Below are positions 1 through 64,000 of a DNA stretch of 64,000 bases, one piece after another. The DNA is from Spizellomyces punctatus DAOM BR117 (taxonomy: Eukaryota; Chytridiomycota; Chytridiomycetes; Spizellomycetales; Spizellomycetaceae): contig NW_015971539.1 of NCBI RefSeq assembly GCF_000182565.1, forward strand, positions 1,111,219 to 1,175,218. The letters are read 5' to 3'. Position 1 is the first letter of the stretch. Each line of letters begins with the position of its first letter. The position numbers and the translations under genes are program-made. The notes below the pieces were generated by a model that was given only the letters and a program-made list of their open reading frames with translations, had not been told where the DNA came from and made no database searches.

Positions 1-156
1 AGCATCCAAGGACGAGGTTTTAGATCATAGCCCCTTCACTGTCCGTTTAAATCCCACACAAGCAAACCGGTATGCGGCTGTGAACTAGTTCAATTTTGAA
101 GTTTTTCTGGATGTTTCTCACCGGATCTTCTATTGCAGCTATCTTATGATTTACAG

Positions 157-961
157 GTATGGCCCTGCTGCTCACCGGGCCGTGAACGGAACTCGCCCTC
201 CGTTGACCATTGATAATTGTACTGATTCATGCTCGGATGTGCCCTCTTCAATCGGGACCTCCAGCTTGAACATAGGCGGCGTGCGTCGATGGTTGAAACT
301 CACCAATCAAGAACGAGAGACGCCTACGGAAAGCGGCAGAGCAAGTGAAACACGCGACACTGATGAGCATGTGAAAGGCAAGACGGGAGCCAGCAAAGAA
401 GCTTCAGCCCCGTGGTGGACAACAAGCGCTTTAGCTTCGCGGTTGTTGGATCCACAGGTTCCAGGTAGCGAACTGAAAGAGTACAAACGGTGGGTATTCT
501 CCCAGCGATTGTCGTGGACAGTGTGGTGGCTGATATCTCACGTTCTCCAGCTACATTCACCAATTCAAACCCTCAACCACCCTTCTAACACCCACTGTCG
601 AACAGGATGTGAGAACACAATCTTCTCATCCTGATTATTCCATATTTGCGGAGTATGTTGGTCGAAGGCTTGGGGAACAATTAGATGGCACATCCCCGGC
701 GGATCATTTCGAGGTCGACTCTCGCGACGAAGCTTTGTATACTACATATGTTGAAAAGTCGGGGAAGACGAGCCACTACGTTGGTTCCGGTGTACAGAAA
801 ACGGATCTGCCCAGATACGAGGTGAGATGAACGGCCACTGTGTATATCTTGATTTGTTTGATGATGCATATTAACCAGCACTATGGCAGGCATATGCAAA
901 ATGGTTGTCTACAGGAAAGTTTGTGTCCTCGCGATCCAAACCGGTCAAAGGAATGGCGTGA
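157..961 (+). CDS. 3' part of an unrecognised protein
   Basis: This is the downstream end of a gene whose start lies in or before the first 150 bases. Three exons fit in phase: about 157-493, 606-821 and 890-961, with introns GTATTC...CAG and GTGAGA...CAG. A branch-like CTAAC lies before the first acceptor and a TGA stop is at 959-961. The upstream acceptor could be at 138 or 156. The C-terminal residues are polar and lysine-rich (ending KPVKGMA). I do not recognise the family. A further intron starting at the GTGAGC at 958 cannot be excluded, so the stop is provisional. Expression data would settle both ends. Confidence 0.45.
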
Positions 962-1278
962 GCAATACCTAGTCATTTATGTACTTTTTTTATATTTATT
1001 GAGAGCATCGTTTGCATCGTTTTGTCTCTTGGCGGACAGCAACCCAAAAGCCACGTGATATACATCCTAAAATTTATCAATGCGCAGCTTCAACATTTTT
1101 TTAATCTGCGGCACGTTTCCATGATCGAATTTACCATAAACTCTTAACTTTTGTACAGCCAATTATGTAGCAAGTTGCACAGCTGCAAGGCTGTGCTTTT
1201 TATTTTCTGTTATTGCTGGAGGTTGATTTCTCCACACACAAGGACTCTGCCTTTACCATAACACACACTCCCGCTACA

Positions 1279-1956
1279 ATGAGCGAAAAGAGTAATCCTC
1301 CTCCTCCCGTTCAGACCACAGACCCGTCTCCCCCCGCATACGATGGCCATCCCCAAATCCCTATCGCCGCGCCTTTACAACCTCTGCCACAGACCACCGG
1401 AGCCGCTGTTCCAGCCGCGCAGCCTGTTCCATTCATGCACTCTGTTCCACCTATCAACGGAGCGTCTCATGGCACTCCTCCATTGATGTATCCTCCGCAA
1501 CCACCCCAAGTCGCCGTTCCCGGTCAACAGGTACCTGTGATGCTACCAAACCAGCCTATGTACGTCGCCCAACCCCAACCCGGCGTCCAGTACGCCATGT
1601 ACCCGGCAACCGTGGCACCAAGTGTATCAATCGCTGTGCAGCAGGGCCTTCATTTTGACGAGAGCAAGCCGCAAATCATGGTTTGCACAAGATGTCAAGA
1701 AAATGTCACAACAAGGGTTGCTATGGAGGCTGGTCCTTTTACATGGTTAATGGCCGGTCTCATTTGCGTTATTTGCTGCCCTTGTGCATGGATCCCGTTT
1801 GCGTCTGATACCTTTCAGGTGAGGAAAAAAAGCATCTTTTGTTGGTTAACTACATATCGGATTCTCACGATACATTTTCTGTCGTCTATAAAACAGGACA
1901 AGCATCATTACTGCCCGAAATGCAACAGCTCCTTGGCAGTCTTCAAAAAGATGTAA
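1279..1956 (+). CDS. LITAF-domain membrane-associated protein
   Basis: Two exons, 1279-1818 and 1897-1956, encode 199 aa. The 78-base intron is a multiple of three with no stop, so an uninterrupted reading frame also runs through it. The first 120 residues are rich in Pro, Gln and Val, as in LITAF/CDIP proteins, where PPxY-like motifs (here PPAY) bind endosomal sorting factors. The C-terminal LITAF domain is clear: a CxxC knuckle (VCTRCQENV), a hydrophobic insert (TWLMAGLICVICCPCAWIPF) and a second knuckle (HYCPKCNSSL). In this family the two knuckles bind one zinc and the hydrophobic part embeds in the cytosolic face of late-endosomal membranes. Splicing is needed to join the insert to the second CxxC. 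I chose the ATG at 1279 over upstream non-ATG starts. Family assignment is firm; the exact role is inferred. Confidence 0.85.
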   Translation: MSEKSNPPPPVQTTDPSPPAYDGHPQIPIAAPLQPLPQTTGAAVPAAQPVPFMHSVPPINGASHGTPPLMYPPQPPQVAVPGQQVPVMLPNQPMYVAQPQPGVQYAMYPATVAPSVSIAVQQGLHFDESKPQIMVCTRCQENVTTRVAMEAGPFTWLMAGLICVICCPCAWIPFASDTFQVRKKSIFCWLTTYRILTIHFLSSIKQDKHHYCPKCNSSLAVFKKM

Positions 1957-2214
1957 ATTACGTTTGGTTGAAGGACTTTTGACAAGTCAACGTGGATAGA
2001 TATACTTTTATTAATCATGTATTGCATACATAATAGCCTCATGGATCAGGCCTCTATGATCTGGACTATTTTGTCTTTCTTCATTCTTTCCTTATTCGCT
2101 CTTCAGCTGTGAAAGCAATCTTCTCCACTCTACAGCGAGTATCTATTCTAACTGTACCTGTACGTAGTAATTCACACACGATTGCGCTGTCCATCCTTGT
2201 CATCCACATAAGAT

Positions 2215-3516
2215 CTATAGTACATTTCTTATCCACTGGGCGACCTTTCGCCCCATTATATCCGAATATCCGAGAACAAACGCATGGGGGAGATCGTCTC
2301 GACATAGATAAATTTCAGCTGACGTACGAACAATTAGCCAAAGTAGCACATCTGCCATCCAATCTACTTTCTCACTCACCCTTTGGAAACTTGGCAGACA
2401 TTTGTTCCCAATGCCAGACCGGGCACCACTCGTCCCTCGTTCCATAATAAAACACAAACTTTTCGATATATTTCTCTACCGTCTCCTCATCGAGGTCCTT
2501 AATCTCTCTCATCTCATGTGATGCCAGATATAGCGTGTTGAGAACAGTGCGATAATGCAAGAGTTTGCCACACGTTATTGAGAGATCAGTTCCAGTTTGT
2601 CCCGAAAATGTCGAGATGAGACGTGGGAACAGTTTTGGAGTAAAGTACGTCAGAGTTCGGAGGAAGGAGACGAACAGAGGAGGGATGGAGCGGACGACGG
2701 GGAGAGTAAGGTACTGAATCATGGTCAGATCGGTAGTCGTTTTTGGGTATTCCCTAAACACCATAAACTTACTGATATGCGCCGCCCCTTCGGAGTGGCA
2801 GCGATGGAATGTAAAGTTGGAAACAGGGCAAAGATTTTGACAATATTCGCATAGGGCCGCGCCTTGAGCATCTACTTTGATACAAACCGTCCATCAGCAA
2901 AAAACCTTGAAATCCTATGGAAGGCTATCACATCTACCGCACCTGAACAGACACCCACGCCCCAAAACTGTGACCCATGAGCACAATCTTCATGTCTTTT
3001 CCATATTTTTTCGTGATAAGATCCAACAAGGCAATCTTGTGATTCACTTGATCTTTGACTGAAAAGTTTCGGTCGTGATCTACTGCTGAAGAATGACCTA
3101 GGTGTTGAACTGCCCGCAGGGTTTATTAGTCCATTCACTTCTTATCAAAGTCTAGCTGCAGAATCCCACTCACCTCCGATAATGTCAACCATCTCATTGC
3201 AGCATTCATACACCACTTGCAGGAAGGTCTCGTAGTAGTCAATCACACCTGGGTTTCCTGTATATTGCAAACGTTATAAAGTTTGAAATACAAAAGGCCG
3301 ACACCTTTTTTACTCACCAGGTACCATGACCAATACAAGCCGTGGGATCTTAATCCCTTGTGCGCGAAACAGCAGTACTTCAGTCTCTTCTTCCCCCACA
3401 TTCCAAAACTCGTATTCACCCGCCGTGCGAGCTCGGGATAACGAGGACAATGAGGTAGTGGTTTTGGTCGTGGGAAACACAGCTGACGCGGCTGAATGTT
3501 CGCGTATGTCTGTCAT
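2215..3516 (-). CDS. Lipid droplet-associated serine hydrolase (LDAH family)
   Basis: Six exons (3318-3516, 3174-3257, 2943-3109, 2773-2871, 2380-2713, 2215-2318) join in phase to 328 aa. The protein has the LDAH layout: an N-terminal strand followed by VPGNPGVIDYYETFL, the nucleophile elbow VLMGHSFGAW (GHSFG), an acid-bearing segment FYYGTRDEWCPVWHW, and the late histidine in DDLPHAFVLGYS. LDAH proteins are alpha/beta hydrolases on lipid droplets linked to sterol ester and triglyceride turnover; the exact substrate is debated. Donors are GTGAGT or GTAAGT except one GTGCGG after the elbow exon. The start at 3516 follows the usual short N-terminus; an in-frame non-ATG extension to 3588 is unlikely. 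A tRNA gene begins about 110 bases upstream. Confidence 0.85.
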
Positions 3517-3625
3517 TTGATTTCGACGACCACAATGAGTTCGAGGAACAAAGAGGTTCGTGTGCCACAGCGCACGGATGACGTCCAAAAACTCTCTCCA
3601 AAAAACGTACAGTCACCTCGGGGAG

Positions 3626-3699
3626 TGCTCCCTATAGGGGTCGAACCTATGACCTTGGCGTTATTAGCACCACGCTCTAACCAACTGAGCTAAGAGAGC
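3626..3699 (-). tRNA. tRNA-Ile (anticodon AAT)
   Basis: The 74-base minus-strand sequence folds as a cloverleaf. The acceptor arms GCTCTCT and AGGGAGC pair over seven positions. The D arm contains GCTCAGTTGGTTAGAGC. The anticodon stem TGGTG/CGCCA holds the loop CTAATAA, giving anticodon AAT. The T arm contains GGTTCGACCCC with a discriminator A. There is no intron and CCA is not encoded. Confidence 0.95.
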
Positions 3700-4307
3700 T
3701 TTGATTTTCATCTCGTAGGCATTAAGATGCATCTATCAGAATATTACGATGGTCGGCTAGGGTTAATGTAGGCCATATTTTAACGCAAAAAACAACAGCG
3801 AGCCATCACATTGACACCGTCTCTGGCCAAGGATGAACTCGGTGCACGAGCATGCGCCCGAATGGCTACAAATTACCGCTTTCCGTATTCAAATCCAACT
3901 GGGGATAACATGAAATCTTTTGTAACCGAGGGACAATGAATACAGATGAGCAATTACCTGGCTTATTGTGGTTGACGGATAGTAGAAAATCATCTGGGTC
4001 AATCAGGTAATATGAAAGCTCGAAGTACCTTTTTTGCATGTCATTTCACCCTGTTCTCGTAGTTATCAAAAAGCTCACAAATGAACTGTCCAAGGAGCAA
4101 TTAGCAGCGGTAACTCCTTGTCCAGAACAATTTTAGGGATCAACGGCCATGCATACTGATGCCCAATCTTGGGTGACGCGAAACGTTGAAGTTCTCTCAT
4201 CAACCAGTCAGGGTTATCTTCACGCCACATTTGTATTAAACCCATCGCATACCAGCTACATATTTACAACCCTCGTGCCCATCACAAACAACCGCAGTTT
4301 CAAATCT
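3700..4307. other. Intergenic region
   Basis: About 600 AT-rich bases between the tRNA-Ile gene and the stop of isopropylmalate synthase. I see no supported gene. It should hold the 3' untranslated region of the synthase and the upstream flank of the tRNA. Confidence 0.5.
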
Positions 4308-6416
4308 TCAAACGCCCACCTTTCTTGACCGAGGAACAGCCTCTACACTACCACCAACCACCGGAACTTTATCTGTCTGCACAGGTACTTTGCGCTGAAC
4401 AGACCTGCGCTTGGACTCCACCATCCGATTTACCGCGTTGATATATGCCTTTGCAGATGCTACCAAAATATCTTCGTCCGTTCCTTGTCCCTGGAACGTC
4501 TCGCGATCTTGAAAGGACGCTGAGGACTCGTCCTCCAGACGTGGCGCTTTTGAAGGACGAACTGCATCCTCGTCCTCATCACTTGCCTCGTGAATTCGAA
4601 CTACCACTCTTCCCAGCGAGTCTGATCCTTCAGTTACGGCTTTGACTTCATAAGATGCCAGCATGTTTGTGCAACCGATCAGACGGTTGATGGCTGAGAA
4701 AATCGCATGTACTGGCCCATGCCCAATGGCCGCATCACAACGTTCCACGCCTTCAGGTGCGTCAGGTGTAGATGCCGCTACCGGGGAAGTTTCGCCATTC
4801 TCACCAATTGACCCATTTGAGTTCGTTTTTGTCATGGTTGTGTCAATAATTGTAACGGTTGCGGTGGACAAGACGCCAGATCCGGAGACTACTTGAATTG
4901 ACTTGAAATGGTAAGTTTCCCTTCCAGAGTCGTGCATGTTAAGCTGATCATCTAGGAGAGCCAACAAATCCTGGTCTGTTACGCCGCGCTTTTTCGTATC
5001 CGCCAATTTCTTGAACGCGACGAAAAGCTTCTCAAAGACGGCAGGCTCACTCTTCAAGACATCCTCATACATGGAATTCTGAATCAGCTGTTCCAACCTG
5101 GTGCGGAATGCATTTCGTCCAGAGTGCTTGCCCAGCACCAGGGAATTGGAAGGAATGCCGACGACTCCGGGTTCAATAATCTCGTAAGTCGATTTGTTTT
5201 TCAGGACACCATCCTGGTGAATGCCAGATTCGTGCGCAAAAGCGTTGGCACCCACAATCGCTTTGTTACCCTGAATTACCATGCCCGTTTTCTTTGTGAC
5301 TAGCTGGGAAGTATTGTAAATTTGGTATGTATCGATGGTATGGAACACAGGATATGCGGTTGGATGGGTATAGATTGCCATAACGAGTTCTTCCAAGGAA
5401 GTGTTGCCTGGTATGATGAATATGGTAAATAAAAAATATTACAGGAGATATTTGCTGAATCCCAATTACATACCAGCACGCTCCCCAATACCATTGATAG
5501 TCACTTCCACTTGCCGTGCGCCGTTTGCCACGCCCGCCAACGTGTTGGCAGTCGCAAGACCAAGATCATTGTGGCAATGAGTAGACCATGTGACATTTTT
5601 TGCGCCTTCAACATTCTCCACTAGAAACTTTATCATTGCCCCATACTCCTCAGGTGTGTTGTATCCGACTGTGTCCGGAATATTGAGAGTGGTCGCGCCA
5701 GCTTTAATCACCTCGCCCAGGACTTGACACAAGAATTCACGATCCGAGCGACCAGCGTCTTCTGGAGAAAACTCTACATCCTTGCATCCCAAAGATTTGG
5801 CGTATTTTACTGCAGCGACGGCACGCGCAACGCACTCCTCGCGATTGATTTTAAGCTTGTATTGAAGGTGGATGTCGGAAGTGGCGAGGAAGGTATGAAT
5901 TCGGTGGGCAGGTGCGTGTTTGACAGCATCGTAAGCACGTTGGATATCAGCTGGAACCGCACGTGCAAGGCCACAGATAACCTTGATATTAGGATTAGCG
6001 TACAGTTTGCCATCCAGCCGGTAAGCCATTAACACAACCTACCATTGGCTTGTTACTATGTCTCCCCGCCGTCAAAGGCCCAACCTCTTTTGCTATACGC
6101 TCTACAGCCTCAAAATCACCCTGTGAGGCAATTGGAAATCCGGCTTCGCAGACATCGACTCCCAAGCGTGACAGTTGTCTAGCAATCTCGACCTTTTCAT
6201 GTGCTGTCAAGGTCACACCGGGTGACTGGATAAGTGCGATCAGTACAAGGAAGAAGATGGAGTTGGCCAAAGTTGCAAAAGGTATAGAGCGACTGCGGCG
6301 TTATCTCCTACCAGATAAGACTGGAGGGGTCTGCAGGCGTTGCATAAACGTACCTGCTCACCGTCTCGCAGAGTAGTGTCAAAGATGATCAACTTTTCCT
6401 TTCCAGAGTTTGTCAT
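4308..6416 (-). CDS. 2-isopropylmalate synthase (bacterial/plant LeuA type)
   Basis: Four exons (6354-6416, 6043-6225, 5474-5981, 4308-5407) close in phase to 617 aa. The enzyme condenses acetyl-CoA with 2-oxoisovalerate, the first step of leucine synthesis. The N-terminal TIM barrel opens with [16 protein letters not shown] (the exon 1/2 junction falls after GEQ) and contains [11 protein letters not shown], the metal-site motif [17 protein letters not shown] and [22 protein letters not shown]-terminal regulatory (LeuA allosteric) region follows, with low-complexity acidic inserts around residues 430 and 510. This is the LeuA type 1 pattern of bacteria and plants rather than the yeast Leu4 type. 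The first exon is only 21 codons; the ATG at 6416 is fixed by the conserved [10 protein letters not shown] block. It lies head to head with the Atp19-like gene. Confidence 0.92.
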
Positions 6417-6906
6417 TTTGAATGTGAATATATATTTAGAGTGTGGAAAACGACAGAGTCTATGCAGGGAGACGATCGGGAGGGATGCCGTTTGTAAATG
6501 CTGTGCGTTGGGAGGGATGAGTGTGTGGAGTTTTTATAGTCCCCGCAAAGGCGGAAAAGCAAATTGCTCGTCGCCAACGGTCCGTGGGTGCCACATCAGC
6601 GCTCTGATTGGCGGAAAGAATCTCAATGAAAAAGATCTGATAAGGGAAATGACACATTTATGACTCACACGAATTTGTCACGGCCTTTTGTTTATAATCA
6701 GTTTTAGCACACTTGCTTAAAGTATTTGCAAGGCTTTTCTAATTTTACTTACGGATTGTACAGGCAAGTTGATGGGTTAGAGTTCATCAGTACATGTGTA
6801 TGCAATGAGCAAGGGAAGGGACGGGCTTTGGTTTCTATCGCGTAAGAGTAATGTTATACAGTAACCACGCTCTTGCCAACAATTGTACGTTGGCAAAAAT
6901 TACAAA
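6417..6906. promoter_or_regulatory. Shared upstream region of LeuA-type gene and Atp19-like gene
   Basis: About 490 bases separate the starts of two divergent genes. I see no ORF with support and no motif that I would name with confidence. Confidence 0.4.
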
Positions 6907-7305
6907 ATGCATGGAAATCCGTACGATACATACAATGTTTTTGGATTCAAAATTCCCCGTTACAAGGTGCGCAGTTGATGGAATGTGTGTGCTGCCGTCG
7001 TTTTCATTTTAGATACCCTCACACGAGCTGACACATCAAATGAAATTCTTCCTATCTCCTTATCTGATAATCATTCTGACCGTTTTTTTTGCGCTTAAAA
7101 GCTTGCCCTTTACACAGTTTTGGGCTACACAGGTATCATTGTCGGCTACCTTGAATACCGGAAGCACCGTCCCCCTCCACCGATTGAGATCCCAGACAAG
7201 GAAGAAGAGGAATTTGTGAAGCGTTATGTCGCGTGGCGTTTGGAAGAATTGAAAAAGCCAGAATTAGTTAGGAGGCCTTTCGACCCAAAAGCGGCGGGAC
7301 TTTGA
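6907..7305 (+). CDS. ATP synthase subunit k (Atp19)-like protein
   Basis: Two exons, 6907-6966 and 7102-7305, give 87 aa. The joined N-terminus reads YNVFGFKIPRYK then LALYTVLGYTGIIVGYLEYR. This parallels the yeast Atp19 pattern: a short Tyr/Gly start, a basic-proline turn, and one membrane helix beginning at a Leu-Ala pair. After the helix comes KEEEEFVKRYV, like the DEEKFI motif that follows the helix in fungal Atp19. Subunit k belongs to the membrane part of mitochondrial F1Fo ATP synthase and helps dimer formation. Exon 1 has no long ORF of its own; I chose it because donor GTGCGC and acceptor AAAAG keep phase and alignment. The family call rests on short similarity. Confidence 0.6.
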
Positions 7306-7423
7306 TGGATGGCTGAATTGACACTCAGGCCATTGATTTCGACATTGTCACTGGATTTCACGCCAATATATATTACAGATCCGGCGAAAGAAAACAACCC
7401 CGAATGCCTAACGGTAGTCCGAT

Positions 7424-8633
7424 CTACACTTCATACTTTTTTGCTATCATGCCTTCAGGAGGCGTAGTTTCCACCGTCTTCTTTCCAACTTCTTCCCAGT
7501 TTGTGCTCAAGCATGTACCATTACTTTCAATGTAGCTCTTCATCATTGCACGCCGCACTTCCTCGCTCGAATCCCGGTAGATTTGCTGGAATAGCGCATT
7601 CAAAGCTTGTTCCCCTTCAGGCTTTTCTTGTTCAAGAGATTTGGCTACCGCATCCCAGTCGTGTTTCTGGACAGTGATATAGACTCAGTGAAAGTGTTCC
7701 TCGGCTGCACTTGGCGGCTAAAATGAGAAAATACCTTCTTAGCGGATGATGGATACGCAGGCCTATCCTGGGCATTCGCCCCTGCAACCGTCGTTACTGG
7801 ACCAATTTCCTCTCCTTCCAATGTGCCCCATCTCACACCCAGATCTTTCTTTTTGAGCTTGATTTCAATCTTTGTACTCAGAATGGAGTGCTTGCTTTCG
7901 CTTGGCACAATTTCATGAGCCAATGGATCCAGTTCCAACGAGTAGTCCCCACCGCTGGGAAGCTTTACGCTTAAGGAAAGTGCGCGCTCAACCAAGACAA
8001 GATTAACATCTTCTGATTTAGCATTTTTGACAAAAACTGTGAGGGTAACAAAGTTTTCGTTTTGAAACCATTCATGGCGAATTTTTGAAGGTGGTAGGAA
8101 CGAAGCAGGTTGCGGAATGCTAGCGGGAGTCGATGTAGACGCGACATTGGAGGAGGGAGCTGGAGCTGAGGTTGACACTGGCTTTGGGACTCCAAAGTAA
8201 CGGCCCTTAGCAAAAGCAAGGAAAACGAGCTACGCTGACAATAGTGCTTACCTACGGCACCCAATTTTTCACATTTCTCAATCCATCGTTTGACGCCATC
8301 TGCGTCCCCAGTCACCCTTCTCGCCTCCAGAAAAGCATCCAAAGCTTCCTGTGCATTGCCCAATTCCAATAAACCCATGCCTCTCCTTATGTGAGCTTTT
8401 CCCACAACTTTAGGATCCCCCCCGGCCAGCATGGCAGCTGCTTTTGCATCCTCCACAGCTTCACGAAATTGTTCCAGTTGATGGTAGCATGCCGCACGCT
8501 TAAGATATAGATCAGGAGTAGACGGAGAGGTTTCTATTGCGCGCGCATAGAGGGAAAGTGCTTCCTGGTAATCTTCATCGACAAATGCAGTGTTTGCGGC
8601 AGAGAGGATGGATGATGTGTCTTCAAGAGTCAT
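7424..8633 (-). CDS. SGT1: SGT1 co-chaperone (TPR-CS-SGS)
   Basis: Three exons (8252-8633, 7735-8189, 7424-7666) encode 359 aa. Residues 1-120 are TPR repeats (for example FVDEDYQEALSLYARAIE and LYLKRAACYHQLEQFREAVE). The CS domain starts at RHEWFQNENFVTLTVFVKN and includes SLELDPLAHEI and KKKDLGVRWGTLEG. The C-terminal SGS domain contains NALFQQIYRDSSEEVRRAMM and ends with NWEEVGKKTVETTPPEGM. SGT1 links Hsp90 to SCF ubiquitin ligases and kinetochore assembly. Domain order and length are those of the full-length family. Its start faces the APSES factor across about 650 bases. Confidence 0.93.
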
Positions 8634-9290
8634 TCTTGCTCAATATAAACTATATCCTCTTCGGAATAAGGAAATCAGGCGGCTCTCTGTTTTGTGTGTG
8701 CTAAAGTATTTTCAATAAATGTTTTAACAAAGGATCGTAATGAGTGCAATGGAAGAAGATGGAAAATCCTGCTGCATGCGAAAGGAGAGTCTGTCTGCTG
8801 GGAGCTTCGGTGACCGCGCCACGCACGTGTCTCTTCAAAACTTCGCGCGTCCGGGACGCGTAGGGAGCGCAGCAGTCGACGACCGGCCCCCTTGCTCCCT
8901 TTCCAACGTCTCCAGGCTACTCTGTATTGAAACTGTTATTCGACGGTCGCCAACGCCAGAGGAATTCACTCGTAAGACCTTTTCCGGATTGCCCAACGTC
9001 TTGTGTTGCACCTTGGTCTCTCGAAGCCTGCGGACGACTGTGAACAACTACCTGGCCCGTCCCGTGGAACAAGCGAAGACAGATCCGAGTTCAGAGTGCC
9101 GTACGAGTAAGCAAGCGTCCACTTTCTCTTAGCTGTGAGCTTGTTTTCTCGGGATAGACAATTAAGTCTTCGGTAGGTACTGCTGGTTTGTTCTGAATAT
9201 ACTTGCAAATTGTTCCATACGTGGTGTTTTAACGCTTTGAACGTGTAGCTCTTATAGGCAATTGCTAGCAACTGTCGAGACCAAGCTAGC
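8634..9290. promoter_or_regulatory. Divergent promoter region of SGT1 and the APSES factor
   Basis: About 650 bases between two divergent starts. The centre is GC-rich and contains one ACGCGT. A 130-codon ORF at 8740-9132 has no recognisable features and probably is leader sequence. Confidence 0.5.
8856..8861. promoter_or_regulatory. MCB-like element (ACGCGT)
   Basis: A single palindromic ACGCGT lies 430 bases before the APSES-factor start. In yeasts, MBF (an APSES protein plus Swi6/Cdc10-type partner) binds ACGCGT and drives G1/S genes, so feedback on its own gene is possible. One hexamer can occur by chance. Confidence 0.35.
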
Positions 9291-11890
9291 ATGATTCGTG
9301 CGCACGACATGGCCTTCGAAGGTGGCGCTCAGTATCCTTCACTTTCGCACACTACGGTCGGGAGTTCTGGCGCAGGCGCAATCGCTACACCTGCTAATGG
9401 CTCTCTCTCGGATACACTTGCCGGAGGGCTTTCAACTCCTTTACCACCACTGTCAAGCTCACATGACTTTCTCCAGTCGTACTTTGGGAATAGCTCTTTG
9501 AATCAAATGAGTGGCAGTTCAGGTCCCCCACCGTTCTTACCGTTACAAATTCCTGCGTTATCCCGATTGACTGAAGGCAACTCGATTCTTGGCGTTTCAC
9601 CCCGTAACATATATAATCAACCCCCTTCACCAAAGAGATTACCAGAAGAAGAATCGGAAGAGGACGAGGGTCATGCAGATGGAGGGTCATCGACTACATC
9701 TACCCCGGCACCCGCTCTAAACGGCGAAGGGGAAATATACGCTGCCGTTTATTCCGGAATTCCAGTGTACGAGATGATGTGTAATTCTGTGGCCGTAATG
9801 AGGAGAAAGAGTGACGGGTTTCTGAACGCAACGCAGATCTTGAAAGTCGCGGGTGTGGATAAAGGGAAGCGGACTAAGATCTTGGATAAGGAAGTTATGA
9901 TTGGAGAGCACGAAAAGGTGCAAGGAGGATATGGAAAGTATCAGGGTACATGGTAAGTCGTGATCCTGTCGAGACATAAGGATGAGTGTTACGCGAGACT
10001 GTACATAACGCTTTCTGCCATTTCTCTAGGATTCCATTCGAACGAGGCGTGCAACTGGCTGCAATGTACGGAGTGGATGGATTTCTTCGGCCACTCCTGG
10101 AATTTGAGCTTCCGGCACCTGGCCGGGCAGATCAGACTCCTACCAAGGAGCAAGTAATGGCTGCTAACCGAGACCTGCTGAAGCGATCCAACTCTTCCAG
10201 CTTCAACAAAAGCAAAAGTCGTTCCCACGGAGATGATGGTACTGATACTGCTCAACGCAGGCGAAGAGCGGGGGCTCCAAGCACGAGGGCAAGCAAACGG
10301 TTGATGGAGATTGAAAGTTCGGATATCCATGATGACGAGTCTTCAGACAATCCTTTGGCCTCACCAGGTCCCCTTGGCAACTACGCTAAGAAGAGACCAA
10401 GAACTGACGCCTATGCCGAGAGTGTTATCGAAACTAATGCGGAAAAGTACCGTGCCATGTTAATGGCAATGTTCGTCCACGAAGATCCACTGTATATACC
10501 CGATATGTTGTCGGGCCCTACGCTACCGAATGACCTGGACCTGGATATTGTGATCGATGAGCAGTCCCACACATCATTACATTGGGCCGCCGCACTAGCG
10601 CGGATTAATGTTGTACGAGTACTCTTGCAAAAGGGTGCCGACATACGGAGTGTTAACAATGACGGGGAAACGGCGCTGATTAGAGCCGTTCGTGTGACAA
10701 ATAACTATGACAATCAGACATTTCCTGAGCTTCTCGACCTTTTGCATTCGACTCTCTCGCTAGTGGACGCTAAGAACCGCACCGTCCTGCATCACATCGC
10801 CGCCACCGCGGGTCTGGAGGGCCGTGTAGCGGCCAGCCGCTACTACTTGGAGTGTTTGTTGGAATGGGTTGCTCGCCACGGTGGTAACTTCTCATCCTTA
10901 GTGGACATACAGGACAGCGCTGGGGACACAGCGCTGAATGTTGCGGCCCGTATCGGGAACAGGAACTTGGTGGAACAATTAATCGATGTCGGTGCTGATG
11001 GTACCATTGAGAATCGTGCGGGCCTTAGGCCATCGGATTTCGGGTTTGAGGACGTCCTCGGGTCTAGCAGGGGAGACGGAGGAGTAGAAGGCACAGGCGA
11101 TACTGGAGAGGCCGAGAAGATTGAAGGAACCAGTCGAGTGGTGTTTCCTAGTATCAGAACCGAAGAGGAGGATGCCGCTCTAGCTCTAAGTGCTGTCGCG
11201 AGTGCAACAAAAGGAAGAGAGATTGCTTCGGGTAAGTCTGCTCAGTATCTTCCGCCATTGACATGTTCTAATGTGTAACCATGCATAGCGGTTCAACAAA
11301 TGGTTGACGAGATGTCATGCACCTTCTCTGCGGAGATGAAAGTCAAAGCAGATCAACTGACGGAAGCCCGAAATCAGCTGCGGCAGGTAACCAAAGAACT
11401 CGCCGATGTCCGAAAACAGAATCATATACTGCGCAAAGAAAACCAGATGCTGCCGGAAATGGTGCAACAGATCAAAAATTTGGAGCGGTGCCTCGGAGAA
11501 GAAATGGCAAAATGTAATACTGCCACTATTCATGATCAACGGAGTACAGATTCAACGCCTGGAGGAATGGTCACAGGAGGGATAACAGAAACCAAGCAAA
11601 CCCCACAGGACCCCAACGGAGAATTGGCTGCTCTACGCCGAACCCTTCAAGAAAAGGAGGCTCTAGAACGTTCACTGCGCAGCGAGATCATCCGGTTAAA
11701 ATCGACATCTGGCAAATCAGAACTGGGCTGCAAAAAAATTATTGCAGCATGTTGCAATGTTCCTGTCGAGAGTGTGGACGAGCTACTGAATCCCCTGTTA
11801 CAAGCTGTTGAGAGTGACAAGGAAGTGGATATGAGTGCTGTTGCCGGGTTTATGATGGATGTGAAGAGACGAGAGGGAGGACGTTGTTAA
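9291..11890 (+). CDS. APSES/ankyrin transcription factor (Mbp1/Swi4/Res type)
   Basis: Three exons (9291-9952, 10030-11231, 11289-11890) encode 821 aa. The APSES (KilA-N-like) DNA-binding domain spans about residues 147-250, with [40 protein letters not shown] and, across the first intron, GKYQGTW joined to [15 protein letters not shown]. Ankyrin repeats occupy about 410-580 ([51 protein letters not shown]). The C-terminus is a coiled coil. This order matches MBF/SBF subunits, which activate G1/S transcription together with a Swi6/Cdc10 partner. The long Ser/Pro-rich N-terminus is unusual compared with Mbp1, where the DNA-binding domain is at the start. The first ATG at 9291 is taken; a later start would shorten only the disordered part. 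Confidence 0.92.
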
Positions 11891-12044
11891 TTTTGGATAG
11901 GTACTATTTATTGTGTGCGAAAAGCGGATTGTACAGTAGTATCCAGAGGTAGGATCAATTGAAACCCATTCTTGCGCTGCTAGGTTTCAGTTTAGGATAG
12001 GCGCCTTGCGTTGCACTGGCGATTCTTAATAAATGAATTGTAAT

Positions 12045-13076
12045 TTATTGCTCAATTTGTTCCAATCCACCATCTATATAGCGCCGAACAATGTGTTCGG
12101 GAAGGAATGCATCGCCGGCTGCCGGAGTCCTACCTATATTCAAGCCAGTTCCTTTGCTTTTTGCCAGTCGAGATTGTATTGAGCATCTTCTGGCATCTTG
12201 AATTCTTACAGCATAGATTGCGATCAAAGGATGCCAAGAACACTATAAGCAAGTTCAGTCTTACCTCGCAACGCTGTCAACAAGTCACTGACATTGTCCC
12301 GAACAACTATTAATTCTCTATTAGATGGCTTAATGAACCCGCTTTCGATACTCTTATCAATTAATGCTATCAGCGGGTCGTAGAATCCATTTGTGTTCAG
12401 GACACCAATTGGCTTGGAATGGATGTTGAGTTGAGCCCAGGTAATTGCTTCAAACAACTCTTCAAACGTGCCAAATCCGCCCGGAAGTGCAATGAAAGCA
12501 TTGCAATTTTCTTCCATCTTTTTCTTTCCTATATGGGCAAGTGTGACAGTCAGTATTTGTCCTCCTTTACACTACTCTAAGACGCAAATTCCAGCAACTG
12601 AACTTGTATGCATGTCCTAGGGAAGCCCCAAGTTAGAAGAGAGCCAAAGCCGCTGTGCGATGTGCTATTTGAGACACTTTACCGGTACGATGGTGACATC
12701 CCCCACGAGGAGCATCCCTTCGAACTGCGTCATGGCCTAGGACGCAACAAATAATAAGATTACAGATCCCTACCTAGCAATGCTAGTTTTGCTCATGAAT
12801 GCTACCTCTGGTATAATTCCCACTACATTTCCTCCTCCTTCGTGAACAGTCCTAGCGATTATTCCCATGAGACCCTTGTCGCCGCCTCCGTAGACCAGCG
12901 CGATTCCATTCTGCCGCATGGCATGGTTGAGCTGCAACGCTTACGGCAATTAAGGTTTGACATGAAAATACCTTGACTAAAGCTTCTCCAAGCTCTTGGG
13001 CGGCTTCTACATACTTTTGACTGTTGCCAGTGCTGCTGCCGCAGTAAACACAAATTGCGGTGATCTCCGTTGGCAT
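12045..13076 (-). CDS. LOG-family phosphoribohydrolase
   Basis: Six exons (12972-13076, 12806-12931, 12683-12736, a 13-base microexon 12604-12616, 12265-12528, 12045-12133) close in phase to 216 aa, the usual LOG length. Motifs are AICVYCGSSTG at the start, LVYGGGDKGLMG, and the family hallmark ALPGGFGTFEELFE. LOG enzymes release free bases from nucleoside 5'-monophosphates, classically active cytokinins in plants; in microbes the physiological substrate is often unknown. The microexon completes DMHTRKKKMEEN and uses a weak donor, GTTCAG. The last exon is the least certain, because two acceptors four bases apart give different C-termini; I chose the one keeping the longer frame. Confidence 0.85.
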
Positions 13077-13399
13077 TGTCGGAGTGGGGGGCTTGCTTGT
13101 CCATTAACCTTGCCCAACCAAATCCACGTCACCCAACCAGCTCTCCGGATCCAACCGCACTGTCGGTTAGATGGCTTAGGTGCTTACGTACAAATCAACT
13201 GTTCACGTGCGCTTTGGAAACACAACGTCCATTTCAGGCGCCGCTACTTTCGGCTTTGATGGAACCACCATTAGGACAAGGCATCTGTAAATTAACCGCT
13301 GGACCTCTTAATCCCTTTTACGGGCAACCATACGGTGTGCATTCATCCAAGTTTACCCTTGCTTGAGTGGCATTACCCCGTCGCGAAACACCGCTGTCA
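13077..13399. promoter_or_regulatory. Divergent upstream region of the LOG gene and the TMCO4-like gene
   Basis: About 320 bases between two divergent starts, with no gene that I can support. No motif is named. Confidence 0.4.
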
Positions 13400-16300
13400 A
13401 TGACCAGCGAGGCCGGACAAAGGCAGGAATCGCCAACGGAAAAGGAGGTGTGTGCAGCAGCTAAAATCGTTCGGGAAAAATAGCATAGCAAGTACGAGCT
13501 TGCGTAAAAGCTACTTTGGTTTTGAGCTTTTTTCAATTCTGAATCTTGCCCAAGCCGTAAATTGCCGCCCAAAACCTATGGGGATGCTGGATATCTAAGG
13601 ATGAAAATTGAAGGGAATTTCTCCTTTGTATAGATCGGTCAGTTCGATACCGCTTTCAATGACAAACCGCCACATACATCTCCGGCGCAGGAAGAGCCCT
13701 CATCTGGAGGTGCACCGGTAGCAGTGGACCTGACCCTCCAAAACAACAGCGCCGCCGATGATTCTGATTCTAATATTGACCGCCCAGAGAACGAAATCCA
13801 CTCCGACCTTCGCTTTTCTCAGCCAATAGATGAAAATGTAGACGACGACATTGACGCTTCCTCGGTCGGTGCCATGGATGGAGATAACAATTCCGACGTG
13901 GACTCAACTGGGCCTATGGAAGAATATTCATCACATGATCCCGACACAAAGAGCCAATTGCAGGATCACACATCTCTCTCCGAAAAAGAATTCGAACCTT
14001 CCCCCGTACAAGTAAATATGGAATCTTCAAATCGCACATCACCACCTGTAACGCCACCATCGTCTTCTCCTCGACGGCCGGACTTTCTGGACCGACGGCG
14101 GACGTATCAAGGCCCAGGCATATCCCGCCATTCCTCTTTCCCGTCTGTCCAAAGGCATTCCCGCGATGTGTCACCTGTACGAACAGAGTACGGCGGTGAG
14201 CAGGAGGCCGACAATGATGACGTGATGTCTGTTCGCTCAACCATGACAACCCATACTCTACGCGCAAACCGACCGCGTCCGGTCACAAAGTCGCAGAAAA
14301 TCTCCAGTATTCAAAATATCTTCACAGAAAGTCAGAAAATTGCATATGTCGGACTTTGCTACCTCAGCGCCGTGCATAATAAAAAGGCGGATGTGAAAGC
14401 ATGGAAGAAGGCCAATGAGTCGTACACCAAGTGGGCCGATGGATTTATGGAGCGACTATATGCATATCTGGATATAAAGGAGGAGGGTAAGAGCATCTTA
14501 CCAGTCGCGCTGGTGAAACTTGCTGCATCGAACGGGGATTAAAGAGATTTCTGTGACCATTTTGCAGAAAGAGTCATGATCAAGAGCCTTGCCGAGCACG
14601 GTCTTGTACCCTCCGATCTCTCTAAATCACTCATAGACGATGCCAAAAAGGCGGCACAGATTATCAAAGACCGACAAGAGCGTCGCCAACGCGCCGAACA
14701 AGAAGCGCTTGAAAATGGGATTCCCTTTGAGCTGGACGGTATAGAAGATTCTGACGACAACATGGACCCAACAGACATTCGATATACTATTTTGACGCAT
14801 TTGTTTATCCTGTGCATCGCGGATGGGCGGTATGATGCACGGAGTCGAGCTGTTCTGAGGTCGGTTGCAAACGACTTGGAGGTTCCGTGGCTGGATGTGG
14901 TCAAACTGGAAAGAGCAATAGCGGAGCAACTGCGCATTTACGAGGACAGCGAGGAAGTGAAAGGGGACGTGGAAGTGATAGGAAAGAGGAATGTGGCTGA
15001 TAGTAAAAAACGATGGTTATTTACCGGACTGGCCACTCTTGCTGGCGGTGCTGTTATCGGATTAACCGCCGGATTGGCCGCTCCTCTCATTGCTGGCGGT
15101 ATTGGGGTGGCCCTGGGAACGTTTGGTGTTACGGGGGCTACTGCCGCTCTTTCGACTACTGGAGCTCTGGCTCTTATTACTACAGGAGGAGTGCTTACCG
15201 GTGGAGGTAGGTAGCATTTAGTTACCATACCGTTCAAATCCAAACATCCATACTTCCATTTTTGTAGGCATGGGTGGGTTCAAGATGATGAAACGGACCA
15301 AGGGAATCACGCAATTCGAATTTTTGTACATCGAGGACGCGCTAAGGCTCATAGAGGAGAACAAGGAGAAGAGACGAACGGAAAGAAGGAAACGGAGACG
15401 AAGGGAGGCGCGCCAAGCACTACAGGACAAGTTGGATCAACAGCGAGTATCAAAAGAGGAGAAAAGAAAAGCGGCGGATGACCAGAATGCGGACGGAAAA
15501 TCCCCGATACACGAGGCCGGAGAGGGCACAAAGGGTGAAGAGCTGGAAAATGTTGCTGAAATGCCCGAAGAGTTACCACGCTATGAGCCTGCAAACCAGG
15601 ATAAGCTCAATCGAATCGGACATTGGGTGAGCATTTCGGAAAGCCAGCGAAAGGAACTCGACAAAATGACTGGCGACTCTCCTGGAAAGAGAATCCCTCC
15701 GCCTATTCCCAACAGACCAACTGCCGCTGAGCTTGCCAGCGTGGCAGAGCGGGCAGCCACTGTAGACGCCTCCCCGGCAAAATCTGTACCACCGCGTCTC
15801 GTTGTATCTACGACAATGGATGCGACTGAAAGCTGCGCCTCGTCTTCGATTCTCACATCTGGGGATGATCTCGGTCTGACACATGATTGGGGACTTGACG
15901 AAGGGCTGGGATTATCGGATGGTAGTCATGATGAAGGTGGGATTAATATCTACTCGGAAACCATGTATGGAGCCGGTGGGTTGGATGCAAACGTTTTGGA
16001 GAGCACTCTATTATGGGAATCGAGTCCTCAACTCCATAGCGAGAATGAACTCGAGCTGAAAAGTGTACGTAAGATGCCAAGCTTCAATCCTGGGGATCTG
16101 GATGATGTGGGAACCATCGACGAAGAAATGGCCGCTGCAATGTTCGACGATCTTCAGTCTACCATCGCCGGTGACGAAGATGATGGAATTCGGTTCAAAG
16201 AACCCGAAGGTCCACCGAAAGCAAAGCAAACAAACGTCCTCATAACTATTGCCGGATGGATCACCTATGGTCCCGATGACCACACCCTTCCGTTTTCCAC

Positions 16301-18188
16301 TTTAGAGCATGACGTGCATGGTGATCAATACGCTTTGTGTTGGGAAACAGACGTGCTTCAAGAGCTGGGCAGTGCTTTGAAGTTGTTGGTTGGGGAAGTG
16401 GCTAGTTTCCTTGTGCAGCAAGGACTGCAAGCAACTGTATTGTCGACCTTGATGATTGGACTAGCGGGGCCATTATGGGTGATGAAATTGAGTTACTTGG
16501 TGGATAATCCATGGGGAAATGGATTGAGCAAAGCAAACAAGGCTGGCAGGGTAAGTTGAGAGACGTGTTTGATTGAAACCCTGTTGGCAGCTGACAAACA
16601 GTTCTCCTTTCAGGTTCTTGCCGACACTTTAATGCAAGGCGTGCAAGAAAACCGACCAGTCAGTCTTATTGGATTCTCCTTGGGTGCGCGTGTCATCTTT
16701 CACTGCCTTCTCGAATTGGCGTCTCGTGGAGCGTATGGTATTGTTGAGGACGTTTATTTGCTCGGCTGCCCCGTAATGGCGCAGAAAAACGAATGGGAGC
16801 AGATTGCCTCCGTCGTAAGCGGCCGTCTTGTTAACGGCTATTCGACCAACGATATGGTGCTCGGCGTCCTATACAGAGCGAGTGTTGCGGTGTGGAACAA
16901 TGTCGCTGGACTTCGGCCTGTGGAAGGAGTCGCCGGGGTTGAAAATATTCAATTGGACGACGTCATTCAAGGGCATTTGGATTATCGACTGTGCATGCCT
17001 AAGATATTGGAAAAGCTCGGATTTTCCGTTACCCGGGACTATTTTGATGATGAGGATGAGGAGGAGGAGAAAGAGCGTATGGAAATCGAGGAAGAAAAGA
17101 GAAAGGAGAAGGAAGAAAGACTGCGAGCCAAGGAGGTGAGATTGAAAAAGAAGCAGGAAGAATACGAGGAGAAATTGCGAAAGAAGAAGGAAGAGCAAGA
17201 GCGAAAGCAAAAGGAACGGGAAGAGAAGGAAAGGTTGAAAGAGGAAGCTCGCCGTAAAAAGGAGGCGGAAAAGGCCGCAGCAGCGACCTGGGCCGGGAAA
17301 GATACAAGCGACAAGGTCAACCGATTAAGTTGGTTCGCGCGGCGTAGTAGCGGCCGTGCAACGCCCACCCCAACACAGGAGAAGGTACCGGACGAGATCG
17401 AGCAGTTGATGCAGAACTACTGGATGCCAAGGGAAATCAAAAGCACGCTGCCGCCTTTGGTTATTAAATCGCCCGAAGATGCTGTCATTCCTAAAGAAAT
17501 CAAGACCACGCTTCCACCGCTTGTAATCTCTAGCGCAGAGATCGATGATGATGGTACAGATGCAGCGAGGTCGACAGGTACAGACGCACCTAAATCGGTA
17601 AGGGAAAATGCAGAGGGGAGCCTGCCCGACCTTACCTCGCCACCTCCAAGCTCATGCCCACCGGATGCTCCGGACACAAACGACGACCTAGTCGCGGCGC
17701 AAACGGAGCTATATGAAGCAGAGGCTGAGGTTGAAGCAGCCAAGAGGGAAGTTGCCGAAGCAGCGGCGGCAGCCGCTGCTGCAGCAGCCGGGAGTTTGGG
17801 ATTGAGGGTTACTCTCGAAAATGGAACCGAACTGGAGCAGATTATCATTGCGGCCCAGAAAGACGGTACTGCAGGTGCTGGCGCAGGGGACAAGCTCGAC
17901 GGAAGAGCTGGTATTGATGGCCATGAGAAGGACGATGATGAATTTACCGACGGGATAACGCCATCATCCCCGTCCTCTCAACCCATCGTCCCCCCAGAAG
18001 ACGCACAAGATCTAGGCGTATGGCACAAACGTAGTACTGAAAATATACCCGAAGGCTTCCTCGATCCTCAGCCAAAGATTGAACCAAGCCTAAAGAGTCC
18101 AGGCGTGCATTCGTTCATGTCCTCATCATCTGACGACTCAAGCGGTAGTGCGTTCGTGGACGCCCGAGAAAATCCATGGGTTGGATAG
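13400..18188 (+). CDS. TMCO4/DUF726-family membrane hydrolase-like protein
   Basis: Five exons (13400-13447, 13634-14486, 14568-15206, 15268-16550, 16614-18188) give 1465 aa. The first is 16 codons before a GTGTGT donor and is inferred from phase. An acidic Ser-rich N-terminus leads to a helical region (SQKIAYVGLCYLSAVHN). A glycine/alanine-rich membrane segment follows (GLATLAGGAVIGLTAGLAAP), then a hydrolase-like core with ITIAGWI and the nucleophile-elbow motif SLIGFSLGARV. Next come VYLLGCPV and GRLVNGYSTNDMVLGVLYR, the core pattern of DUF726. The tail has a charged coiled coil and a disordered end with an alanine run. Family members (human TMCO4, yeast Mil1) are Golgi/trafficking-linked and poorly understood. 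The elbow Ser suggests hydrolase ancestry; activity is not shown. Confidence 0.85.
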
Positions 18189-18515
18189 AATCAATGATGT
18201 ATGTATTCACAGTGTATCTGTAGCTTAGCGGATGAAATGGGGAATGGGTGGCATGGATTTGATAGAGATGACGCCTATTTTTTTTATCTATATTTTTCTT
18301 TTTTTTTGATATCATCCACCTTCTCCGATGCCAAGCTATCCATCTTGCATCGTCCATCTTTGTAATACACGTATCTTTACAGGACAAATCAGTCCACCCT
18401 TTCAGTCATGGGACGCGATGCATTTAGTAGGTGGATCAGTAGATATTTCGCTGCTTTCGTGTCTCGTAATATACCACTAATCAGTCTATTCATATGGATG
18501 CTACCTTCTAGAGAC

Positions 18516-19858
18516 CTATTTGCCCAATCCAAGTTCAATACCAAAGGCGAGGACGAGCTTCACAAACTCCTTCATGTGGCTGAATGAGATGTGAGAAATA
18601 TCGTCGCCAGATGTGTGCACATATGGACTCGACTGGTCGAAGGGCGCCTCAAAAGTGAATGTTGCCGGGTAGCCAGCGCGTGTCCAAGATGCGTGGTCTA
18701 TGGGAATTCAAAGTTCTAAATTCTCCAAAATCGACTATGAAATTAAAGGCGCCATATTGCATACCAGAGCATCCGTATCCACATTTCACATCACCCCAGG
18801 GAATGCCGCAATATTCCTTAGCAATGGTTTGCAAGAATTTCCTAAGCGGTTCGTCGATGAAGTCCGTCGCAATTCCAACAATCTCCTTCTTATTCGGCGG
18901 TTTGTATCCAGTCATATCTACTTGTATCATACCGACCACCTTGACACCTTCGTCAGCGTACTTGCGAACCACCTTTTGCGACCCAAGAAGCCCGCCTTCC
19001 TCGGCAGAATACCAGTGAAATTCAACTGGGCGTGATGGAACGATCCCGTTTTCAAGAATAAGCCGGAAAGCTTCAAATGTAGTGGTAGTACCGGAGCCGT
19101 CATCATCAGCGCCGGGTGAGCGGCCCCAGTAAGGGTTCCATTGGTTCACCGAGTCGAGATGCGCACCAATAATCACAATGCCGTCATCTTCCGTGGCGGA
19201 AGCGACGGGATTGATGCGAGCAATGACTGAAGATTGTTGCCATGGGTGAGCAAATTGCGTTACCGAGACATTGAGGCCTTTTCCAGCGGCGTTTGCCTTG
19301 TTCGCTTCTTCTTGGGCCTGATCAAAGATCCATTCGGAGGCGGCTTTGCCACTAGACGTCTTGTAGTATCTGGTGGTGAATCCCGTCAGCCTAGTGAGAA
19401 AGTCTTTCATGTAGGACTCAGATATCTGGTCAATGACTTGTTTCACGATGGATTGTTGCACGGGGGCCTTTGGAAGCTCTTGATAGTTATAATTAGCAGG
19501 GTGAGAATAGCATCTCACATATGAAGTCAGACTCACCCGTACGGGAAGTAGACACAAGTCGATCATTTTCAAAATCCAGATCTCCGTCCGTGATATCGAT
19601 GAACTTCTGACCTTCACGGATGAGGCCAAAAACCTGCCGAGAATATATGCTTGGTTCGGAGAGGGTTACCAAATTTCATAATAAACAAGACCGCACCTCC
19701 TCTTCGGTCATCCATTGTGCCTCCGTTTCAGATAAAGATATGAGGCGCTTTTCACTGACATCAGACAAAGGGATCTGGTCTACGGGAGCAGAGGCGGCGG
19801 GGTTCAAGGCCAATAGACAGAACGTGGCCGCCGAAAGGAGGAGCGCTTGGGCACGCAT
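18516..19858 (-). CDS. Secreted M28-family zinc aminopeptidase
   Basis: Four exons (19697-19858, 19537-19633, 18765-19478, 18516-18697) encode 384 aa. Residues 1-25 form a signal peptide (RAQALLLSAATFCLLALNP), followed by a propeptide-like stretch. The five zinc ligands of the M28 fold are all visible: His and Asp in IGAHLDSVNQ and GADDDGSGTTT, Glu in YSAEEGGLLGSQ, Asp in IQVDMTGY, and His in CSDHASWTRAGYPA, which is formed only after the last intron is removed. Two cysteines (CGYGCSDHAS) recall the disulphide near the active site of fungal leucine aminopeptidases. It probably removes N-terminal residues from external peptides. A GTGCGG donor is used after exon 1, as in the LDAH-like gene. 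Confidence 0.9.
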
Positions 19859-20301
19859 GGTGAGCTGGCAAGTAAGGAACAAATGTAGGTAAGCCGAAAG
19901 AATCTACACAGCTCAGAGTTCTGACTTACAATCTGCAAGTTAAATGATTTTGACAAAACACCCAACGGAGCGATAGGACGCGCGTGCTTCTCCCCCTGAT
20001 CACGGGGGGTTGCAAGTTATGACGGTCAATAATCACACTTTCCAGTCACACTTGCAAGATAAACAAAAGGCCAATAAAGCAGATATTTTAACTGCATATC
20101 CCATCGATATTTCTATTGGATATTATGTCCAGTATCTTATAAAGGGGACTTATCACAGTCATTGATGGGGTTATATCCATTCTTCGTGATGTTTATTACT
20201 TCATCAATGTTAATAGAAAACAAAACATCACACTTTGTATGCATGTTGTTCCCCTTCCCCCTCTTCTCCAATACAGAATCTTGATTCAAGATTGAAACTA
20301 C
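19859..20301. other. Intergenic region
   Basis: About 440 AT-rich bases between the aminopeptidase start and the end of the seven-helix gene. Nothing else is supported. Confidence 0.4.
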
Positions 20302-21806
20302 TTATACCGCTGTACTAGGACACTGCCGCGATACAGACCCTGCTGGTCCGCCGAATGATTTGTCGCCATCGGATGTTCCCTGTCCTGCAGACTCTGCGGT
20401 GCCAGACCCGGATTTAATGGTGGCTTTCCTAGCTGGAGCAGGATTGATGTCGGTCTTGTAGATTCTGTAATTGAAAGCGGAGGAATGGTGAGCCTAAAAG
20501 ACCATCTTTTGAAATACACAGGAATGATACACACCCGTAAATGATAAAAGCTGAGACAACCACCATCAAGACCGGCGCACAAAAGTTCCACAGCACACAA
20601 AAGAGAATAGACAGGGGAGCATAGAGCATTAAGATCTGCCGTTGGCAGGTTGCGTAGGCTACGATGGCAAACACATAGGAAGCGAGGATAGCAATGAGGG
20701 TAGCAGTGACGTATAGAAGCTACACCAAGTTTATGAGCCATTGTCAACTGCAATTCACGCAGGCGGGTAGAAACTCACTTTGCGCCTAGCAGCCTCCAAG
20801 TTGTCAATGCGCCCTCCTGAGGCTTTTTGTTTCATTTGGGAAATATTTGCAGCTAGGAGTCGGTTGAGCTGGCGACCGAAAAAGCAGAAGGCCAGCATCA
20901 GAAAGAAGCTCCAGAGGCTATGAGAAACCAGAACAGTTAAGATATCAGCGGCGCAGCAAGGATGAAGGAAACTCTCAGTCGCTATACTTACGCCCAAATC
21001 CAGTAATGAGCTGCTGTCAGCTTCAGCGCCTTGTCCATATTATTGGTGTCAAAGTAATGACCGGCAATGCTACGAGTAGTATCACCGATCAGATGAGTTG
21101 ACATGTATCCTGATGCTCTTCGCAATTACACATACCCAGCCAACGTGTTAGCGAGAATAGCCGGTAACACAACCATGAGCAAGGTGAAGATATTCATCTG
21201 AAGTCCAGAAGGCAGGTATATTTTCGCCATTGTGGGATCATTGATGGTTTCGGGTGTCGCAAAAATTCTGAAGGGAAAAAGTTGACCGGCTGCTATGAGG
21301 GCTGGGTAACATGCCAATGCGAGTCCCTATCATATAACTCACATTCCGATGAGATATAAGGCGATACCGCCGTAGCCAAATCCCCATGGCCATTCATGAA
21401 ATGCCTCCATAATATAACCTTCATTGGAAACTACCCCATATCCCAGGGTGCCCGAAATCATCATAGCGCAAAATACAGTCCGTCCTTTACCGATGAAAAA
21501 AGAGCACGTAAATAACGACACTCAAGAATCACCCTATGAGAAGCACGACTTACCTATGATAAATATGGTTACGCTTGCCACATATGCCTCCATCGGACGC
21601 GGTTTGAATACCCCATCCTCAAACTTATATATCGGCCGACGTTTTACGATGACCAAGTAGTATAACAACCCAGAATAAACGATAGTTGTGATGACACTGA
21701 GGATAAGATTGGCGACGTACAATCCCCAGACAATTTCGCCTTCAGTGCCGTAAATCGAAACCCGCCAGTCGGCAGAGGGATGGAAGGGATTCGTAAGGTA
21801 ATTCAT
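20302..21806 (-). CDS. Seven-helix membrane protein, unassigned
   Basis: Seven exons (21554-21806, 21343-21520, 21136-21267, 20992-21069, 20779-20917, 20535-20719, 20302-20464) close in phase to 375 aa. Hydrophobic segments include VWGLYVANLILSVITTIVYS, AYVASVTIFIIVSLFTCSFF, YGGIALYLIG, FTLLMVVLPAILANTLAG, HYWIWALWSFFLMLAFCFFG, LLYVTATLIAILASYVFAI and VLMVVVSAFIIYG. The N-terminus is short and polar, and the C-terminal 50 residues are hydrophilic and Gly/Ser-rich. The layout suggests a seven-transmembrane receptor or related protein with an outside N-terminus. I see no DRY, NPxxY or retinal-lysine motif that would name a class. The loop before the last helix pair is basic and helical (KQKASGGRIDNLEAARRK). 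Confidence 0.75.
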
Positions 21807-23334
21807 TCTCGTCGGCAAGTTCTCTAACCTCTACTGTTACGTGTGGAGACGGACGATGCGCTTCCGCACTTTATATTTGTTTGGCAATAATCGTTATTTA
21901 TGTTTATTTTCACATGGGGAATAGGGTTTCTCGCTCAGCATTTTTTGACGCCATTGCCAAGCGTTTGTGGGCCGAGTTATCTATTGTGCTTCGGAGTAAT
22001 GTAAAGATCGGGAAGCGCATAATTAAGGTTGACCAATGGATCAAATGCCTGATCCTTGGAAAAGTCAAGTTTCCAACAATGTTGTGGGTAAATATATCGG
22101 GAATGAACAATACCAAATGTTAGCCTCGTGCCTTAACCCATGGCCACCCACGGAGAGACCAGGGCTTTATCCTAAAAAAACATGTTCCCGGAACCCGCAG
22201 AGAACTACGTAGCGCACGCTCCCCAGTCGTTCTCCATGCTCAGAAATAGAAACAAGAAGGTTTGGATCTGCGCTATTTATCGAGCTATATTATCCAAGCC
22301 TTTTGACTAATGATAGTGGCTCCGTTTCTCGTTAACAAGCATAACTACCCTCTGCTTTTAAGTTAATCGTCCTGCGTCGAGATGCGGGACACGCTTAGAA
22401 CAAACAGTTACCCAAAATACTATTTTGGAATTAGCCATTAAGTTTGATGAAAAAATCTGGGTGTTTTTGTCGCAATGATTTATAATCCTATCTGGCTGCT
22501 ATCTATTAAGTTAATTTAACCTTCTCCATGACTTGCTAAGCAAGGCTGCGGATTACCCAATCTCAAAGCATTATTACCATCCCTAGGAAGGGCCCCACTG
22601 GTCTTCCAACCAGTGGTTGGAAGCTTGAGCTCTAAGGGCTTCCCCGAACAATTTGACGATCTCTGCCACACGCAGTTAAGCCAGAAGATCCTGATTTGAT
22701 GTCTCACATTCTGCGGGAGCTGCTGATGATAATCGCTTCAGAATCTTTGTCTTTGCTGCATCACAGCTGCGACTGGGCAAAACCATATGGACGAGACCAG
22801 TTAGCACCGTCGGTCGAACGCTGAGTTATGGAACCTCAACAATAAGACGCGATTACGTGATCTGAACCAGCCACAGTAAATCACATGATTTGCGGTTAGT
22901 TGGAAGGCAACCGGGGCGTGTGGCGGCTCTCGCGAGAGCTTCGCCAACTGTCGAAACGAGATTTGACCCAATCACCCAATCCGACGAAACCTCCAGCAAG
23001 CGCTTCTCGACATTCCCCCGCTGGGCGCGACAAGTTTCGACGGTCGGTCTTTTTACTATCCTTAGGTAAGAATCGCGTCAAGTCTTTAGGATGGCGTTGT
23101 GGGAGCAATGTGCGGGATGAGCGGTCCATGTATTATACGTTCGTATATGTTACTTTCCTGGAGGTATCTAGTATACGTTGCTTACTGGCTATCGCCATTG
23201 CTAATCAACAAAGATTGACCCAGAAAAATGGGACAGACACTTAATGAGTTTGCACATTTCCTCCCTGTTTCTGCTTTCTAACTTATTCAAGTTGCAGACA
23301 GAGACGCTTGACGCATCAGTATAGTTCTAACACC
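21807..23334. other. Long intergenic region
   Basis: About 1.5 kb between the divergent seven-helix gene and ARL1. The ARL1-proximal part has a 114-codon ORF (22900-23244) that looks like leader sequence. Around 22589 there is a short perfect hairpin with arms CCACTGG and CCAGTGG. I see no RNA gene or protein that I can support. Confidence 0.4.
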
Positions 23335-23883
23335 ATGGGTGCCATATTTTCCCGACTATTTTCCCGGCTGTGGGGGTCAAAAGAAGTTCGGATATTAATT
23401 CTTGGACTCGATGGCGCCGGAAAAACTACGATTCTTTACCGATTTCAAATTGGAGAAGTCGTGACAACAATCCCAACGGTCGGGTTTAACGTGGAAACAG
23501 TGACATACAAAAACATCAAATTTCAAGTGTGGGATCTGGGTGGACAAACGTCAATTCGACCATACTGGCGATGCTACTACGCCAATACAGATGCGATTAT
23601 CTATGTGGTGGACTCACAGGATAGAGACCGGGTGGGAACAAGTAAGGAAGAGCTGGTAGCTATGTTGGAAGAGGAAGAGCTAAGAGATGCAGCGCTGCTG
23701 GTATTGGCGAATAAGCAGGATATGGAAGGAGCGATGTCACATACAGAGGTTTCAGACGCTTTAGGCTTGACGAGCCTACGGAACAGAACGTGGACGATCT
23801 ACAAGTGTAGTGCTAAGACGGGGGAGGGACTAACAGAAGCCTTGGATTGGCTGGTGAATGTTGTATCAGGAGGGAAGAAATGA
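23335..23883 (+). CDS. ARL1: ARL1-type small GTPase
   Basis: An intronless 182-aa ARF-family GTPase. It begins [20 protein letters not shown], with Gly2 for N-myristoylation. It has the P-loop GLDGAGKT, the switch I region [17 protein letters not shown], switch [20 protein letters not shown] and the base-recognition motif [12 protein letters not shown] and IRPYWRCYY are characteristic of Arl1 rather than Arf1. Arl1 acts at the trans-Golgi, recruiting GRIP-domain golgins. The in-frame upstream ATG at 23308 would place residues before the myristoylated glycine, so the start at 23335 is preferred. Confidence 0.95.
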
Positions 23884-23910
23884 TTATCACTTTGAGACAA
23901 ATAATAATGT

Positions 23911-23995
23911 ATAGGTGACAGAAACTGGCACTAGCTACTACACCAGGGAATAAACCAGCGTAAACTGGCTCGGGAAAAGCTAACTAAGCTACTAC
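23911..23995 (-). repeat. Relic of a Fanzor-element end
   Basis: This stretch lines up by eye with the ORF-downstream end of the Fanzor element at 55421-55518. Shared blocks in order on the plus strand are ATAG, TGGCACTAGC, ACACCAGGGA-like, AACC-GCG, GGCTCGG-AAAA, CTAA and CTAAGCTAC. The last block overlaps the Fanzor stop codon and the two codons before it, read on the minus strand (GTAGCTTAG). About three quarters of positions agree with a few gaps. No Fanzor-like coding sequence follows. It may be a decayed copy, or a short non-autonomous element keeping only the RNA-scaffold end. Confidence 0.6.
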
Positions 23996-24047
23996 TAGGC
24001 AATTATACACGCAATACGTAACGGTTGGTTCTAACCGTATAATTGCC
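23994..24047. repeat. Palindromic repeat, copy A
   Basis: The 11-base arms GGCAATTATAC and GTATAATTGCC are perfect inverted copies about 50 bases apart end to end. Inside them lies a second imperfect palindrome, AACGGTTGGTTCTAACCGT. A shorter related copy is at 61787-61830. This suggests a small mobile or structured repeat. It directly abuts the Fanzor-end relic. Confidence 0.55.
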
Positions 24048-24962
24048 CACCACCACATCGCGTTTCTACTGGGCCTTGATCCGGAACTGTTGATTGACAT
24101 TGAAGTCAGAGTCATCGCATGAGAGTTAATATCGTCAGGGAGACTCACAAGCCGGAGGATTTTCAGTAATGAAGGCTTGGAGACTAAACAAGTGCAAGTC
24201 AGCCAGATGACAGAAATGACAAGAAATGCCATCGGTACATACCAACCAAGCTCAACAAATGTGGCAGCATAATAGCAGTTTTGTTAGCGGATCTGATTGG
24301 TTGCCGCTGGTTCTGATCGCGGTTGCTGTCGGGCAGTTGAGGTCCTCGGCACCACCACATCTGCATTCTCATGATTGGACCGAGTCGCAATGAGAGTTGC
24401 GATGTGGGTCATGATGAGCGTTTGCGCAGATGGTTTGAGAGTCGAGGATGGGTAAAGAGGAAAGAGGGAAGAGACAGCAAAAGGCCCCCTTTTTATAGAC
24501 CTTTGGCATGTGCCTCACCGCAGGTTGGAGGAAAAAAAAAACATTACATTAGCATGCCACAGTGCTTTGATTAGCATGCATGCCTCACCGCTTTGAGGGA
24601 TAGATGGGGGTGCTGATTATGCGATATGATTAACCGGATTATCCGGATAATAATGGGTCTTCGTGCCATTTTCAATCGCCTCCACACTATGTTGCTTGTG
24701 TTGGAACACGTTGACTAAACTGTGCCACTCTTCATTTTGCCTATTTCGGAATGTCCAGTCGGCAAACGAGTCCAGATGGTCGCGAGCAAACGACCAACTC
24801 TGTTCTTGGTGACCGTTTGAACGCTCCAAAGTTCTTCCAACATCTTCGCGTCCTTTGGCATCGCTGGTAGCTTGGTTCTCACTGGCTTGGTTTCGCCTCT
24901 TGCTAGTAGCCACATAGCACAGAAGCTACGGGGAGACCTTCGGACTAGCGTTGGGCGGGCAA
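24048..24962. other. Intergenic region upstream of CDC45, possible small spliced gene
   Basis: Minus-strand ORFs starting at 24372 could be joined by short introns (donor GTATGT near 24243) into a small protein, but several frames are equally possible. Other minus-strand ORFs at 24617-24915 face CDC45 at under 50 bases. None shows a recognisable family. The region also has a poly-A run near 24534 and two close TTAGCATGC-like repeats. Confidence 0.3.
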
Positions 24963-27900
24963 ATGGGGTTCTTTGCGTTTGCCCAGCTGGACGAGGTTTA
25001 TCACCGCGTAAAGGCAAACGCTCTTCGTAACGGCGTTCCTGGTGCATCTACCGTGCTCATCTTTGTCAGTCCCGACGCTGACGCTTTGTGTGCACTAAGA
25101 ATATTGGTGGTGAGTGGGATCTTCATGGGAGGCAAAAAGACTCTTGCTGGACAGCACCCAGGAATTTTCGGTTAAAGGTTGTGGGGAAGGAGGTCATAGT
25201 GGATTCAGACAACTTCTAATGAGAAATGGAGCTATCAAATTCGTGAAGCTGGAACCTGAATGCGCGCGAACTCGGGACACGGGTTGGACTCCCTGGTTCA
25301 GCATCTGTTGGAGGTTTCTTGAAGGTTCCCCTTGTCGTGATATCTTCAGCTAATTGCGAACTTCCTCTCTCATAGAATCTCCTAAAATCCGACTGTATAG
25401 CGCATAAGGTGGTGCCCGTCGCGGGGTACACGGATCTCAGTGAAGCCAATGAAGATCACGTGGAAGCTAATGAGGAGGTAAGGCCTGTCCTCACCCTCGT
25501 TAACACTACTCTCAAATGCTCATTATTATTCTCTGAAGTTGCGAAGCATCATAATGCTAAACTGTGGAGGATTGGTCGACCTGACGGAGATGTTCAGCTT
25601 ATCAGAGGAGATGACTGTGTACGTCTGCGATTCGCATCGACCGTTGAGCTTGCAAGGCTTGTTCGGACATGACCAGGTACTTTTACACGTCAAACATATA
25701 CTTGCAAGTTTTCTCGTCATGATTTAACTCGATTGAATAGATCATGTTTTTGGACGATGGTGATGTCGATCAGATGTCCGATTTACGGGAAGCTGTAGAG
25801 GAGCTCGAGGTAGATTTAAAACATGTGACGACCTTGCCGATCGATTTCTGAAGCGTTGGATGTAGTTCGCAGAAACAGATAGTGAAGCGGACGAGAACGC
25901 GGAGGAAGAAGGATCTGACAGTGAAGCAAGTGCCAGTGAAGGCGAGAATGAAGATCCAACAGAGGAGGATGAAGTTGGGGAAGTGGATGAGAAGGTGCGC
26001 AAATACAGGAAACCCTCCCGAGTAGAATTTCGTCTCATATTGCTTGGATAACAACTAGGACGACGAACATCGGAAGCCAGGAAAGCGAAAAAAGCCTCCA
26101 GCGGATGAAGCAATGGAAATCATATCCCCACCAACAAAGAAAGTTCGTGCATCAGAGCGAAGAAGGCGACGAAAGCAGCAACAGCGGCTAATAGCAGAAT
26201 ACTACGCGGAAGGGGCATACTATGGGATGTCAGTTGCAGGAATAATATATACAATGGCTTCTCAGCTAGGGCGGGCATCAAACGACTTTGTTTGGTAATG
26301 TTCTGGGTACAAGTGCTCTATATATGTACATGTGGAATTGACATCTGTTTCTCCGAAAATTTAGGTTGTCCATCATTGGTTTAAGTGATCAGTACCTGCA
26401 CGATCGAATTGATCAACGTCGTTATTTATCACAAGTTGAAACGTACAAGGACGAGGTTGCGCGTTTTAATATCCGCCATGGCGGCGGGGACGAGAATGAC
26501 GATATAGACTCCCTCTTTGGTGAATCTGCGACAAAGTCAGGACCGGGATCTGCCATTATCCGGAACGCGGACGACCACGCAATACGCTGTGATGATGAGT
26601 TTCGGCTGATGCTATTGCGACATTGGACCTTGTATGAGTCTATGTACCACTCTAGCTATGTGGCTACTAAGCTTGGGATTTGGAAGGAACGTGGGCGCCA
26701 AAGGCTGACAAACTTGCTCGTAAAGATGGGGTAAGTGGCTTTGAACTTGCTTTTGAAGACTCGCGCATACTTAACAGAAACCGACTATAGCTTGCCTCAT
26801 AAAGAGTCACAGCAACGATTTACCGAAATGAACATAACGTTTAAGCGATCCATACGGGATAAGCTGTCGTCAGTAGCTCCCCGGTATAATATGTCCGAGA
26901 TTATCTTTCCTTCGTTCTGCAAAAGTTTTGGGTACAAGGGTGTTGTATCTGCTCCCGATACGGTATACGCCCTTACAGCTCTTCTAGATTGGGGGGCGGA
27001 ATGGATTACCCGGCATAGTGCCATTGCTTACAGCGAAGGCATGAGACCAGTGTCTTCAAGGCTTGGACGCCCGGGCGGTGGCAGGGACGAAACCTCGGAA
27101 CTTGGAACTGGCGGACTTGCAGGAGTAGGTGTAGGAACGCGAACAGGGATGGCCGCGGTCGCAATGAGAACTGGTGATTCAATACATGACGACGGAAATA
27201 AAAGTGATGAAGATGATGAAGACCTTGCGGAGGAGGAACAAGAGAGAAGAAAAAAAGAGAAGCAAAGAGCATGGGTCCGCAACTTTTATGTCGCGTACGA
27301 TGCTCTTGACAGGTGTGTTGAGCCCCATCCAAGTAATCAAACCATTGCATACCAGTGGTTCTTATCATACCATGCCTACACTCTAGCTTTGACATCCTTC
27401 AGCAAGGCATCCAGCTTTCCATGAATTTCCAAAGGATCCTGGTTCGCACCGGCGTGTCTGTTTTGGAGAAGAAGCTCACACAAACGCTACGGACTTTTCA
27501 ATTGGCTGTGCTAACTGGGGAAGGATTAGGCAGTGCCATTGATGGTAGCGGCGCTCTCACCGATGAGAACGACTTTTCCCTATTTGGCCGCAGTCCGGCA
27601 CATTTGGGACGGCTTGCCAAATTTTTAATGGATGCATTTCGGGTAAGGCGTGGGTGTCATACGGTCACTATTCATTGTCTAACCAGACACATGTACTATT
27701 CAGGAATATCGTCAGAAGGATCTTCCATTGGTTATAGCCGCTTTCAATACCGTTGCGGATGCCTACCTTGTCATTGGTTTTACGGGATCGACAAAAGGCG
27801 GGGTCGTGCGTAAGAAGTAAGGCTTGGACGATCTTTACCTGGAATGCAGTTACAAAATATTAACGCCCATTCGCATTCAGCACCTTTGGTCCGGCATTTC

Positions 27901-28022
27901 AAAGGGCAGCGCAGCGTACGAACGCCCGCATTCGGCATGACAGTTTTGAAACATCAGTCATGGAAGTACGAAAAGAAGATTTGACAGACTTTTTGGAGAG
28001 CTTGCAACTGTTCATGCAGTGA
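24963..28022 (+). CDS. CDC45: CDC45 replication initiation factor
   Basis: Eleven exons (24963-25109, 25376-25477, 25539-25676, 25741-25809, 25866-25994, 26059-26294, 26365-26730, 26791-27312, 27387-27642, 27704-27816, 27881-28022) close exactly to 739 aa. Cdc45 joins Mcm2-7 and GINS as the replicative helicase. The N-terminal DHH-like part has VLIFVSPDADALCALRIL and IIMLNCGGLVDL. An acidic linker rich in Glu, Asp and Ser and a basic stretch (KKVRASERRRRRKQQQR) follow, as in fungal Cdc45. The conserved core contains LMLLRHWTLYESMYHSSYVA, PLVIAAFN and a C-terminal NTFGPAFQRAAQRTNAR. The first intron, 266 bases, is the longest in the gene. The acceptor before exon 3 uses CTGAAG. Product identity is secure; individual small-exon edges are hand-derived. 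Confidence 0.93.
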
Positions 28023-28240
28023 AGAGTTTGCCGCTTCTCGGATGTAGGCGTGAATGTATAGTAGCGGGGTGGACTTTTTTTTGTAAATACTGTTATCTTC
28101 TTAAAGAGCGGAATGGCGCTTAAATAGATTAATGGGATATATATAAATGGCTACTAAGGACCGGATATTCCATTTCCTACATACAAAAGCTCTAATCGAG
28201 ACTCACTACATTATTTTGTACAAGCCAGATCCGCCAAAGC

Positions 28241-31200
28241 TCATCGCGCGGTTCCTCTGACACGTTTCCATCGATTGGCCCCTGCACAAAGTTGCTCAGT
28301 CAGAGATTCAATGTTCTTGTACATTTCATCATCGTCAAAGTTGCCTAAATATAACATAAGTGTTTTGCTCTTTTCAAGACCGACCTTGCTAACGTACCTC
28401 CAAGTGAAAGCGCAGCCTTGTCCGCAAATAATCCATCCAATCGATCAAACTGGATCATGTATGCTGGTGACGACGCTGCTGCACTTTTGTGGTAGCGTCG
28501 CGAAGACTCTGGCGTGACAACGAGCGTCCAGATGGAGGGTTCGAAGCTGTTGTGCAAAGATAAGATTTTCAAGTAGCAAATGTAATCAGCTACAGGTTCC
28601 GTCTTACCCCGCTACCATCCCTGTTAACGCCTTTCCAGTCTCACTCGAGAAACGCGGGAGAGCCAGTCGGTACATCACCGTCGCTGTTGGGTCAACACAA
28701 TTTGGTTCTCCCTCTTCTGAACCTCCTGCGTAATATTCGAGCGCGGCTTGCACTAACGCCCGCATCCCTTCCGTGGGCATTTGGAGGACATTTGTTTTGA
28801 CTAAGCTCCACAATTCCACGATACGGTGCAGTCGGCGCAGCCTGTTGACTTGTTCATCCAAGGGTAGGGTTGCATCCACAAATGCGTCCTACGGCATCAG
28901 ACATGTTAGATTGCTGCATTGCCACGTACAAGGAAATATGCAAGTTTACCAGTTGATCCCAGCTCGCCACATCATTTTCTACACACTAGAGTGGTCAGCA
29001 CTGCCAGCAGGGAAAATGAGCGAATGCGCTTACATACTTATCAAATGGTAGAAATAATCTCTTTTGAGCTTCCATATCCCTATCTCCACCATCAGCTCCA
29101 GTGGTTGTTCCAACCAGTAGTCAAATGTACGACTTATCGCTTCCTTTTGCTCATCGAAGTCTGGAGCCGTTTGCATCCGGACCAGCTTATAACAATCGCG
29201 AATAATCCGAGCAAAACTGGAATGATTCGCTTTATTAACCTATACCTAGTCAGCCGGTGCCATTGAAGTAGAGAAGTGTAAAAGACAATCATTACCATTG
29301 GCTGCAGACGTCCTGTTTCCAACTCTTCTATGACGGCAGTAAGTGCAATTGCGAGATCATTACGATTCATCGCTACTTCTACAACAAAAGGTGGCATCAG
29401 GCAAAGTACACAGTTTTGCTTCCCTGCCATCTTACGTTACCATGAGTAAATTTCCAAAAGCGCTCCGGGAAGTCTAGATCGGGTCGCGAGGGTAAAGCAC
29501 TAGAGGCGTCAAGATCGAACGTGGTGTTCTCGCTTTCAGCTGAGGATTCGCCCATCACAAAACCTTCATCTTTGATTTCTATTAAACCATGCAAATCTTC
29601 AGCAACAGAGATTGAGCTAGAAGTAAACGGTAGTGAAGATACACACGCTTTACCCACTCATCGACTAGATTCGATGATATCCTGGCTTCCTGGGCGTCCT
29701 CTAATTCGCATTCACTATCGGGCCAGTCATCACGGCAGCGAATGCCATCCCACTCCATTAATTTTGTTAGCTCTTTAAGCAGGGGGGCGGTAGGCAAATG
29801 ATTTTCACAATCAATTCCTCCAAAGACATTCCTGATTTTCTAGAACTACCCGTGAGCTCTAATGGAAGCAATCCTGCTGTATGGGAACTTCGATCATACC
29901 ACGGTAATGTGCCCCGAAGGCGGAGGAGAGGATAGCAGCTTTTGGACGCCTCTCCAACCCACTTCCATCACAATTGAGCTTAAGGGACTATCAACTGAGG
30001 ACTATGAGGCAGGAAGCAATGAGCGGCCCCGTCTATTCCAAGGATGTAGTTAAGAACAAACCTTAAAAAGGGTCTCGCTCAGAATGTCATATTTGGCGGA
30101 AATATGAAGATCCAATGGGTCCTGCAACGTGCGATCGTTATCGTTCTGCCACTTTTATCCACAGCCTGTCAATTGACAGATCACCCACGCATTCACGGTC
30201 CAGATTGAACTCATCATAGCAGTCCTCCAGGATGGCTTCAACAGTGGGCGGAGGTGTGCAACCCTGCTCCGCTTCCTTTGCGACCCAGCCTGAAGACGTG
30301 CATGCATATGAGGATAGCATGAAAGGAAGCTCATCTGTCACTTTGTCGTGAAACCCACCTTCGCTACTCTCAAGATGATACAATTTGTACTGAGATCCCT
30401 TCTGCAAAGGAAGGGCTTCAATCCCCAGATATCCTTTTTTAGGTGCTCCCAACTCATCAGGTTCATAATATAATATAATTATAGGAGGAAAATGCGTTGT
30501 ATTCGTAGCAGTCGACGGTTGGTGTCTACAGTACAGAGATAGCAGATATCTGATATCCTCAAGTTTTACCGCCAGATTCAGATTTGAAAAATTTCAAAGG
30601 ACACTTCCTTACGTACCTCGCGTCATCGGCAGGTATCGGCGTTGACATGTCTCTAGATGGTGGAATTTGCCACTCACACGTGGCGGATGATTCGGAATGA
30701 AAACCACTGAGATACGATGTCCTCTCAGTATGTCGCGGTCCAACATCCAAACAGTCAACACGCGTCAGGGGTAATGCGACGACCTAAACAAGAGAACAGT
30801 GAGTACCAAAGTAAGGACCACAGTATCACGTCATCTCAGTAATCAAGCAACCTTTGTATCTTCATTGAACGGCTCGCGGCGCTTCGTTGCGAGGAAGAAC
30901 GGCTTCGGTCCAAAAGCGTCGCATAATGGATGTGATATGCCAGGACGAATATGCCATATCCAATTATCTTCAAAGGCAAGTCCATGTAATACCTAGCGGT
31001 GATGTTTACGGGTGGGTGTGCTAGTGAGTCTACTGAAAAGGCGAGACTGAATTCCCACGCGGCGAACCATACCTCTGGCTGATCCCCTGCCATTTGCTGA
31101 CAAGATGCCAAAATGTCCCAGAGCCTCGACACGTCCTGATCCAAGGACTCTTCCACATGGGTTGATGTCAATTCCGCAGAGAGCATGTTGGAAATGAAGC

Positions 31201-31460
31201 GAGGTAAATGGTCCTAGATGCCAGCGATCGTCGTACTGTGGCAAGAGCCCAACCCCGACCTCATTCCATCCGGAGCCAATGCAGCCATGTGATATGTTGT
31301 CATGGTAATAAATGAGACAACTTTTCGAAAGCAACACAAAGAGAATCCCTTTAAGTAGTAGAACTTGTAGCTTTGTACTTTCGGGGCCTACTTTCCTCCT
31401 TGTGCCCATAACGTAACCCAGCGAGGACTTCAAGCTCCGAACATCGCGCGCTCGAGACAT
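28241..31460 (-). CDS. Zwilch-like subunit of the RZZ kinetochore complex
   Basis: The C-terminal exons are firm and in phase: 29441 upward (start uncertain), 29296-29378, 29038-29239, 28950-28978, 28608-28888, 28398-28546, 28241-28344. Joined, they read DLDFPERFWKFTH, ALTAVIEELETGRLQPMV, LELMVEIGIWKLKRDYFYHL and DEQVNRLRRLHRIVELW. These parallel, in order and spacing, the human Zwilch segments I remember (FTEQLW, EIEAGKIQPMV-like, MLLEIGLDKLKKDYI and EQVYRVQKLHHILE). Zwilch, Rod and ZW10 form the RZZ corona complex of the spindle checkpoint. The N-terminal half has clear coding pieces (30138-30452, 30620-30785, 30850-30985, 31065-31217) but several splice sites are unresolved, so the start at 31460 is only a limit. 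Confidence 0.72.
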
Positions 31461-32754
31461 GGTGGAGTCCCCGCGACCTGCTCTGTCCTTTGTTCAAATG
31501 ATGACGGCTCCTCTTGGTCCCAACCAAAATAGAGAAACAGGCAGTGAGGCTAATGGGCAGCCCGAGTCGCCCGTGCCGCCATCTAATGGCAGCCGACCGT
31601 TTTCACCAGTTTTACTCAGCGAACCTTACTCGGGGCTGGAAGCCGAAACCAGTAATAAAGAGTTGGAAAAGCCTCTCGCTGAGCAAGAACCCACAAAGCA
31701 ACTGCCAAGCATTCATTCCGTTCATCCCGGGCCGCATCGTCTTCCTCCTGTACCACAAAGTCACTACTTTTCTCCAACCCCTAGTTTTGGCTCCCTACCA
31801 GCACTTCTCCCACCTCCAGCAGGATCGCAACAACACTATCCAGCACCACAATACCAGCGACAAGCTTTTGAGCGATCGCCTTTTCCCATCTCTGCGTATC
31901 CCGGATATGGACCGGCCTACCTTCCTTCATTTTCCCCGCAGTATGCTCCGTCTACAGCCAAGGCTGAACAGTCGTCAGAGCAGCAAGAGAATGGCATGAG
32001 GCAATCAGATAGACAACTACATCCAGCACCAGCCTCTGTGTCGGGACAGACCCTTGCGACGCCACCGCTCGAAGCTCAGGCGCAAGAACGACGAGATCAC
32101 GACGATCCCCTCGGACCAACACCACATACTAATTCATGGGATCGATTATCTGAACACCCGCCTTACCTTGCTCCTCAATCAGCACACTATTCCACTCGCC
32201 CCGAATTTGCAGCATCCGGAAATCCAACCTATGTTTATCCGCCTACCGTGGATCCCCGGTCAACACCATATGCATCACCCATGTTCTTGTCCGCTCAAGA
32301 ACGCTCGTCACCCGCCATCGCCGCCCCAGCTGCCGAAAGTACCTCTGGCACGGCGGTACCTGCATACCTATACCCCCCTTTTCCAGCGTCATCCACAGAA
32401 ACCCGTTACTACACAGCGCAGGACTTTAAGAATGCCATCATTAGTCGAACCTTTGATAAGAAAGAAGTCGCTCTGGATTTTATCAAAGAAGAGGCGCAAA
32501 AGTTTGGTTTTTCCGTATTGGTACGAACAAGTAAGCCCGATTACGTGGTCGTGATATGCAATTGCGGCAGGAGATTGAAGAAATTGCAAACCGAGAGGAA
32601 GAGAAATCGGCGCTTTAAGACGGCAATGACCGGTTGTGAATGGCGTATTGTTCTGTTCCGAAACCGGAATATAGGGGGAGGTTATGAATTTCGGGCAACA
32701 CCAAAGATGGAGCACAATCATCCTCTGCCGGTGATACCGCCCTCTTCAGTTTGA
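31459..32754 (+). CDS. Protein with C-terminal WRKY-GCM1/FAR1-like zinc domain
   Basis: An intronless 431-aa ORF. The first 310 residues are Pro, Ser, Gln and Tyr-rich and look disordered. The last 110 residues form a compact basic domain with a Cys/His pattern: VVVICNCGRRLKKL, TAMTGCEWRIVLF and KMEHNHPLPV. The C..C..C..HNH spacing and the flanking aromatic strands resemble the FAR1/WRKY-GCM1 DNA-binding domains derived from Mutator-like transposases, which include yeast Aft-type and Rbf-type factors. A transcription factor role is inferred. The ATG at 31459 overlaps the possible minus-strand start of the Zwilch gene; the ATG at 31498 is an alternative. Confidence 0.65.
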   Translation: MVESPRPALSFVQMMTAPLGPNQNRETGSEANGQPESPVPPSNGSRPFSPVLLSEPYSGLEAETSNKELEKPLAEQEPTKQLPSIHSVHPGPHRLPPVPQSHYFSPTPSFGSLPALLPPPAGSQQHYPAPQYQRQAFERSPFPISAYPGYGPAYLPSFSPQYAPSTAKAEQSSEQQENGMRQSDRQLHPAPASVSGQTLATPPLEAQAQERRDHDDPLGPTPHTNSWDRLSEHPPYLAPQSAHYSTRPEFAASGNPTYVYPPTVDPRSTPYASPMFLSAQERSSPAIAAPAAESTSGTAVPAYLYPPFPASSTETRYYTAQDFKNAIISRTFDKKEVALDFIKEEAQKFGFSVLVRTSKPDYVVVICNCGRRLKKLQTERKRNRRFKTAMTGCEWRIVLFRNRNIGGGYEFRATPKMEHNHPLPVIPPSSV

Positions 32755-33163
32755 AATGCCTTTGATAGAGTGGACATAGCATAGTCTCTTGCTTTTTCTT
32801 ATCGATTGTTGGCGTTATTCAGACCTATTTTTCTTTTTCTGTATATCCTTTGCGTCAAGTATGGTTTCATTCATATACAATAGAGTTTAGTCGACAAGTT
32901 TGATAAAGTCAACCGAGTTAGCTTTCTATGAGATATATTTAGTTATTTTCCCTTCCAACACTGCATGGCCCAGCTACCTGCTCGTCACCATCCCATTAAA
33001 CAAAAAACCCCGTACAGCAAAAGAATGCTCCAGGCATCCAAAAATGATATGAGGTCGGATTATTGCCATCACCGGCGCCTTCAATCCTCATCAAGATCGC
33101 TTTCACCAATCAAGTAAATGAGGAATAAACGGGAGCCCTTCTCATTCAACAACACTGCTTAGC
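32755..33163. other. Intergenic region between convergent genes
   Basis: About 400 AT-rich bases holding the 3' ends of the zinc-domain gene and tropomyosin. No other feature is supported. Confidence 0.4.
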
Positions 33164-34032
33164 CTACAAATCCTCCAGACCTTTCAACGTCGAGTCAAGC
33201 TCCTGCTTAACGACATTGTATTTTTGGGTCATGTCATCCAGTCGCTTTTCGAGGTCGGACTTTTCGGCATCAAGTTGTTTTGCTTTGCGTTCAGCCTGTT
33301 CTACACTGAGTTCCAAGCCACGGGATCTGCGACAGAGAGATTAATATAGCTGTTACAGACTCGATGTCGTAAGCTACGTACTTTTCGGTAGCATCTCGCA
33401 AGTCTCGTCCCTTGTCTTCCAATTGCTGCTCCAGCATTTGGACCTTACGTTGGAGGGTTTCCACTTGGGATTCCTCCTTGTCGCCTTCCACCTTCTTGAG
33501 TTTAACCTTTGCGCAAAGAAATTAAGGATCCAGTTAGCATACAGTGCTTTATGGCCATCCACATCAGGCGGCGGGAGTACAGGACAGATAAGTGGCCAAA
33601 TGTTGGTGTACCTCCTCGACTCGCTTCTCAGTACGATCCAAGTTCTCTTGAAGAAGGGTGACTTTGTTGTTGAGACTCTGCACTTCGGTTTCCCGCTTTG
33701 CAAGTTCTTCCTTGAGCTGCCTGACTTCGGCTTCCGCCTTTTCAGCTCGTGAGTGATGGGACTCCGACTCGATGCGGAGCTTTTCGAGTTTCTACGCGAG
33801 ATAAGAGTACCAGGTTAACTACAATGTTCTGCTAAAGCATATGTGACCATGAATTTCATAGTCTGCCCCGCTGCCCAAGCAAACTCGTTTCAGATCTCCC
33901 ACACGCCAATGGGACTTGAGAATCCTATGGCCATCGCATCCAAGAAAAAGCGCGTCGTGCTTCCCAGGCAGCCACTCGGCCCCAGTTTGAATGCTACACG
34001 TATACAAGACGTACCTCCTTAATCTTGTCCAT
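33164..34032 (-). CDS. Tropomyosin
   Basis: Four exons (34015-34032, 33612-33791, 33382-33506, 33164-33326) encode 161 aa, exactly the length of yeast Tpm2 and fission-yeast Cdc8. The first exon is six codons (MDKIKE), typical of fungal tropomyosins. The rest is one continuous coiled coil with a heptad pattern, for example VRQLKEELAKRETEVQSLNN and LEQQLEDKGRDLRDATEK. It ends in TLKGLEDL. Tropomyosin dimers polymerise end to end along formin-made actin filaments. The short first exon is followed by a 223-base intron. No other protein family fits this length, start and uninterrupted coil. Confidence 0.9.
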
Positions 34033-34821
34033 TGTGAATGACTAACGAGGGGGAGTAGCGGGGAGAACCGTGTAAATAAAAAACAAAAAGATGGACTTGT
34101 GAGGATGATTTGAAGAAGAAAGCAAACCGAACCGTGTTCTTTTAGCATGCATTTGTTATTCCACGCCCAAAAGCGGCAGCCACGGACCGACATGTGGCAC
34201 GGTGACTTTCAGAATATGATATTGGGGCAGAGATGGCTTGCATCATCACTGAATGGAAAATCGTTGAAAGACAAAATAAGCGGGAGAGCAGATGATCAGG
34301 CACCATTACCCGCAGGGAGACACTAGAAGCATGCTCCAGAAGTGAGGGCATCGGAAGGAACTCGTTGCGAGAAGCTTATAGAGAGAATTTGGATCCTGAT
34401 GTCTGCTTCCAGACCACCAATGCATTGGCTGTCAACTTGCCGAGGAATGGCAATTCACCGAGGGTTTTTCTATTTCCTCCAGCCTTTTCACATGGTGGAA
34501 TAGGGTTGTGTTTATGTATATTCGATTCTTCTGCTAAATTGCCAGCATAACTGCAAAGAGGCAACAAGCTTCCAAACCTGGGCTCTCTGCCAAGAATGCA
34601 ATTGTTCAAATTCAACACTGTGTAGTTCCAAAATCCGGTGTCGAAGAAGTCTTCACAGTGTTTTCGCTGTTGGACTTCTCCGCGATACTTGGATTCTGTA
34701 TGGCATGTGTTCTGTCTTACACGTTTGCGAACACGTAATAAGACCAGCCGTTGTCGAGGCAACCAGTCTGAATCAGTCCTTGAATCAGCAATAGAGATCA
34801 TGCCGTGGTAACATCAGGACC
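34033..34821. promoter_or_regulatory. Divergent upstream region of tropomyosin and the dioxygenase
   Basis: Nearly 800 bases between two divergent starts. ORFs of 60-140 codons on both strands show no family features. I see nothing else that I can support. Confidence 0.4.
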
Positions 34822-35811
34822 ATGGCAGTGTACTATGTTATAGGGATCACTGTTCCTGACCTTGCGGATCAAGAGATATGGAAGGTTCCGGTACTCGATC
34901 TCAACAATGCTGGAATACAAGTTCATTCCGAGAAAGTCCATGATGGCGTTCTACTCCTGGAATGCTCAACAGAAGACCATAATGAGACTCACCTGCTGGG
35001 AGCTCTCCAATCGATACCTGCCGTCTCAGATGTGGAGATTTACGTCTCGGCTCCTTGTCGAATACCTATCAAAAAGTGGGAGCTCGCGTCGCTGGACTTG
35101 GGAGCTGCAGGTCAAGAACTATTTGCGGAGACGGGGCTAGGGATATATCGGAGAGGGATATCAAAGGAGCAGTTGATAGCGCTTGAGGAAATTTGCAATA
35201 GTCGCATTGCGGATGCGCATTCGCGGCTACAATCCCATCACGATATTGACGTTGGTTCACAACAGTTTGCATTTAAAGAATTGGGAAGTCGAGGAAAACA
35301 AAGATTTGATTTGATTCTACCCGAAAACAATGCTGCCATTGGACAAGTTGTTCAATCGGGGCCTTGGGTTCCGCTAATACGCAAGGTACTGAACCTTACG
35401 GACACCGCAACCCCTCTTCCATGTTTGGTCAGCGTCGTATATTCCCTACCGGGGGCTGATATCCAAAGTTGGCACGCTGATGGCCCTCCGTCGAGGCCAC
35501 CATCACGTCCTTACGCCGTTTGCGTCTTCTTACCGCTTATTGACCTTACCTGTGAAACCGGCTTCACTCAGTTCTGGCCAGGTTCTCATAAGGATGCCGG
35601 TTTGCTTGGTTTTGGGCCCGCTGCTGAAGTCTGTGGGGCGACCGTCGACGGAATGGTCAGCAAAGGTGATGCTGTGATATACGACTACGGGCTTCTTCAT
35701 AGAGGAATGGGAAATACCAGTAATTTGCGGAGACCTGTGGTTCAAATGGTCTATCATGTGCCTGGCTGGCAAGACAGGAAGAATTACGGACGAGAAAGTT
35801 TGTTTTCTTAG
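34822..35811 (+). CDS. PhyH-type 2-oxoglutarate/Fe(II) dioxygenase
   Basis: An intronless 329-aa protein. The second half has the double-stranded beta-helix pattern of phytanoyl-CoA dioxygenase-like enzymes: the HxD iron site in SWHADGPPSRP, a strand AVCVFLPLIDLTCETGFTQF followed by WPGSH, the distal histidine in IYDYGLLHRGMGNTS and the 2-oxoglutarate arginine in NLRRPVVQMVYH. The N-terminal 120 residues are unassigned. Enzymes of this fold hydroxylate small molecules or are involved in secondary metabolism; the substrate cannot be read from sequence. The ATG at 34822 is the first in frame. Confidence 0.8.
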   Translation: MAVYYVIGITVPDLADQEIWKVPVLDLNNAGIQVHSEKVHDGVLLLECSTEDHNETHLLGALQSIPAVSDVEIYVSAPCRIPIKKWELASLDLGAAGQELFAETGLGIYRRGISKEQLIALEEICNSRIADAHSRLQSHHDIDVGSQQFAFKELGSRGKQRFDLILPENNAAIGQVVQSGPWVPLIRKVLNLTDTATPLPCLVSVVYSLPGADIQSWHADGPPSRPPSRPYAVCVFLPLIDLTCETGFTQFWPGSHKDAGLLGFGPAAEVCGATVDGMVSKGDAVIYDYGLLHRGMGNTSNLRRPVVQMVYHVPGWQDRKNYGRESLFS

Positions 35812-36372
35812 AAAGGGCCACGAATCGATTGCTTTCTCTGCAGCGCGAATGCTCTCTTTCAGGCGGAACATGTGGTTTCCTATGATAGAACCAAACATTT
35901 GGACACTGGCAGTGGCCTCCCCAACACAACAAGGCAAGCTACGCACGTCACAATAATGCAAAGCTGAACGATCGCGCATAGAAGAAATAGAGATGAATAT
36001 ACATGTTTCAGTACCATCTCCTTCAAAACGAGTGGTTACTGGTCCTGTTAAATATCTGTGGCGATATTTGCCAAGCTGCAAGTTTTGTTATTATGTGGGT
36101 AGGATGCTTCTGATACCCAAGGTTTTTGGCTCTCGTAGGGATGATCCCTACCCTTAGACAAGCGCGGGAAATTCTAGATCAGGATGAATCCTCTTTCAAT
36201 TGCAGCTTATTATCAGATTGGAAGATTAGAATTGTGGCAATATATTACGTAGAACTAAAATAATATCCGTGCATTCTGTGGTCCCAAACATTTGCACAAA
36301 GTCTAATTTCACTTTCAAGCGCATGTACCAATGCCACATGCGCCAAAGTACTCCCCTCGGGCTCCAGAGGTC
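35812..36372. other. Intergenic region between convergent genes
   Basis: About 560 AT-rich bases. It contains short ORFs on both strands without recognisable features. It should hold the two 3' untranslated regions. Confidence 0.4.
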
Positions 36373-37514
36373 TCAAGCAGCCGTGTCTCCCGACTTTTTC
36401 GTGTCAGCAGACTTGTGCGCATCGCCGCTTTTCCCTCGTGGACCAGTCCCCTTCCCCTTATCAAACCCGCTAAGCACTTGAACAATAGTGTACAAGTATA
36501 CCAAATTCGACGCATAGTATAGTCGAATAAAAAGTTGACCCAGCACGAGAGAAATGGTTGTATACAAGGCTACAATGACTCCGACCAGTACGATGCCCAG
36601 GAGGAACGAAAGACCGATGAAAAATACCAAAATTCGGGTTGCATTCTTTTGGACGGGCTGATGGTCGCATGGAGGTCTCGCCATAGCTTGCTGATCAAGT
36701 AGATGGATACTCCAGAGATGATCGAGTCAGTGAATAAGATCCAAACGACCACTGGCGCAGTGCCGTAACTATAAAAGATATAAGTATAGAAGATAAGGAG
36801 ATATACCGGGTAATCTAGGGAACCAAGAGCCTATGGAATCTGGTACGCACCTGAACGATGATCCATATACAATATATTTTGAAATTGCGAGCTGATTGTA
36901 CATCTCAACCGGGAGTAGGTCAATAATTATTGTCATAATCACGCCGATCAACCAAATAATCATGCTGAGGATCTGCAACCGTAGACAAATCGGCTCGTTG
37001 TACCATCTCCTTGTCATGGATCTGAACGACAAAAACCGTTGCATTGCAAGAACGGTGTTGAATATGCCGCCGGTGATGTTGAATATCAAGGCTAGTTTTC
37101 CACCCTGTCTCCAACTAGTGGTGCAATTACATTGAACAGGTAAGCTGCTTGCTGTGAGGAAGAAGATGTCGGAGAGACTAAACCAAACGCGGTAAGTTAT
37201 GATGTTTTTCTCATTCCAGAGTTGAAAAGATTAGCCTACCCGAGAGAAATCCAGCAGATGACAAGCAGCATATTGAAGATGGTGCGCTTCCTGTTCCAGC
37301 TGGCAATGATAACTCAAGTTAAACAATTGTCTGACATGCCAGAGAGTGAACCACATCATCCAAGTGGGATCACGATGGATACCTACCTCCATACCGTAAA
37401 TGCTATAATCGCCAAAGTGAATGCCAAGGAAACAGTGGATACGCCAACGGCTGTATACTGGGAGGAACCTCTTGGCTCATCAGCAGCGTATTTCTCGGCG
37501 TCGTTGGTGCCCAT
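36373..37514 (-). CDS. Multi-helix membrane protein with an apparent frameshift
   Basis: Exons 37387-37514, 37240-37299, 36851-37177 and 36768 downward join in phase. Hydrophobic helices include VSTVSLAFTLAIIAFTVW, TIFNMLLVICWISLG, LALIFNITGGIFNTVLAM, ILSMIIWLIGVIMTIIIDLL and VVVWILFTDSIISGVSIYLI. After SISPSK-type loop residues near 36650 the coding signal shifts frame, then continues as ILVFFIGLSFLLGIVLVGVI and ends in a Lys/Ser-rich tail. It could be a seven-helix receptor-like protein. The shift falls at an AAAA run (36647-36650). Either one base is missing (assembly error or real mutation), or a 53-base intron with a GTATCC donor removes the loop. The family is not named. Confidence 0.6.
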
Positions 37515-38074
37515 ATGGATACAGTTTCGCGCCTTTCAGTGCAGTGTCTCAGTGTCCCGTCTAGTGTGGGGGTTTGTCAGGAACGTGGAGGCACCCTGGG
37601 GTGCCATTTTAAGGTGAAGATTAACTTGAATCACACATTTCAAACAATGGCCAGCTGAAAGGGGTCAAAGATAGGGTCATGTCGCGATGAATACAAATAC
37701 CGAGCTTTAAATGGTAATCCGCTGAGGGGTTCTAGGAGCAAGAGACTAATCTGAAGGGTACAAGCCGTATTTCAACCCTTGCAAAAGGTGTTCTGCTACT
37801 CTGTTTACGTACGGTTTTGTTGGGGGGGCGCTCAAAAACAAATACAACTCTGATCCCCCAACAGCACTGTGTGTACGCGTGACTAAGCCACTACTTACTA
37901 AGCATTTTCGGACATGAAAGTTTTTGGAAATTTACATGCAAAATTTGAAACTTCTTTTCCCAGACAAAAGCCACGCTCTCGTTGCCCCCCCTTTATATAA
38001 AGAAGCGTTTGCCGTCTTTTCCCGTCGCCCATCTTTGACTTTTTTTCCTTCCACTCGATAACCACCCGTCAAGC
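37515..38074. promoter_or_regulatory. Divergent upstream region
   Basis: About 560 bases between the membrane-protein start and the CFEM-like gene. A TTATATAAA box-like motif lies at about 37993, 80 bases before the CFEM-like start. Nothing else is supported. Confidence 0.4.
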
Positions 38075-38651
38075 ATGAAATCAATCGTTGCGTCAACTGC
38101 GCTCCTCGCCCTTGGTGCTATTGCTGGAGTGCAGGCACAAAACTCTTCCAGCGTCTGCGCAGCTCCGTTGCCATTCGAGGAGGTCGGTGGTGCTATGTCA
38201 TTGCGCGCGTTTTCAGGGCTGCGCATTTAACATGAAGTGTTTCCTTTCTTACTAGTGCTTGAACAAGACTAATCAACTCGCCGCTACGTGCAGCACTGAT
38301 CTTGCGTGCCAGTGTCGGACCTCCAACGTTTACGTGTTTTGCTACGTCAACTTTTGTGGCGGAGTTGGTTCCTCTCACCCGGACTACCCAGCAGCGACAT
38401 GCAAACGTAACCAGGTCTGCGCACAGACTTCTCAAAATATAACTCAACCGGGATGGTCAGGCTCTTGCAGCAATATTCCTACCAACGGAAATGGAACTAC
38501 AAACCCCGGAAATGGTACAACCGGTAACAACACTGGGAACGGAAACAACAACAGCACGAGCGGCAAATCTAGCAGCGCAGCCGTGTTTACGCGGGTGGGT
38601 CTTAGTGGATTTGTGGTCGCCGCTGTGGCTGGATCAGTCTTTTTGCTCTGA
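38075..38651 (+). CDS. Cysteine-rich GPI-anchored surface protein (CFEM-like)
   Basis: Two exons, 38075-38182 and 38256-38651, give 167 aa. A signal peptide (SIVASTALLALGAIAGVQA) is followed by a compact domain with ten cysteines, including LAATCSTDLACQCRTSN and FCYVNFCGG. The spacing recalls the CFEM fold of fungal surface proteins, but the first Cys pair is further apart, so this is only CFEM-like. A Gly/Asn/Thr-rich stalk with NGT and NNT sequons precedes a C-terminal hydrophobic tail (GLSGFVVAAVAGSVFLL), the usual GPI-attachment signal. The donor GTCGGT is weak but the phase and cysteine spacing support the junction. It is probably a wall or plasma-membrane protein. Confidence 0.75.
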
Positions 38652-39085
38652 GTTTCACCTCTAGCGTGAGAGAATAACCTTGAATTAGAGTGCTTAAACT
38701 TATCTACGTAGTCTGTCTGTTTTTGTATTTACATAGTATCATAGTTGTCCAATTGCAAATAAAGTCATGGCATATACAGTACCATCATAAGATCCTGATG
38801 CGGATGGATTCGCCTTTATTCATTGACCTGAAATAACAGCAGTACGTTGTGTTTGCTCATAAAACAAGCTATCTGTACATCTTTGGAGGTAATTAATACT
38901 AAAAAACATAAGGACGCCAACTGCTACACATGAAATACAACTACAAAATATTGGGTGACAAATTGTGTACATGTGGTTTAAAGTCCAGTGTATCTCCCAC
39001 TCCCTCCACTAAACACGCCGCGAAGTCGGCCTACAAGCGATGATCTCGGCTCAACCCTACAGTCAAGAGACATCAAAACAGGCAA
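38652..39085. other. Intergenic region between convergent genes
   Basis: About 430 AT-rich bases with no supported gene. Confidence 0.4.
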
Positions 39086-40021
39086 TCAATAACTGGTAGC
39101 CGATAAATACTCGTCAATCGGAACATACCCTATATCATCCGTTGTCGGAAGGGAAACTGAAGAGGGAGTAGGAACAAATGCCTCCCATGTCTCCAGCCAT
39201 CGAAGCGCTCGACTTGTTTCAATATAAACGAGCGCTTGGTCTGGGATAAAGAAGAATTTTAGGGCACCAATATGATCTACATGGAAGGCACAAGAATAGT
39301 GAGATCCAATGCGGCTTCCGTCAGAAGAGGTTCATTTGAGAACGTACATAATATCCCTCCCAGAATTCCAGCCAAGTTGTAAAAGAATGGGGATGCCGTA
39401 AAGAATAGTTTTGAGAGCACAAGTAATATCCAAGGGTATATGGCACCTGGAAGTGGAACACCAAATATTCTGCAAACCCGCGCAGATGAGTATCTCGAAA
39501 GTCTGTCAATCAGCAAACTGCAACGCGACATTCACTCACCTTCGTGTTTTGAACACACCGACCTTTTGATTAGCTTCGACGGTCATCAAGGCATACATCA
39601 AACCATTCAGTCCCCCAATACACCAATCGACCTTGATCCCAACCGCCCAAAATGGTATCACCACAAGTACATAAAGCAGCCCCGTAACAATCCCAACAAT
39701 GACGACAAAATTCATGGAATGCAGGGTTCCTCGCTGCGTCTCCAACATTTTATTCAACGGCGGAAAAAACAGCAGGTTGAGAAGGAGGGTAACAATGGAT
39801 GAATGAAGAAAGGGTACGGTAAGGAGATGGTAAATGTTTGAAAGCGGGGACGATAGAATGAGGTTAGGACAGAGTCCAACGTCAGGAGATCCTCTTGCGA
39901 CGTTGACAATGGAGAGTGTGACGCAAGTCAACACTGTAACTGCACTGCTTAGGGGAAGTGAGAGGTACCATTTCTTGATAAACTTTAGCGTTTCTATAGA
40001 GTAATAGCCGACCGCGGACAT
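39086..40021 (-). CDS. Rhomboid-like membrane protein, probable pseudoprotease
   Basis: Three exons (39540-40021, 39348-39469, 39086-39276) encode 264 aa. Six hydrophobic segments fit a rhomboid fold, including YHLLTVPFLHSSIVTLLLNL, MNFVVIVGIVTGLLYVLVVI and YPWILLVLSKLFFTASPFF. Where active rhomboids have GxSG, this protein has GGLNGLMYALM. Where they have the catalytic His in the last helix it has FYNLAGILGGILY. Both catalytic residues are thus Asn. Length and layout are close to the Rbd2 group and to Derlin/UBAC2-like proteins, which act in Golgi or ER quality control. The soluble tail ends in an acidic segment. A role as a membrane adaptor is inferred. Confidence 0.78.
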
Positions 40022-40308
40022 GATGATCTAGTGCACGATGCGGACGCAGAGGAACCTTGGGTCGGTGGCCTCTTGTTGACGTGGCCATGTGGCTTAGAGT
40101 GAGGCTTATCCCCCATTTCGCAGTTCAATATCCACACACGATATTTGGAACAAACTATAGTATTAAAATCTAAGACATGATAAAGACAACATACATGACA
40201 TAATAGGTATTGAGATAATTTACAGTACAATATGAACGCAATGACATATCAATTTGGGGTATCCAACCTTCGCACAAATAAAAAGTTCATCCAGCATCAT
40301 GGGGTTCC

Positions 40309-41946
40309 TCAATAACCGCCCTTCTTTCCCTTCTTTTTCTTTTCGCAGACCGCATCAATATCACACCCAACGAGATCGCCAAGTGCAGCTTCCCACACAT
40401 CCAGATCACAAGCCTCTTCTGTGCACCCAGGGAGGATGATAGGCCGTTCGTTGAGAAGAGCACGAACCTTGAACTTATTCGAGCCGGAGCATTGGTGGAG
40501 CTCAAAAGCCATATTAGCCATGAAAGGTGCAATGTGGGACGTGCGAAAGACGCGATCCGGTAGCGGAGTAGTAGCGTTGCCTGTTAGACGTTGGGTGTCT
40601 TTGAAAAGACCCTAATGTGCCATTGTCAGCATCTTCAATACAAGAGTAACATGAAGTCCTAAACGGGATTTACCAGCGAGGTGACGAGTGCAAGTAGCGT
40701 CTCGGAATGACCAAATTTGAAATCGGCAATGACCCGCGAGTTTCCTTCAGATCTGGCTTTCAGCCCTTGCACAATTTCAGTGACCAGACGACAAGCAATC
40801 TTTCCATTGAGTTCATGGCCATATCCATTCTCCAACCAGTCATCGAGATCCTCGCCGTATTCCAACCATTCCACCTCGTCCTCGTTGAACATGGTACACC
40901 ATCCATCCCGTCTCCCAAACACCGACCATTCAAAGGCACAGGCCTTGAACGCTGCCAACGCATTTGCAGGGCTGAAAGTCAAGCAAGTAGTTTCCGCAAG
41001 TCGACGAGCAATGGGAGGCAAACGAGCAGACTTGAACGCCTCCATTTCTGCGCGATGAGCAGGTCCACGTTGCACGTGTTTCCGCCAGGCAGAGCACGAT
41101 TTTTGGGGATTCATAATATGGTCCTTCTTTTGCGGGGACGTTGTCATGTAGATTGGAGTGTTCCGGCATGTGCCCTCCTCATTTTGTGGAGTGAACAGAC
41201 CCGCCGCAAAAGAGCTGCCCGTCTGTCCCGACCTTGAGCGACCAGAGCTACTGAATAGGTAAACATTTGGGTTGTAGGGAACATTACTAGAAACAACAAA
41301 TGTCAATGTCCGCCTAAATATCCGACATGGAAGCGGATGCGATCAAAGGCTTACGCTAAAAGACTCTCGTAACGTTGCATCGTCCTTTTTCCAAACAGAT
41401 ATGCTTCTCCTTCTCCGGCTTTGGAGAGCAGACCCTCATCCTCCAAGTTGAACGGATTTTTCTGTAGGGCAAAAAACGTTGTATTACTTGTTCCCTTTGT
41501 GCAATTGCTATAACGATCACACTTACCCATGACCTAATCCACTCATGCTCTGGTGACAGGCAAGAATCCGCTGAACGTGCAAATGCTTCCAATTCATTGA
41601 AAGATACAATATCTTCGTAGGTTGGCGCACGGGTACCATGTCTCACAACCTTAAACAGGTCTTTAGCATACAATTCGCATATCCCATTCTCATATCCCAC
41701 GCAACATACCATCTGAACGTGGGCGAGTGCACATCCATTCACCTCATCCTGATGTGCCTCATCATTCCGAATCGGGTATGCACCTTTTGTTCCCAAGTGT
41801 CGAGTAATATCAAACTCGGGTTCCAAGTAGAGTGCAACTTGTGAGGAGGTAGCAGATGTAACAACAATGTGAGGATATGTCGGAGCTGCCAGCGACTGTG
41901 ACCCAAACAAGAGCGTCGCAAGAAGAGAGACACGAATAGGACTCAT
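40309..41946 (-). CDS. Multiple inositol-polyphosphate phosphatase (MINPP type), secreted
   Basis: Four exons (41527-41946, 41355-41461, 40674-41286, 40309-40611) encode 480 aa. A signal peptide (IRVSLLATLLFGSQSLAAP) is followed by the histidine-phosphatase catalytic motif VVRHGTRAPT. The proton-donor region DFKFGHSETLLALVTSL carries HSE in place of the HD of fungal phytases, which is the MINPP pattern (HAE in animals). The domain between contains FSPANALAAFKACAFEWSVF and an acidic patch (DEDEVEWLEYGEDL-like). Cysteines are spread along the chain, as in secreted acid phosphatases. The C-terminus is lysine-rich (EKKKKGKKGGY). It probably dephosphorylates inositol phosphates. An in-frame ATG at 42093 would give a longer N-terminus without a good signal peptide. 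Confidence 0.88.
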
Positions 41947-42385
41947 GAGGTATAATTTAGCGGCGATGAGAGATGGTCGTCGACTGCAAAACGCTGGTGT
42001 GAGAAAATCGTAACCGTAAACCGGAAGAAGACGACCGTTTGCGACGACCGACGAAGCCGAGGTGAACGAGGTCAACGAGGTAAACAAGAACAAGGTGGGA
42101 ATCTGCTAAAAAGCAAAAGGACAGCAAACGTAGGAAAGTTCCCAAGAGGTCTATATCTAAATATCCTTGTTTAAAAAAAACGGGCAGGTCCTTCTAGACA
42201 TCAAGTCAGTAAGACACGTGTAGGAACGAGAGGAGGCAATAACTGATGAGGGCCCCCCAATTTCCAGAGGACTCCGCGCACCAATCAGATTTGATCGTGC
42301 CCAGGGAAGTGGAGCTGATTGGTTGGAATATGGTGTAGTTGGGGCAAAGCATTATTAAGGAAAGCGTTTCATTAGATTTTCAATT
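41947..42385. promoter_or_regulatory. Upstream region of the phosphatase and tRNA-Ala
   Basis: About 440 bases between the phosphatase start and tRNA-Ala. No other gene is supported. Confidence 0.4.
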
Positions 42386-42457
42386 GGGGTAGTAACTCAG
42401 TGGTAGAGTGTCTGCTTCGCATGCAGGAAGCCCGGAGTTCGATCCTCCGCTACTCCA
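42386..42457 (+). tRNA. tRNA-Ala (anticodon CGC)
   Basis: A 72-base cloverleaf. The acceptor arms GGGGTAG and CTACTCC pair with one G-U. The D arm is ACTCAGTGGTAGAGT. The anticodon stem TCTGC/GCAGG carries the loop TTCGCAT with anticodon CGC. The T arm is CGGAGTTCGATCCTCCG with discriminator A. There is no intron. Confidence 0.95.
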
Positions 42458-42689
42458 ATCAGTATTTCACCCGTGACCCTTTTTTGAAGCACTGGCTTTT
42501 TATTACTCGTTATTTACACCTTCATCGATAGCAAAACCCTTTCATCAACGGGTAAATCATGCAGAGACAAACTGTTTTTAATGTCAAAATTGGCGATGAT
42601 AATGTAATGCTGCAGCGAGCTATGGAGCATCTACCTACTCAGACCGCCCCTCACTGAAATCTAACCAACCTCTCTCCCACGACACAGCC

Positions 42690-43418
42690 TTAAGCGATCT
42701 CCACGCCAGTCATATCAGAAAATTCACTAATACCAGACGGATCCTCTACAATACAAGTCCACGGCGCGGGAACATCCAAAAGATCATTCAAACTCGTAAT
42801 GCAGTCCACAATCTTGTTTTGATGGTCATCCGACATGGGAACCGTTCGTACATGGGTCCCAAGCTCAAAGATGGCATTTCCGATATGATTGTACAAGGAA
42901 TCTATCTTTTTCATTCCGTTTCGTTGGATGGCAAACTCTAGTTCGGGGATTTCTATTGTTGCATATGGGCTTTTGAGGAGAACGTTCCATAACTGGATAC
43001 ATTCCACAAAAAAAAGAACAGTCAAACAAAACGTGTCTCAAATAAAACTAAATCAGCTTTCTTTAATACTTGCCTGCGTACGGTCAGTGATGCGCAACGT
43101 CAGTTTCCGAGCCTTCCATTCTTCTTCCGGTGGTTCGGGGACCACCTTGAAGCGCACCTCTCCATTCTCGCCGGTTTGAGTTTGCACGTTGGGAAGGGTG
43201 TTGAGTAATTCTACAAAAGTTCCTCCAAGAGCGTCGTTAAACTCTTCTTCGTCTTCATAACCCAATTCCCGGGACAATAGATCCGCTATAGGAGCCGCTG
43301 GAATCCATTCTACCGTAGTAGTGGTGTATGCCTTTTCCAGCTCTTCAATGATACGAGCGACTTCCTGGTGGCTCAGGTTTATCTTGATGGGCGACTCAGT
43401 GGGGATTGGAAGACCCAT
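42690..43418 (-). CDS. ZPR1-domain-related protein
   Basis: Two exons, 43074-43418 and 42690-42992, encode 215 aa. The second half resembles the beta-sheet part of a ZPR1 domain: LLKSPYATIEIPELEFAI, then KIDSLYNHIGNAIFEL, and near the end WTCIVEDPSGISEF, like the LDDPAGNSY strand of ZPR1. The zinc-binding CxxC pairs of true ZPR1 are absent, so this is a divergent, single-domain relative. The first half has LLSRELGYEDEEEFNDALGG, a motif that I have seen in uncharacterised fungal and plant relatives. The intron has a GC donor (GCAAGT) with normal acceptor CCAG; without splicing the frame stops six codons later. True ZPR1 binds eEF1A; function here is unknown. Confidence 0.65.
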
Positions 43419-43540
43419 GATGTTTGAATTTGACAAAAATGTGTGAATGCAAAAAGGAAATAAAACAGCGACTCGATGCACTCTGGGGCGAAACTGCTCT
43501 CATTATTTTTGTCAGCGTCCATATTTAGACAAATGACTGC

Positions 43541-44831
43541 TTACGAGAGCATGATCTTCCTCTGCAACTCAAGACTCTTGTATTTCAAGTGTCCATATAC
43601 CTTGGTTATACTCTATAAGCTATACCTGTCTTTCTACTTTTATCTAGAATCTACTTACATGGACCGCTCACCTCTGCACCATCTTCTGCATCCAACGTCA
43701 GGGTACACGTGGCCATCCGATGTTCTTGTTCTGGGTTGTGAGTGATCCAAATGCAAGTGTAGCTCTTCAAGGACTGTTCGACAAGTTCGCATGTTTCAGG
43801 GTCGAGTGCACTGGTCGGCTCTACAGAATACGACTGAGCGGCGTTTTCAATGTGCGGGTAGTTGGAGAGTCTTTAGGTACCATCCAATAACAAAATGTCT
43901 GGTTCGCACGATATGGCACAGGCAATTGCGATTCGTTGCATTTCACCTAAAAGCCAAATTTGAAGGTGTGAGCACTCCTGAGGGTTCACACCAGGTACAC
44001 ACACTTTTGAAATTCCGGCGAATGGTAACATGGGTGCGACTCACCTCCCGAAAGCTGATTCCATTCTTTATCCCATGTCTCTGGTGCCAAATTCCAGCTA
44101 TGCTTGACATTAGCACCATCCCCTCAATAGAATCGCTTCATCAACCGTAGAACAGTTTTGTCTCACCCAGCAGCCAATTCAATCTAGGGATCAATACATG
44201 AGTATCAAACGAGGTGTTGCGGCGTTTACGACATCCATACGTTCCTACCGAATCAACACATTTAGATTGCCGCTTCTTTTGAGCCGAAAATGTATTCACC
44301 GTTTCTAGAAATTTGGCAGGTGTTCCAGGTAGGATCGGTGGTCGTTGGGGGACGTACATAACCCGCGATCTCCACTCTGTTATGCCGTACTGCTCTGGTG
44401 TTCTGAAAAATCCCAAGGTATTGTCAGCACGGACAGGTACGGCATGTTTGTGTTCAAGGTAGAGCCTTTCTTGACCTTCCATCTAAGGTGATCTTGCCGG
44501 AATTGTACGGTATGAGTTGGGCGAGACATTTCAACAATGTCGTCTAACATGGAGGTGATTATGATGAGTAGCTGTCAGCGTGACCAAAAGGCAGCCCTTA
44601 AAGCATGCCAGAACCTTTCCAGAACCTGCCAATAGTCATTAAGTGCACTTTAAAAAAAACCATGCTGCATGCAGTTTGACCAAAATCACTACCCTACGTA
44701 CCACTGGGACCACGAACGGCTAGAATCCTCGGATTTCGCTTGTCTAGCTCAAGGGAGAAGTGAACGTTGGAGAAGAGGTGCGAACCGTTTGGTAGAGTTA
44801 AGCTCAGGTTTTCGACTTGTAAAATGGTCAT
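43541..44831 (-). CDS. Single-domain ABC ATPase (FetA/YbbL-like), microexon-rich
   Basis: Nine exons (44702-44831, 44615-44625, 44476-44543, 44249-44402, 44167-44183, 44045-44097, 43881-43946, 43672-43820, 43541-43561) close to 222 aa. Exons of 11 and 17 bases are needed to complete Walker A (GPSGSGKTTLLK) and the segment before the signature. Other motifs are the Q-loop YVPQRPPILPGTP, signature NQLSGGEMQRIAIA, Walker B DILLLDEPTSALD and the H-loop WITHNPEQ. There are no membrane helices. The size and the Q-loop context resemble bacterial FetA/YbbL and plant STAR1 ATPases, which pair with a separate permease (FetB/YbbM, STAR2). No permease gene is seen in this window. The last exon (six codons) is the least certain. 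Confidence 0.82.
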
Positions 44832-45002
44832 GATGAATGTGAACAAAAAGCTAGTTTGGAATGCAGGAACCGCGTTATATAGGATTAGTTCGTCATCATC
44901 ATTACCCACACACGCCTGCTTCCTCTACTTTTAATTACTACATCAAATATAGCTATATCCTATCCAAGATACTCTAACAAAAACTAATCTGCAAACGACA
45001 AT

Positions 45003-48000
45003 CTATACAGCCCTTCTCTCAACAACTTGATTCCAAATATCCTCATCAACAGTCCCTTTACAAATAAACCGCCACACATGGACTTTTTTCGTCTGCCCAT
45101 ATCGTCGAACCCGTCCAATAGCTTGAGTTTCGCACGCATCATAGACTTCCGGCGTCTCAAGATGCAAAGGGGATACGAAAATAACATGATTGGCTCCCGT
45201 TAGATTTGCTCCACTGGCTTCTTCATTGGTTGCAGTTAAAAGTAGAACCCGAGTTCCATCAAGATCGTGGTCGACATCAAGGTCATCCATATTCTGGAAT
45301 CGTTCCACAGCTTTGCTCATTTTCGTTGCGCCGCCCTCAATCTTGAGGTGGGCGATACGAGCATCGTCGAGCGCCTCGCTCACCTTCTGCTTGAGTTCAG
45401 GAAACTGGACAAAAATCAGGATACGATCCGTACTTGGGATCTTGTCCTTTATCAACGATACGATGGCGGAGAGTTTTGCTCCGTGGCCAGAACCAAAATC
45501 GTCTTGATCGACTCCAAGACTTTCTGGGGTTACTATAAAATTGCTCCGGGCTGCAACTTGACATCCAGGCGTCACGCATGTTTCTTTCTCGGCTTCCTCA
45601 AGCACACATGTTTGGCATCCCAAGTGTCCACAACATGAAAGGAAGACAACCTGGTCATAGTTGTCAGGCAGGTGGAATGATTTTTGACATTTTGGGCAAA
45701 TGACCTCGGCTTGTTTGCGGGTTTGAACATCTCGTACCGCTTGAATATATCGCAATGATCGCAACCGATTGACCAGTTCTTTTTGTACTTTACGTAAACG
45801 GTGGGTATGCTCTCGCAACTCCCATTTCTTGTCAGACAGAGTTGGGGCCTTTTTGGGTTTACCCGTATCTTCATCCTCATCATCATCATCCAAAAAGTCG
45901 TCATCCGCCGATTTCCGTTTAGAAGAACCCACTTTTTTCTTTCCATTTTGCTGCGTTTTCTTGATCATATTCCCAACTGGTTTCAAACTCGTATCTCCCA
46001 TGTTTTCTTTCCCTTTGCCCTTCTTGTTGCCCAATTGTCCCATGTTTTTAACAATCTCCGCGACCAACAGCCCTGTATCGACATCATCGCTTCGTCCGGC
46101 CAGAGCCTGTCCCCACCACCTCTCAAGCGGCAAATCATCTCCTTCTTCATATCCACCATGATCCAAGATCCAAGAATGCAGTGCTTTGGCATCATTCAAG
46201 TGCTCCTCAAACAATTGTCGACATTCCTCCAACTGCGCTTTTCGTTCAATCACAATCTTTTCACAAGCTTCCGCAGCGTTCCTGACGCGCAATTGCTGTT
46301 TTTTGCCATCCCGTCCAGGCGATCGCAATTCCAAATCAAAATGAGAGCACCGAATCAAAAGGGCTTGTTCGGGTGACTTCATTTTTTCTAATGCGAGACC
46401 TAGCCGGAGTTCACGGTCCCCTTGAGCTGCCTTGCCTGCCCTGACCGTCTTTCTGACATTCATCTCGACACTCAGCAAGTAATGCTGTAGTTCGTAATAG
46501 AGGGCAAGTTCTGCAGGGGGTAACTGTATAGGCATGATATGCTCCTCACACAAAATCTCATCAATCTCTGCAATATTCTGACGCACGAAGCCATCCAAAA
46601 ACGTTTGAGCAACCGCATGTCGTCGGGCATGCCAAGCAGCCGTATGCACCTCCCGGAACGAATGAAATTTTTCGGCAGCTGTTCGCTCATTAAGTCGCTT
46701 TTTAACCATATCTTCACCCATTTCGGCATCATCATCCACTCCTAGATGCAAACCAAGGAAACTTGCAATGGTTTTGACGGTAGCGAATTCGTGGACCGGA
46801 GAAGTTCCAGATAGGACCCACCGGTAATTGGATCGTAGTTCCAAGATGCATGCATAGTCTTTGCCCGTTACATAGGTGTACTCGTCAACTACGATACGGT
46901 TGAAATAAAACATTTCGAGAGGTGGGCATTGCATTTTTTTCCAGTTTTTTTGTACGGATTGTGTTTGGAGGTTCCATGGATCTTTATCTTCACGGGATGT
47001 GGTATCGGCATTTTTAGATTTGGACGTTTTACGTTTGTCGTAGGTGTCCATCACATCACTACTATCGCCATCTTCCAGGTCATTCAACTCTTCACCTGTT
47101 TCGTCTGTTTGTTGCTTCAACTGATCCCGGTAGGCCTTGGTGCCCCTCACCTGCTTTTGGACAGGTACAGTCTCATCACTTCCTTGCTGTTTCCTCCTCA
47201 ATAACCCCTCTTTAACAGCCTGGATAACCAACTTGACGCCGTCGGTTCCGCCAATCTCGGTCAACTCCTTGACGCGAATTTTGAGCTTTTCCAAAGCCTC
47301 CTGATATCGGATATTAAAATACCGTCCCTCAGAAACAGGCAAGAGCTCACTTCCAGCCAATCCAGATAAATTAGACCAGTAATTGATACCCGTCAAAACA
47401 CTCCGCGCGCAAATAATGATATCCGCTTCCTCAAAATCCGCGACAGTCGTTTTATTAAAATTAGCCACATTGAGCATGGTGAGGACTTTGAACCGGTTTC
47501 CAGTAAACTTTTTGATTTCCGCTGGCCATTGTGCTACCAAATGAGATGGAACAATGATTAATGTTGCTTTGATGGGGATACGCCCTTCGAGTTGCGAGGG
47601 AGGCGGGGGAGGCGGGGGAGGTAGGGACGCAGCGTAGTCAATGAGACCGAGTGTGATGGCGGTCTTTCCGTATCCGACTTGGTCAGCTAGGACACCCCCT
47701 CGAACAAATACTTGCCGCTCCGCCTTGGCTTCTACACGCCACCCCAACGGTTCCAAAACAGCTTCTGAAACCTCTTCTTCAACAAAAGGTTCAATGGTAG
47801 CTTGCTCTTGACGCACCATCCACGTTAAAGACCGACTTTGCTCCTTTCTCAGCTTGTACCGCTCAAAATGCGGCGGCTGCTCATGTTCCGGATCCAGTTT
47901 GTTACTCTTGACTTCAAGAGGTTTCAATTTCTCTTCTTGGTCAGTAAATTCTGTGGAAAGTCGCCACGATACTCGAGGGGATTCGGGACGGTCTTTACTA

Positions 48001-51000
48001 GGTAATCTCGATAGGGCCCGATGAACCAAAGACGCAACATTCACGCCGAGACGGAGCATACCCAAGGTACCATCCAAACGGAATTGAGCGACAAAAGGGG
48101 CGGGTCGCCGCTTTAGATTCTGTTCGTAAGCACCAGCTTGTTGGGGATCTTCGAATGCAGAGGCACTCGTTCCTTTGCGGATCCAGAGCAGTTCTGGAGG
48201 TGTTGGAGCACATCGCTCGCAAGGAGACGGTTTCCCTCGCTAACACATACAAAAAAAAAAAAATCAAAAATCAGCAACTACTCCAAACTTTTTATTAGAT
48301 TCACTCACATCATCAATATCATGCACACCAGGAACATCCATCCAATCCTGAAGGGCAGTAATTCCCTTTATCCGCTCCGTAATCCACGCCAAAGACTCAA
48401 ACGTCGACCGTCCCCGATGCAACAAATCAATTTCCTCCCACTTGTCACGAGGCCATACAGGCTCTGCATGCGTAAGCGGGACTTTACACGTCAAGACGGC
48501 AGTAGCGGTTTTACATGCATCCTGTTTGCAGGAAACTGATAATGGTCCTGCTGGTGTGCTGACGGTACCCTGGAGAGTAGCCTCGGTGGTTGGGACGAGT
48601 CGTGCGCATTCCAAGGTAGCCCATTTGCCTTTGACGTGACAAGCAACGGATTGAGGTCCGTCAACAGAACTAGGTCGCCATTTGGGATCCAATGTAGCGT
48701 TTACAAGGCGGACTTCTCCATAGGGTAATCGACGTGCATTGGTTGAGAAATTGAATGCATCCCCACTTTGCTCACCGCAAGGTTGTGGATCAAAAAAAAA
48801 GAACAATGGGAGTTTTTGGTCATCGGTGGATGCTGGTCGCTTTTTATGGAGGGCGTTCATGGCCGTTCCGCACTTTTCCAGCAAGTCATATGTACCCGAG
48901 AGATCGCGATCCAAATACACCCGTGCATCATCAGGGATCCCGGAAATCTCCAACTGAGACCACCATTTCCCAGATGCAAGGTGATTCTGCAAGCCAATAC
49001 GTGCTTCCCATGATTCAACAAGTTCACCCCGTCCAGTGATCGTAATGGAAAATGATTTGGATGCAGGGAAACATACTTCCCACGTCCCACTGAAAAAACT
49101 CGTGTCCTGGCTCTTGAGATCCAAATACATTCTGGCTGCTGGGCTAGCAAGGAGACTTCGTAGACGGCCATTGACAGGTTCGTCCTCGGGGGCTTTAATA
49201 GTTAACTGCCATACGGGCTGGTGGGGATCGATGATGAGTTCAAGTATCGCCATGGGTGCGTCATAAGTAACAACCCAATACTCTTGTCGCTTGACAGATC
49301 TGAATCGGAATTCATTCTTGACGGCGTTCACAACAGCGTCGTGCCAGAGTGTCCAATCCTTGCTGACAAGATCGATCGTGTCATGCTGAGATTTGAGCGC
49401 TTCTAGTGCATCCAGTGTAATGCCTTGGAGATGAAGCCGCATGGGTAAGGCCGACCTAAGCTCCTTCTCAAATCCCGTGGGAGATAGTCGATTATCACTT
49501 GTAACCTGTTCATAATAATGTTCAGGCCGAATTCCGCATTTAACACAAGAAGTTGCCCAACATTCTCGGCATTTCTGAATCTTTTCTTTGGTGACACCCG
49601 TTCGTCCCTCACAGTCACACTGCCGGCTACTTCGATCCGCATCCGCAACCAAAGCCTCCAACGACATGTTGGTATAGGTGCCTAGTTCGAGTGGGAGTTC
49701 ATTGAGCTGGTCATCTCCCCCAATGGTAGGAAACGGATCCAATTCAATTTGTTTCGGAGGTACACCCGACCCCGGCTCCAAAGTATCCAAAGACACAACA
49801 AGAGCAGCCAACATGCACGCACCAACCACGGTGGTGGTCATGGCGTTACCAGCCAAATCATGCAAATTCCGCTCCGATTCGCGGGTCAGTAACAATTCAT
49901 CAACAGGGATTCCCTGGAGATTCAGCGCCTCACGACCGACAACAGGGCCTCCACGGCTCGTCACAAACGGTATAACCCTCGGAGTCAAACAAGGACAAAT
50001 ACCCGGCCGAACACTTGTACTAATCCGATCAACATTCTGACTTAGTTCCCATACCAGCGTCTTGGACATGGCGTCAATGCCCTTGACAGCCATCTTTAGG
50101 TACAGAATATCAATGGAATCAAGCACACGCGTAGACTGACTAGCCCCCCAATCATTCCACGCATAATCAGGAAACCGACACACACTATTCGGTTCCCATC
50201 GCGAAAAAGGACGCTTGATACCTAATCCTTCTTCAATCCGCTGACGTTCATGCCGACTTTCACAGCGTTCCCAATCCGTTCGAGCGGCCCTGCGATCCAC
50301 ACTCGCACGCGCAAGGTCGAGTCGAGCTTGATGGACACGAGGATCATCTGTTGGGAGGAGGAAGGCTTCCAAAGGGGATGAAGCGGGTCGTTGCATGGAT
50401 TTGACAAGGTTGATCCACATTTCTGGGAGGTTTTTGGGTCCTTCTGCTGCAGCAAAGAGGTACCCACGTGTTCGGGTATGCGGGATATAGTAATCCTTGG
50501 TATCAAACCGGGTAGCCGTGACTTTATACCGGATTTTAGTAAATTCGTGTTGCATGCTCGTCCAATCGGCTCCACAGACGTTTTCGAGGATAACGAGTTT
50601 AGGACGACATGTTTTGACCCAGTTTAACATTCCCCAAAACGTTCGGCCAGATTCGCCGCCGGCGTGGATGCCCTTTTTCTTGTTATTTAGGTTAGAGTAG
50701 TCGACGCAGGAGGTTCCTGCTACGAGGAGGTCGACTTTGACGTTTGGGACTTGCACGAGGGATCCGTATGCGGTGGTTGCTTTTGGGTTGGCGAGTTCGC
50801 ATACATCGCGGAATAAAATGGGTGGGGAAAAGTTGCGTTCAATGTAGGCTTGTTTAAAAGGTTCGATTTCACAACTAAAGACATGGTCAATCTCAAATTT
50901 GATTCCATGGTGACGTTCAATGGAGCGAGATATTTGGCCGAGGGCCAATAGGGGACTCTCGGTTCCGCTGCACATGGTAGCGACACGGAGTTTGCGGCCT

Positions 51001-51584
51001 TGGAGTCGTTTGGCTACTGTGGCGCTTTCGGGTAGGTTTTTGACCATGTCGAAAAACATGGCTGGGATATCTTGGATGGGGGGAAATTCCGTGGCATGCA
51101 GTTTTTGTTTCTTTCGCGCGGGGCCGGTGATGGGTTTATGTTGCAGTCGCTTTTTGATGGGGGATGCTTTCTGCGGGGTGAATTTGAAGATGTTCTTCCA
51201 GGCGGCTATTGGGGACTGTAACGGGGTCAGTTTGGTTGGTGAAGTCATGGGTGGTGAAGGAACCTCTGGCAACGTCTTGACCCGTTTCGAAAGAGGCGAG
51301 TCAAAGGCTGCATTTTGTCTCCTTGTATATTCCACCGCCGCTCGTTTGGTCCCGACTCTCGACGTAATGACCACAAACGGTCCCTTCACATCCTTCTTGA
51401 CCGACGACCGTCTCCGCAGACTCCTCCGTCGAATATCATTCCCCTTGAACGCATCCTCGTCAACAGATAATTCCTCCTCACTCGCGACACTTGGCTCAGA
51501 CATCGAGTCGGATATATCATCACCGCCATTCCAGTCCTCGTCATCCGAAACGACAAGAGACTTTCGTTTGCGTACCATTACCAT
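45003..51584 (-). CDS. DNMT5-type cytosine methyltransferase with RING and SNF2 ATPase
   Basis: Two large exons, 48309-51584 and 45003-48239, with a 69-base intron, give one 2170-aa protein. After a basic tail (about 1-190) the C5-methyltransferase domain has motif I VATMCSGTESPLLALGQ, the catalytic motif IV as AGTSCVDYSNLNNKKKG (Cys about 293) and LVILENVCGADW. A CxxC-like stretch (CEGRTGV...CRECWATSCVKCG) follows. The C-terminal SNF2 part has motif I GGVLADQVGYGKTAITLG (about 1283), a DEYT box (about 1543), a RING finger CPKCQKSFHLP...CCGHLGCQTC between the lobes (about 1940), and motif VI QAIGRVRRYGQ. This order is that of DNMT5, an ATP-dependent maintenance methyltransferase in fungi and some algae. 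Reading the two frames as separate genes would be an error: DVHDIDD joins RGKPSPCERCAP in phase. Confidence 0.92.
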
Positions 51585-51827
51585 TCTTTACTCGTATATT
51601 CAATTCTGCAAGAAGGTAGTGGGAGGTAAAAAGCATCCGGGCACCATGTGTGTCCGAAGACACGGACGTGCGACGTGCTTTAGTAAGCGTCCAATTTCGA
51701 TTTGCAAGGGGGTTTTGGCAAGGGAGTTTTTCTCCATCTCTCACCGTGATCAGTACCCGCACCTACTTTTTACATACAAGAAGACCCCCTTACAAAAAGA
51801 TCCAGAGTTTCTTATAGACTTCCATTC

Positions 51828-53796
51828 ATGTCGGCGCGTCAGACTGACAAGTGGCCACACCCTTACGCGGGTTCCCTTCCTGACCCTCTCGCCCTTGCCG
51901 CCGAACAACTCGGGAGTATCCCAGATCAAGTATGGCCAGCCCAATCCACACTTTTACAGTACGGAGCGCCAGATCCTGCTATACCAGCTCCTGCAATACA
52001 AGTGCACTCAAAGCAAAGCTCGAAGGTACGATTCCAAAACCATTTTCATTGAAACACTTTTTAACATTTTTTGTCAATAGGCAAGGGCAGGTGAGAGGCA
52101 CCGAACTGCGTCTCAAAACACAGAGAACACAGAATCACGGGCCGATATAGAACGGGTACAAACTCTCGAAGCCCGTTTAAAAGCTCTTGAACAGAGTAAC
52201 CCTGTAGCCAGACCCATATCAGCATTACGATGGACACGGGACCAAGTTCTGGGTATAAAGTTTTCACGATACATCTTGTCAGACCGTATCGAGATCCATC
52301 GCGTTGCAACTGAATTGGACGTCATGGATGTGATTGCGGGTGGGAAGGTGGAGTTGATGGGATGGTGTCTTGTTCGTCCTTTTGAAAAGTGTCCACCCGT
52401 TTTGTGTAAGAACCCGATGCCGTTTTCGGTGTACATGCAGCACCCCCTTTTTCAAGCGGATTGTGAGATCCTAAAGGCGCATTACAAGTGTACGAGTCCT
52501 GTACTTGTTGGACAATTGTTGTACCATATCCCGCATGTTGGAATGGTTGTGCATCCTGCGCTAGTCGTGTCTTACTCCAGGTGCGTTGGAGGGGTGTTTG
52601 AACAATGTGTAAAGCAGTGCCTTGATATGTATGTACCGCCTGATGGTGTACTACGATCGTGGACTCGAAATATCACCACGGGTGACAAAAAAGAGATGAC
52701 GTCGGAACAGTCGAAACAGCCGGACCAGCTCAAGGATACGATTATTGATCTCATGAACGAACACTTGGAAAAAAATTTTGGAGAAGAAATCAAAAAGTAC
52801 GTGGCGCATCAGGTCTCGCAGTGTATAGCCGACCGTTTGAACAGGCACGAACAAAACTGCAATGCCCTTGAAGAAACCTTACACGCCACCATTGAAAAAG
52901 AGATTCAAAAAGGGATCAAATTGACGGGTACGAAAATGGCGAGGGTTGTGAAAGAATTTGAAGGGGGTACACGAAAGGAGTTGTTTGACCGGTATCAATC
53001 GATCCAGCAAGGTGTCTTTCATCTTTCTGATCGTGTAAAAATCCTTGAGGAAGCGCGAACCATGATGGATCTCGAATGGTTGTCTCTAGCCACTTGGCGA
53101 GAGGATACACAATCCCGACTTCAAGCCCATGGCGACCGTTTATCGTCTCTTTCCTCGTCGCAAACAATGACCACTACGACGCTGGATGCGCTTTCCCAGT
53201 CATGTACTACCCATCAAGCAGAGAACACCCGTACACTCGACAAACTCCAAACCACCGTCTTTCCTGCACTAGATCTCCTTCGCACCCGACTTGACACCCT
53301 AGAAGCCCAACATGGGAACCACACAATCACTGATATGGAAAAAATGGAACAACGACTGGATAGATTGGAGAAATCAGTATCAGATGACACTGAACTAAAA
53401 CAAGAGATTATTGAACTCATCAACGAGATGCAGGCGCGTGTTGTGGATTTGGTTTACGAAAAAGTTGAGCCGGTTGTATTGAGGTTTGTTGAACAGATTG
53501 TGCAAGGTGAGAGTGTGCAAAGTGGTGGTGAACAGTCGAGTGAAAAGGCTAGATTAGAAAAACGGAAAAAGGATGTTGAGGATGATTCTCAAAGTGGTGG
53601 TGAAAAGTCGAGTGAGAAGGCCAGATTAGAAAAGCGGAAAAAGGATATAGAAGGTGATTCTCAAAGTGGTGGTGACAAGTCGAACGAAAAAGCCAGATTA
53701 GAAAAACGGAAAAAGGAAGCAGAAGGACGGAAAAAAGTAGAGGATGGAAAGAAACGGGTGTCGCCTACTCAAAAATCGAGGTTGAATACGTTGTGA
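51828..53796 (+). CDS. Unrecognised coiled-coil protein with C-terminal tandem repeats
   Basis: Two exons, 51828-52025 and 52081-53796, give 637 aa. The N-terminus is Pro/Ala-rich. A folded-looking segment of about 150 residues follows, with RWTRDQVLGIKFSRYILSD, KVELMGWCLVRPFEKCPPV and VGQLLYHIPHVGMVVHPALV. Next is a long coiled coil with many heptad Leu and Glu/Lys (for example LDKLQTTVFPALDLLRTRLD and KMEQRLDRLEKSVSDDTELK). Three near-identical repeats of 22 residues (core SSEKARLEKRKKD) lead to a basic C-terminus. I do not recognise the family. It is divergent from the DNMT5 gene with about 240 bases between starts, so they may share a promoter. Confidence 0.7.
53517..53720 (+). repeat. 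66-bp coding tandem repeat, three units
   Basis: Three tandem units of about 66 bases with a core CAAAGTGGTGGTGA...TCGA start and a shared AGATTAGAAAA block. They encode 22-residue repeats in the C-terminus of the coiled-coil protein. Sequence differences between units are few, pointing to recent expansion. Confidence 0.85.
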
Positions 53797-54429
53797 TGAT
53801 ATTATGATCGTATTTTTTTTTGCCTATTTGGTTGGTTTTGTTTTGGTTGTTTTGTATTATTTGTATGTTTGGAGGGTTGTGGATAGGGACTGATTGTAAA
53901 TGTAGAATATTTTATTGGTTATGTTGGGATGCTTTACGAGTTTATTGTTTGTGATGGTTACCATGATGTTTGGATGTGTATCATTTTCATTGCTGAAGAA
54001 TGGTGAGAGTCGAGTAACTAGATAGCAATACTTACTGAAAAACGTAAATGCTCCATTCCCGATATCTCATCATGCTGTAAAATTCCGTTCTCTGACAATC
54101 CACTTATTTTTTCAATCTCCTCTTTTATCTTCCTGGATATAATTTAATCGTCATGCTGTGGGATGAACGGGGTTGGTGGGGTAAGAGGTCCTGGTCTTTA
54201 TGGAGAAGAAAACCGAGAATAACTTTACAAGAACCATACGTAGCATAGCCATCTACGCACACACACATCCAAAAATGCACAAGTTCTTGGGATGCTATGC
54301 TGAGGTCACCCAAATGGGTGACACTATTCCCATAACAACAACCCCATCACATGACATACACACGGTGCCGTTTAACAGCGTAATCAAACATCCTCCCCAA
54401 ATCCACTTTTGAACACAATTCCAAAAACA
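53797..54429. other. Intergenic region
   Basis: About 630 AT- and T/G-rich bases between two plus-strand genes. No gene is supported. Confidence 0.4.
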
Positions 54430-55161
54430 ATGCATTTACATTTCCCATTCCTCTTGTCGCTCCTAAGCATCCTCACACTAACGACCTCCCAAACCATAAA
54501 ACACATTTCCCAATCCGAACTCACCAAACTCGCCACCCAAGCCGACCAAAACATTACATTTATCCCCCACACGGTGTTCAAGCAGACGATATCCGATGGG
54601 ACCTGGTTGGTGTTTTTTGGGGCGAGGTGGTGCAAGTATTGTAAACAGTAGGTTTTCAATGTTTTGTTTGGTAGCTTTAGAATGGGAGTTGAAGTGTTGG
54701 GCGGTTTAGGTTGTCGCCGACTTGGTTGACGATTCAGGAGCGGGTGCTCGATGCGGTGCAGGGGATCAAGATGGGAAAAGTGGATTGCACGGATCAAGAA
54801 GGTAGGTTTTGGAAAGAGTGGATCTTTAAAGAAAAAGACAAGAGGGTTGATATCGATTTTCTTTAATACAGAGTTTTGTGAAGAGGAGGGTGTGGATGGG
54901 TATCCAACACTTCATCTGTACGTTATTTTTGCAATTATTTTGTTGGGTGTTGTAAATGATGGCTGATGACATGGCATAGATACAATAACGGTAAACTGAT
55001 TGAAGAATACGATCAAGGTCACGATCTAAAGAGTTTGTACACGTATGTTGTGACAAAGGTATGTTTTTTGTGTGTGTGGATTGTACTGGTGGTTCATGCG
55101 ATGGTAATTTGTTCATGTGTAGGCGAGTTATTATCAGAAATTGCGACGAGAGGATTTGTGA
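54430..55161 (+). CDS. Secreted thioredoxin-fold (PDI-like) protein
   Basis: Five exons (54430-54647, 54710-54801, 54872-54917, 54980-55058, 55123-55161) give 157 aa. A signal peptide (FPFLLSLLSILTLTTSQ) precedes a single thioredoxin domain with WLVFFGARWCKYCKQL (CxxC as CKYC), KMGKVDCTDQE, the cis-proline loop EEEGVDGYPTLHLY and NNGKLIEEYDQGHDLKSLYT. This is the length and order of one PDI catalytic domain. It is short for an ER oxidoreductase and has no KDEL-type end (it stops at RREDL). It probably acts on disulphides in the secretory pathway. The Fanzor element lies about 260 bases beyond its stop. Confidence 0.85.
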
Positions 55162-55420
55162 TATGTGTGATTGCGTGGTGATGATGGCGATGATGGTGAT
55201 GAGTTTGTGAGAACGGCGTGGGATGAGAGGATGGGAGCGGGTACGAGTAGAATGGGAATGCGGGGAATGATGGTAGATGTGAGGTCCATGATGGGACATT
55301 AGAAAGGACAAGGACGTGTCGAATAATGTGTGCCATCGTTGCCTAGAGGCATTTGTCGAGATAGGGCATATAGAATGTGTATGGGATAAACAAGCCTGTC
55401 CAGAGAATACAAGATGATGG

Positions 55421-55452
55421 ATAGTGCGGACGCCGGTGGGTATTGGCACTAG
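55421..55452 (+). repeat. Terminal inverted repeat, end downstream of the Fanzor ORF
   Basis: It starts ATAGTGCGGACGCC and ends TATTGGCACTAG. The other end matches it in reverse complement with one base gap and one mismatch. Confidence 0.9.
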
Positions 55453-55540
55453 CACCCGCACCAGGGATGAACCGCGCGACAACCGGCTCGGAAAACCTAA
55501 TCTAACCAATCTAAGCTACGGCTGGAACACCCCTGCTGAA
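55424..55540 (-). ncRNA. Predicted Fanzor omega (guide) RNA scaffold region
   Basis: In TnpB and Fanzor systems the guide RNA is transcribed with the nuclease, overlaps the 3' end of the ORF, runs to the element end and continues into flanking DNA, which supplies the guide. Here that region is the last codons of the ORF, 87 bases to the element end, and then flank below 55421 read on the minus strand. The stretch can fold: it contains the inverted repeat and GC-rich pairs such as CCGAGCCGGTTG. Conservation with the relic at 23911-23995 supports a functional scaffold. Exact ends are not visible. Confidence 0.6.
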
Positions 55541-57415
55541 CACTTCTGGTCTACCGTGTCCATCCAACATTGATTGCACGATCGTTAGCATATTGCAGGT
55601 GCTCAGCGTATCTCGATTCCAGTAGCGCATCGTCCAGGCTTGCTGCAAACAGTTAGGGTTGGTACAACCCAGCAATCCATGGACTTTTTCAATCTTGCCT
55701 TCTCGTCGTCGATAAGGTCTTGAATGAGGTCGTTCTTTGAATTTTTTCTCCACAAACTCAGATGAGGAACAGCGAGGGCAAACAGATGAGGTCTTGTACT
55801 CGTCGAGAAGGAAACAATCAATGCGGTTGCGCTTAAAGAGGGTGCGCCAGCCTTTTGTCTTTGATGAGGTCTGAAATCTTGCAGTTCGACCGGCGTCGCT
55901 CCAATCACCCATTACAACAGTAAGGTTTTCACCGTACTTGTTGCGCATGTTACTTATGAGGTCTGATTCGCTCTTCTGACGGTTTATGAAGGAGTGCCAT
56001 TTCCATCGAGTATGAGCAGGATGCGAATAGAAGTCCTTGCGGCGGTTCCAGTCGACACGACGGACGAGGAGGTAGCGGAGGAAATCCATGAGGTTCATCG
56101 TCTTGTGAGATGGTATTCGCGATTCTATAAGGTCCATTCCCGCTTCCTTCTTCATCCACTGCCGTTCCTTTTGCTGCCGACGGCTTCCAGTCTCCTTGCA
56201 GCGTTGATTGGCGGTGTAACGGAAGATGGTGCCCTTGTTGTCTTGGCAGTAGAGAACGTCGCGCTTGTTTGGGTCGATAACGACGACGTTCTCTGCTGCT
56301 CGACAAGCAGGCAAGTTTTTTTCCACATATACTGCCTTCACCTCAGCTGCTAGAGTCTTTGCCGACTTCTTCTTTCCTCCGCGCTTTCCGTACTTGTCGG
56401 CGTCAGGGTGTTTCAAATACACAGACACCGAGGTTCCGTCCGTCGTGATCGAGCCTTCAAACTGCATACCGCCGCCGCGGCGAGACCGAAAAGCCTTCGT
56501 GCGTAGATTGCAGACGCGCAACCACAGATCATCCTTTTCGACCGCTTCTGCCTCTCTGCGAAAAATGCAAAGAATGTGGGTGTAGAGAATGACGGTGTCA
56601 ATCCGGACATGGCTTTGAATGAGAGACCGGCGAAGAGGTATCGCGCTGAACCGTCGGAAGCCATGTCGTTCATACAGCCCAGAGAGTTTGCAGTACGCAG
56701 GAAAAAATGACATCGGATCAGCAACAATGGCGTAGGCAAGGGGATTGTCGGGAAGGAATGGGAGATCCAATGACCAGATCTCTTCTAGAAGTTCACTCTC
56801 TTCAGCAGTCAAATCATCGAGCGACTCAGGCACGATATCAAAAAGGAAAATTGACTTCAAGTAGCGAAGACGAGCAAAGAAAGCGTTTCGCGCATCGCTT
56901 TTCAGTGGTAGTCGCTGCTTCTGTCCCTTCAGATCAAGCCGCAGATTAATGTACCGGAGCAGCATCATCATGAAGTGTTCCTGGACATTGACCTTCAGAT
57001 TCGTCATCATACTCGCTGTCAGGTAATTGACTGATTGTTGCTCGCCTCGCAGGTTTGGATGAGAAAAATCAACGATGCGGCAGTACCGTCGAACATATGG
57101 CCACAAGCATTCACGTAACGCCTTCTTCGCATCAGTTTTTGGTTGCCACGATTCACCTTTGTTGAGAAGATAGAGGATGACTTCAATCGTCTCTTGATTT
57201 ACCGTGGGAAAAGCTGGTGCTGATGAAAGGAGATAGAATTTCAGTGCGTGGGAAGCATGGTTGGCGAGTTGATGGATGATGGCAATGTAATCTAGAAGCC
57301 GTTGGCGGGAGATCTCGTTTGGCAGGAAAGCTTTTGCAAAGGAAGTCTTGTTGCAGGTATGTAAGCAAGTAGGTTTGTCGAGTTTTTCGAGTTTTTGCTT
57401 TTTCTTTGGTGGCAT
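55511..57415 (-). CDS. Fanzor1-type RNA-guided nuclease
   Basis: An intronless 634-aa ORF, unusual beside its intron-rich neighbours. The N-terminus MPPKKKQKLEK looks like a nuclear localisation signal. The long N-terminal helical region (20-300) fits the WED/REC part. The TnpB-like RuvC nuclease begins at NVVVIDPNKRDVLY (Asp381 as the first catalytic acid). The usual RuvC-II Glu of TnpB is replaced in VVMGDWSDAGR; a Glu at 539 in FLLDEYKTSSVCPRC is a candidate substitute, as described for Fanzor1. A zinc finger has CPRC (546, 549) and GCTNPNC (584, 589). The last acidic residue is in NRDTLSTCN (Asp602). Eukaryotic Fanzors are RNA-guided DNA endonucleases related to TnpB and Cas12. The sequence agrees with what I remember of SpuFz1. 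Confidence 0.92.
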   Translation of the reverse strand: MPPKKKQKLEKLDKPTCLHTCNKTSFAKAFLPNEISRQRLLDYIAIIHQLANHASHALKFYLLSSAPAFPTVNQETIEVILYLLNKGESWQPKTDAKKALRECLWPYVRRYCRIVDFSHPNLRGEQQSVNYLTASMMTNLKVNVQEHFMMMLLRYINLRLDLKGQKQRLPLKSDARNAFFARLRYLKSIFLFDIVPESLDDLTAEESELLEEIWSLDLPFLPDNPLAYAIVADPMSFFPAYCKLSGLYERHGFRRFSAIPLRRSLIQSHVRIDTVILYTHILCIFRREAEAVEKDDLWLRVCNLRTKAFRSRRGGGMQFEGSITTDGTSVSVYLKHPDADKYGKRGGKKKSAKTLAAEVKAVYVEKNLPACRAAENVVVIDPNKRDVLYCQDNKGTIFRYTANQRCKETGSRRQQKERQWMKKEAGMDLIESRIPSHKTMNLMDFLRYLLVRRVDWNRRKDFYSHPAHTRWKWHSFINRQKSESDLISNMRNKYGENLTVVMGDWSDAGRTARFQTSSKTKGWRTLFKRNRIDCFLLDEYKTSSVCPRCSSSEFVEKKFKERPHSRPYRRREGKIEKVHGLLGCTNPNCLQQAWTMRYWNRDTLSTCNMLTIVQSMLDGHGRPEVFSRGVPAVA

Positions 57416-57548
57416 GATGATATCTGTGGAAAAAGACGAAAGCCTGGGAAAATGGGCACGACAACTTATATAGGACTTTTTGGATCAAACCAGAGTTCAT
57501 GAGTCTAAATCGAGTAAAATTATGATTAAATTGGTTGGAATCTTTGTA

Positions 57549-57579
57549 CTAGTGCCAATACCCATCGGCTCCGCACTAT
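57549..57579 (-). repeat. Terminal inverted repeat, end upstream of the Fanzor ORF
   Basis: It reads CTAGTGCCAATACCC to TCCGCACTAT on the plus strand. The base after it makes TATG, which is CATA on the Fanzor strand. CATA is the target-adjacent motif that I recall for SpuFz1. Confidence 0.9.
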
Positions 57580-57703
57580 GTACCTTGTAAGATATCGGAC
57601 GCTGAGTCACACGCGACTGTCCACGCAGCTAAGCAACACGCTTCTGGCTGTGATTCCCGCTGTGATTCCCACTTCAACTATTGTCTGTTTGACATTTTGC
57701 AAA

Positions 57704-58481
57704 ATGGCCCGTCACTCGACTAGCGCAGTGCGCCCCAGCACATCCCGCCAACCAAGCACCCCACCACCTCCACCAACCCCACCATCACCAGCCCTCTTTT
57801 CTCCCACCCCAATCCTCCACGACCCATACGAAACAGACATTGAAGACCTCACGACAGCAGCACTCGAAAAAACAGACGCATTTTTCCGGGAATTCAAGCT
57901 TTTTGTATTGCAGAATCGGGTCTTGGAGACGGGTGTGGGTGTTATTGTTGGTCAGGCGTATGTATTTATAAGAGATTTGCCAGAACGAGAGCATTTTGCC
58001 AATTCGGTCCATCATTATATAGATTCCAAGATTTTGTGCGTAGTTTTGTCAACGATGTCATGGTACCCCCTCTTACACTCGTCACCGGCCACCGCCTCAT
58101 CAACATCTTTTTTGTTCTCCGCCGAGGCAAAACCGGCCGTCGTCCCAAAACGATTGAAGAAGCCGCGACCGATGGAGCCGTGACAGTCAACCTAGGCCGA
58201 TTCATTCATCAGACACTCAATTTTTTTACGGTTGGGATGGCGGTGTATTGGTTTTTGAGGGGGTTGAGATGGTATTTTCGGTTACGAGTTCAGTTGCCGG
58301 ATACGAAAAAGTGTCCGTTTTGTTTGCAGGATGTTGCCTTGTTGGCTTCTAGGTGCGTGCGATACTTTGTTTGCTGGATGATTCATGTCTTTTCATGTTT
58401 TGTTTATTTTTTTTAATTGATTCTAGGTGTTGCTTTTGTACTTCGATGCTCTCGGAATCTCATGCACCCCCAACTGAATAA
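57704..58481 (+). CDS. Large-conductance mechanosensitive channel (MscL) with C-terminal zinc ribbon
   Basis: Three exons (57704-57957, 58023-58352, 58427-58481) give 212 aa. After a Pro/Ser-rich N-terminus of 50 residues comes the MscL core: FFREFKLFVLQNRVLETGVG, the first helix completed across the intron (VGVIVGQAFQDFVRSFVNDV) and MVPPL. The second helix is FFTVGMAVYWFLRGLRW. The C-terminus has LPDTKKCPFCLQDVALLASR then CCFCTS, a CxxC...CCxC zinc-ribbon pattern like that at the end of many bacterial MscL proteins. MscL opens on membrane tension to release osmolytes. Such channels are rare in fungi. The Fanzor element is inserted 125 bases upstream and may disturb its promoter. Confidence 0.88.
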
Positions 58482-59487
58482 ACAAATGTAACCAAGGAAA
58501 TATAAAACATTTTTGCCTGGCGGTCGTGACTAGCAGAGATTTTTGCAATGCCGCCATATCTGCCTCTCTCTCTGATCGAGTTGACAAAAGATTTGAGAGA
58601 CAAAAGTGGGTTTCAGATCATAATTTTGATTCTTGATAAGAGCTGTCTAGAATGGTAGAGAGTTGGGCAGAGTGCAAATGCATCAACGATAGAGCTCCCT
58701 CTCTCCATTGCCCATTGCTGAAATGGTCAGTCTCTCCAATTGTATATCTCCACGACGAGCGTTAGCCCTCGACCCAAATGCTAAACACGCAACGCTAAAT
58801 CCGAGCGCTCAATTTCAAACCCGAAATCAACCCGAACCACAAGATTGAAGAGAACACTCTGCCCCCGCTCTCCAGTCCGCCTGTCCGATAGTTTAAAGGC
58901 ACAGTCATGAAATAATACGAGTATGGCTGCTCCCACGTGACCAAATGACGGCAAATTGCGCAGATCAGTGGTTTGTGTGATGAGAGACAGAAGGGTTAAA
59001 AAAGGGATAAATTTGAGGAGTGAAAAATGTTTTAAAAACAGCCGTTTTTCTCGTTTGAAAGCCATTTGCTGATAAGAATGATTCATGGAGGGATTGATTT
59101 GCCATTTGCGGTTGAATATCGGGCAGTGTGCACGTTTGTGTGTGCATGCGTGTGTGTGTGCAATGTGTACGTGGGCGGGTATGTGTGTGCAATGTGTGTT
59201 TGTGCATTGTATGTGTGTATGAAATGTGTGCATACATATGATACAGCGACTACACTCTCCATAGCATGAATCCCACTCTAGAATAAGAATAAGAATGAGA
59301 ATAGTACAAGAAGAGTAATAATAAAAAGATAAAAAATCAAATGACGTGTTTCCATCTTATCAATCAAAACAATCAAATGACTAGTGTGTTGTAGAAATAA
59401 GGAATAGACGCCCCAACAACAAGAGAAGAAATTCCCACGTAGCAGCTCTATAGGCAATTCTCTCTTTGTAGCAATCTACCAAGTACT

Positions 59488-59532
<45 letters not shown>

Positions 59533-59800
59533 AGTTTGTGTAGTTTGTGTAGTTTGTGTGTGAGAACTCTCTCTTATCTCTCTCTCTCTCTCTCTTGTCC
59601 CATCAAATTCCCTTCTTCTTTCAATCAACGCGTTTTTTTTTATTGTTTTTTTTTGATTGTTGTTGTTTTTACTTTTTGGTCAGACGCTCAGTCTGCCAGT
59701 TGTTTATTTTATATTCCCACTCTTTGTTTATTCCCACACTCTTCTTTCTACTCGAGAGCATCATCATGCTCGTTTCCTGCATTTCCCACTAGATACAGCC
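58482..59800. promoter_or_regulatory. Long upstream region of the GATA factor
   Basis: About 1.3 kb. It contains a TG-rich tract at 59120-59230, a (CT)n/(GT)n microsatellite at 59490-59532 and a second CT run at 59578-59595. I see no protein or RNA gene. It probably includes the promoter and leader of the GATA-factor gene. Confidence 0.5.
59490..59532. repeat. (CT)n followed by (GT)n microsatellite
   Basis: About 15 CT units run directly into six GT units, upstream of the GATA-factor gene. The length is probably variable between strains. Confidence 0.95.
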
Positions 59801-61465
59801 ATGGTCAACGTGCAACAACAACAAGAACAGACGGCTGCGGGTCTTGCCTCAGTCGCTGTCGTCAAGCCAGTCCCTTCCCTCTACGAACGCAAGTATGGCG
59901 CATACGGGGCTCAGCGCTTTTCGCCCTTGCTTCATCACTCGAGTGACCACCGGCGTCCACCCGTCGACAAGGACGTAGGAAAGGAACGGAGCAAGCACCT
60001 GGCTCAAAAGGCTGCCAACAAGTGTGCAAACTGTGGCACAATGTCTACTCCACTATGGAGGAGAGGACCCAAGGGTGAAGTCATTTGCAATGCTTGTGGT
60101 GAGTTTTGTTAGGGTTAGGGTTAGAGTGTTGGAGTTTGGTTCAGGTTAGGGTTCGGGTTGGAGTTGGGTTAGGGTTGACGTTCGCGTTTTCGTGTTCGGG
60201 TTAGGATTCGTTTTCTGGTCGGGGTTAGGGCCATGACTCGCTGACGCTCGTCATGGCATAGTTACTCACATTCGCCCCCTTTCATAGGCCTCTATTTAAA
60301 GGCGAGAAATACATATCGTCCGACATGGCTCAAGCAACGCCGCCCGAAAAAGGAGGGAGATTCTGCGCAGGCCGCACCACCACCATCATTGACATCGTCC
60401 AACAACCATACCATTGAGCGGGCGCCCACCTCTTTGGACGCGCTCGTCACCATTGCACATTTGACCACCCATATTCCCCAACTCGTCCCCGTCAAACAAG
60501 AAGATGGTTTGCGTCCAAACGTCTCGACTCCATTTATGGGCGACACGTTGCCCGATGCGCACATTAAGCAGCAGCAAGGATGTCACTCTGGTCTTGGCAG
60601 GCCTCCCGGACCCGGCCGCGAACACATGCAGTGCATCAACTGCAGTACGACAAGCACTCCTCTTTGGAGGCGCGACGATAAAGGCAATGCCATTTGCAAC
60701 GCCTGTGGATTGTACTACAAGCTCCACCACACTCATCGCCCAGTGACCATGAAGCGGGCCGTCATTAAACGTCGCAAGCGCGTGACACCCAACTCGGGTG
60801 CGGTCCTGTCTCCGTACGAGACAAGTTTGTGGTCCTCAATTGACGCTTCTGCTGATCATGGAGCACCAGCGAGTGCGGCAGACGCGGAGCACCGTCGCAG
60901 GGACACGCCTCCCCAGCAGCAGCAACAACAGCAACAACAACAGACGAGCGAGGGCAGATTTGTACTTCCTCCCCTCAAATCGATTTTACCCATGGGACCC
61001 ATGGCACTGGACGCGTCTCCCGCGTCATCGACATTGTCATCTTCGTCGCCTCCGGCGATGGACGCTCCTTTGGTCGATGGGTCCTTGTCGTTCCGCATGT
61101 TACCTTCACCGTTTGCCAATCCGCCTCCCGCCGCGGCGAGGTCACCATACCCAACCTCCCCCGCCACACAGCATGAGCCTATGACCGTCAACTCTGGACT
61201 CATCCAGCACACAAGGGCCGAACTCGTGAATGAGATTGACCGCCTCAAAACGCTTTTATCGCACAAGGCTGGTATTTTGGTGGGGTTAGACCAGGCTGAA
61301 CGTTTCATGGACCAACATGCTCCCCAGCCGTTTGGAAACGAGACGGTCCGACTTCCTCCCATTCGTGAGGCGTTTGATTTACAGCGACATGAAGGGTTGG
61401 AGGATGCTGAAGCATCTGCGACGCAAGCGCTCATGTCGTTGGCGACTGGGGCGGGAATGCGTTGA
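59801..61465 (+). CDS. Two-finger GATA transcription factor
   Basis: Two exons, 59801-60098 and 60288-61465, give 491 aa. Finger 1 is [18 protein letters not shown] then [18 protein letters not shown], with the intron inside its last CxxC. Finger 2 is [18 protein letters not shown] then [18 protein letters not shown], followed by basic [10 protein letters not shown]. Both are C-X2-C-X17-C-X2-C type IV fingers. A polyglutamine tract (CAG/CAA) and a Ser/Pro-rich part lead to a C-terminal short coiled coil ([16 protein letters not shown]). Two fingers occur in fungal iron regulators such as SreA/Urbs1, but the cysteine cluster they have between fingers is not seen here, so the regulated pathway is open. 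The intron carries telomere-like repeats. Confidence 0.92.
60108..60230 (+). repeat. Telomere-like TTAGGG repeats within an intron
   Basis: Inside the GATA-factor intron, degenerate TTAGGG units recur (GTTAGGGTTAGGGTTAG, CAGGTTAGGGTTCGGGTTGG, GGGTTAGGGTTGACG, GGGGTTAGGG). They are on the coding strand, interspersed with TTCGGG and TTGGAG variants. Confidence 0.85.
60914..60943 (+). repeat. CAG/CAA repeat coding polyglutamine
   Basis: A run of about ten CAG and CAA codons in the GATA-factor gene encodes polyglutamine. Confidence 0.9.
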
Positions 61466-63354
61466 TGCAGTTTTTGGCTAGAAGTGTGTTGACGTTGTAT
61501 ATACACTTGTGGGTGTATTGTTTTTGTACTATTGGTGTGTTGTTGTGTGCGTTTATGATGATGATGCATGTGGAGACTTTTCAAAACCACCATGCAATTC
61601 GTGCAAATGTTTCTTTTCTGTTGATGCTGTCCTTTTTATTGGTACTTTTGCAGAGTTGGGTGGGATGGACCCTATTTGATCTTTGGCGGCTTTGCAGGCA
61701 GAAAGTGCAGACAAATACACTGGCGTGGAGTGGAACCACTTGGGTACTGGCGACAACCAACGTATGTAGATACAGCTACTGGACCCACTAGGCAATACAT
61801 AACGGTTGATCTAACCGGGTAATTGTTGTCAAAGGGGGCCCTGATATGCTCAGTACAAGGAGCTTTTTACACCCGTCTAGCAAAAGAGGTCGACCGGCCA
61901 AAACTGTCTCCAAAGCCAATTTTCACAGCGATATTGCAATGTATTGCATTAGCTCTCTGTGTGTGTGTAGTAACTCTCAACCACCATGAGAGAAAATCGT
62001 AATAAACCTCGTTTCAAAGCTTTTTTGATCGGATAATGTGATAGATACTAGTAAAGCAGTCGATAATGAGCTTTATGAAAACCGCATGGAATCACAGGAG
62101 CACAGTAGAAGGAGTAGTAGTCTGGGCGATTGCTTGTTATTTGTCGGGAGTTACAGGTCCATCAGTATCCAGATCATTCTCATCGAAAATTGTTTTTGAT
62201 GAGTTGGCCAAATTGCTTGAGAGTCAGAACAAGAGAAGGGGAATGTGATGCGAAATCAACTCATCAGATGGCAAGAGACAGTCACTTTATCGCATGCATG
62301 TAAATGGACCCATTTTCATATGGCCTTAGGGTAACTGACCTTGGGATATTCCCATACACGACACCATACTCTACTATAATCTACATATCCATAACAAGAG
62401 ATGCCCAAAAACTTGGGACCGGCGATCATCACAGTCTACATCGCCTTTTTTTGAAGCTTTACAAGAGTCCAATCCTAATGCTGCTTTCCCATCTCACCTC
62501 CTGTCCCTACTGCTTGCCATTCACAGTCTTTTACAAAGCATAACCATATTCATACCCATCCACCTCCTCAACACCCTCTCATATTCTAAAAGTTTGGTTT
62601 TTGGAAAAAAATAAAAATACAGTGTGTGTGTCAAACAGGTTCGTTTTGTCTAGCATTCCGACCATGGAAAAGTTTGTAATCACTTTTGAAAACTATACCG
62701 GTTTTTGATATCGGTTGATTTATGAAATTGTACTGTTGGAGTGAGTAGAAACGTGTACTAGTGCAAATGGCAGATACGAAGTAAAGAAGGAATCACACTT
62801 TTATTCTGTCGCATTTTGTTTGAATATGGTGAATGGAATGCAAGGCATTGTTTTGAAAAGAGGTAATGATATCCATCTTGTCATTTTGCACATTTGTATC
62901 GTCAGACCGGAAAAGGTCGTCCTGGGGAGCTTTCGCTACATAATCCAAATGAAGAAACTTTTCTTCCTACTTTTCTACAAGACGACCTACAAGAAAACAA
63001 TCCCAATCTCTCCGAAACCATCTCGAGAAAAAAAAAAAATGAGGCCCATTATAATTGGAAAACGTTGAACGAAGAAGGCTATCCCGTTGACGGTTTTTGG
63101 CAGGTGTGCGTGGAGGACAATCTGTTTTGACCCTTATGTCTATTCTTGCATAGTAATAGTATGTCATATTGGATCTACATCCTTTTTTTTTTGCTATTAC
63201 TTGTATCGCTCCACTCAGATGTAAACACTCGCAAAACCTCGTAACTACTCGCCTACCATCCCAGACTCACCTCATCATCATAGCAACATGGGCAAAACCC
63301 CCTCATTAGCAACAACCACACCACTGACCATTCACAACAGACTTACCTACCAGC
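61466..63354. other. Long intergenic region
   Basis: About 1.9 kb. It contains repeat copy B (61787-61830). An ORF ending at 63127 (residues ETISRKKKNEAHYNWKTLNE and EEGYPVDGFWQVCVEDNLF) looks coding and follows an AG acceptor near 62904, but I could not place an upstream exon in phase. Other ORFs such as 62066-62248 show no family features. Confidence 0.4.
61787..61830. repeat. Palindromic repeat, copy B
   Basis: ACTAGGCAATACATAACGG then TTGATCTAACCGGGTAATTG is similar to copy A at 23994-24047, with 12 bases missing near its start. Both copies are followed within about 40 bases by GGGCC(T/C)TGAT. Confidence 0.5.
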
Positions 63355-64000
63355 ATGTCCTCTCCACCTCATGTACCAACATTTACACTCTCCAATGGTG
63401 TCCAACTCCCCTCACTAGGCCGTACGTACACTGACCCACACTCTCACACACTAAAAAACTAACATGCGTGGCGTTAGTGGGAACTTATCGACTCAAGGGA
63501 ACAGAATGCCGCGAGGTGGTCAAGAATGCACTTAAAGTTGGGTATAGGTTAATCGATACTGCTGCCGTCTACAAGGTAAACCAAAAAACGAAATCCTCTA
63601 TGTCTATGGAAAAAATGGGCTGACAAAAAGTAAAAAGAATGAAAGTGATGTGGGAGCGGCTGTACAAGAATTGGTAAATACTGGGGAAATTACCCGGGAA
63701 CAAGTATTCATTACGACCAAGATATGTGAGTTTTTAGAGTTTGTTTGATTATTGAGTTTGAGAGGGGCTAAGATTGCTTTTTGGATTTTAGCGCCCAAGG
63801 ATCAAGGATTTGATAAAGCGTATGCAGCGGGATTAACATGTCTTTCCAACCTCGGTCTATCTTGTACGTTTTACCTACCTCCCAAAACACCACACTACAA
63901 CCACATCACTGACATACACAAAACCATTTTCAGACATTGACCTCCTCTTAATCCACTGGCCAGGCACACAAGGCCGCAAACCCACCGACCCCCGCAACAC
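63355..64000 (+). CDS. Aldo-keto reductase, 5' part
   Basis: Five exons are visible (63355-63421, 63478-63575, 63638-63725, 63792-63863, 63934 to the window end) and stay in phase. The sequence starts VPTFTLSNGVQLPSLGLGTY. It carries three of the four AKR catalytic residues seen in this half: Asp and Tyr in LIDTAAVYK, Lys in VFITTKI, and His in DLLLIHWPG. AKRs are NAD(P)H-dependent carbonyl reductases of the TIM-barrel fold. The C-terminal half with the cofactor-binding loop lies outside the window. The substrate cannot be told. All four complete introns are short (56-72 bases). Confidence 0.9.

Follow-up and report, generated by a model that had tools for sequence, protein, structure and literature searches.

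An intact SPu-1 Fanzor element of Spizellomyces punctatus and the apparently mosaic make-up of its family

Fanzors are eukaryotic relatives of the CRISPR nucleases. The Fanzor1 family of the chytrid Spizellomyces punctatus was described in 2013 as SPu-1, an element of ~2.1 kb with one 633-aa ORF, terminal inverted repeats (TIRs) of 33 bp and a TA duplication; the Fanzor1 motif given there is D-X(125,275)-[TS][TS]-X-X-C4 zinc finger-X(5,50)-RD (PMC3627910). In 2023, the family was reported to comprise 42 loci, 19 of them full-length, in addition to 134 ghosts (PMC10432273). RNA-guided DNA cleavage was demonstrated for its member SpuFz1, whose metal-binding residues are D383, N385, E541 and D606; the protein requires CATA, any base change abolished cleavage in vitro, and the omegaRNAs of the ghosts function with it in human cells (PMC10432273). 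The same source already gives the conserved upstream CA, reports that no transposase was found between the SPu-1 TIRs and states the natural role of Fanzor for its element as unknown (PMC10432273). In eukaryotic elements the target duplication forms part of the RNA scaffold (PMC10711439). As for TnpB of IS200/IS605, it resembles these systems in being a RuvC nuclease with a right-end RNA guide and a left-end TAM; it differs in being bacterial, in moving by TnpA peel-and-paste and in having no TIR/TA element (see also PMC10432273).

The window analysed here, a whole stretch of 64,000 nt of S. punctatus DAOM BR117 (contig NW_015971539.1), comes from the genome studied in PMC10432273, so that its Fanzor copy is very probably one of the 42 published loci. 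The element and its kind are already known, and the view of the initial annotation, that this locus displays the native context of a known protein, has been overtaken because the 2023 survey had published that context for the family. The fresh point is the mosaicism of the copies, for which a limited literature search found no earlier report; this mosaic structure and a target that insertion seems to remove merit the attention of specialists.

The window element and its protein

The element sits between a thioredoxin-like exon, a weak match, and an MscL-like gene, and its parts are the following.

55424..57576, minus strand: SPu-1 Fanzor element, 2,153 bp, delimited by TIRs, TA and comparison with 40 other genomic regions
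57546..57576, minus strand: left-end TIR, from an arm search and the alignment of family ends
55424..55455, minus strand: right-end TIR, with a 1-nt insertion absent from 29 other aligned right ends
57577..57580, minus strand: CATA directly outside the left end, a SpuFz1-type TAM (PMC10432273)
55422..55423, minus strand: TA that flanks the right end and makes up the other copy of the duplication; here the junction sequence is ACTA and not CATA
55511..57415, minus strand: intact Fanzor1 ORF, 634 aa, with D381, N383, E539 and D602 and a zinc ribbon (CPRC 546-549, CTNPNC 584-589)
54409..54651, plus strand: neighbouring thioredoxin-like exon (Pfam PF00085, weak, below the cut-off)
57704..58413, plus strand: neighbouring MscL-like channel gene in two coding pieces, with splicing inferred (Pfam PF01741; piece 1 below the curated cut-off, piece 2 above it)

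The inverted arms 55432-55455 and 57546-57569 are 92% complementary over 24 nt, the full ends form an inverted match of 31-32 nt with one indel, and the target duplication is represented on the left by the TA of CATA (57577-57578). The initial annotation had proposed a minimal TIR/TA Fanzor element, and its 31-32 bp ends and flanking TA were indeed found in S. punctatus; the bounds given at the time, 55421-57579, enclose the element and are one base too wide on each side with respect to TA-element-TA. Like the SPu-1 elements described in 2013, the window copy has a single long ORF in ~2.1 kb, ~33-bp TIRs and TA, with CATA upstream of its left end; no difference in kind was seen, and the accessible part of PMC3627910 makes no mention of mosaicism or CpG decay. 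The remaining ORFs wholly within the element do not exceed 119 aa in the mechanical ORF list. Fanzor is the only long ORF inside, whereas an autonomous Tc1/mariner-type element has a transposase between its TIRs.

Regarding the protein, its description as a TnpB/RuvC-like Fanzor of 634 aa was borne out: residues 2-634 aligned with SpuFz1 (PDB 8gkh) with a score of 1240 bits, and Fanzor1 from Parasitella (9cf0) was matched with E=8e-49. The ORF (55511-57415, minus strand) contains no internal stops and is intact, as annotated. The four metal-binding residues of SpuFz1 correspond to D381, N383, E539 and D602, and the Fanzor1 motif reads in the translation as D381, T542-S543, C546...C589 and R601-D602; the loss of D381/D602 or of the zinc-finger cysteines, named beforehand as contrary evidence, was checked for, and all these residues are present. 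The N-terminus is basic (MPPKKKQK). Five of the six TAM contacts of SpuFz1 are identical, the sixth being R96, replaced by K93; five residue numbers from PMC11423790 disagreed with the SpuFz1 letters in the numbering used and were excluded from this comparison. A Pfam-A search with the window protein returned no family, yet the homologues listed bear a precomputed PF26935 assignment; the phage records searched gave no match, and none of the 40 homologues listed is identical to it.

The S. punctatus DAOM BR117 assembly (24.0 Mb, 29 contigs) yielded 70 scored tblastn matches to the window protein, so that the similarity is not due to chance; 14 of the 70 span at least 620 of the 634 residues and are stop-free. 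Among the copies, L009 (C17:213843-215756) agrees with the printed SpuFz1 residues at all 637 positions compared (100%), while the window protein shares 85.0% identity with SpuFz1; by this comparison, the window locus is therefore a paralogue of SpuFz1, not SpuFz1. The belief that it matches SpuFz1, expressed in the initial annotation, had the same species and family and the 1240-bit alignment in its favour; it is refuted by the 85.0% identity and by the perfect match of L009, another locus, which leave it practically no chance. The two copies have in common the genome, the family, the length class, the four metal-binding residues, the TIRs, CATA at the left end and an omegaRNA region at the right end; they differ in locus, in protein identity, in K93 for R96, and in two private indels in the omegaRNA region of the window copy. 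A second Fanzor subfamily, ~60% identical to the window protein, is represented by two neighbouring copies, L035 (C9:617499-619385) and L038 (C9:622459-624345).

Junctions, omegaRNA and ghost elements

The ends were compared between the window copy (L001) and 40 genomic regions, with 19 further regions left out; the counts cover copies with recognised ends and exclude L046, whose left end lost its first bases, and L017, whose right end and flank are masked as N. CATA precedes the left end in 23 of 24 readable copies and TATA in the remaining one, on a background of 421 CATA among the 5,968 NNTA of the window (7.1%). All 30 readable right ends are followed by TA, and the four bases before the guide read ACTA in 30/30; the mirror motif TATG occurs at the right-end flank in only 3/30, and the CATA preference is thus one-sided. 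Since SpuFz1 needs CATA and the occupied junction reads ACTA, the element would be expected to lose its own target on insertion: judging from these junctions, the empty allele seems cuttable and the occupied one not.

The RNA-coding parts at the right end were predicted as follows.

55424..55498, minus strand: predicted omegaRNA scaffold, ~75 nt, by analogy with PMC10432273, alignment and fold
55407..55421, minus strand: predicted 15-nt guide, TCCATCATCTTGTAT, from the omegaRNA length in PMC10432273

The omegaRNA region of the window copy has two 1-nt indels that are private among 30 right ends, and for this reason its guide RNA may not work. It is conceivable, if rather unlikely, that this copy is a protein donor only, which kept its ORF, has a damaged omegaRNA of its own and uses in trans the RNAs of other copies or of ghosts. 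The private indels and the activity of ghost omegaRNAs with SpuFz1 in human cells (PMC10432273) fit such a role; in contrast, the predicted fold retains both main stems and is no weaker than that of L009 (-31.4 vs -29.6 kcal/mol), and the same two stems were predicted from the final 77 nt through TA in all five copies folded. An Rfam search of 55300-57700 gave no match at E<=0.1. As for possible targets, the genome was searched for CATA plus 16 nt of the right flank of the window copy, with up to 3 mismatches: nothing was closer than the element's own ACTA junction, at 2 mismatches, six other sites had 3, and the reversed control gave 0. These six sites are a slight excess over the ~1.4 that we estimate for random sequence.

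The window also holds a second element, a ghost, with the following parts.

23907..24687, minus strand: ghost Spu-1 element, 781 bp, with no Fanzor ORF
24688..24691 and 23905..23906, minus strand: its flanking CATA and TA
23890..23904, minus strand: its predicted guide

The ghost Spu-1 elements of PMC10432273 share TA, CATA, a TIR and the right-end scaffold with the window Fanzor element, and differ in having no ORF and a different TIR. In the set of nine considered here (the window ghost and eight of the best 40 genome matches), 7 of the 8 left ends that could be read have CATA, and TA was found at 9/9 right ends; the left end of L068 was not found, and this ghost was left out of the left-end count and kept in the PHI test described below.

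Mosaic structure, divergence and decay

Which copy is most similar to the window copy depends on the part of the element, as a comparison in 150-bp steps shows: L037 is 98.7-100% identical over positions 1-300 and 1501-2153, although L023 marginally surpasses it in a single step, L011 and L014 are closest in 601-750 (98-99%), and L013 is closest in 751-900 (95%, with a median of 74.5%). Compared with L037 by 50-codon blocks, the window copy shows dS values from 0.00 to 1.44.

Recombination tests were run on 23 full-length copies, i.e., 29 minus six that were CpG-decayed or broken, and L035 and L038 of the ~60% subfamily were left out. Shared tracts scored above the maximum of 500 permutations in 68 of 253 pairs, PHI was lower than in 1000 of 1000 permutations (z = -40), and AU tests of five segment trees rejected every tree on the data of each of the four remaining segments. 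When clonal evolution was simulated eight times under the regional rates seen in the data, PHI z lay between +2 and +8 and 0-1 pairs stood out, compared with -40 and 68 in the real set; the simulated sets were richer in informative sites (754-791 vs 499). Clonality was also rejected by the nine ghosts (PHI z -8.2), which are mosaic too, so that the signal is not confined to ORF-bearing copies.

L015 and L016 are 98.1% identical and differ at 40 sites, 36 of which fall inside two 150-bp windows, while the null maximum in 2000 draws was 20; this window count was used because a gap-based clustering statistic failed to separate signal from null. In L016, the patches resemble L014 (99.1%) and L012 (99.3%), the trace expected of gene conversion, and one of them, 1266-1381, is internal and unanchored at an element end. 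On the strength of these alignments, the SPu-1 copies are mosaics, family-wide; an assembly artefact seems unlikely as the source among copies 10-20% apart. Because of the mosaicism, neither percent identity nor any single tree is a sound basis for dating SPu-1 copies or for inferring recent duplication, and the age of the window copy cannot be read from its overall identity.

Against the 28 other near-full-length copies, the window copy has dS of 0.37-0.79 and dN/dS of 0.11-0.17, averages that blend different histories because of recombination. An identity of 82% has been read as recent duplication or strong selection (PMC10432273); the values found here favour old divergence with constraint and exchange over recent duplication, as far as sequence comparison can tell. 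The initial annotation had taken the intact ORF to point to recent arrival or selection: the former finds no support in such dS values, and the latter is supported at the level of the family, given its dN/dS, rather than for the window locus itself. Nor is there any need to invoke a recent arrival in which several haplotypes were transferred horizontally, since 16 S. punctatus copies form a single clade (support 100) against P0007 and P0008, of which P0008 is without the usual N-terminus.

As for decay, 39 family copies together contain 48 premature in-register stops; TGA accounts for 45, 43 of them at positions where the window copy has CGN codons, and the window ORF also offers 22 CAA/CAG and 12 TGG codons as potential stop sources. 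With a CpG-aware family consensus, transitions reach 24-37% at CpG in 8 of 39 copies, compared with 3-7% at other C/G; the window copy has 10% and 8%, respectively, and the highest CpG observed/expected ratio (1.07). L029, L042, L026, L032, L040, L028, L043 and L048 are dead, with strong CpG loss and CGN-to-TGA stops. Dead copies thus decay through CpG loss, as far as their substitutions reveal, and this suggests methylation-driven decay, which fits the restriction of 5mC in Spizellomyces to transposons (PMC12695648).

Fanzor cutting or host recombination as the source of mosaics

The genome was searched for the transposase families DDE_3 (PF13358), PF13359 and PF03184. With DDE_3, a single intact IS630/Tc1-like gene (C3:533347-534561) and a piece of 33 residues were recovered, PF13359 gave no match, and PF03184 was uninformative, its control being as silent as the search itself; the intact DDE_3 protein, used as query, retrieved three further weak relics, the intact gene being single-copy. 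This gene (L061:1327-2544, minus strand, 405 aa) lies ~170 bp from a ghost and is a possible trans partner, which is not claimed here. In L061, no inverted repeats frame it and no SPu-1 TIR pair was found; the other resemblance to a SPu-1 end, at the start of the transposase ORF, has 9-10 mismatches in 28-29 bases and no preceding TA.

The following account starts from what is read directly in the sequence: TIRs, TA duplication, CATA on the left, a right junction without CATA, the active site, mosaicism and CpG decay. A transposase from elsewhere would move the element into TA, and transcription of the right end would yield an omegaRNA that takes its final ~15 nt from the flanking DNA. Guided by this RNA, Fanzor would cut a restored empty site (CATA plus guide) and spare the occupied one (ACTA plus guide); the break would then be repaired from the element-bearing chromosome, with the element regained, and such cut-and-repair may favour insertions that have CATA at the left end. 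During repair, patches from other family members might be copied in as well, producing mosaics. Taken as a whole, this explanation, in which the window holds an intact SPu-1 copy, paralogous to SpuFz1, in a family where Fanzor cutting and repair regain the element and generate mosaics, is considered probable. Against the mechanism stand the failure, here and in PMC10432273, to find a transposase between the TIRs, the two private omegaRNA indels of the window copy, the R96 to K93 change and the mosaicism of the ghosts; moreover, the internal L016 patch 1266-1381 would also be expected from ordinary ectopic gene conversion.

It is possible, though somewhat doubtful, that SPu-1 is an ordinary TA-inserting transposon, that host recombination of dispersed repeats makes the mosaics, that CATA is a preference of the transposase, and that Fanzor has no role in the exchange. 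The ORF-less ghosts, mosaic (PHI z -8.2, 9 copies) and sharing CATA, agree with this reading, as does at least one internal conversion patch, that of L016. The ghosts, however, do not separate the two readings, because they bear the omegaRNA scaffold too (PMC10432273), and near-symmetric TIRs with a TA-inserting transposase are not expected to give a one-sided CA (TATG in 3/30); the coincidence of CATA with the measured SpuFz1 TAM is also left unexplained.

Returning to Fanzor cutting and repair, a stronger claim is put forward tentatively, and regarded as unlikely as it stands: that the cuts made by Fanzor at empty CATA sites force repair from occupied ones and in this way both spread pieces of the element from locus to locus and maintain the family without a transposase in cis, the mosaics being their scars. 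Were this true, SPu-1 would represent RNA-guided homing in a eukaryote, its members being maintained together as a single recombining gene pool. The one-sided CATA, the motif-free occupied junction and the patchwork copies bear on the natural role of Fanzor, and a homing role becomes testable; transgene expression has been reported in S. punctatus, the chytrid host (PMC10432273).

Finally, two minor arrangements were noted among the family regions: L010 has a rearranged left end with two TIRs that point the same way and are separated by 74 bp (C17:397561 and 397635), and the right-end pieces at C7:276422-276785 and 283420-283783, 7 kb apart, have equal score, identity and stop count, perhaps by local duplication.
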